Part shown: positions 1 to 35,032 of the stretch, piece after piece
Layout: every line of letters begins with the position of its first letter
Position numbering within the stretch: the stretch's first letter is position 1
Origin: Rhodoplanes serenus
GTDB taxonomy: Bacteria; Pseudomonadota; Alphaproteobacteria; Rhizobiales; Xanthobacteraceae
Direction of reading: 5' to 3'
Assembly: GCA_945861855.1 (NCBI GenBank)
Contig: CAMAWG010000026.1
Location: 1-35,032, forward strand
DNA: 35,032 bases
Position numbers and translations under genes: made by a program
Notes under the pieces: generated by a model
Told to the model about the DNA's origin: nothing
The model's database searches: none
Seen by the model: only the letters and a program-made list of their open reading frames with translations

Positions 1-103
1 CCGGTGACGAAGAGCCGTGTCCGAGAAGCGGCGAAAGCGCAAACCAGTCAAGCCAAAACGCAGGTTTGCGCGACGGGAGAGTCAATGGGATGAATAATGC
101 GGG
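1..103. other. No supported gene at the window edge
   Basis: This short stretch lies downstream of the kinase remnant that is read on the minus strand. The minus strand stays open to the window edge in one frame from a TTG near position 83, so it could hold the first codons of a further polysaccharide gene. There is no ribosome binding site or recognisable protein signature, so nothing is called. Confidence 0.3.
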
Positions 104-1257
104 CTAGTCGGAATAATACTTCGAGTACGCCTTGTTATAGTAACCGTACGCATATCCATATCCGTAATACGCATAACTCGACATCAACTTCAGATCGCCG
201 TTATTCAAAATGATGCCGGCCACCTTATGGGATGGATTGTCGATGGCCTGAATGGCGCGCTGAACCAAATCTCGGGGCGTTGCGCGCCACCTCACCACAA
301 AGACAACCTTATCGACCAGTTTGGAAAGCATGGCGCTGTCGATCACGGGAGTGACTGGAGGCGCGTCAATGATCACCAGGTCGTACGCCTCTCGCAGCAT
401 ACCCAACAACTGACGCATACGCTCCGACCCGATGAGGTCCGGCGGATTCCGGGTCGTCGAGCCGGCTGGCAGGATGGTCAGTGTCGGCAACGCTCCCTGG
501 AAGAAGGCGCGTTCGGCGGTCACCTGGCCTAACAGCAGGTCGCTAAGGCCAGGCCGATCGGACATGTTGAGAAGCTTGGTGGTCGAGGGATGCCGAAGGT
601 CGCAATCGACCATCAGGACGCGCTGGTTCGCGGCGGCCGCAGAATAGGCCAAGGCAAGGGCTATCGTGGTCTTGCCCTCGGAGGGGGCGGTCGACGTGAC
701 CTGGATGAGACGCGGCGGATGAACGACGTCGGACATGTTCGTGCTGACGCGTGCGGTACGAATACTTTCGCCGAAGTACGAAAGCGGCTTGTGAACGGAA
801 TACTCGTGAACCAAGACAGGTTTGCCATCGACTTCGCGCTGGCCTTCCGCCAAGTGTGGCACGACCGCGTACACTGGAACGGAGAGGATCTGCTCCGTCT
901 GTTCGACGGTAAGAAACCCAGATTCGAGATTCTCGAGAAGAAATGCAGCGCCGGCTCCCAATACAAGACCGCCGAGCAATCCCAAGATGATAAAGCGCTG
1001 CCTGTCGGGATAGCCCGGGGCACCAGGCACCATCGCCGGGCCTACGATTCTTGCTTCGGTGGGAGGAAGTGCCGTCTGATGTTCTGCCTGTTTGGATCGC
1101 GCGAGCATGGAATCGTAGACAGCCTTATCGTCGCGGCAGCGTAAATTGGAACAATTTGGAGAAAGGCGATCATGGTCAGTCCGAAGACGACGCCAGTCAC
1201 CATCAAAACCACGCGCCAACGGCGAATGGCAATTCCTAACAACCGACGCGGATCCAT
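104..1257 (-). pseudogene. Polysaccharide tyrosine autokinase (Wzc/BY-kinase type) with internal deletion
   Basis: Wzc-like proteins pair a periplasmic Wzz chain-length domain, between two membrane helices, with a cytoplasmic BY-kinase that controls exopolysaccharide export. Both ends of such a gene are visible, in different frames. The N-terminal piece (1257 down to about 1135) begins MDPRRLLGIAIRRWRVV and runs through the first membrane helix to QIVPIYAAA. The C-terminal piece (about 1135 down to 104) resumes at DDKAVYDSMLARSKQ, near the end of the Wzz domain. It then has the second helix (FIILGLLGGLVLGAGAAFLL), Walker A (APSEGKTT), Walker A' (VLMVDCDLRHP), Walker B (LVIIDAPP) and a Tyr-rich tail. 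Family members are usually about 720-780 residues; here some 350-400 residues of periplasmic domain are gone and the halves are out of frame. An upstream in-frame ATG at 1326 is an alternative start. The kinase half alone might still be expressed. Confidence 0.8.
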
Positions 1258-1347
1258 AGCGATCGCGTAGTACGGTGTTCCCGTTGGGTGTGATCGTTGG
1301 GCACATATGTGGGTCCTTCTTTCCATTAAGGTATAGCGAGACCTTGC

Positions 1348-3245
1348 ATGTGCGGTTTGGCCGGCTGGCTCAACTGGTCGGGTCGACCCGATGCTACGGC
1401 CGTCGAGCGCATGACGACTGCGCTGGCGCATCGGGGCCCGGATGCCGCCGGGCTCCATGCGAAGGGACCCATCGCGCTGGGGCACCGGCGACTTTCGATC
1501 ATCGATGTCGCAGTCAACAACAACCAGCCGCTGGCCGATCAGGACGAAAAACTCTGGATCGTGTTCAACGGCGAGATCTACAATTTTCGCGACATTCGCA
1601 GGGACCTGGAAGGCCACGGCACACGGTTCCGCACCCAGGGCGACACTGAAGTCATCATCGAAGCCTATCGGCGCTGGGGCGTTGATTGTCTTGCCCGGTT
1701 CAACGGGATGTTCGCGTTCGCGCTTTGGGATGAAGATCGTCGTGAACTGTTTGTTGCGCGCGATCGCGCCGGGGAAAAGCCGTTCTTCTTCTCCGAACTG
1801 ACGGATGGCAGACGGATGGCAGCTTTGTCTTCGCGTCCGAGCCGCAAGCTCTGCGGCGGCACGCCTTGAGAAACACGCAAATCGATCCCGCGGCGCTGGC
1901 GAGCTATCTGGCCCTTGGCTACGTGGCCGGCGACGGATCGCTGACGCTCGGAATTCGTTCGCTGCCGCCGGGCCACTATATGCTCCTGGCGCAGGGGCGC
2001 ACTGCAAAGCCCCAGCGCTATTGGGACGTGGCGCAGAACTTCCGGCAGAAGCGCGGTTTTCCAAATGAGGCAGCCGCAGCGGAAGAACTCCAGGCGCTCG
2101 TCGACGACGCCGTCCGACTGCGGCTGGTCAGCGACGTCCCGCTTGGCGCCTTCCTCAGCGGCGGCATCGATTCGTCCACCACGGTGGCGGCGATGGCCCA
2201 TCTAGGCGACCGGGGGCGCGTTCAGACCTTTTGCGCCGGCTTTGCCGAGCGCGGCTATTCCGAGACCGCCAACGCCCGCGCGGTCGCTGCGCATCTGCAG
2301 GTCGATCATCACGATTGCGAGGTCGCGGCCGAAGCAGCGACTCTGATTCCGGCTTTTATCGCAGCCGGTGCCGAACCGTTTGCCGATACATCGGCGTTAC
2401 CGATGTATCTCGTCGCCGGGTTCGCCCGCAAGCGCGTCACGGTGTGCCTTTCGGGCGACGGCGCCGACGAGATTTTCGCAGGCTATGAAACCTATGTCGC
2501 CGACAAGGCGCACGCCATGCTGAACTGGGTGCCGCACTGGGGACGGCGGAGCTTTCGCTTTCTTGCTGAAAGCCTGCTGCCGGTCACCCACGGCAAAGTG
2601 GGCATCGATTTCAAGATCCGGCAATTCGCCAATGGGCTGCTGTGCGATGCAGCTCGCGCGCACTACACTTGGCGCCTGCTCATCGACCGCGACGAGCGCG
2701 CGGCGTTGCTGCGTCCGGAATGGCAACAAGCCGTCGCCGATACAGATCCTTTTGCCGCCTTTGCGCCCCACTTCTGCGAAGTTGACGATTGCGATCCGAT
2801 CGACCAGGCGATGTATGTCGACCTCAAGACTTGGCTCCCCAACGACATTCTTGTTAAGGTCGACCGAATGACAATGGCCCATTCACTCGAGGCCCGGGCG
2901 CCGTTTCTGGATCATCGCTTGATCGAGTTTGCGGCCTCGCTGCCGGTCTCGGCAAAGCTCCGGGGGTTGCGGAAAAAGCATCTCTTGAAGAAAAGTCAGG
3001 AGGGTCGCCTCCCCCGGGACGTTTTGGCGAGGAGGAAATTGGGTTTCAATGCTCCGGTATCACCCTGGCTGTTGGGGCCGTTGCGCGAATTCGCGCGGGA
3101 CACGCTTGTCGACCGGCAGATGGACACCTGGTTCCGGCGCAGGGCGGTAGATAAGCTCTGGGATGACCACGAAGGCCGGCGGCGCGATAACGGAATGCGT
3201 TTGATGAACCTCCTCTGTTTCGCGCTATGGCTCAGATCGGTATGA
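1348..3245 (+). pseudogene. asnB: Glutamine-hydrolysing asparagine synthase/amidotransferase, frameshifted
   Basis: AsnB-type enzymes transfer glutamine-derived ammonia to an adenylylated substrate; copies inside polysaccharide loci may modify sugars or other carboxylates instead of aspartate. The first frame (1348-1869) starts MCGLAGWL with the catalytic Cys2 and holds the class II glutaminase domain (HRGPDAAG, HRRLSIID, NGEIYNF, RDRAGEKPFF). The second frame (1866-3245) holds the synthetase domain, with the PP-loop ATP motif SGGIDSST near 2157 and the downstream LSGDGADEIFAGY segment. The frames are separated by an exact 11-bp tandem duplication at 1801-1822. Removing one copy restores LTDGSFVFASEPQALRRHAL and a single protein of about 628 residues, the normal family length. 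It is divergent from the kinase remnant. It could be a true null allele, a reversible slip or an assembly error. Confidence 0.85.
1801..1822. repeat. 11-bp perfect tandem duplication in asnB
   Basis: The unit ACGGATGGCAG occurs twice in direct succession (1801-1811 and 1812-1822). The net gain of 11 bp shifts the reading frame by +2 and truncates asnB after 173 codons. Deleting either copy rejoins the glutaminase and synthetase domains precisely. Confidence 0.95.
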
Positions 3246-3355
3246 ACACAGATATTCCTTTGGTGACTGAGACCTCTCCTTTGCGAAGTTGCTTGATTGA
3301 TCGGATGACCCGCTCGCTCTTCAACTCTGCCATTGGTGTTGTGCGAAGAACATGA
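3242..3355 (+). CDS. Possible 37-residue ORF linking asnB and the glycosyltransferase remnant
   Basis: A 37-codon frame starts at an ATG that overlaps the asnB stop as ATGA (3242-3245). It ends in a TGA that overlaps the glycosyltransferase ATG, again as ATGA (3352-3355). The peptide begins MNTDIPLVTETSPL and ends GVVRRT. I recognise no family. The double 4-base overlap is the geometry of translational coupling in an operon, which favours a real or formerly real gene. Given the decay on both sides, it may be the fused ends of a gene that lost its middle. It could also be chance, because the frame is short. Confidence 0.35.
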   Translation: MNTDIPLVTETSPLRSCLIDRMTRSLFNSAIGVVRRT

Positions 3356-3576
3356 TCAGCATCGTCATACCGGCTTTTAACGAAGAAGGCGCTATCGCCA
3401 AAACGGTTACGCAGCTCCGGGGCACACTTGAAACGTCAGGGTTGAGCGACATTGAAATAGTGGTTGTTGACGACGGCTCGACAGATCGGACCTCCGCGGA
3501 AGCAACCGCCGCCGGCGCGACGGTATTGCGGCATCCGCATAACGTAGGTTACGGCCTCTCTGTGTCGCTCCGGTAG
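3352..3576 (+). pseudogene. Truncated family-2 glycosyltransferase (N-terminal fragment)
   Basis: The 74-codon frame opens with MISIVIPAFNEEGAIAKTV and carries the nucleotide-binding region VVVDDGSTDRT and the RHPHNVGYG segment, all characteristic of the first 70 or so residues of GT-A fold family-2 transferases that start or extend undecaprenyl-linked sugars. The match stops abruptly after NVGYG and the frame ends a few codons later; complete members run 230-350 residues. The acceptor half is therefore missing. The following DNA is of a different, AT-richer character and shows no continuation in another frame, so this is better explained by a deletion or replacement junction near 3555-3570 than by a simple frameshift. 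Confidence 0.75.
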
Positions 3577-3962
3577 CGGTTCAATCCCAATAGCGACGTA
3601 ACTTTCAAGACAGACGCACGGATGAATCTATCGACGACTTCAATACCAGTGACGAAATTCAACGCGACATTCAGCACCACATTATCCAGCGTCTGTCTGA
3701 CTCCATGGCTCGCGTTGGTCATCATCGAGCTTAATTTCGGAGACGTCATCGATCCGTATGTCGAAAGATTGCGGCCGACGTACGGCCCCACAATTGTTGC
3801 CAGGATCAGAGCACCCCAATCAACAGCGTCAACCAAGACAATGTCTCGCGTCTTGTGACCGACAGGTCGATGTGTTTTGCTACCGCCGTTGATAAGGCGC
3901 TCGAGAATATCGATTGCATGAGTGCGATCCTTCGCTGCCAGACAAAGAATCGCTTTTATGAA
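3549..3962 (-). other. Unidentified open frame in AT-richer segment
   Basis: The minus strand has no stop for 137 codons, from just after a TGA at 3965-3963 to a TAA at 3551-3549. The translation includes KTHRPVGHKTRDIVLVDAV, GALILATIVGPYVGRNLS and DRFIRASVLKVTSLLGLNRY. There is no ATG near its beginning; a TTG at 3836 is the first plausible start. I do not recognise it. Its end lies inside the glycosyltransferase remnant, so it cannot be a complete intact gene. By hand count the GC content of 3601-4020 is about 49.5 percent, well below the rest of the window. It is probably a fragment of a foreign or decayed gene; an opposite-strand frame (3622-3858) is also open, so coding strand is uncertain. 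Confidence 0.25.
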
Positions 3963-4043
3963 TCAACTCAACGCCTTATCCAACTGCGTCGAGTACTATG
4001 CCTCCTGACGTTCCTTTTCATAATCGAGCAAAAACCGGGAAGT

Positions 4044-4072
4044 AAAAAAAGCCCCGCGCGAGGCGGGGCTTC
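4044..4072 (-). terminator. Rho-independent terminator of the cold-shock gene
   Basis: Read on the minus strand, a stem of AAGCCCCGC paired with GCGGGGCTT is followed by a run of T residues (the plus-strand A run at 4044-4050). It lies 24 bases past the stop of the cold-shock gene, the expected place for its terminator. Confidence 0.9.
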
Positions 4073-4095
4073 GTATTCCGTAACGAACGCGGCCG

Positions 4096-4299
4096 CTACT
4101 TCACCTTGATGTTTTCCGCCGATTCCTTGCCCTTGTTGGCAACGATCTCGTATTCGATAACCGCGCCTTCATTGAGCGTGCTGAGCCCCGCCCGCTCCAC
4201 GGCCGAGATGTGCACGAACACATCCTTCCCTCCACCCTGAGGCTGGACGAAGCCATATCCCTTGGTCGGGTTGAACCACTTCACGGTACCTGTCGCCAC
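4096..4299 (-). CDS. cspA: Cold-shock domain protein
   Basis: This 67-residue protein is a complete CspA-type OB-fold that binds single-stranded RNA or DNA and loosens mRNA structure. It shows the RNP1-like motif KGYGFVQP and the RNP2-like motif DVFVHISAV after the opening ATGTVKWFNP, and ends in the usual ENIKVK tail. I chose the GTG at 4299 because it gives the canonical family start and follows a GGAGAG ribosome binding site at a proper distance; longer upstream frames have no family similarity. The gene is preceded by about 100 bases of leader after the transporter gene and closed by a strong hairpin terminator, so it is probably its own transcript. The symbol reflects the family; which paralogue this is cannot be told. 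Confidence 0.93.
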   Translation of the reverse strand: MATGTVKWFNPTKGYGFVQPQGGGKDVFVHISAVERAGLSTLNEGAVIEYEIVANKGKESAENIKVK

Positions 4300-4405
4300 T
4301 GCTGCTCTCCACTGTTGGCCTCGAAGGAATGGTCGGGGCGCCAGACCATACCGCAACGCGGCGGCAGCCGATACCGCGTCAAAGGCGATCCTTGAGGGAA
4401 CCAAA

Positions 4406-5638
4406 TCAAGCGGCAGCGGATACCACCGCAGGCCGTGGAACGGGCTTTTCGACGATCGGCAGATTGATGATCGCCGATGCGATGCCGAAGAAGATCGTGC
4501 CCCACCAGATCGCGTCATAGGAGCCGCTGACCTCGAACAGCACGCCGCCGAGCCATACGCCGAGGAATCCGCCGACCTGATGGCTGAAGAACGCCAGCCC
4601 CAGCAGCATGGTCAGCCAGCGGTTGCCGAACATGATCGCCACCAGCGCCGAGGTCGGCGGGATGGTCGACAGCCAGAGCAGGCCCATGACGCCGCCGAAG
4701 ATCAGCGTCGCGGCGGGGCTTGGCGGCAGCAGGATGAAAACGAGAATGGCCAGCGAGCGACCGAAGTAGATCGCCGACAGCAGGTAGCGCTTGGGCATCA
4801 CGTTGGCGATGTAGCCCGACGCGATCGAGCCGACGATGTTGAAAAGGCCGATCACGGCGATGGTCCAGCCGCCGACCGAGGCCGGCAACCCACGGTCGAT
4901 CAGATAGGCCGGCAGGTGCACGGTGATGAAGAAGAGCTGAAAGCCGCAGGTGAAGTAGCCGAGAATGAGCAGAACGTAGCTGCGGTGCCCGAGCGCCTCC
5001 GCCAAGGCCTGCTTCACGCTCTGCCCGGGGGGCATGTACGAAGGCGCGCCGGGGGCCCTGCGCGGCGCCGCGAGCGCAAGCGACAGCGGTAGCATCGTCA
5101 GCAGCATAACGCTGAAGATCAGCAGCGTGTTTTGCCAGCCGAACTGATCGATCAGCGCGATCGCCAGCGGCGAGAACAGGAATTGCCCGAACGATCCGGC
5201 CGCCGTGCCCATGCCGAAGGCCAGGGTGTGCCATTCGCGAGGCAGGAGCTTGGCGAAGGCGCCGATCACCAGCGCGAACGAGCAGCCGCCGAGGCCGAGA
5301 CCGATCATCACCCCCGCCGACAGGTGAAATTCGAGCGGCGTCGTGGCGTAGGCCATCCAGACGATGCCCGCCACATACAGCACCGCGCCGGCCATGAGCA
5401 CCTGGGCCGCACCGAAACGGTCGGCGAGCGCGCCGGCAAACGGCTGCGCCGCGCCCCACAGCAGAATTTCGATGGCGAGCGCCAGCGCGAACACGTCGCG
5501 GCCCCAGCCGTTGGCCGTCGTCATCGGCGTCAGGAAAAACCCGAACGTCGAGCGCGGCCCGAAGCTGATCAGGCTGATCAAGCATCCGCAGAGCACGATG
5601 ACGATCGGCGTGCGCCAATGGGAAAGGCGGTCGGACAT
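4406..5638 (-). CDS. MFS transporter, tandem copy 2
   Basis: A 410-residue major facilitator protein with about 12 hydrophobic segments. The first half carries GRDVFALALAIEILLWGAAQ, the loop 2-3 motif ADRFGAAQVL and GTAAGSFGQFLFSPLA; the second half carries MPKRYLLSAIYFGRSLA and FFSHQVGGFLGVWLGG. The overall pattern resembles the oxalate/formate and monocarboxylate branch of the superfamily, but the substrate cannot be read from sequence. The start at 5638 (MSDRLSHWRTPIV) matches the start region of the upstream paralogue; the ribosome binding site is weak. It begins 7 bases after the upstream paralogue ends, so the two are probably co-transcribed and the second may rely on coupling. The C-terminal motif INLPIVEKPV is shared by both copies. 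Confidence 0.9.
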   Translation of the reverse strand: MSDRLSHWRTPIVIVLCGCLISLISFGPRSTFGFFLTPMTTANGWGRDVFALALAIEILLWGAAQPFAGALADRFGAAQVLMAGAVLYVAGIVWMAYATTPLEFHLSAGVMIGLGLGGCSFALVIGAFAKLLPREWHTLAFGMGTAAGSFGQFLFSPLAIALIDQFGWQNTLLIFSVMLLTMLPLSLALAAPRRAPGAPSYMPPGQSVKQALAEALGHRSYVLLILGYFTCGFQLFFITVHLPAYLIDRGLPASVGGWTIAVIGLFNIVGSIASGYIANVMPKRYLLSAIYFGRSLAILVFILLPPSPAATLIFGGVMGLLWLSTIPPTSALVAIMFGNRWLTMLLGLAFFSHQVGGFLGVWLGGVLFEVSGSYDAIWWGTIFFGIASAIINLPIVEKPVPRPAVVSAAA

Positions 5639-5645
5639 TGCAGGA

Positions 5646-6887
5646 TTATGCCGCCGCGGCCACCGGCCGCGCCACCGGCTTCTCGACGATCGGCAGATTG
5701 ATGACCGCCGACGCCACGCCAAAGAACACCGACAGCCACCAGACGAGGTCGTAGGAGCCGGTCGCCTCGAAGGCCAGGCCGCCGAGCCACACGCCGAGGA
5801 AGCCGCCGACTTGATGGCTGAAGAAGGCGAACCCGAACAGCATGGTGAGCCAGCGGGTGCCGAACATCAGCGCCACCAGCCCCGACGTCGGCGGCACGGT
5901 CGAGAGCCAGAGCAGGCCGGTGATGGCGCCGAACACCAGCGTCGACGCCGTGCTGGGCGGCAGCACGATCAAGGCGACGATCGAGAGTGCACGGCCGAAG
6001 TAGATGATCGACAGCAGATAGCGCTTGGGCATTCGCCCGGACAGCCAGCCCGACCCGAGGGAGCCCACGATATTGAACAGGCCGATCAGCGCGATGGTCC
6101 AGGCGCCGGCATCGGCGCCGAGACCGCGATCGACCAGATAGGACGGCAGGTGAACCGTGACGAAGGCAAGCTGGAAGCCGCAGGTGAAGAAGCCGATCAC
6201 CAGCAGAACGTAGCTGCGGTGACCGAAAGCTTCGATCAGCGCGTGCCGTGACGACTGGAGCTGCGGAGCGCCGGCGGCGCGCGGCGGGGCCGACGGCGTC
6301 GCCAGCACCAGCGACAGCGGCAGCACCAGCAGCAGCGTGCCGGCAAACACTAGAAGCGTGGTTTGCCAGGAGAAGGCTTCGATCAGGCCATGCGCCAGCG
6401 GCGAGTAGAGGAACTGGCCGAACGAGCCCGCCGCGGTGCCGGCGCCGAAGGCAAACCCGCGCCAGCTCTCCGGCACGAGCTTGCCGAGCGCACCGACCAC
6501 CATCGGGAACGAGCAGCCCGCCAGCCCGAAGCCGATAACCACGCCGGCCGAGACGTCGAGCATCAGTGTCGAGGTCGCGGTGGCCATCCCGACCAGACCG
6601 ATGGCGTAGAGGATGGCGCCTGCGGACAGCACGCGGACCGGGCCGAAGCGGTCTGCGACGGCGCCGGCGAACGGCTGCGCTGCGCCCCAGAGCAAATTCT
6701 GAAGCGCAATCGCGAAGGAGAAGGTCTCGCGGCCCCAGCCGCGGTCGAATGACATCGGGGTGAGAAACTGACCGAGCGCCGATCGCGGGCCGAAGGCGAT
6801 GAGCGCGATTGCACAGCCGACCGCGATCAGCACGACCGGCGTCCGCCATGTGTGTCCCATCGGCGCGGACGCGGTCGCAGTGGACAT
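5646..6887 (-). CDS. MFS transporter, tandem copy 1
   Basis: A 413-residue 12-helix major facilitator protein, clearly paralogous to the next gene along its whole length. Shared blocks include FGPRS, LLWGAAQPFAGA, GTAAGSFGQFL, GHRSYVLL, FTCGFQL, VHLP, LIGLFNIVGS, MPKRYLLS, FFSHQVGGFLGVWLGG and INLPIVEKPV. A GGAGAG ribosome binding site sits 5 bases before the ATG at 6887, a better signal than the downstream copy has, so this is the lead gene of the pair. A 19-bp GC-only palindrome lies just upstream of that site. Family resemblance suggests an organic acid or monocarboxylate exchanger, but neither substrate nor direction is visible. Confidence 0.9.
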   Translation of the reverse strand: MSTATASAPMGHTWRTPVVLIAVGCAIALIAFGPRSALGQFLTPMSFDRGWGRETFSFAIALQNLLWGAAQPFAGAVADRFGPVRVLSAGAILYAIGLVGMATATSTLMLDVSAGVVIGFGLAGCSFPMVVGALGKLVPESWRGFAFGAGTAAGSFGQFLYSPLAHGLIEAFSWQTTLLVFAGTLLLVLPLSLVLATPSAPPRAAGAPQLQSSRHALIEAFGHRSYVLLVIGFFTCGFQLAFVTVHLPSYLVDRGLGADAGAWTIALIGLFNIVGSLGSGWLSGRMPKRYLLSIIYFGRALSIVALIVLPPSTASTLVFGAITGLLWLSTVPPTSGLVALMFGTRWLTMLFGFAFFSHQVGGFLGVWLGGLAFEATGSYDLVWWLSVFFGVASAVINLPIVEKPVARPVAAAA

Positions 6888-6904
6888 ATGGCTCTCCGGA
6901 GGGG

Positions 6905-6923
6905 CCGCGCCGGACCGGCGCGG
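6905..6923 (-). promoter_or_regulatory. GC palindrome in the leader of the MFS pair
   Basis: CCGCGCCGG and CCGGCGCGG flank a single central base, a perfect 19-bp inverted repeat lying 18 bases before the MFS start and just upstream of its ribosome binding site. It could be an operator or a leader hairpin affecting initiation. Because the sequence is made only of G and C in a GC-rich genome, chance is a real alternative. Confidence 0.35.
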
Positions 6924-7137
6924 GATGGCGGCAGCGATACTTAGTCTTTCGCGCCCAGGCGCCCAAGCGAAAGTTCGTGATGTGTCCGATTTCCGCGGCG
7001 CATGGCTGCATGGCTGGGTCGCAAGGAACGATGGGAGGGGACTGGCGCCCGGTCCGCCGAAGTGCTATATGATTTGCTCGAAGTGAGAATAATTGGTCCG
7101 AAGATGCCGGCTGCGAGCCGGATGTTTTCGTCCCCTA

Positions 7138-7158
7138 ATATGCTCATAATGAGCATAT
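7138..7158 (+). promoter_or_regulatory. 21-bp palindromic operator upstream of nadA (candidate NAD-regulator site)
   Basis: ATATGCTCAT and ATGAGCATAT are perfect inverted arms around a single A, ending 26 bases before the nadA start. A 10-bp perfect arm in AT-rich sequence within a GC-rich genome is far above chance. Palindromes upstream of nad genes in Rhizobiales are bound by the NAD-biosynthesis repressor NadQ; assigning this site to NadQ is inference from position and shape, since I cannot compare it with a motif model here. Confidence 0.7.
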
Positions 7159-7184
7159 CAACAGTGCCCGTGGAGGACACTGCA

Positions 7185-8285
7185 ATGCCGGTCCTGGACA
7201 TTGTCGGCCCCCTGACGGCGCGCCAGCCCGGGCGCCCGCCTGCCGCATCGGGCAGCGCGGCCCTGCGCAAATTCGGCGCGCGGCCGATGCCTCCCCTGGA
7301 ATGGAACGCCGAGGTCGAGCGCGATACCGCGCATCTCTACGCACGCATCCAGAACGTCGTGCCTTCGGTCGAATGGCCGTTCTTCGCGCCTTACGTGCGC
7401 GCGATCAACGCGCTGAAGAAGGAGCGCAACGCCGTCATCCTGGCGCACAACTACCAGACGCCGGAGATCTACCACTGCGTTGCCGATTTCGTCGGCGACT
7501 CGCTCCAGCACGCGCGCGAGGCCACCAAGGTCAAAGCCGACGTGATCGTGCAGGCAGGCGTGCACTTCATGGCCGAGACGGCGAAGATCCTGAATCCTGA
7601 CAAGACCGTGCTGATTCCCGACGTCCGGGCCGGCTGCTCGCTCGCCGAAGCCATCACCGGCGAGGACGTGCGGCTGTTGCGCGAGCGCTTCCCGGGCGTG
7701 CCGGTGGTCACCTATGTCAACACCTCGGCCGAGGTGAAGGCCGAGAGCGACATCACCTGCACATCGTCGAATGCGCTGCAGGTGGTGGAGAGCCTCGGCG
7801 TCGACAAGGTGATCTTCGTGCCGGATCAATACCTGGCGAAATATGTGGCGTCGCAGACCAAGGTAAAGATCATCGCCTGGAAGGGCTCGTGCGAGGTGCA
7901 CGAGCGCTTCACCGGCGACGAGTTGTCGCTGATCCGGTCGAACGACCCGTCGGTGCAGATCATCGCGCATCCGGAGTGCCCGCCGGATGTGATCGCGGCC
8001 TCCGACTTCACCGGCTCGACCGCGCACATGATCGACTGGGTGCGCAAGAATAGACCTAAGCGCGTCGTGCTGGTCACCGAATGCTCGATGGCCGACAACG
8101 TGGCGGCCGAATTGCCGGACGTGGAGTTCACGCGGCCGTGCAACCTCTGCCCGCACATGAAGCGCATCACGCTGCCGAAGATTCTCGACAGCCTGCTGAA
8201 CATGAAGGAGGAGGTCGTGGTCGATCCCGCGATCGCCGAGAAGGCACGCCGCGCGGTCGAGCGCATGATCTATATGAAGTCCTGA
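7185..8285 (+). CDS. nadA: Quinolinate synthase
   Basis: NadA condenses iminoaspartate with dihydroxyacetone phosphate to quinolinate, using a 4Fe-4S cluster, in de novo NAD synthesis. The 366-residue protein shows the family landmarks [35 protein letters not shown] and the cluster cysteines in RAGCSLAEA (Cys151), [10 protein letters not shown] (Cys236) and CNLCPHM (around residues 319-322), with HPECPPDV between. A longer frame extends back to 7002, but the ATG at 7185 is preceded by GGAGGA at good spacing and the palindromic operator lies upstream of it, so the long form is unlikely. nadC follows 16 bases downstream. nadB, often third in this operon, is not here. Confidence 0.95.
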
Positions 8286-8301
8286 ACGGACGGGTGCGAA
8301 C

Positions 8302-9201
8302 ATGCTGACACGGGCGACGGAAACCCTGATCGAGCAGTCCCTGCTCTATCCCGGCGGCTTCATCTCGCCGCTGGAGATCGAGGATGCGGTGCACCGCGCG
8401 CTGGCCGAGGATCTCGGCCGCGCCGGCGACGTCACCTCGATCGCCACGATCCCGCCCGGCACGCCGAGCCGCACGGTGATGGTGGCGCGCAAGGCCGGCA
8501 CCATCGCCGGCCTGCCGCTCGCCGCCGCCTGCTTCCGCAAGCTCGCGCCCGACATCGAGATCGTGCCCGTGGTGCGCGACGGCGCGAGTGTCGGGGCGAA
8601 AACCGTACTGATGCACATCAACGGCGACGCGCGGGCCGTGCTTTCGGCCGAGCGCGTGGCGCTCAACTTCCTGCAGCATCTATCGGGGATCGCCACCGCG
8701 ACCGCCGCCTATGTCCAAAGGGTGGGCACGGGAAAAACTCGCATCTGCTGCACGCGGAAAACCACGCCGGGGCTGCGCGCGCTGGAAAAATACGCCGTGC
8801 GCTGCGGCGGCGGCTTTAACCACCGCTTCGGGCTCGACGACGCCATTCTGATCAAGGACAACCACATCGCAGTCGCGGGCGGCATCCGCGCCGTGCTGGA
8901 GCGCGCCAGAGCCAGTGCCGGCCACCTGGTCAAGATCGAGATCGAGGTCGACTCGCTCGATCAGTTGCAGGAGGTGCTCGACTGCGGCCTCGCCGACGTG
9001 GTGCTGATCGACAATTTCGACATCGCGTCGATGAAAAAGGCCGTGGCGCTGGTCGCGGGCCGGCTGGTGATCGAGGCGTCCGGCGGCATCACGCTCGACA
9101 GCATCGCGGACATTGCCGCAACCGGCGTGGACTACGCCTCGTCCGGCGCGCTGACCCATTCGGCGCCGGCGCTGGATGTCGGGCTTGATATCGAAATCTA
9201 G
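8302..9201 (+). CDS. nadC: Nicotinate-nucleotide pyrophosphorylase (carboxylating)
   Basis: NadC converts quinolinate and PRPP to nicotinate mononucleotide. The 299-residue protein contains the N-terminal ALAEDLGRAGDVTS block, SAERVALNFLQHLSGIAT, the substrate-binding arginine and lysine cluster TRKTTPGLRALEKYAVRCGG, the HRFGLDDAILIKDNH stretch, and the barrel-end VIEASGGITLDSI and GVDYASSGALTHS. Length and motif order are normal for type II phosphoribosyltransferases. About 15 N-terminal residues before the conserved region suggest either a slightly extended protein or a start a few codons later. It sits immediately after nadA, in one operon under the upstream palindrome. Confidence 0.95.
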   Translation: MLTRATETLIEQSLLYPGGFISPLEIEDAVHRALAEDLGRAGDVTSIATIPPGTPSRTVMVARKAGTIAGLPLAAACFRKLAPDIEIVPVVRDGASVGAKTVLMHINGDARAVLSAERVALNFLQHLSGIATATAAYVQRVGTGKTRICCTRKTTPGLRALEKYAVRCGGGFNHRFGLDDAILIKDNHIAVAGGIRAVLERARASAGHLVKIEIEVDSLDQLQEVLDCGLADVVLIDNFDIASMKKAVALVAGRLVIEASGGITLDSIADIAATGVDYASSGALTHSAPALDVGLDIEI

Positions 9202-9208
9202 CAGCTAG

Positions 9209-9357
9209 TGTCCCGAGCGCAGCGCAGCACGAGCAACGCGAAGTGGTGCGCTGCGGACCCCGGACCCCGGTTCACTAAAAAGCATAAGCAAGCTGGGTCC
9301 CGGATCAGCGTCGCACCGTTTCGCGCTTCGCGCTCACGCTGCGCCGCATCCGGGACA
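9209..9357. repeat. Structured intergenic repeat after nadC
   Basis: Two hairpins occupy the gap between the convergent nadC and hydrolase genes. CGCAGCGCA (9218-9226) pairs with TGCGCTGCG (9247-9255), and GTCCCGGAT (9297-9305) pairs with ATCCGGGAC (9348-9356). The composition resembles the palindromic intergenic elements frequent in Bradyrhizobium-like genomes, which is recollection and not a comparison made here. It may serve as a bidirectional transcription stop. Confidence 0.5.
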
Positions 9358-9369
9358 AGGAAGCTGCCT

Positions 9370-10626
9370 TTACAGCCGCGCCCTGTTCGGGTCGTCCGCG
9401 ACCGGCGCCTGCGACTGGTTGAGTGGCGGCACTTCCGAGCCGTCGCCCCAGTTGCGCGGGCGGTAGAAGCTGTGCACGCCGATCTTGTAGAGCCGCTTCA
9501 TCTCGTTCACCCAGGACGGATGCACCCAGTAGGCGTGGTAGTGCGTGGAGTGGCCGATCTCCGACAGCCACAGCTTGCCGTCGAGCATGTCGCGAGCGAT
9601 CTCGTTGGCCTGCGCCCACATGTCGGGCTCGGTGATCACGTCGGGGATGCCGTCGCAGGCGAATGTGAACTGGCAGGCGAGCTTGCGATGCTTGTTCTGA
9701 TAGACGACGCCGCAGACATTGGTCGGGTAGTAGCCGGAGAACACCCGGTTCATCACCACCTGGGCGACCGCGATCTGGCCGCGCTTCACCTCCCCGCGCG
9801 ACTCGAAATAGATGGCCTCGGCGAGGCATTTTTCGGACTTGGGTCTGGATATGGCATTGAGGCCGAGCCGCTCGGCCGGGGTCCTCGGCCGCTTGCCGGC
9901 TCCGGTGACCTCGCCTTTGGGCGCGACGGTTTCGCCCGGCACCGCCGGGGGCATCTCGAATTTGAGGTCCGCCGGGGGCGACGCGAGCGCCGAGCGCTTG
10001 ATGTCGGGATCGTGCGCGGGCGCCTCGATCAGCACCTGCTCGTCCGCCGGCCAAGGCTGGATGATGCCGACCGCCTCGCCGAACGGGCTATTGCCGAAAT
10101 AGAGCCTTCCGAGCCGCACAGCCGCGTTGTTCTCGGCCTCGCCGTCGGCAGGTCTGGGGAACGACACGGTCTTCACCCGCCCGGGCGTGAGGTCGCGGGT
10201 GCCGCCAGCCGGCCATTCGTCCTCGCGGGGTCGCGAAACCAGAAGGTCGCCCTTGAGCCTGCGGTTAACCGCCGGAAACCCGAGCGGCGGCCGCTGCGCC
10301 GGCCCCGCCGCGCCGGAGGGATCGCGCCCGAGCGAGCCGGTGACTTCGAGATCGGTGGTGCCGATGCTGGCCAGCCGATAGGATGGCGGCTCGGGGATCA
10401 GGGTGCCAATGGGCTGCGGAAAGCTGAAGGTCGCGGCGTGGATCGTACCGAACGGCGAGGCCAGCATGTGCGCGCGGGCGCGCTGCGACACCTCGGTCTG
10501 CCGAGCCATGAGCGCCACGAGGTCCTGGTAGCCGATCGACTTCGGCATCAGGCTCATCATCAGGACGCTGAGGCCGAAGGGACCGTAGTATCGGATTCCC
10601 TTCGGCCTTTTACGCAACGCTACCAT
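9370..10626 (-). CDS. SleB-type cell wall hydrolase
   Basis: The C-terminal third carries the Hydrolase_2 (SleB/CwlJ) domain: CLAEAIYFESRGEVKRGQIA, with the likely catalytic glutamate, then VVMNRVFSGYYPTNVCGVVY, CQFTFACDG and HSTHYHAYWVHPSW. These enzymes cleave the glycan strand of peptidoglycan. The first 30 or so residues include a hydrophobic segment (YYGPFGLSVLMMSL), probably a membrane anchor or export signal, followed by a long proline-rich linker without recognised domain. I placed the start at the ATG at 10626 (418 residues), after a GTGGGG stretch; an upstream ATG at 10701 would add 25 Cys/Arg-rich residues with no protein-like character. It is transcribed towards nadC and is separated from it by the structured repeat. 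The role in growth or division is not evident. Confidence 0.85.
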   Translation of the reverse strand: MVALRKRPKGIRYYGPFGLSVLMMSLMPKSIGYQDLVALMARQTEVSQRARAHMLASPFGTIHAATFSFPQPIGTLIPEPPSYRLASIGTTDLEVTGSLGRDPSGAAGPAQRPPLGFPAVNRRLKGDLLVSRPREDEWPAGGTRDLTPGRVKTVSFPRPADGEAENNAAVRLGRLYFGNSPFGEAVGIIQPWPADEQVLIEAPAHDPDIKRSALASPPADLKFEMPPAVPGETVAPKGEVTGAGKRPRTPAERLGLNAISRPKSEKCLAEAIYFESRGEVKRGQIAVAQVVMNRVFSGYYPTNVCGVVYQNKHRKLACQFTFACDGIPDVITEPDMWAQANEIARDMLDGKLWLSEIGHSTHYHAYWVHPSWVNEMKRLYKIGVHSFYRPRNWGDGSEVPPLNQSQAPVADDPNRARL

Positions 10627-10870
10627 CCCCACGCTCACGCAACGGACGCAACAACTCGGTACGCAACGCGACGCAACACACGCGTCAACACCGGGCGCCA
10701 CTGTGGCTCCAATGCGACATGTTCTTTTATGGTCGGATTAACCTTGCGAAGCCGTTAATCGCGGCGCGCTGTGCGGCGCGGCGGCGTCATAGCGCGCAGG
10801 CGATGGCGCACAGGCGATGGCGCCGCTGGGCGCAGGCAGTGGTAAATGTTTTGTCAACCAATGCGCGCCG

Positions 10871-11203
10871 TCACAGCGGGGACGACAGCACCGCCGAGAA
10901 AAAATTGCCGATCAGAAACGACGCAAGGCCGAGCGCACAGCCGATTCCAAGCGCACGGTCCGGGATCACCTCGGGCACCGGCCGCGCCAGCAGGGCGCGC
11001 AGCGCAAGCAAGGCCACGCCGACCAGGATAAAGAACAACACCACCGGATGGGCGAACACGCCGTCGCCGAGCGGCCGCCATTCGCCGAACAAGCCGAAAC
11101 CCAGTCCGCCCAGCACCATCGGGCCATACCAGGCCCAAAGCGAAAACGGCCGGCCGGTTTCATCCCGGCCGGCCGTCCTTGAAGGGAGCTTGCGCTCCTT
11201 CAC
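10871..11203 (-). CDS. Small membrane protein of a TAXI-TRAP operon
   Basis: A 110-residue protein with three hydrophobic segments (WAWYGPMVLGGLGFGLFG, PVVLFFILVGVALLALRALL, GIGCALGLASFLIGNFF). Small proteins with a similar SLWAWYGP-like opening are, from memory, common next to TAXI-type TRAP genes, which favours an accessory role; no function is known to me. The GTG at 11203 overlaps the binding-protein stop as GTGA, suggesting coupled translation. A strong hairpin with a T run lies inside the first 25 codons. The ATG at 11119, which begins an 82-residue form beyond that hairpin, is a reasonable alternative start. Confidence 0.6.
   Translation of the reverse strand: MKERKLPSRTAGRDETGRPFSLWAWYGPMVLGGLGFGLFGEWRPLGDGVFAHPVVLFFILVGVALLALRALLARPVPEVIPDRALGIGCALGLASFLIGNFFSAVLSSPL
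11141..11176 (-). terminator. 12-bp stem hairpin with T run after the TRAP binding-protein gene
   Basis: On the minus strand ACGGCCGGCCGG and CCGGCCGGCCGT form a perfect 12-bp stem (11146-11176) around a 7-base loop, followed by TTTTCG. It sits 24 bases beyond the binding-protein stop and would end or attenuate the transcript. If the downstream gene starts at 11203, the hairpin lies within its coding region. Confidence 0.65.
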
Positions 11204-12168
11204 ATCTTCACGCCCTTGTCGGAGAAGTATTTCGTCGCGCCCGGATGCCACGGGATCGGCGAGTGCTTCGGCGTCTGGTTGGCGAGCTCGATGGCCTTGG
11301 CCTCGCCGTGCACGGCGATCAGCTCGTCCTTCTTCTCGATGAAGGTCTTGACGATGTCGTAGGCGACCTTGTCCGGCAGGCTGGCGTTGGCGACCAGGAT
11401 GTTCTGCACGATGGTGATCTTGTTGTCCTTGTCCTGGCCCGGATAGGTCTTCGCCGGGATGACGCCGGTGGTGTAGATGCCGCCGTACTTCTTGTTCATG
11501 GCATCGACCGCTTCGGTGTGATCGATCAGCTTGATCTTGACGCCTGGCGACGCGCCGAGATCGGTCACCGCAGCGGTCGGCAGGCCGCCAACCCAGAAGT
11601 AGGCGTCGATCTTGCCGTCCTTGATCGCGTTGGTGGACTCGGCGACACCGAGCCGCTCGCGCTTCATGTCCTTGTCCTTGTCGAGACCCGCGCCCTCGAT
11701 CACGCGGAACGCCATGACTTCGGTCGCGCTGCCGGGCGAGCCGGTGGAGACGCGCTTGCCCTTGAGGTCCGACATCTTCTCGATGCCCCTGCCCTCGACC
11801 GTCACGACATGCATGCGGTTCGGATAAAGCACCATCAGGGTGCGTACATCGACCTTGTTGCCCTTGAACTTGTCCTCGCCGTTGAGCGCGTCGAGGGCTG
11901 CGTCCACCATCACCAGGGCGACTTCGCTCTGCTTGGAGCCAATCAGCTTGAGGTTGTCCACCGAGCCGCCTGTGACACGGGCGGTCGCGGCGTAGCCCGG
12001 CACATGTTTGGTCAGCACGTTGGCCATGCCGCCGCCGAGCGGGTAGTAAACGCCGCCGGTGCCGCCGGTGGCGATCGCGATGTTGACCTGTTGGGCCAAC
12101 GCCCCGCCGGCAACGAGCGCGGCGCCCGCGACCAGAGCGCCGAAGATCAGTCCTTTGCGTTTCATCAT
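11200..12168 (-). CDS. TAXI family TRAP transporter solute-binding protein
   Basis: A periplasmic binding protein of the TAXI branch of tripartite ATP-independent transporters. The N-terminus MMKRKGLIFGALVAGAALVA followed by GGALAQQ is a clear signal peptide, cut after ALA. The mature start has the family signature IAIATGGTGGVYYPLGGGMA, and ATARVTGGSVDNLKLI, RVSTGSPGSATEVMA and DAYFWVGGLPTAAV follow in the usual order. Length (322 residues) is typical. The second ATG, at 12165, is better spaced from the GGGAGA site and may be the true start. The gene follows the permease gene by 19 bases and the two must work together; the solute is unknown (dicarboxylates or glutamate-like acids are known for some members). 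Confidence 0.93.
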   Translation of the reverse strand: MMKRKGLIFGALVAGAALVAGGALAQQVNIAIATGGTGGVYYPLGGGMANVLTKHVPGYAATARVTGGSVDNLKLIGSKQSEVALVMVDAALDALNGEDKFKGNKVDVRTLMVLYPNRMHVVTVEGRGIEKMSDLKGKRVSTGSPGSATEVMAFRVIEGAGLDKDKDMKRERLGVAESTNAIKDGKIDAYFWVGGLPTAAVTDLGASPGVKIKLIDHTEAVDAMNKKYGGIYTTGVIPAKTYPGQDKDNKITIVQNILVANASLPDKVAYDIVKTFIEKKDELIAVHGEAKAIELANQTPKHSPIPWHPGATKYFSDKGVKM

Positions 12169-12187
12169 GTTCTCCCTTTCGATTGCT

Positions 12188-14242
12188 TTAGATACCGGCT
12201 GCCGGGGCTCCTGGAGGCCCCGGTTGCATGCGCTGTTTTAGCAGGACCGCGGCGGCAATCGCCAAGCCAAATGTCGCGGTGTAGCTGATATCGCGCCCGA
12301 TAACGGCCTCCAAAAGCGCCTCGACCAGGCTCGGGAACACCAGCAGAAGGCCAGCGAGCGTCAATAGCGAGCGTTCGCTCAGCGTTGTGCGGCGCAGCGC
12401 CCAGCCTTGGGCGGCGGACGCCAGGGCCGCGAGGCCGAGCGCGGTCTTGACCGTGATTTCGACGATATCGACCCAGGAGCCGCCCGCCGGAACCTTGAGC
12501 AGGAGGCCGAGCCCCTGCGGATCGAGCACGAATACGAACGGCACCAGGAACGCCGGTAGCGTGTACTTCCAAGCCTGCAGCGTCGTCTTGTAAGGATCGC
12601 CGCCGGTGATCGCGGCCGCCGCGAACGGCGACAGCGCCGTCGGGGGCGAGACCTCCGAGAGCACCGAATAATAGAAGATGAACATATGCGCGGCGACATC
12701 GGGCACGCCGAGCTTCATCAGCGCCGGCGCCGCGATCACGGCGCAGATGATGTAGGAGGCGGTGACCGGCACGGCAAGGCCGACGATCCAGACGATCAGC
12801 GCGGTATAGATCGCGGTAAGCAGGAGGCTGCCGCCCGCGTAGTCGATGACGATCGCCGAGAACTTCAGGCCAAGGCCCGTGAGCGTGACCACACCGACGA
12901 TGATGCCGGCGGTGGCGCAGGTGGTGGCCGCGGTCAGCACCTGGGTGGAGCCGTCCGAAAGCGCCTTGACCAGGCGCTTCGGCGTGATCGCGGTCTCGCG
13001 GGTGAGAAAGCTCATCCCGAACGTCAGCACGGTGGACCAGAACACCGAGAGCGTCGGCGAATAGCCCCACAACATGAAGATGACGACTGAGATCAGCGAC
13101 AGGAAGTGGAAACCGTAGCGCGAGGTGAGCTGCCAGAGCGACAGATCCTGCGAAGTATCGACGATGCGAGCGCCGTATTTCTTGGCGTCGAGCTCCACCA
13201 TGAACAGGAGCGCGAGGTAGTAAAGGCAGGTGGGGATGGTCGCCATCCAGATCACGTCGAGGTAGCTGATCTTGAGGAACTCGGCGATCAGGAAGGCGGC
13301 GGCGCCGAGCACCGGCGGCGAAATGATGGCGCCGAGCCCGCCCGCGGCCAGCAATCCGCCGGCCGCGTTCTTCTCGAAGCCCGCGCGCTCCATCATCGGA
13401 TAGGCGACCGCGCCGACCGTCACAGTGGTGGCGACGCCCGAGCCCGACGGCCCGCCGAGCAGAAACGAGGACAGCACCACGGTGCGGCCGGCGCTGTTGG
13501 CCTTGTTGCCCATCAGCGCCATCGAGAAGTCGATGAAGAATTTTCCCGCGCCGGAATGCTGCAGGAAGGAGCCGTAGATCGTGAACAGGATGATCAGCGA
13601 CGACGATACGTCGACCGGCACGCCAAAGATGCCCTCCAGCGTGATGAACAGATGGCCGATGAGTTGACCGACGTCGAAGCCACGGTGAGTCCAGGGCTGC
13701 GGCAGATACGGCCCGAAATAGGAATAGGCCACGAATCCCAGCGCCACGACCGGAACGATCCAGCCCGTGGTGCGCCGCGTCGCCTCCAACAATAGAATGA
13801 TGAACACCACGCCGAGGATGGTGTCGAGCTGCGTCGGCGAGGTGGCGCGGTCGGTGAAATCCTCGCCGCCCTCGATGGCGTAGACGAGGATGCCGGCGCA
13901 GATCAGCCCGAGCACCACGTCCCACCAGCGGATGCGGTTGCGGAAGCGCAGGCTCATCGGGAACAGAAGGAAACTCAGCACCAGGACGAAGGCGACATGC
14001 GCATAGCGCAGCGGCTGCGTCGAAATGATGGGGAAGTCGTTGAACGGCCACGCGCCGGCGATTGCCGCATAGAGGTGGAACACCGACATCACCACCGCGA
14101 TCGTGGTGGCGACATTGCCTGCCGTCCCGGACAGCCGGTTGAACGTCCCCTCGTCAGCCTCGATGAATTGCTCGGCCTTTTTCAGCGCCTCCTCGGATAT
14201 GCCCGATGGCGCAGCCGTGGCCGGTATCGCCCCCTCCGCCAT
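12188..14242 (-). CDS. TRAP transporter permease, fused small and large subunits
   Basis: A 684-residue integral membrane protein in which the small (DctQ-like) and large (DctM-like) subunits are fused, the usual arrangement for TAXI systems. Four helices in the first 170 residues are followed by the large-subunit blocks LLGGPSGSGVATTVTVGAVA, GGLGAIISPPVLGAAAFLIA, TCATAGIIVGVVTLTGLGLK and SYIICAVIAAPALMKLGVPD, then YSVLSEVSPPTALSPFAAAA. The transporter uses an ion gradient to import solute delivered by the binding protein. I chose the ATG at 14242, directly behind a GAGGGGG site; the ATG at 14290 lacks one. It is the first gene of the three-gene TRAP operon. Confidence 0.94.
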   Translation of the reverse strand: MAEGAIPATAAPSGISEEALKKAEQFIEADEGTFNRLSGTAGNVATTIAVVMSVFHLYAAIAGAWPFNDFPIISTQPLRYAHVAFVLVLSFLLFPMSLRFRNRIRWWDVVLGLICAGILVYAIEGGEDFTDRATSPTQLDTILGVVFIILLLEATRRTTGWIVPVVALGFVAYSYFGPYLPQPWTHRGFDVGQLIGHLFITLEGIFGVPVDVSSSLIILFTIYGSFLQHSGAGKFFIDFSMALMGNKANSAGRTVVLSSFLLGGPSGSGVATTVTVGAVAYPMMERAGFEKNAAGGLLAAGGLGAIISPPVLGAAAFLIAEFLKISYLDVIWMATIPTCLYYLALLFMVELDAKKYGARIVDTSQDLSLWQLTSRYGFHFLSLISVVIFMLWGYSPTLSVFWSTVLTFGMSFLTRETAITPKRLVKALSDGSTQVLTAATTCATAGIIVGVVTLTGLGLKFSAIVIDYAGGSLLLTAIYTALIVWIVGLAVPVTASYIICAVIAAPALMKLGVPDVAAHMFIFYYSVLSEVSPPTALSPFAAAAITGGDPYKTTLQAWKYTLPAFLVPFVFVLDPQGLGLLLKVPAGGSWVDIVEITVKTALGLAALASAAQGWALRRTTLSERSLLTLAGLLLVFPSLVEALLEAVIGRDISYTATFGLAIAAAVLLKQRMQPGPPGAPAAGI

Positions 14243-14372
14243 TGTCCCCCTCTGCCCGCCTCTATTGGGCGTTACGACGCGCGTCCCCAAGAGACGCTAG
14301 CATGGCATCGGGGCAGCCGAATACCCGACGAACGTATTGACGACACCGGCGGTTTGCTGGGAACCGGGCGAC

Positions 14373-17186
14373 CTACGCCTCGCCCGCGGCCTTCTTGCCG
14401 AGCGCCGCCTGCGCCGCGGCAAGCCGCGCGATCGGCACGCGGAACGGCGAGCAGGACACGTAGTCGAGCCCGATCTCGTGGCAGAACGCGACCGACGCCG
14501 GATCGCCGCCGTGCTCGCCGCAGATGCCGACCTTGAGCTTCTTGCGGACGCTGCGCCCGCGCTCGACGCCGATCTGAACCAGCGCGCCGACGCCTTCGCG
14601 GTCGATCGAGACAAAGGGGTCACACGGCAAAATTCCACGCGAAGTGTAGATGCCGAGGAACGAGGCTGCGTCGTCGCGGCTGATGCCGAAGGTGGTCTGC
14701 GTCAAGTCGTTGGTTCCGAACGAGAAGAACTCCGCCGTCTGCGCAATCTGGTCGGCGATCAGCACCGCGCGCGGCAGTTCGATCATGGTGCCGACCTGGT
14801 AGTCGAGCTTCGCTCCGGTTTCCTTCTTCACCGCTTCGGCCATCGCGTCGATGCGCGCCTTGACGATGTCGAACTCGGCCTTGGTCGCGATCAGCGGCAC
14901 CATGACCTCCGGCACCACCGGCTTGCCGGTCCGCTTGCCCGCCTCGACCGCGGCCTCGAAGATCGCGCGCGCCTGCATCTCGGCGATCTCAGGATAGGCA
15001 ATGGCGATGCGGCAGCCGCGGAAGCCGAGCATCGGGTTGAATTCGGCCAGATCCTTGGCGCGGTGCTCGATCTTCTTGGCGTCCACGCCCATGGCGGCGG
15101 CGACCTCGGCGATGTCGTCGGCGCCGTGCGGCAGGAACTCGTGCAGCGGCGGATCGAGCAGCCGGATCGTGACCGGCAGACCCTGCATGATCTCGAACAG
15201 CTCGATGAAGTCGCCGCGCTGCATGGGCAGAAGCTTGTCGATCGCCCTGCGCCGCGACCTCTCGTCGTCGGCGAGGATCATCTCGCGCACCGCCTGGATG
15301 CGCGCCTCGTCGAAGAACATATGCTCGGTGCGGCAAAGCCCGATGCCTTCGGCGCCGAACTTGACGGCGACGCGGGCGTCCGCCGGCGTATCGGCGTTGG
15401 CGCGCACGCCGAGCTTGCGCGCCTTGTCGGCCCAGCCCATCAGCGTGCCGAACTCGCCCGACATCGCGGGTTCCGTCATCGGCACCCGGCCCAAAAGCAC
15501 CTGGCCGGTCGAGCCGTCGATGGTGACGGTCTCACCGCGCTTCAGCACAGTGTTGCCGGCCTGCATGGTCTGCGCGTTGTAGTCGACCCGCAACGAGCCC
15601 GCGCCGGAGACGCAGGGCTTGCCCATGCCGCGCGCGACGACCGCCGCGTGCGAGGTCATGCCGCCGCGCGTCGTCAGGATGCCTTCGGCGGCGTGCATGC
15701 CGTGGATGTCCTCGGGACTTGTCTCGACGCGGACCAGGATCACCCTCTTGCCGTCGGCCTTGAGCTTGGCCGCCTCGTCGGAGTTGAACACAATCTCGCC
15801 GGAGGCGGCTCCCGGCGAGGCCGACAGGCCGGTGGCGATCACATTGCGCTCGGCGTTCGGATCGATGGTCGGGTGCAGGAGCTGGTCGAGGGAGCCCGGC
15901 TCGATGCGCGCCACCGCCTCGTCGCGGGTGATCAGCTTTTCGTTCGCAAGCTCCACCGCGATGCGGAGCGCGGCCTTGGCCGTGCGCTTGCCGTTCCGCG
16001 TCTGCAGCATCCACAGCTTGCCCTGCTCGACGGTGAACTCCATGTCCTGCATGTCGCGGTAGTGCTTTTCCAGCGCGCCGTAGATGCGGGTGAGTTCCTT
16101 GAAAGCCTCCGGCATCGCCTGTTCCATCGATGGCTTGTCGGAGCCCGCCTCCTTCCGCGCGATCTCGGTGATCTCCTGCGGCGTGCGGATGCCGGCGACC
16201 ACGTCCTCGCCCTGGGCGTTGATCAGGAATTCGCCGTAGAGCCGCTTCTCGCCGGTGGAAGGGTTGCGGGTGAAGGCCACGCCCGTCGCCGAAGTGTCGC
16301 CCATGTTGCCGAACACCATCGCCTGCACGTTGACCGCGGTGCCCCAGCTTTCCGGAATGGCGTGCAGGCGGCGGTAGGTGATGGCGCGCGCGTTCATCCA
16401 CGAGCCGAACACCGCGCCGATCGCGCCCCACAATTGCGCCCGCGGGTCCTGCGGGAACGGCTCGCCCTTGTCCTCCCGCACGCGCTCCTGATAGCGCGCG
16501 ACCACATCGACCCAGTCCTCGGCGGTGAGCTCGGTGTCGAGCGTGTAGCCCGCGCGCGACTTGTGGTCCTCCAGAATGTCCTCGAAATTGTGATGCTCGA
16601 TGTCGAGCACCACGTTGGAATACATCTGGATGAAGCGGCGGTAGGAATCGTAGGCGAAGCGCCGGTCGCCGGACTGCTTGGCCAGCGCCTCGACGGTTTC
16701 GTCGTTGAGCCCGAGGTTGAGCACCGTGTCCATCATGCCGGGCATCGAGGCGCGGGCGCCGGAGCGCACTGAGACGAGCAGCGGATTGGCAGGATCGCCG
16801 AAGGTGCGGCCGGTGATGCGGGCGATGTGGGCGAGGCCCGCATCGATCTGCGCGCGAAGCGCTGCGGGATAGGTCTGCTTGTTCGCATAGTAATGCGTGC
16901 AGACCGCCGTGGTGATGGTGAAGCCCGGCGGCACCGGCAGGCCTAAGTTGGCCATCTCGGCGAGGTTGGCGCCCTTGCCGCCCAGGAGATCCTTCATGCC
17001 GGAGCGGCCCTGCGCCTTGCCGCCGCCGAAGGCGTAGACCCACTGGCCGGCGTTGCCGCCGACTGGTGTAGGGTTCCTGGCGCTTTTCTTTGCGGTCTTT
17101 TTTGTGCTCGGGCGCGCGGGCGTGCCGCCCGCCCTGGCGGATTTCCTAGCCTTTGACTTCTTAGAGGAGGAAGGACGGCGTGCCAT
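14373..17186 (-). CDS. ppdK: Pyruvate, phosphate dikinase
   Basis: PPDK interconverts pyruvate, ATP and phosphate with phosphoenolpyruvate, AMP and pyrophosphate. The N-terminal ATP-grasp region begins QWVYAFGGGKAQGR and includes GGKGANLAEMANLGLPVPPG. The central phosphohistidine domain has GGMTSHAAVVARGMGKPCVS with the catalytic His, and the C-terminal barrel ends with GICGEHGGDPASVAFCHEIG, which carries the catalytic Cys. All elements are intact. The start at 17186 gives 937 residues, about 45 more than usual, because of a Lys/Arg-rich tail (14 basic residues in the first 47) before the conserved WVYAFG. An ATG 7 codons further up is less likely. The gene lies 176 bases downstream of glyS, beyond a hairpin pair, so it may have its own promoter. 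Confidence 0.95.
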   Translation of the reverse strand: MARRPSSSKKSKARKSARAGGTPARPSTKKTAKKSARNPTPVGGNAGQWVYAFGGGKAQGRSGMKDLLGGKGANLAEMANLGLPVPPGFTITTAVCTHYYANKQTYPAALRAQIDAGLAHIARITGRTFGDPANPLLVSVRSGARASMPGMMDTVLNLGLNDETVEALAKQSGDRRFAYDSYRRFIQMYSNVVLDIEHHNFEDILEDHKSRAGYTLDTELTAEDWVDVVARYQERVREDKGEPFPQDPRAQLWGAIGAVFGSWMNARAITYRRLHAIPESWGTAVNVQAMVFGNMGDTSATGVAFTRNPSTGEKRLYGEFLINAQGEDVVAGIRTPQEITEIARKEAGSDKPSMEQAMPEAFKELTRIYGALEKHYRDMQDMEFTVEQGKLWMLQTRNGKRTAKAALRIAVELANEKLITRDEAVARIEPGSLDQLLHPTIDPNAERNVIATGLSASPGAASGEIVFNSDEAAKLKADGKRVILVRVETSPEDIHGMHAAEGILTTRGGMTSHAAVVARGMGKPCVSGAGSLRVDYNAQTMQAGNTVLKRGETVTIDGSTGQVLLGRVPMTEPAMSGEFGTLMGWADKARKLGVRANADTPADARVAVKFGAEGIGLCRTEHMFFDEARIQAVREMILADDERSRRRAIDKLLPMQRGDFIELFEIMQGLPVTIRLLDPPLHEFLPHGADDIAEVAAAMGVDAKKIEHRAKDLAEFNPMLGFRGCRIAIAYPEIAEMQARAIFEAAVEAGKRTGKPVVPEVMVPLIATKAEFDIVKARIDAMAEAVKKETGAKLDYQVGTMIELPRAVLIADQIAQTAEFFSFGTNDLTQTTFGISRDDAASFLGIYTSRGILPCDPFVSIDREGVGALVQIGVERGRSVRKKLKVGICGEHGGDPASVAFCHEIGLDYVSCSPFRVPIARLAAAQAALGKKAAGEA

Positions 17187-17275
17187 CAAATACTCTCGCT
17201 GTCGCAATTAGGGTTCTTGTGACCCTTCCCCGGCGTTTCCTCAATCGGCTTTAGCTTGTGTAGCTCAGCCTTTCC

Positions 17276-17357
17276 ACGTCATGGCCGGGCTTGTCCCGGC
17301 CATCCACGTCTTTCTGTTATGCCATGGCGTGGATGCCCGGCACAAGGCCGGGCATGA
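17276..17357. repeat. Paired-hairpin palindromic repeat between glyS and ppdK
   Basis: Two hairpins face each other. ATGGCCGGG and CCCGGCCAT close a CTTGT loop (17281-17303), and ATGCCCGGC and GCCGGGCAT close an ACAAG loop (17333-17355). The two halves are also inverted copies of one another, differing at four positions that are paired changes keeping both stems. The second hairpin recurs exactly at 28221-28244. The style is that of palindromic elements widespread in Bradyrhizobium-like genomes. Confidence 0.8.
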
Positions 17358-17362
17358 CGAAC

Positions 17363-19594
17363 TTAACTGCCTTCGATCTTGGAGAAATCCGCCACGGTCC
17401 TTGTCGCCTCTCTAATTTCATTCAGCAACCGCAGCCGGTTGGCGCGCAATTTCCCGTCATCGACGTTGACCGTGACCTTTTCGAAGAACGCATCCACATG
17501 CGGGCGGAGCTTCGACATGGCGGTCATGGCGGAGGCGAAATCCTCGCGCTTGACCGCTTGGTCCGCCTCCGCCTTTGCGGCGCCGATGGCGCGGGCGAGT
17601 TCCTTTTCCTCGGGCAGTTGGAGCAGGCTCGCGTCCGGCGCGCCGGAGTAGGAGGCGTTGTCCTTCTTCTCCTCGATGCGGAGGATGTTTGCGGCGCGCT
17701 TCGTTCCGGCGAGGAGGTTCTTGCCGTCGTCGGTGTCGAGGAATTTGGCCAGCGCCTCTATGCGGCGAACGATCAGAACAAGATCGTCCTGGCCTTCGAG
17801 CGCGAATACGGCGTCGACGAGGTCATGCCGCGCGCCTTGCTCGCGGAGTTGGACCTTGAGGCGGTCGGCGAAGAAGGCGAGGAGGTCGACGCTATTTTTT
17901 CGAACCTGTTTGCCCGCCCAAGGCACTGCGCCGTGACCAATCGCAACCGTATAGAGCCCACCCTGTTTTGCCCCTCTTTCGCGCGCAAGCTGTTCAAATG
18001 AACTATCAACATTTATAGCTTGTGCATCAAACACGGATACAAGGCTCAGCCTAAGTTTGCTTTCCAACAATAGCCGGATCACACCCAACGCTGCCCGACG
18101 GAGCGCATACGGGTCTTTTGATCCAGTCGGCTTTTCGTCAATCATCCAGAAGCCTACGAGGATGTCGATCTTGTCTGCGAGCGCGACCGCAACCGACACC
18201 GGATCTGCGGGCACGAGGTCGTCCGGGCCCTTCGGCTTGTAGTGATCCTCGATAGCGTGAGCGACGGCTTCATCTTCACCCTGCGCTTCGGCGTAATAGC
18301 GCCCAATCAAGCCTTGAAGCTCGGGGAATTCAGCAACCATTTCTGTAAGCAGATCAGCTTTCGAAATTTGCGCAGCGCGTTGCACGTTATTTAGATATCG
18401 CGCGGAACTGCCTTGATAGTGTCTCTGACCAATCTGCTGCTGGTTTTCCATCACTTCTGAGATCACGCTAGCGAGTTTCACAATTCTCCCGATGCGCTCA
18501 GCCTGCGTGCCGAGCTTTTCGTGGAATACGATCTGCGAAAACTTCGGCAGGCGGTCTTCCAACCGGGTCTTGAGATCGGTCTCGTAGAAGAATTTCGCAT
18601 CCGACAGCCGCGCGCGGATCACGCGCTCATTGCCGGCGACGATCGCCGCACCGCCGTCGCTCGCCTCGATATTGGCTGTCAGGATGAATTTGTTGGTGAG
18701 CTTTGCCGTCTGCGGGTCGCGCACGACAAAGCATTTCTGGTTGTTGCGGATGGTCGCGCGAATGACTTCTTCCGGGATCGAGAGGAACACCTTGTCGAAC
18801 GAGCCCATCAGCACCACCGGCCATTCGACGAGGCCCGCGACCTCGGCGAGCAGACCCTCGTCCTCGACCAGTTCGAAGCCCTGCGCGAAGGCGAGCGTCT
18901 TTGCGTCGGTCAAAATCATCTGCGCGCGGCGTGCGGGATCGACCACGACCTTGGCGGCATCGAGCTTGGCCATGTAGTCGTCGAGCCGCTTCACCCTGAT
19001 CGGTGCGGGCGAAAGGAAACGGTGGCCGTAGGTGGTGTCGCCTGCGGCGACATCCCCGACCGTGAACGGCACGACATCAGGCTCCTCGGTCTCCGGGCCG
19101 AACATCGCGACGATGGAATGCAGCGGCCGCACCCAGTTGAGCGCGCCGGGCTTGCCCGACGCCTCGCCCCAGCGCATCGCCTTCGGCCAGGGAAATGCCT
19201 TCGCCACCTCCGGCACGATGCCGGCGATCACCTCGATGGCCGGCCTACCCGGCTTGTCGATCACCGCGACATAGAAATCGCCCTTCTTGTCGGGCTGCAC
19301 CTTCGCCTGATCGATCGAGGTCAGCCCCGCGCCTTTCAAGAATCCGGCGATGGCCTGTTCGGGGGCGCCGACGCGCGGGCCCTTCTTCTCGTCCTTGATG
19401 TCGGGCTGGCGCACCGGAATGCCGGCGACCGCGAGCGCCAGCCGCCGCGGCGTCGCGAAAGCCTTGGCGCCGTCGTAAGTGAGCCCCGCGGCCACCAGTT
19501 TGTCGGTGACGAGCTTCTTCAAATCCTCCGCCGCCCGCGCCTGCATCCGCGCGGGGATTTCCTCGGAGAAGAATTCGAGAAGAAGGTCGGGCAT
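17363..19594 (-). CDS. glyS: Glycine--tRNA ligase beta subunit
   Basis: GlyS pairs with GlyQ in the alpha2-beta2 glycyl-tRNA synthetase; the beta chain binds tRNA. The 743-residue protein starts with the canonical [17 protein letters not shown], continues through [27 protein letters not shown] and [12 protein letters not shown], and ends with [20 protein letters not shown] and the C-terminal [15 protein letters not shown] stretch near residues 545-595 (around [18 protein letters not shown]) seems long for this family. By hand count 17881-18540 is about 53 percent GC and more AT-rich in codon choice than its flanks, though the frame is unbroken, which suggests past recombination. The ribosome binding site appears to lie in or beside the inverted repeat of the DUF559 unit, 12 bases upstream of the ATG. 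Confidence 0.93.
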
Positions 19595-19601
19595 GGCGGC
19601 T

Positions 19602-20030
19602 CTATTCCCCTCCCCCTTGTGGGGAGGGGTCAGGGGTGGGGGTCGAAGTCATGGCACGCTGGATGTCATCGAGCACGCCATCGATATTCGATAGAACGTC
19701 GTTGTTCCAATAGCGCAACACGCGGTAGCCGTGCGTCTCGAAAACCTTGGTGCGCTCGGCATCGGATGCAGCGCGCTCGACGTGCTGGCCGCCGTCGATC
19801 TCGATAACCAGCTTTGCCTTGTGACTGACGAAGTCGGCGATATATCGGCCGATCTGGACCTGCCGGCGGAAATGGGTTCCGGACGCTGTCAAGCGGTGGC
19901 GGAGATGCAGCCAGAACTTTCGCTCAGCATCGGTGGGATTTGCGCGCATCGAGCGCGCATGAATGCGCTGCGGCGATTCAACCGTGCGATCACGTTTTGC
20001 CCAGGTTCGATTTTCGCCGCGCGTTGGCAT
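19602..20030 (-). CDS. DUF559 endonuclease-like protein
   Basis: A 142-residue protein of the DUF559 family, related to very-short-patch repair type nucleases with a PD-(D/E)XK fold. It has [33 protein letters not shown], the candidate catalytic set Asp66 plus Glu77/Asp79 in [10 protein letters not shown], and the closing [20 protein letters not shown]. The last dozen residues ([12 protein letters not shown]) are simply a translation of the flanking inverted repeat, and the stop lies just beyond it. An internal ATG at 19949 could also start the domain. The gene stands between the CDGSH gene and glyS on the same strand and would be read with them. No methyltransferase or specificity subunit is nearby, so a restriction role is unsupported. 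Confidence 0.85.
19607..19643 (-). repeat. Inverted repeat, left copy (37 bp) of the DUF559 unit
   Basis: The sequence starts CCCCTCCCCCTTGTGGGG and continues as alternating G and C tracts. Its reverse complement recurs at 20054-20090 with one mismatch in 37. It is itself partly palindromic (CCCCTCCCC against GGGGAGGGG). It encodes the last residues of the DUF559 protein and, on the minus strand, ends in a GA-rich run that could act as ribosome binding site for glyS. Confidence 0.92.
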
Positions 20031-20053
20031 TATCGTTTCCGTATCACCGCATC

Positions 20054-20090
20054 ACCCCCACCCCCGACCCCTCCCCACAAGGGGGAGGGG
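20054..20090 (+). repeat. Inverted repeat, right copy (37 bp) of the DUF559 unit
   Basis: This begins ACCCCCACCCCCGACCCC and ends GGGGGAGGGG; it is the reverse complement of 19607-19643 apart from one base. It lies 17 bases beyond the stop of the CDGSH gene and 24 bases upstream of the DUF559 start, so it forms part of that gene's leader. Confidence 0.92.
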
Positions 20091-20107
20091 AGCGGAGAGG
20101 CCGTGCA

Positions 20108-20346
20108 TTACAACTTCTTGTGGCTGCCGTCGCACAATGGCGGCTTGGCGGTCCGCTTGCAGGTGCAGAACCAGACCTCGCCGGTCGCGTCAGGCTTGAA
20201 CTCGCTCGGGCCGAACGCCGTGCCCTTGTGCGAGCCGTCGCAGAACGGCTGCGATTTGGAGCGGCCGCAAGCGCACCACCAGTAGCTTTTTTCCGCCTCG
20301 ACGTTGACCGGCAAGGGCCTGCGCCCGCCGATGTCCGGTATATCGC

Positions 20347-20350
<4 letters not shown>
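20108..20350 (-). CDS. CDGSH iron-sulfur domain protein (two motifs)
   Basis: An 80-residue protein with two CDGSH motifs, [16 protein letters not shown] and [16 protein letters not shown], each with the three Cys and one His that ligate a labile 2Fe-2S cluster. This tandem single-chain arrangement is the bacterial form of mitoNEET-like proteins; roles in redox sensing or cluster transfer are proposed for the family. The ATG at 20350 overlaps the glyQ stop as ATGA, so its translation is probably coupled to the synthetase alpha subunit. An upstream ATG at 20497 would lie deep inside glyQ and adds unrelated sequence. Why a CDGSH protein is coupled to glycyl-tRNA synthetase is not known to me. 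Confidence 0.9.
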
Positions 20351-21279
<929 letters not shown>

Positions 21280-21407
21280 GAGGGATCCAGGCGCGGGCGC
21301 GCGGGGTGAGACGTAACGGCGCACCGGCGGGGGGTCAAGGCAAGCAACGGGCCTCCCCACACACGATGAGGCGCGCTAGGGTGCCGCAAAACACGGGAGG
21401 ATTCACG

Positions 21408-22379
21408 ATGCGTCTCGCCAAGCTCGCTTCGGCTTTCCTGATGCTTGCCGCCGCGACCCCCGCAGCGCTGGCGCAGGACCTCCCCAACAAGCCGATCCGT
21501 ATTGTGATCGCCTTCCCGCCCGGCGGACCCACCGATTTCGTCGGCCGCCTGGTCGCCGACAAGGTGAAGGACATCCTCGGCCAGACCATCCTCATCGAGA
21601 ACAAGCCCGGCGCCAACGGCGCGATCGGCGCGGACTTTGTGGCGAAGTCGCCGCCCGACGGCACCACGCTGTTCCTCACCACGGTCGGCGCGGTCGCCAT
21701 CACGCCGAACATGCGCACCGACCTGCCCTACGACGTGCTGCGCGACTTCGCGCCGGTGACGCTGGTGGTGCGCAACACCACCGTCGTCGTCGTGCGTGCC
21801 GACAGCTCCGCCAATTCCACCAAGGACCTCGTGGCGATGGCCAAGGCCAAGCCGGGAGAGATTCCATTTGCCTCGACCGGCGTCGGCTCGACCACGCATC
21901 TGGCGCTGGAGCTGTTCTCGACCGCAGCCGGCGTCAAATTCGTGCATGTGCCCTATCGCGGCGCCGCTCCCGCCCTCACCGATCTGCTCGGCGGCCAGGT
22001 CCAGGCCTTCTCCGCCGATGTGCCGGTGCTGATGCCGCAGATCGCCGCGGGCAAGGTCAGGGCGCTGGGCGCGGCGTCCGGCCAGCGCAATCCGAAACTG
22101 CCAAACGTATCGACACTCGCCGAGCAGGGCTATCCCGACACGTCGTCGGACAACTGGTACGGGCTGCTGGCGCCGGCCAAGACACCGCCGGCGGCGATCG
22201 CCAAGCTCCATGCCGCCTTCGTCGCCGCGATCAACGATCCGGCGGTGAAGCAGAAGCTCATCGATTCGGGTGCAGTGCCGGTGGCGGATACGCCGGAGCA
22301 GTTCGGCAAGTTCCTCAAGGAGGAGCTCGCGCGCTGGGGCAAGGTCGTGCGCGAGAAGGGCATCAAGGAGCCGGGCTGA
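21408..22379 (+). CDS. Bug-type tripartite tricarboxylate transporter binding protein
   Basis: A 323-residue secreted binding protein of the Bug/TctC family, which capture carboxylates or related solutes for TTT transporters; most family members stand alone without permease genes, as here. The signal peptide MRLAKLASAFLMLAAATPAA is followed by LAQDLPNKPIRIV. Landmarks are FPPGGPTDFVGRLVADKV, IENKPGANGAIGADFVAK, the FASTGVGSTTHLALELF block and HVPYRGAAPALTDLLGGQV. The start at 21408 has a GGGAGG site 8 bases upstream; the longer frame from 21306 has no signal sequence logic. A palindromic repeat follows 14 bases after the stop and may act as terminator. The ligand cannot be predicted. Confidence 0.93.
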   Translation: MRLAKLASAFLMLAAATPAALAQDLPNKPIRIVIAFPPGGPTDFVGRLVADKVKDILGQTILIENKPGANGAIGADFVAKSPPDGTTLFLTTVGAVAITPNMRTDLPYDVLRDFAPVTLVVRNTTVVVVRADSSANSTKDLVAMAKAKPGEIPFASTGVGSTTHLALELFSTAAGVKFVHVPYRGAAPALTDLLGGQVQAFSADVPVLMPQIAAGKVRALGAASGQRNPKLPNVSTLAEQGYPDTSSDNWYGLLAPAKTPPAAIAKLHAAFVAAINDPAVKQKLIDSGAVPVADTPEQFGKFLKEELARWGKVVREKGIKEPG

Positions 22380-22392
22380 CGACTATTATTTG

Positions 22393-22439
22393 AGCATGAT
22401 CTTGTCCGAAAACCGGTTCCCACTTTTCGGGATCATGCT
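22393..22439. repeat. Dispersed palindromic repeat, copy 1
   Basis: Terminal arms AGCATGATC and GATCATGCT, with inner arms CCGAAAA and TTTTCGG, enclose CCGGTTCCCAC. A diverged copy is at 24773-24817. This closely resembles a palindromic element I know to be very frequent between genes in Rhizobiales. It sits between convergent genes, ending one base before the stop codon of the small membrane protein gene. Confidence 0.9.
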
Positions 22440-22631
22440 TTAGCGGTCGGCCCGGTACTCGCCGGTCGCGGGGTCGCGGCGCAGCGTCGGCACGCCGGCG
22501 CGCTCGGGGTCGGACACGCGCGCCGGATGCGCGCGGTCGAGCTCGGCGTTGACGCGCTGCCATTCCCGGCTGAACAGCTTGATCAGGATGACGGCACCGA
22601 TTGCGCCAAGCGCCCAAGCGACGACAGGCAT
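22440..22631 (-). CDS. Small single-span membrane protein downstream of S49 protease
   Basis: A 63-residue protein with one N-terminal hydrophobic helix (VVAWALGAIGAVILIKLF) and a charged tail ending RRDPATGEYRADR. AGGAGG lies 5 bases before the ATG at 22631, and that site overlaps the end of the protease gene 9 bases away, so the two are probably co-translated. Two in-frame GTG codons just upstream (22637 and 22634) lie within the binding site region and are less likely starts. I recognise no named family; it may be a partner of the membrane-associated protease. Confidence 0.75.
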   Translation of the reverse strand: MPVVAWALGAIGAVILIKLFSREWQRVNAELDRAHPARVSDPERAGVPTLRRDPATGEYRADR

Positions 22632-22640
22632 CACCACCTC

Positions 22641-23531
22641 CTACAATCCGTAGCGCGACCATAGGGCGCGCGCCTCGAGCGTCGCAACCATGTCGTCCGC
22701 GAGACTCGGTCCGTTCCACAGCTGATCGAAACCGCCATGGCTCAGCCCCAGCACCCGCCGGCCGAACAGGCCGCGTTCCGCGATCAGCGGCGTGCGCACC
22801 TTATCGCCAAAGCGCTCGCGTAGCACCGTGCGCAGATCGCCGACGGCATCGACGAGGCCCAGTTCACGGCCCCGTTGACCCGTCCAATATGCTCCAGAGA
22901 ACAAGGCGGTTTCGCGGCTGTCGAGCTTGTCGGCCCGCCGCGACTTCACCAGCGCGATGAAGCTTTCGTGAATTTCGCGCTGGATGGCCTTGAGGCGCTC
23001 GACGTCCTCGGGCTTCTCCGGCAGGAACGGATCGAGCATCGCCTTGTTCTCGCCGGACGTGTAGAGCCGCCGCTCGATGCCGATCTTCTCGATCAACTTG
23101 TCGAATCCGAACGAGCCGCCGACCACGCCGATCGAGCCGACGATCGAGGAGGCATCGGCGACGATCTCGTCGGCGGCGCAGGCGATCATGTAGCCGCCGG
23201 ATGCCGCGACGTCCTCGACGAAGGCCAGGACCGGAATCTTTTTCTCGTCGGCAAGCGCGCGGATTCGCCGGTGAATCAGATGCGACTGTGCCGCAGCCCC
23301 TCCTGGCGAGTTGATGAGAAGCGCGACCGCGCGAATGTGTCGCATCGAGAACGCACGCTCCAGCGAGCGCGCCACATTGGCGAGCGTAAGCCCGGGCTTG
23401 AGCGGGCTGGAGATACCGATCGCGCCGGACAGCCGGACCACAGGCACTATGGGAATGTCCGAGCGGAAGCGCGCCGGCAGCAGGCTGCGCAGCGCGGCAC
23501 GAACTCGATCGAACGCGGAGGTCTCTGCCAT
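22641..23531 (-). CDS. S49 family serine peptidase (SppA/SohB-like)
   Basis: A 296-residue signal-peptide-peptidase type enzyme, short form. The Ser/Lys dyad is visible: nucleophile Ser in FVEDVAASGGYMIACAADEI and the likely base Lys in YTSGENKAMLDPF, the same spacing as the compact Bacillus-type SppA. Other landmarks are ALLINSPGGAAAQSHLIHRR, ASSIVGSIGVVGG and the C-terminal GAYWTGQRGRELGLVDAVGD. There is no strong N-terminal membrane anchor, only a mildly hydrophobic first 45 residues, so it may be cytoplasmic or peripheral. Members degrade cleaved signal peptides or damaged membrane proteins. It forms a unit with the small membrane protein downstream. Confidence 0.92.
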   Translation of the reverse strand: MAETSAFDRVRAALRSLLPARFRSDIPIVPVVRLSGAIGISSPLKPGLTLANVARSLERAFSMRHIRAVALLINSPGGAAAQSHLIHRRIRALADEKKIPVLAFVEDVAASGGYMIACAADEIVADASSIVGSIGVVGGSFGFDKLIEKIGIERRLYTSGENKAMLDPFLPEKPEDVERLKAIQREIHESFIALVKSRRADKLDSRETALFSGAYWTGQRGRELGLVDAVGDLRTVLRERFGDKVRTPLIAERGLFGRRVLGLSHGGFDQLWNGPSLADDMVATLEARALWSRYGL

Positions 23532-23658
23532 GTTTTGGTCACATATGCGTCAGTGGGCTCAGCCTCAAGTCATCGCTTGTTAACACAACGCGGGCAAGTT
23601 GCCGGGAACGATGGATTTCGTGACGCGTTGTCGTCACATAACGAAATCGGCAACGAAA

Positions 23659-23760
23659 ATGAAAACTCTCTTCCTGTGTTTCCTGATGGCATCGATCCTG
23701 ATCGCGTCGTACTACGGTTCGACCGCTCCAGCGATGCGGCGGCGATTGATCAGTCGCTAG
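23659..23760 (+). CDS. Possible 33-residue membrane peptide
   Basis: The frame encodes MKTLFLCFLMASILIASYYG followed by a basic tail RRRLISR, a plausible tiny membrane or exported peptide. It lies in the gap upstream of the S49 protease gene and its last 11 bases overlap the methyltransferase 3' end on the other strand. The ribosome binding site is weak (a purine-rich ACGAAA). An inverted repeat GTGACG/CGTCAC at 23620-23637 precedes it. No family recognised; chance remains possible. Confidence 0.3.
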   Translation: MKTLFLCFLMASILIASYYGSTAPAMRRRLISR

Positions 23761-24757
23761 CCAGCGGCAGCGCTCCGGCGCCGCGCAGGACCGCTTCGGC
23801 CTCGGCGGTCGGCGTTCCCTCTTCGTCGTTCAGCATCAATCCCGGTAGCAGCGCGAGCGGCGCACGGCTGCCCTTGCGCGCACGCACCAGGACGCGGATC
23901 GCCGGCAATCCGGCGCGGCCATGGACGGGCAGCACCGCAATATCGCCGAAGCGGCCGTCCAGCGCGGCCAGGACGTCCGCCAGGCCGTCCGCGCGCCAGA
24001 TCAGGGTGAGCGCGCCTGCGGAATGCAGGACCCACGACGCCCCTGCCACCCACGCGGCAAGCAGTCCGTCGCCTGCGGTATGCGCAGCACGGCGAACGGG
24101 GTCGGGCGAAACGTTCTGACGCGCCGGATCGTTGAACGGCGGATTCATCAGCACCCGATCGGCCGAGCCGGGCCCGATGCCCCGGGCGGCGAATTCGTCC
24201 GCAGGCGCGGTGACGTCGAGGGTAACGGCCCGCACCCGCTGTTCGAGGCCGTTTCGCACGACGTTCTCCGCAGCGATGTCGGCCAGCTCCGGATCGAGTT
24301 CCAGGAGTGTCACGTCTACTTCGGGAACCCGTACCGCGAGCGCGAGGCCGGCCGCGCCGACGCCCGCGCCGAATTCGACCGCGCGGTCGCCGGGTCTCGC
24401 GGCGGTCGCCGCGGCCAGCAGGATGGCGTCATGCCCCACCCGGTGGCCGCGCTTCCTCTGCTTGAGCCGCAGGCGCCCGCCGAGCACGGCGTCGTCGGTC
24501 AGATCGGATTGCGAATCAGGCGTCGGCCCGGCGGATGACGGCCGCAGTTCGTGCGCCAGCCCCGCGTCCTCCAGGAGTTGGCGCGCCGTCGCCCAATCCC
24601 CGTCATCGACTACAATACGCCGCGGCAACATGCCGAGCGAGCCTTCCAGCACGCTCATGTGCTGATCCAGAACCATGTGCGGGATGTCGGCGCTCTTGAG
24701 CAGCGCCTCGATCGCGGTGATCAGCACCGCATTGTTGGTCCGGACGAGTTCCTGCAA
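23750..24757 (-). CDS. DUF2007 domain fused to a TrmN6-like methyltransferase
   Basis: Residues 1-73 match the DUF2007 small signal-transducing-like family (ELVRTNNAVLITAIEALL, DQHMSVLEGSLGMLPRR). After a short linker, residues 85-335 form a SAM-dependent methyltransferase: DDAVLGGRLRLKQRKRGHRV, the SAM loop VEFGAGVGAAGL (near 127-138), LLELDPEL and the amino-methylating motif NPPF (near 205-208). The architecture resembles tRNA1(Val) adenine-N6 methyltransferases. In related genomes, as I recall, these are two adjacent genes, so the single frame is notable. I chose the TTG at 24757 because it gives the DUF2007 start and has AAAGG upstream; the in-frame ATG at 24802 lies inside a dispersed repeat. 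Confidence 0.85.
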   Translation of the reverse strand: MQELVRTNNAVLITAIEALLKSADIPHMVLDQHMSVLEGSLGMLPRRIVVDDGDWATARQLLEDAGLAHELRPSSAGPTPDSQSDLTDDAVLGGRLRLKQRKRGHRVGHDAILLAAATAARPGDRAVEFGAGVGAAGLALAVRVPEVDVTLLELDPELADIAAENVVRNGLEQRVRAVTLDVTAPADEFAARGIGPGSADRVLMNPPFNDPARQNVSPDPVRRAAHTAGDGLLAAWVAGASWVLHSAGALTLIWRADGLADVLAALDGRFGDIAVLPVHGRAGLPAIRVLVRARKGSRAPLALLPGLMLNDEEGTPTAEAEAVLRGAGALPLASD

Positions 24758-24772
24758 CGTCGACCTTTCAGA

Positions 24773-24817
24773 CCATGACCTTATCCGAAAACCGGTATCC
24801 ACTTTTCGGGGTCATGG
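24773..24817. repeat. Dispersed palindromic repeat, copy 2
   Basis: Arms CCATGACC and GGTCATGG, with the inner CCGAAAA/TTTTCGG pair and central CCGGTATCCAC, match the copy at 22393-22439 with paired changes in the outer stem. It fills the space between the glycosyltransferase and the methyltransferase. The TGA stop of the glycosyltransferase gene (24814-24812) is part of the repeat. Confidence 0.9.
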
Positions 24818-25813
24818 CCGGCTCCGCCGCCGCTCTTCGGCCGGCGCGCGCTGCGCCAGATACGCCAGGAGCTTGAGCTCACGCCGCCCGCGCGTCACCG
24901 TGTCAAGGATCAGGCCGCAGGCGATCGACAGGAAGGCCAGGAGCATTACGCCGGTGGACAGCACCGCAGATGGCAGCCGCGGCACGATCCCGTCCTGGAT
25001 ATAGGTGATGAAGATCGGGATCGCGATGCCGATGGCGACGATGGCGAGCGACACTCCGAGGCCGGTGAACAGGGGCAGCGGGCGCTCGGCGCGATAGAGC
25101 CGCAGCACGGTCCGCAGGATACGGAAACCGTCGCGCCAGGTGCTAAGCTTGGAGGCCGAGCCCACCGGCCGCGAATAGTACGGCGTCCGCAGCTCGCCCA
25201 CCGGCAATTCGAGCTCGAGCGCATGGACGGTCAGCTCGGTCTCGATCTCGAAGCCGCCCGAGAGCGCCGGGAAGGACTTTACGAAGCGCCGGGTAAACAC
25301 CCGATAGCCTGACAGCATGTCGGTGAAGGACTGGCCGAACACGTGGGCGACGAAGCCGGTGAGCAGCCGGTTGCCGGCGCGATGACCGAGCCGGTAGGCC
25401 GCCTGATCGCGATCGACCCTGACCGCGCAGACCATGTCGAGCCGCTCGGTTACGAGCATGTCGATCATCCCCCGCGCGCTCGGCGCATCGTAGGTGGCGT
25501 CACCGTCGACCAGCACATAGATGTCGGCGTCGATGTCGGTGAACATGCGGCGCACCACCCGGCCCTTGCCCTGGTGCTGCTCGCGCCGGACGATCGCGCC
25601 GGCGCCCTGCGCCACCTCGACGGTGCGGTCGGTGGAGTTGTTGTCGTAGACGTAAATGGCGGCGTCCGGCAGCGCCGAGCGGAAATCGGCTATAACCTTG
25701 CCGATAGCCGCCTCCTCGTTGTAGCAAGGCACCAGCACCGCGATCCGGCTGCGGCCCACAATTTCAACGGCGGAGTTCGCATTTCCGTCGGTTGGCAACT
25801 CGCTGGGCATCAT
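24812..25813 (-). CDS. Family-2 glycosyltransferase, DPM1/GtrB-like, membrane bound
   Basis: A 333-residue enzyme with an N-terminal GT-A domain and two C-terminal helices (LGVSLAIVAIGIAIPIFI and LSTGVMLLAFLSIACGLIL). Key blocks are RIAVLVPCYNEEAAIGKVI, YVYDNNSTDRTVEVAQGAGA, the DXD-type metal site VDGDATYDAPSA, MLSGYRVFTRRFVKSFPAL and GGFEIETELTVHAL. Such enzymes transfer a hexose from a nucleotide sugar to a polyprenyl phosphate at the inner membrane face. The start at 25813 is behind GGGAGA at proper spacing; a longer frame from 25882 has no site. It is divergent from the polyprenyl synthase gene by 123 bases, a fitting neighbour for a polyprenyl-phosphate enzyme though that link is only suggestive. 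Confidence 0.9.
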   Translation of the reverse strand: MMPSELPTDGNANSAVEIVGRSRIAVLVPCYNEEAAIGKVIADFRSALPDAAIYVYDNNSTDRTVEVAQGAGAIVRREQHQGKGRVVRRMFTDIDADIYVLVDGDATYDAPSARGMIDMLVTERLDMVCAVRVDRDQAAYRLGHRAGNRLLTGFVAHVFGQSFTDMLSGYRVFTRRFVKSFPALSGGFEIETELTVHALELELPVGELRTPYYSRPVGSASKLSTWRDGFRILRTVLRLYRAERPLPLFTGLGVSLAIVAIGIAIPIFITYIQDGIVPRLPSAVLSTGVMLLAFLSIACGLILDTVTRGRRELKLLAYLAQRAPAEERRRSRP

Positions 25814-25936
25814 CGGGTCGTCTCCCGCCGGCCGTATCCTGGAGCCAATGGTCACATTTACGGCAAGCGCACTTGCTGGCATATCATAGCGTTTCTATCC
25901 TCTAGCGTACCACTCGACGAAATCCGGAGACCGCAT

Positions 25937-26944
25937 TTGGCCGTCGTCATCCCATTCAGTCCGGCCGACGCCACCATCGACCGCCTGGTGGAGTTCGTCA
26001 CGCCCGACATGCAGCGGGTCAACGCCCAGATTCTGACCCGCACGGGCTCCGAGGTGACGATGATCCCGGAGGTCGCCAACCATCTGATCTCATCCGGCGG
26101 CAAGCGGCTGCGGCCGATGCTGACGCTGGCGATGGCGAGTCTGACAGGCTACTCCGGCGACGGCCACATCAAGCTCGCAGCAGCCGTCGAGTTCATGCAC
26201 ACCGCGACGCTGCTTCACGACGACGTGGTGGACGAAAGCGACATGCGCCGCGGCAGGCCCGCTGCGCGCAAGCTCTGGGGCAATGAGGCGAGCGTTCTGG
26301 TCGGCGATTTCCTGCTCGGCCAGGCGTTCAAGATGATGGTCGAGGTCGGCTCGTTGCAGGCGCTGGGCATCCTGTCGAACGCCGCGGCCATCATCGCCGA
26401 AGGCGAGGTGATGCAGCTCGGCGCCGCCAAGAACACCGCGACCACCGAGGACGAATATCTCGCCGTGATCCGCGCCAAGACCGCCGAGCTGTTCGCCGCC
26501 GCCTGCGAGGTGGGTCCGGTCCTGACCAATCGGCCAAAGGCGGAGCACGCCGCCTGCCGCTCGTTCGGCATGAACCTCGGCATCGCGTTCCAGCTCGTCG
26601 ATGACGTGCTCGACTATGGCGGCAAGTCGGCCAAGCTCGGCAAGAACGTCGGCGACGACTTCCGCGAGGGCAAGATCACGCTGCCGGTGGTGCTGTCGTT
26701 CCGTCGCGGCTCGGAGTCCGAGCGCGGCTTCTGGTCCCGCGCGCTCGAGCAGGGCGAGATCACCGAGAGCGATCTGGAGACCGCGGTCGGCCTGATGATC
26801 AAGCACCGCGCGCTGGAGGACACCATCAAGCGCGCCCAGCATTACGGCGCCATCGCCCGCGACGCGCTGGCGCTGTTTCCGGCCTCGGAGATGAAGCAGG
26901 CGCTCGAGGAGGCGGTGGAGTTCTGCACCGCCCGGACGTATTAG
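25937..26944 (+). CDS. ispB: Long-chain trans-polyprenyl diphosphate synthase
   Basis: This enzyme extends farnesyl diphosphate with isopentenyl units to make the ubiquinone side chain. The 335-residue protein shows all prenyltransferase regions: GGKRLRPML, the first Asp-rich motif LLHDDVVDESDMRRG, the GNEASVLVGDFLLGQAF block, KTAELFAAACEVG, and the second Asp-rich motif FQLVDDVLDYGG followed by GKNVGDDFREGKITLP. Product length (octa-, nona- or decaprenyl) cannot be read, so the symbol denotes the type. I placed the start at TTG 25937, behind CCGGAGACC; the frame is open much further upstream but that part overlaps the divergent glycosyltransferase and is not family sequence. Confidence 0.92.
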   Translation: MAVVIPFSPADATIDRLVEFVTPDMQRVNAQILTRTGSEVTMIPEVANHLISSGGKRLRPMLTLAMASLTGYSGDGHIKLAAAVEFMHTATLLHDDVVDESDMRRGRPAARKLWGNEASVLVGDFLLGQAFKMMVEVGSLQALGILSNAAAIIAEGEVMQLGAAKNTATTEDEYLAVIRAKTAELFAAACEVGPVLTNRPKAEHAACRSFGMNLGIAFQLVDDVLDYGGKSAKLGKNVGDDFREGKITLPVVLSFRRGSESERGFWSRALEQGEITESDLETAVGLMIKHRALEDTIKRAQHYGAIARDALALFPASEMKQALEEAVEFCTARTY

Positions 26945-26999
26945 GCCGAGCGACCTTCGCGGCCACGCGGGCGATTGCTAAGGTGGCAGGGCAAATGTC

Positions 27000-27131
27000 T
27001 CATCGTTGACGATTGGAACGGTTACGGGGCAATTGCTTACGCACCGCCGTAAAAAATATGACGGCCAGAAGAATGAGGCTTGGTGCATAGACAGCCATCA
27101 GGCCCATCAGGAGTGCTTGCCAGGTTGCCAT
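27000..27131 (-). CDS. Possible 43-residue membrane protein
   Basis: A small frame opening MATWQALLMGLMAVYAPSLI, continuing with LLAVIFFTAV and a basic tail (RKQLPRNRSNRQR). It has the make-up of a genuine microprotein: one long hydrophobic span, positive C-terminus and an AAGGG site 5 bases before the ATG. It lies alone in the 346-base gap between the polyprenyl synthase and ispE genes, on the ispE strand. No family recognised. The remaining part of the gap (27132-27290) shows no convincing gene. Confidence 0.45.
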   Translation of the reverse strand: MATWQALLMGLMAVYAPSLILLAVIFFTAVRKQLPRNRSNRQR

Positions 27132-27290
27132 CGTCGCCCTTGATGAATCCGCACACGCAGGTGACGGACACACGAATGCCGATCAGTGCCCGATGTTCAC
27201 CAGGTCTGATCGGGGCAACTGTTCCCAATTGCTCACTTGGGAAAATAAACTCAGGGCCGCGGTAGCCTCGTACCGATCTCCACCGGTTTT

Positions 27291-28157
27291 TTAGCCGAAC
27301 GCCGTCGCCTTCACCCACCAGCGCGGATGCACGGCCGAAATACCGCGCGCCGCCGCCGCCGCCGCGCGCGAGGACGCAAACAATCCAAAGCAGGTGGCGC
27401 CGGAGCCGGACATGCGGGCGAGGTCGCAACCCCGCTGACCGCGCAGCACCGCGAGCACCCGCGCGATCACCGGCTGGAGCGTGACGGCGGCAGGCTCCAG
27501 ATCGTTGCGTTCGCCCGCCAGATATTCAACGAAGCCGTCGCGGTCGCGCGGCAGCGCCAGCGCCCGCCCCGCCCGCCGCGCTTCGCCGGATTTTCGTCCC
27601 AGGATCGCGAACACGTCCCTGGTCGGCACCGCGACGCCGGGATTGACCAGCACCGCCGCGAGTTTCGGGATCGCCAGCGGCCCGGAAAGAATTTCGCCGA
27701 TCCCGCGCATCCGCCGCGGGCGCGGATCGACGCAGACCGGCACATCGGCGCCGATGCGCCGCGCCACCTTGCGGAGCCGCGCGTCGTCGAGCGGCAGGCG
27801 GTTGGCGCGGGCCAGCAACCGGAGCGTCGCGCCGGCGTCGGACGATCCGCCGCCGAGACCTGCCGCCACCGGCAGGCGCTTATCCAGGGTGAACCGTCCG
27901 ACCTTGAGACCGGGCACTTCCGCCGCGAGCGCCTTCGCCGCCTTGAGCACGAGATTGTCGTCGAGCGGGCCCGCCTGCGTCGTGGTCATGCCGCGAACCG
28001 CGAGCGAAAGCGACCCGCCGGGGATCAAGGTCAGCCGATCGCCAATGCCGGCGAATGCAACAAGGCTGTCGAGCAGGTGATAGCCGTCGGTGCGCCGGCC
28101 GAGCACCGCGAGCGTCAGATTGACCTTGGCCGGGGCGTGTTCGACGAGGGCAGCCAT
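27291..28157 (-). CDS. ispE: 4-diphosphocytidyl-2-C-methyl-D-erythritol kinase
   Basis: IspE phosphorylates CDP-methylerythritol in the MEP pathway to isopentenyl diphosphate. The 288-residue GHMP kinase shows the catalytic-Lys start APAKVNLTLAVLGRRTDGYH, the ATP-binding loop LPVAAGLGGGSSDAGATLRL, the GADVPVCVDPRP region with the likely catalytic Asp, and the C-terminal ARMSGSGATCFGLFAS. Everything expected is present. The ATG at 28157 puts AALVEHAPAKVN at the usual distance from the N-terminus; another ATG three codons earlier is equally possible. The neighbouring large TPR gene, upstream on the same strand, is separated by a GC hairpin repeat. The product pathway feeds the polyprenyl synthase encoded nearby. 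Confidence 0.95.
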   Translation of the reverse strand: MAALVEHAPAKVNLTLAVLGRRTDGYHLLDSLVAFAGIGDRLTLIPGGSLSLAVRGMTTTQAGPLDDNLVLKAAKALAAEVPGLKVGRFTLDKRLPVAAGLGGGSSDAGATLRLLARANRLPLDDARLRKVARRIGADVPVCVDPRPRRMRGIGEILSGPLAIPKLAAVLVNPGVAVPTRDVFAILGRKSGEARRAGRALALPRDRDGFVEYLAGERNDLEPAAVTLQPVIARVLAVLRGQRGCDLARMSGSGATCFGLFASSRAAAAAARGISAVHPRWWVKATAFG

Positions 28158-28220
28158 GCAAGACATTTATCCGCAGCGGCGGCGATTGTCGCTACCCGCG
28201 CCGTGCCGGCCGCAAAACAC

Positions 28221-28244
28221 GATGCCCGGCACAAGGCCGGGCAT
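28221..28244. repeat. Copy of the glyS-ppdK hairpin repeat
   Basis: ATGCCCGGC, loop ACAAG and GCCGGGCAT are identical over 24 bases with 17332-17355. Here only one half of the paired element is present, in the gap between the TPR gene and ispE, where it could terminate or process the transcript. Confidence 0.85.
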
Positions 28245-28273
28245 CAGGCAGAACGTCAAGCGCTCGAGCCGTG

Positions 28274-30052
28274 TCAGCCGCCGTCGCCGGGCTTCTTCTT
28301 CTGGGAGTTGGACGCCGACGATGTCTCTTCGGGCAGGCCGGCCGCCAGCTTCTGCTTGATCTTGACGAGTTCCTCGGGCTCCGGCTTGAGGTCGCGGGCG
28401 TGCGACCACTGGAATTCCGCTTCGATCAAGCGGCCCGTCTTCCAATAGGCGTCGCCCAGGTGATCGTTGATGGTCGGATCGTCGGGCTTGAGCTCGACCG
28501 CGCGCTCCAGGTGCTTCACCGCCTCGTCGTAGTTGCCGAGCCGGTAGTGCGCCCAGCCGAGCGAGTCGACGATATAGCCGTCGTCCGGCCGCTGCTCGAC
28601 GGCGCGGCGGATCATCCGCATGCCCTCGTCGAGATTGATGCCCTGGTCGATCCACGAATAGCCGAGATAGTTCAGCACATGCGGCTGGTCCGGGTAGAGC
28701 TTGAGGGCCTGCTTCAAGTCGCCCTCGGCTGCATCCCATTTCTTGGCGCGCTCGTTGCAGATGCCGCGGAAGTAGAAGATCAGCCAGTTCGGCCGATCCG
28801 GATTGGCGATGGTGGCCACGCCCTTGCCGTAGACCTGGGCGCATTCCTCGAAGGCCTTGCGGCCGCGCAGGATGCTGCCGAGCGCCATGATCGCGTCGAT
28901 GTCGTCGGGACGCTCGGTGAGAAGCTTGTTCAGACGCTGCTTGGCTTCGTCGGTCTTCTCGATGGTGTCGAGATTGACCGCGAGCTGGATGTCGGCGTTG
29001 CGCCGCAGCGGCGAACTTTGCGGCATGCGCTCGTAGATCTTGATGGCGAGCTGGGGGTTCTTCACCTGCTCGTAGAGATCGGCGAGCGAAAGCAGCGCGA
29101 GCGGCTGATTGGGCGCGAGATAGAGCGCGAGCTGCAGATAAACGAGCCCGAGGTCCTCGCCGCCGCGGCGGCCCAGCGCCGCGCCGAGCCCATAGAGCAA
29201 TTCGGCCGCCCCGGCCTGCGCATCGACGACCAGCGGCGGAAGCTGCTTGCCGTTGTTGATGTTGTCCATGTCCGCGACGATCAGCGGATGGCGCGGCAAC
29301 TGGGCGTCGAAGGCCTTGAACAGCTTCAGCGCCGCATCCTTCTGGCCGTTGCGCGAGAGCCAGGAGCCGTGCGCCTCAACCAGCCGGAGCGCGGTGGCAT
29401 CGAGCTTCTGGGCCCGGTCGAAGCGCTTGCCGGCTTCCTTCTTGTTGCCGGACAGGTCGAGAATGAGGCCGGCGTGCAAATCCTTGAACAGCGCATACCA
29501 TTCGGCGCCCTGCAGCTTGTCGATCGACTCGACGGCGCCCTTGGCGTCGCCCGCGCCGTAGCTCGCCCATCCGGCGAGCAGCGTGGCGGCGAGATCGGTG
29601 ATCGGGCCGCGAATCGACTGTGCGAAATTCGTCTTGGCGACGACGTATTTCTTCTGCTTGAGCGCGTGGACGCCGATCACCAGCCGGGCGATGCGGTCGT
29701 TCTTGTCGAGGCGGATGACCTGGTCGGCGAGGCGAACCGCCTCCTCGACGTCGCCCTCCGCCAGCACCGACAGGAAGGCGCGCTCCAGCAACTCGGCGTT
29801 CTTCGGGTCGCCGCGGAGCGCCGCGCGGTAATAGGCGGCAGCGGCGCCGGCATCGCGCTGGGTGCCGGCGTGGCGCGCGGCGAGATAGCTCCCGGAGGCC
29901 GAAAGGCGCGACAGTTCCTGCGCCGTGGGCTGGTGGGTGGAGATTTGCGCGTCTTGCACCGCTCCCTGGGCGGATACCCCGACCGGCCAAAGCAGCGTTG
30001 CGGCGCCCAGCACGACGCCCGCCAGGCATCGGAACGAAGTCGGAACAATCAC
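28274..30052 (-). CDS. Large secreted or periplasmic TPR protein
   Basis: A 592-residue protein with an N-terminal signal peptide (RCLAGVVLGAATLLWPVGVS followed by AQG) and tetratricopeptide repeats over most of its length, clearest in the C-terminal half: PDQPHVLNYLGYSWIDQGIN, DDGYIVDSLGWAHYRLGNYD and DPTINDHLGDAYWKTGRLIE. TPR arrays mediate protein-protein contact, so a scaffold or assembly role in the envelope is likely, but partners are unknown. The C-terminus is Lys-rich (SNSQKKKPGDGG). The start is a GTG at 30052 with GGAGG about 9 bases upstream. It is transcribed towards ispE and diverges from the toxin-antitoxin pair. Confidence 0.85.
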   Translation of the reverse strand: MIVPTSFRCLAGVVLGAATLLWPVGVSAQGAVQDAQISTHQPTAQELSRLSASGSYLAARHAGTQRDAGAAAAYYRAALRGDPKNAELLERAFLSVLAEGDVEEAVRLADQVIRLDKNDRIARLVIGVHALKQKKYVVAKTNFAQSIRGPITDLAATLLAGWASYGAGDAKGAVESIDKLQGAEWYALFKDLHAGLILDLSGNKKEAGKRFDRAQKLDATALRLVEAHGSWLSRNGQKDAALKLFKAFDAQLPRHPLIVADMDNINNGKQLPPLVVDAQAGAAELLYGLGAALGRRGGEDLGLVYLQLALYLAPNQPLALLSLADLYEQVKNPQLAIKIYERMPQSSPLRRNADIQLAVNLDTIEKTDEAKQRLNKLLTERPDDIDAIMALGSILRGRKAFEECAQVYGKGVATIANPDRPNWLIFYFRGICNERAKKWDAAEGDLKQALKLYPDQPHVLNYLGYSWIDQGINLDEGMRMIRRAVEQRPDDGYIVDSLGWAHYRLGNYDEAVKHLERAVELKPDDPTINDHLGDAYWKTGRLIEAEFQWSHARDLKPEPEELVKIKQKLAAGLPEETSSASNSQKKKPGDGG

Positions 30053-30228
30053 GAGTGGCTGCCTCCATGGGCGGCGGTGCGCCTGCCCTCCGAGTCGGGC
30101 TCAGAATGGCCTTTTTGCACTCCGCCCGCAAGGAGAGGAATGCGGCAGCACCGCACGGGCGATCATGCCAATCGCGGTGTGGCGGGATCGTGACGGGGGT
30201 AGGGAACCGGCTCATCTGCGAAAAAACC

Positions 30229-30262
30229 TTGACCCCCTCCACCTTCGCTATACATGTATAGC
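30229..30262 (+). promoter_or_regulatory. Promoter and palindromic operator of the toxin-antitoxin pair
   Basis: A TTGACC -35-like box (30229-30234) is followed by the perfect 16-bp palindrome GCTATACATGTATAGC (30247-30262), whose AT-rich core overlaps the expected -10 region. It lies 18 bases before the antitoxin start. Such a site fits autorepression by a ribbon-helix-helix antitoxin. The spacing of the -10 box is not certain. Confidence 0.75.
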
Positions 30263-30280
30263 AACGCAAGGGAGTCCCTC

Positions 30281-30493
30281 ATGCTCGCGCTTCGCCTATC
30301 GCCAGAAATTGAAAAGCGCCTGGACATCTTGGCTAAAAGGACCGGACGAACCAAAAGTTTCTACGCGCGCGAGGCCATCGTACGCCATATCGAAGACTTG
30401 GAGGATTACCACCTTGCCCGCCGTCGCGTTGACCGCGGCGGCGATCGCATCACACTTGAAGAACTCGAAGCCGAGATCGACAACGCCTCCTGA
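30281..30493 (+). CDS. Ribbon-helix-helix antitoxin (RelB-like)
   Basis: A 70-residue protein whose first 45 residues form a ribbon-helix-helix DNA-binding unit (LALRLSPEIEKRLDILAKRT, KSFYAREAIVRHIEDLED), with an acidic C-terminal tail (DRITLEELEAEID) suited to wrapping the toxin. This is the RelB/DUF6290 style of type II antitoxin. AAGGGAG lies 6 bases before the ATG at 30281; an ATG at 30254 falls inside the palindromic operator and is rejected. The toxin follows after 14 bases. It is expected to neutralise the toxin and repress its own promoter through the 16-bp palindrome. Confidence 0.88.
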   Translation: MLALRLSPEIEKRLDILAKRTGRTKSFYAREAIVRHIEDLEDYHLARRRVDRGGDRITLEELEAEIDNAS

Positions 30494-30507
30494 ACCGGCG
30501 CCAAAGC

Positions 30508-30780
30508 ATGGATCGTGTCTGGCGTGTGGAGTTTCTCGCCGAGGCTGCGCGCGAACTGCGCAAGCTCGGCCCCGGCCCCGAACAACACATCGTGAAGTAT
30601 CTGCGGCAGCGCATCGTCGTCGCCGAAGACCCACGCCGGTTCGGGCGCCCGCTGACCGGCGACCTGAAGGGATTCTGGCGTTACCGGGTCGGCGACTACC
30701 GCATCGTGGCATCAATCGAAGATGACCGGTTCATCGTGCTGGTGGTGACGGTGGGCCACCGGCGCGAGGTGTACGACTGA
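30508..30780 (+). CDS. RelE/ParE-superfamily toxin
   Basis: A 90-residue basic protein with the RelE-fold pattern: WRVEFLAEAARELRKLGPGP, then PLTGDLKGFWRYRVGDYRIV and the closing VTVGHRREVYD. The C-terminal VGHRxxVY and the RYRVGDYRI strand favour the mRNA-cleaving RelE branch over gyrase-targeting ParE, but the two cannot be separated firmly by eye. It is complete and in the usual order after its antitoxin, so the module looks intact. It ends 28 bases before the convergent ETF-QO gene. Confidence 0.88.
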   Translation: MDRVWRVEFLAEAARELRKLGPGPEQHIVKYLRQRIVVAEDPRRFGRPLTGDLKGFWRYRVGDYRIVASIEDDRFIVLVVTVGHRREVYD

Positions 30781-30808
30781 CGTTGCCCCGCGCGAAACAG
30801 CAAGCCGA

Positions 30809-32458
30809 TCACATATTGGAATATTTCGGGCCGCCGCCGCCCTCCGGCGGCACCCAGGTGATGTTGCGGTTGGGGTCCTTGATGTCGCAGGTTTTGCAGT
30901 GGACGCAGTTTTGCGCGTTGATGACGAACCGCGGCTTACCCGCCTCCTCGACCCACTCGTACACGCCGGCCGGGCAATAGCGCGCCGACGGCCCGGCATA
31001 GACGTCATGCTCGGACGCCTGCTGGAGCGCCATGTCGGCGACGTGCAGATGCGGCGGCTGATCCTCCTCGTGATTGGTGCTGGAGATGAACACCGACGAC
31101 AGCCGGTCGAAGGTGAGCTTGCCGTCCGGCTTCGGATAGGCGATCGGGCGGCACTCGTTGGCGGGCTTGAGGGTTTCGGCATCGGCCTTGCCGTGGCCTA
31201 GCGTTCCGATCAGCGAGAAGCCCAGCGTATTGCTCCACATGTCGATGCCGCCGGCAGCGATTCCCAGGACGGTGCCGAGCTTCGACCACAGCGGCTTGGC
31301 GTTGCGGACCCGCCACAGGTCGCGGCCGATGTCGCCGTCCTGCCAGGCATCGTCGTAGCTCGCGAGTTCGTCATTGGCGCGGCCTTCGGACAGCGCCTCC
31401 GCGGCATGTTCGGCCGCGAGCATTCCGGACAGGATCGCGTTGTGGCTGCCCTTGATGCGCGGCACGTTGACGAAGCCCGCCGCGCAGCCGATCAGCGCGC
31501 CGCCCGGGAATGAAAGCTTCGGCACCGACTGATAGCCGCCCTCGGTGATGACGCGCGCGCCGTAAGACAGCCGCTTGCCGCCCTCGAAGGTGGCGCGGAT
31601 CGCCGGATGGGTCTTGAAGCGCTGGAATTCCTCGAACGGCGAGATGTACGGATTGGCGTAGTTGAGGTGAACCACGAAGCCGACAGAAACGAGATTGTCG
31701 TCGAAGTGGTAGAGGAACGAGCCGCCGCCGGTGGAATTGTCGAGCGGCCAGCCGAACGAGTGCTGCACCAGGCCCGGCTTGTGCTTGTCCGGCGCGACCT
31801 GCCAGAGCTCCTTCAACCCGAGCCCGAATTTCTGCGGCTCGCGGCCCTGGTCGAGCCCATATTTTGCGATCAGCGTCTTCGACAGATTGCCGCGCGCTCC
31901 CTCGGCAAACAGGGTGTACTTGGCGCGCAGTTCCATGCCGCGGGTGAAACTCGCATTCGGCTTGCCGTCCTTGCCGATGCCCATATCGCCGGTGGCGATG
32001 CCCATGACCGCGCCGTTCTCGGTCAGCACTTCGGTTGCGGCGAAGCCCGGATAGATCTCGACGCCGAGCGCCTCGGCCTTGGTCGCCAGCCAGCGGCAGA
32101 CGTTGCCGAGCGAGACGATGTAGTTGCCGTGGTTCGACATCAGCGGCGGCATCAAGAAATTCGGCAGCCGCAGCGCCGCCGACTGCCCGAGCCAGTAGAA
32201 GCGGTCGTCGCTGACCGCGGTCTTGATCGGGGTGTCTTCCGTGCGCCACTCCGGCAGAAGCCGGTCGAGGCCAACGGGATCGATCACCGCGCCGGAGAGG
32301 ATATGCGCCCCCACCTCGGAGCCCTTCTCGACCACCACCACGCCGAGTTCGGGCGAGAGCTGCTTGAGCCGGATGGCTGCGGCAAGTCCCGCCGGTCCGG
32401 CGCCCACGATGACGACGTCGAACTCCATGGATTCTCGGGCAGGCATGTCGTCGGCCAT
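30809..32458 (-). CDS. Electron transfer flavoprotein-ubiquinone oxidoreductase
   Basis: ETF-QO passes electrons from reduced ETF, generated by fatty acid and amino acid dehydrogenases, to ubiquinone at the inner membrane. The 549-residue protein starts with the FAD dinucleotide fold FDVVIVGAGPAGLAAAIRLK, has the ribose-binding VVEKGSEVGAHILSGAV region, the central GCAAGFVNVPRIKGSHNA, and a C-terminal 4Fe-4S domain with cysteines in ARYCPAGVYEW and INAQNCVHCKTCDIKDP, ending in the typical NITWVPPEGGGGPKY. Start choice is between ATG 32458 and in-frame ATGs 4 and 10 codons later. It is divergent from the uracil glycosylase gene with a 195-base gap that holds no visible gene. Confidence 0.95.
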   Translation of the reverse strand: MADDMPARESMEFDVVIVGAGPAGLAAAIRLKQLSPELGVVVVEKGSEVGAHILSGAVIDPVGLDRLLPEWRTEDTPIKTAVSDDRFYWLGQSAALRLPNFLMPPLMSNHGNYIVSLGNVCRWLATKAEALGVEIYPGFAATEVLTENGAVMGIATGDMGIGKDGKPNASFTRGMELRAKYTLFAEGARGNLSKTLIAKYGLDQGREPQKFGLGLKELWQVAPDKHKPGLVQHSFGWPLDNSTGGGSFLYHFDDNLVSVGFVVHLNYANPYISPFEEFQRFKTHPAIRATFEGGKRLSYGARVITEGGYQSVPKLSFPGGALIGCAAGFVNVPRIKGSHNAILSGMLAAEHAAEALSEGRANDELASYDDAWQDGDIGRDLWRVRNAKPLWSKLGTVLGIAAGGIDMWSNTLGFSLIGTLGHGKADAETLKPANECRPIAYPKPDGKLTFDRLSSVFISSTNHEEDQPPHLHVADMALQQASEHDVYAGPSARYCPAGVYEWVEEAGKPRFVINAQNCVHCKTCDIKDPNRNITWVPPEGGGGPKYSNM

Positions 32459-32653
32459 GGCGTTCTTGCAATCCCTTCTTACAGCTAGACTGGGCCAGCA
32501 GAGCTATCGGCGGATAACAATGATACCCTGTGCGGAAGCGTGAGAGGCAATCCTATGGCGAAAGGCCACCATTTGGAAAAGGACCGCTTGGCCCAATGTT
32601 ATAGCGGCGAGCCAAATTTTGGGCGTTTCCGACCGGCACCGTAACGATCGAAC

Positions 32654-33481
32654 ATGATCCCCAGCAGCAAGACCGCCCGCGACCTGCTTGCCTTCTACGC
32701 CGAAGCCGGCGTCGACACGGCCATCGGCGAGGACGCCAAGGACTGGCTGTCTGGCGATGAGCCCAAGGCCGCAGCGCCGCCCGCGACAGCACCGCGCGTT
32801 GGCGGCGGGGATTCGACTCTGGCGCCCGGCATCCGGACCGGCAACGCTCCGGCGAAAGCCCCCGCCGCCCCGCCTCCCCCCACGCCCGACGCTGCCGTCA
32901 TGGCGGCGCGCGAAGCCGCGCGCAGCGCCGCAAGCCTCGACGAATTGCGCGCCATCCTGGATCGCTTCGAAGGCTGCAGCCTGAAGGGCGGGGCGAGCCG
33001 CCTCGTGTTCGCCGACGGCACGCCCGGATCGCGGCTGATGTTCGTCGGTGAGGCGCCCGGTGCGGAGGAGGACAAGCAGGGACTGCCGTTCGTCGGCCGC
33101 TCGGGGCAGTTGCTCGACCGGATGCTTGCGGCGATCGGTCTCGACCGCACCAAGGTCTACATCGCCAACATCGTGCCGTGGCGGCCGCCGGGAAACCGCA
33201 CGCCGACGCCGGTCGAGACGCAAATCTGCCTGCCGTTCATCCAGCGGCAGATCGAGCTGTGCAATCCGGAAATCCTGGTGACGGTCGGTCAGCCGTCCAC
33301 CGGCGCGCTGCTCGGCATCCAGGGCATCATGAAGAACCGCGGCCGCTGGTTTCCCTACCGGACCGGCACCCGCGAGATCCGCGCCATGCCGATGCTGCAT
33401 CCGGCGTATCTTCTGCGCTCGCCGATCGGCAAGCGGCTCGCCTGGCGCGACATGCTGGCGATCAAGAAGGCGCTCAGCTAA
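32654..33481 (+). CDS. Uracil-DNA glycosylase, family 4-like
   Basis: The enzyme removes uracil from DNA to start base excision repair. The conserved domain (about residues 95-275) has [20 protein letters not shown] followed by [39 protein letters not shown], and the His motif [11 protein letters not shown]. The first 90 residues are an Ala/Pro-rich linker after a short conserved start ([20 protein letters not shown]), a layout I know from alphaproteobacterial members. Fewer of the cluster cysteines of archaeal-type family 4 enzymes are evident: one in FEGCSL and two in ICLPF and ELCNPE. The last 8 bases overlap the end of the convergent small membrane protein gene. Confidence 0.9.
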
Positions 33482-33752
33482 GGCGGCGTGGCCGCAGGTC
33501 GCGGAGAAGAAAGATCAATCCGCCGACCGCGAGCACGATCGGCACGCCGGTGTCGAGCGTGAACACGCCGACCGCGAGGCCGAAGTCCGCGAGCCGCTGC
33601 GAGAATTTCGTGGCGCAGGTCACGCCGATCTCGGTCAGCGGCGGGCATTGGCCGTTAACCTTGACGGCGATGAGGGCGGCGCCCGCGGCAAGCACAATCG
33701 CGAGCGCCGGATAGCAAATTAACCTGAGCAGCAAAAAGAAAACGGTTTTCAT
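33474..33752 (-). CDS. Small two-helix membrane protein
   Basis: A 92-residue protein with a hydrophobic N-terminal helix (VFFLLLRLICYPALAIVLAA) and a second near the C-terminus (VPIVLAVGGLIFLLRDL), separated by a loop with two cysteines (GQCPPLTEIGVTCATKF) that could form a disulfide. The ATG at 33752 gives a sensible membrane-protein start; upstream in-frame sequence is shadow of the divergent TPR gene. No family recognised. It converges on the uracil glycosylase gene with an 8-base overlap. Confidence 0.6.
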   Translation of the reverse strand: MKTVFFLLLRLICYPALAIVLAAGAALIAVKVNGQCPPLTEIGVTCATKFSQRLADFGLAVGVFTLDTGVPIVLAVGGLIFLLRDLRPRRLS

Positions 33753-33785
33753 TGCGTTTCTTCGCTCCGGCGCGATGATGCTCGC

Positions 33786-34901
33786 ATGATCGAGACCAAT
33801 ACGCCATCGGCATCGCGCGGCGCGAAAGTCGCGCTGCGATCGACCATTCGGTTTTCGGCGATTGCGCTTGCATGTGCCGCAAGCAGCGTCGCGGACGCGC
33901 AGTCGCAATTCCAGCAGCGCCCGGCCTACCGGCAAGCACCGACCTACCAGCAGGCTCCGACCTATCGCACCGCTCCAAGCCCGCAGCCGGCCCAGCCCCG
34001 CGTGACGACGCAGCCTTCGGGTTCATCGCAATCCGCGCCATCGCCGATGGCGGCGCAGCCTGCGCCGAGCGAGCCGCAACGCCGGCCCCAGGCGCTCGGA
34101 TCGAGCGCGGCGTCGGCACAGGCCGCCGCCTCCTGCATGAACGAGCGAAAATCGGCTTCGGCCGATGACTCGATCAAGAGCTGCGACGCGGTGATCGGCG
34201 AGACGCTCAAGAATCTCGCCAACGCCTACTATTTCCGGGCCAGCGCGAAGTTCGGCAAGAACGACTTCGACGGCGCGATCGGCGACTACGGCCAGGCGCT
34301 ACGCCTTGATCCGGTGGACGCCGAATATCTCAACAGCCGCGCCGCGGCCTACGAGGCCAAGAAGGATTTCGACCGCGCGCTCGCCGACTACAACGCAGCG
34401 ATCCAGACCAATCCCAATTCCGTCTACGCCTACAACAGTCGCGGCTCGGCCTATCAGCGAAAAGGCGACTTCGCCCGCGCCGCCGCCGACTACGGCGAGG
34501 TGACGCGGCTGCAGCCGAACAACATGGATGCCTGGAGCGCGCGCTGCTGGGTGCGCGCGATCAGCCCCGGCCAGACGCAGCAGGCGCTGGCGGACTGCAA
34601 TGCGGCGCTCAAGATCAAGGCCGACGCGGCCGACGTGATCAACACCCGCGGCCTCATCTATCTCAAGCTCGGCCAGACCGACAACGCCATCAAAGATTAC
34701 GACGCGGCCTTAAAACTCGACCCGAAGCTTGCAGGCTCGCTCTACGGTCGCGGCATCGCCAAGACCCGCAAGGGCGACCGCAACGGCGGCAACGTTGACT
34801 TCGCCGCGGCCAAAGCGATCAAGCCGGACATCGCCGAGGAATTCGCGCGCTACCGCCTACGCCCGCAGCGCTGGCCGATCCGACGGCGTCTCATCCCGTA
34901 A
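33786..34901 (+). CDS. Secreted TPR-repeat protein with Gln/Pro-rich N-terminus
   Basis: A 371-residue protein. An N-terminal signal (STIRFSAIALACAASSVADA) leads to a low-complexity region with imperfect repeats (RQAPTYQQAPTYRTAP) up to about residue 105. Then come at least four or five TPR units, for example AYYFRASAKFGKNDFDGAIG, AEYLNSRAAAYEAKKDFDRA, VYAYNSRGSAYQRKGDFARA and VINTRGLIYLKLGQTDNAIK. It is probably a periplasmic scaffold. The start at 33786 diverges from the small membrane protein by 33 bases. Its last codons overlap the convergent permease gene by 11 bases. Confidence 0.85.
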   Translation: MIETNTPSASRGAKVALRSTIRFSAIALACAASSVADAQSQFQQRPAYRQAPTYQQAPTYRTAPSPQPAQPRVTTQPSGSSQSAPSPMAAQPAPSEPQRRPQALGSSAASAQAAASCMNERKSASADDSIKSCDAVIGETLKNLANAYYFRASAKFGKNDFDGAIGDYGQALRLDPVDAEYLNSRAAAYEAKKDFDRALADYNAAIQTNPNSVYAYNSRGSAYQRKGDFARAAADYGEVTRLQPNNMDAWSARCWVRAISPGQTQQALADCNAALKIKADAADVINTRGLIYLKLGQTDNAIKDYDAALKLDPKLAGSLYGRGIAKTRKGDRNGGNVDFAAAKAIKPDIAEEFARYRLRPQRWPIRRRLIP

Positions 34902-35032
34902 TCGCGAACTTGATGCCAAACAGTATCGCCAGCACCACCACCGCGGGCTTGGCCTCGGCGAATTTCCCGGCGATGACCTTGCACAGCACATAGGTGATGA
35001 AGCCGAGCCCAATCCCGGTCGCGATCGAATAG
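34891..35032 (-). CDS. NCS2 (AzgA-type) purine permease, C-terminal part only
   Basis: The minus strand from the window edge encodes YSIATGIGLGFITYVLCKVI, a short loop and AVVVLAILFGIKFAITG before a TGA at 34893-34891. This matches the last two segments of AzgA/PbuG-type guanine, hypoxanthine or adenine permeases (family pattern: D/Y-S-I-A-x-G-I-x-L-G-F). The rest lies outside the window, so completeness and substrate cannot be judged. The stop end overlaps the TPR gene by 11 bases, tail to tail. Confidence 0.7.
   Translation of the reverse strand, partial: YSIATGIGLGFITYVLCKVIAGKFAEAKPAVVVLAILFGIKFAITG

Follow-up and report, generated by a model that had tools for sequence, protein, structure and literature searches.

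Holder et al. (2015, PMC4666352) describe repeats of the intrastrand triplex type, known as BoxC, PIT elements or TM/TMECO, which go back in the literature to about 1999-2000 (Bachellier 1999; Hoyne 2000; Hoyne 2002; as cited in PMC4666352). In the consulted sections of PMC4666352, triplex motifs are reported from more than 260 genomes and tied to local genome instability, with strong strain-to-strain change around the E. coli motifs. A triplex oligonucleotide from E. coli formed a triplex in vitro, and no stable triplex is reported in vivo. MG1655 contains 23 motif copies, and its inverted pairs (5/5) each join a type A to a type B copy. These sections describe no mobility gene near the repeats and call the mechanism of the instability unclear. 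Copy no. 9 of that paper (1,351,204-1,351,239) adjoins the DUF559 gene ycjD (1,351,407-1,351,760) of E. coli K-12; the words DUF, Vsr and endonuclease are absent from its main text.

The window analysed here, a stretch of 35,032 nucleotides from Rhodoplanes serenus, contains a DUF559 gene between two inverted arms. The arms have the layout of BoxC/PIT/TM repeats (pyrimidine stem, purine stem and third purine strand) but depart from the exact TMECO consensus of E. coli (CCCTCNCCC...). REPIN/RAYT systems (REPtrons), in the portion of PMC3733652 consulted, likewise combine dispersed inverted pairs of short palindromes with a gene for a small nuclease that has the same palindromes on either side, and dispersed inverted palindrome pairs were found in the host genome and in two further genomes, G022 and G273. 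The enzyme of REPIN/RAYT is an HUH (Y1) transposase, whereas that of the DUF559 unit is a predicted PD-(D/E)XK enzyme; the GTAG tag described there is missing from either window arm, and the third-strand code is a feature of the DUF559-unit arms. The first-pass annotation had called the locus RAYT/REP-like in idea with a different nuclease: the logic agrees, and membership in REPIN/RAYT fails on enzyme and tag. The CGTC-type REPs of alphaproteobacteria were ruled out as the same repeat, since their stems, as described in the same portion of PMC3733652, start with AT pairs and carry a CGTC tag.

The protein of the unit shares its domain with Vsr-like DUF559 proteins, namely YcjD of E. coli, VsrA of Caulobacter and 3hrl of N. 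gonorrhoeae. According to the consulted part of PMC12907096, which does not mention flanking inverted repeats, VsrA carries a DUF559 domain, is induced by the DNA damage response, is required for the damage response of cells lacking the methyltransferase ScmA, and is interpreted as a putative mismatch-repair nuclease. Unlike the homing endonuclease I-Bth0305I, the unit is free-standing between the glyS and CDGSH genes, with no intron, intein or split gene. A literature search by title and abstract opening, with most subscription journals and all preprints outside its coverage, returned no link of DUF559 to these repeats. The first pass knew of no established description of such a system; the repeat type is known (BoxC/PIT/intrastrand triplex motif, PMC4666352), and the tie to DUF559 is absent from the literature searched.

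The DUF559 unit beside glyS

The arms of the unit (Table 1) match at 37/38 bases, with the sole mismatch in the second loop (TCA vs TCG), in agreement with the first description of a nuclease-like DUF559 gene between near-perfect inverted repeats. A repeat search lengthens the pair to 19591-19643 and 20054-20106 (53 nt, 87% complementary). With up to three mismatches allowed, the 23-base arm core occurs in the window only at both arms, and it occurred 0 times in 100 shuffles. All 38 left-arm bases fall within the span of the DUF559 ORF and encode the C-terminal residues (15) of the protein, so that the repeat does supply the protein's C-terminus as had been proposed. The arm may, as first suggested, provide the glyS ribosome-binding site. 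Purine-rich AAGGGGGAGGGGAA ends 10 bases 5' of the ATG. As single-stranded DNA the window arms are predicted to form a nine-pair hairpin of -11.5 to -11.8 kcal/mol (z -1.25 to -2.52 relative to shuffles), values that count hairpin pairing only and include no triplex term. The original placement between glyQ and glyS holds in that the unit is next to glyS, but a small CDGSH gene separates it from glyQ. Directly downstream of glyS, an ORF peptide at 17291-17360 hints at a palindrome of a different kind.

Table 1. Features of the inserted unit and its neighbours, numbered from the first base of the window.
Feature	Position	Strand	Remarks
Inserted unit, 510 bp	19595..20104	none	without counterpart at this junction in 10/10 other genomes of the genus
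DUF559 gene, 142 aa	19602..20030	(-)	predicted Vsr-fold nuclease; profile match
Left arm	19606..19643	(+)	CCCCTCCCC-CTTGT-GGGGAGGGG hairpin, loop TCA, GGGGTGGGG third strand, mirror code
Right arm	20054..20091	(-)	inverted copy, identity 37/38, loop TCG
GCAT, left flank	19591..19594		possible 4-bp target duplication; overlaps glyS start codon
GCAT, right flank	20105..20108		second copy of possible 4-bp target duplication
glyS, neighbour	17363..19594	(-)	
CDGSH iron-sulphur gene, neighbour	20108..20350	(-)	ATG start chosen by the analysts
glyQ, neighbour	20347..21285	(-)	start chosen by the analysts

The ORF scores 127.3 bits against DUF559/PF04480 (curated cut-off 20.6), and DUF559 and the related MTES_1575 are the sole profiles matched by the gene. 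A profile search found no transposase profile in the gene, and no DDE, HUH or other known transposase was found in the unit. The protein model suggests a Vsr-type fold with a conserved acidic core and, as modelled, resembles 3hrl from N. gonorrhoeae and Vsr; in both sequence profile and fold, I-Bth0305I (3r3p) is among the nearest relatives of solved structure. Members of the DUF559 family are titled very-short-patch-repair endonuclease in JGI records.

The first-pass annotation had suggested looking for empty sites in relatives, and the same junction without the element was found in 10/10 other genomes of the genus; the 510-bp unit is present only in the host genome. At glyS, seven of these genomes have the CDGSH gene directly adjoining, two have glyQ directly adjoining and one has a different gene. 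Among L170, L167 and L172 (G004, G008 and G009), two have no CDGSH gene between glyQ and glyS and the third has a different gene before glyS. In relatives such as G002 the CDGSH stop overlaps the glyS start, and the junction in G002 and G001 reads GGCATTAC, for which reason the GCAT on both sides of the unit in the host genome may be a 4-bp target duplication. This repeat is partly forced because the start and stop codons overlap there, and one event proves little.

The host assembly (4.48 Mb, 248 contigs, 84.8% complete) contains three occurrences of the arm 25-mer when up to three mismatches are allowed, all of them exact: two in the window unit and one in a gene-less pair (L004). A looser hairpin pattern occurs 68 times, against 0 for its reversed control. 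The suggested search for solo copies did find gene-less repeat pairs, including the pair in L004. A second host DUF559 gene, between what we take to be a hemJ-like gene and hemE, has quite different arms (51 nt, 98% complementary); this unit is missing from 9/9 readable relatives, in five of which the hemJ-like start lies within 560 nt. The third host DUF559 match falls within a 426-residue frame close to a contig end, where the repeat search gave only short, chance-like repeats.

The 510-bp insertion encodes a predicted DUF559 nuclease, which we consider likely to recognise the triplex-code repeats and to bring about copying or movement of the unit and its gene-less relatives.

Candidate empty sites in E. 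coli were rejected. Most of the ycjD query is present in 3333/5426 E. coli genomes, and at fabI-sapF the two ycjD-less alleles inspected hold other genes. At alx-sstT one short allele retains a single fused hairpin and is thus a collapsed pair, not an empty site; another allele is replaced. At ygfF-gcvP the allele inspected has a different neighbour on one side. G113 and G200, at about 73-82% relative to G273, are too diverged to give base-exact junctions. In E. coli Ecol_448 (L319) and Azospirillum MTCC4038 (L184) a pair is down to one hairpin, with all inter-arm sequence lost. Reduction from pair to single hairpin is described as a palindrome effect in the consulted sections of Holder et al. 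(PMC4666352); either cutting or slippage during replication could account for it.

Paired arms and the third-strand code

To score arms, the 300 nt left of the DUF559 domain was aligned with the reverse complement of the 300 nt right of it, with a threshold score of at least 16; control windows were taken from the same loci and overlap one another. The loci of the class were the best of a longer series of matches, down to G062:C23 (E 1.5e-29), leaving aside four stronger matches with in-frame stops and everything below G062:C23, including one match of 103 bits; six matches of the genus that had no locus were set aside as well. Among the matches listed, 118/121 stand-alone DUF559 loci have both flanks and 80/118 have strong inverted arms, compared with 1/2088 control windows reaching a score of 16. 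Strong paired arms are wanting in 38/118 of these stand-alone loci among the matches listed, many of which have a one-sided hairpin. Loci classed as other have strong arms in 6/16 cases with both flanks, again among the matches listed. The fused DUF559 proteins of the genus (L023-L026) showed no strong arms, and L003 lacks a flank.

Named genomes supplied 80 further DUF559 loci, two of them without a flank; 59/78 loci with both flanks have strong arms, and the controls gave 0/2947. Loci holding the arm-encoded peptide, which was itself one of two search patterns, account for 4/4, and the remaining loci for 55/74. The records included some titled Betaproteobacteria, Gammaproteobacteria, Deltaproteobacteria and Chloroflexi; single taxon labels may be wrong because many of these records are metagenome bins. 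Across 80 units, a Mantel test of protein against arm similarity was not significant (r 0.10; 59/1000 permutations as high), and we therefore make no claim of enzyme-arm co-evolution. The comparison of arms within elements (42/46) is biased, since the arms were picked by mutual alignment. Phages yielded three matches.

At E. coli ycjD both triplex arms are 3' of the gene. In MG1655 (L159:5206-5470), some 25 bases of the ycjD 3' end are repeated between the arms, as if from a decayed second copy.

Both window arms have the stem-loop-stem layout with a short loop and a mirror-matched third purine strand (CCCCTCCCC / GGGGAGGGG / GGGGTGGGG). A role for all three strands would require a third strand that mirrors the purine stem. 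This relation was measured in 137 units, after two duplicate named loci were dropped, from which 227 of 274 possible arms have a perfect pyrimidine hairpin. The third strand matches fully in 198/226 usable arms, whereas swapping stems among arms of equal stem length gave a mean of 22.7 full matches and a maximum of 36 in 500 trials; both flanks were allowed alike in observed and swapped tests, and related arms are non-independent although their stems are diverse. Among arms with asymmetric stems (n=174), the mirrored order fits better in 131 and the direct order in 1. Where the stem is CCTTCCCC, for example, the third strand is GGATGGGG; where it is CCCTCTCCC, the third strand is GGGTGAGGG. 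The arms carry a mirror third-strand code that appears to be under selection.

Gene-less units and hairpin numbers

An oriented arm pattern was run on eight genomes, and arms were fully listed and typed in G022 and G273, which contain 32 arms (3 contigs) and 59 arms (1 contig), respectively. Two kinds, defined after inspection of the arm lists, are present: A arms are short, and B arms have an additional GC-rich hairpin. All close convergent pairs without a gene (26/26, gaps 19-57) consist of one A and one B arm, in parallel to the 5/5 A-to-B pairs of MG1655. The convergent pairs 151-1500 nt apart (gaps 230-368) are likewise A+B in 4/4 cases, and 4/4 hold DUF559, one of them truncated. Gene contents refer to convergent pairs up to 1500 nt apart; wider gaps, a tandem pair and the divergent pairs, of which G273 has six, fall outside this count. 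The first pass had raised the prospect of repeats flanking unrelated genes instead of DUF559, and none of these four wider pairs in G022 and G273 does so.

Insertion sequences and their MITEs have left and right ends in common between gene-bearing and gene-less units. The same sharing is seen here, with A and B ends on every one of the 26 gene-less and four gene-bearing convergent pairs of G022 and G273; a known transposase is missing from the DUF559 unit. By eye, many G273 units also have part of the spacer in common.

A segment of G022 (C1:1222105-1222396, L204), in which a truncated DUF559 domain lies between an A arm and a B arm, resembles an intermediate between gene-bearing and gene-less units. 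Among the pairs in a partial list from G230, most have their tails outward, and second loops again seem to differ within a pair. Many G273 units (L188-L201) are beside or between outer repeats, GTCAAGCCGGAGGG / CCCTCCGGCTTGAC. Because similar stretches are also matched in the DUF559-free genomes G113 and G200, these repeats look like a separate family, and they are possibly a preferred target.

Counts of the pattern CCTCTCCC-N2-14-GGGAGAGG and of a reversed control covered 289 genomes of the class. Strong DUF559 matches (E under 1e-20) are present, among the matches listed, in 72 of them, and these 72 hold 1311/1457 hairpins, with a median of 10 vs 0 elsewhere, and at least five hairpins are present in 46/72 genomes with strong DUF559 vs 9/217 without; the associated p-value of 1e-25 is too small, given the relatedness of genomes within a class. 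For the reversed control the total is 46 occurrences, of which the 72 DUF559 genomes contribute 29. Contrasts are also seen within genera: G273 has 57 hairpins vs none in G113 and G200, G231 has 47 vs 1 and 1, G022 has 35 vs 1, and G211 has 16 vs 0 and 0. The genera g70, g58 and g136 each include a DUF559-bearing genome without any hairpin of the searched pattern, and genus g8 has 18 hairpins in a genome with a weak DUF559 match only. In all, 14 DUF559 genomes have no hairpin of the searched pattern, perhaps because their arms differ.

These distributions bear on the explanation that DUF559 is a passenger caught between the arms, with the repeats spread by another enzyme, for instance a Y1/RAYT transposase or the host's own machinery for replication and repair. 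Such a role would fit the excess of gene-less pairs, of which G022 and G273 together have 26 as against 4 units with the gene, and the nine genomes without strong DUF559 that have 6 to 20 hairpins each. Against it, hairpin number showed no link to the presence of a Y1 transposase (13/60 vs 42/229), the four convergent arm pairs with gaps of 151-1500 nt in the typed genomes all hold DUF559, and gene and arms are linked again in records whose titles name several phyla. We regard the passenger explanation as unlikely. DUF559 is instead the probable agent spreading the repeats, because the pairing of gene and repeat recurs in many bacteria.

Mechanism and alternative explanations

The paired arms, their mirror code, the A and B ends common to both unit types in two genomes, the association of gene presence with repeat number and the lineage-specific insertions are best read as a minimal element family made up of a DUF559 nuclease and triplex-coding ends, with gene-less derivatives, that would follow a REPIN/RAYT-like logic with an unrelated enzyme. 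The initial proposal of a minimal element composed of an endonuclease and its end repeats was right in outline, given the empty junctions, the gene-less pairs and the wider pairs with DUF559.

In the mechanism that we propose, exposure of an arm as a single strand, for instance in the wake of a replication fork, would let it adopt a hairpin or triplex fold, and the small DUF559 nuclease would recognise this fold and cut at or beside it. The unit, freed or copied, would then be joined to DNA elsewhere, where a short stretch of the target may be duplicated (GCAT, one event). Gene-less units could stay mobile in trans while the genome retains an active DUF559 copy, which would give rise to dispersed BoxC/PIT/TM pairs. 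We know of no strand-transfer activity for a bare nuclease.

The protein might alternatively serve the host as a Vsr-like mismatch-repair or damage nuclease, the arms being mainly a terminator, a regulator or a fold kept in check by the nuclease. The DUF559 domain of VsrA, its damage induction and its role in the damage response of ScmA-less cells (in the consulted part of PMC12907096) are in keeping with this, as is the Vsr-like fold of the model. A DUF559 gene also remains at one common site in seven Azospirillum plasmids and can thus be inherited in place. A host function would leave unexplained the 26 gene-less A+B pairs of two genomes, the lineage-specific insertion and the fact that, within several genera, gene and repeats are present together or missing together, and we judge it quite improbable. 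A homing-like process, in which a break at or near an empty site is repaired by copying in the unit from a sister copy so that it spreads between related sites and does not transpose to new ones, would suit the placing of I-Bth0305I, on sequence profile and fold, among the nearest relatives of solved structure, but it is very improbable because the two arm-bounded units of the host genome adjoin unrelated genes and the dispersed gene-less copies would be left unexplained.

Under the minimal-element reading, what is new is the tie of a Vsr-fold nuclease family to triplex-code repeats as one family of elements, and a single small gene now becomes a testable agent for repeats without an established cause of spread. 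The chances appear evenly balanced that the reading extends further, with stand-alone DUF559 proteins forming a new transposase-like class of nucleases that read DNA triplexes, mobilise minimal elements with triplex-code ends across bacteria and are the missing agent behind the BoxC/PIT/TM repeats and their instability. If true, the enzyme would, to our knowledge, be unlike known transposases. It would define a class of mobile element whose ends are chosen by a three-stranded DNA fold and would give a large nuclease family a role other than repair.
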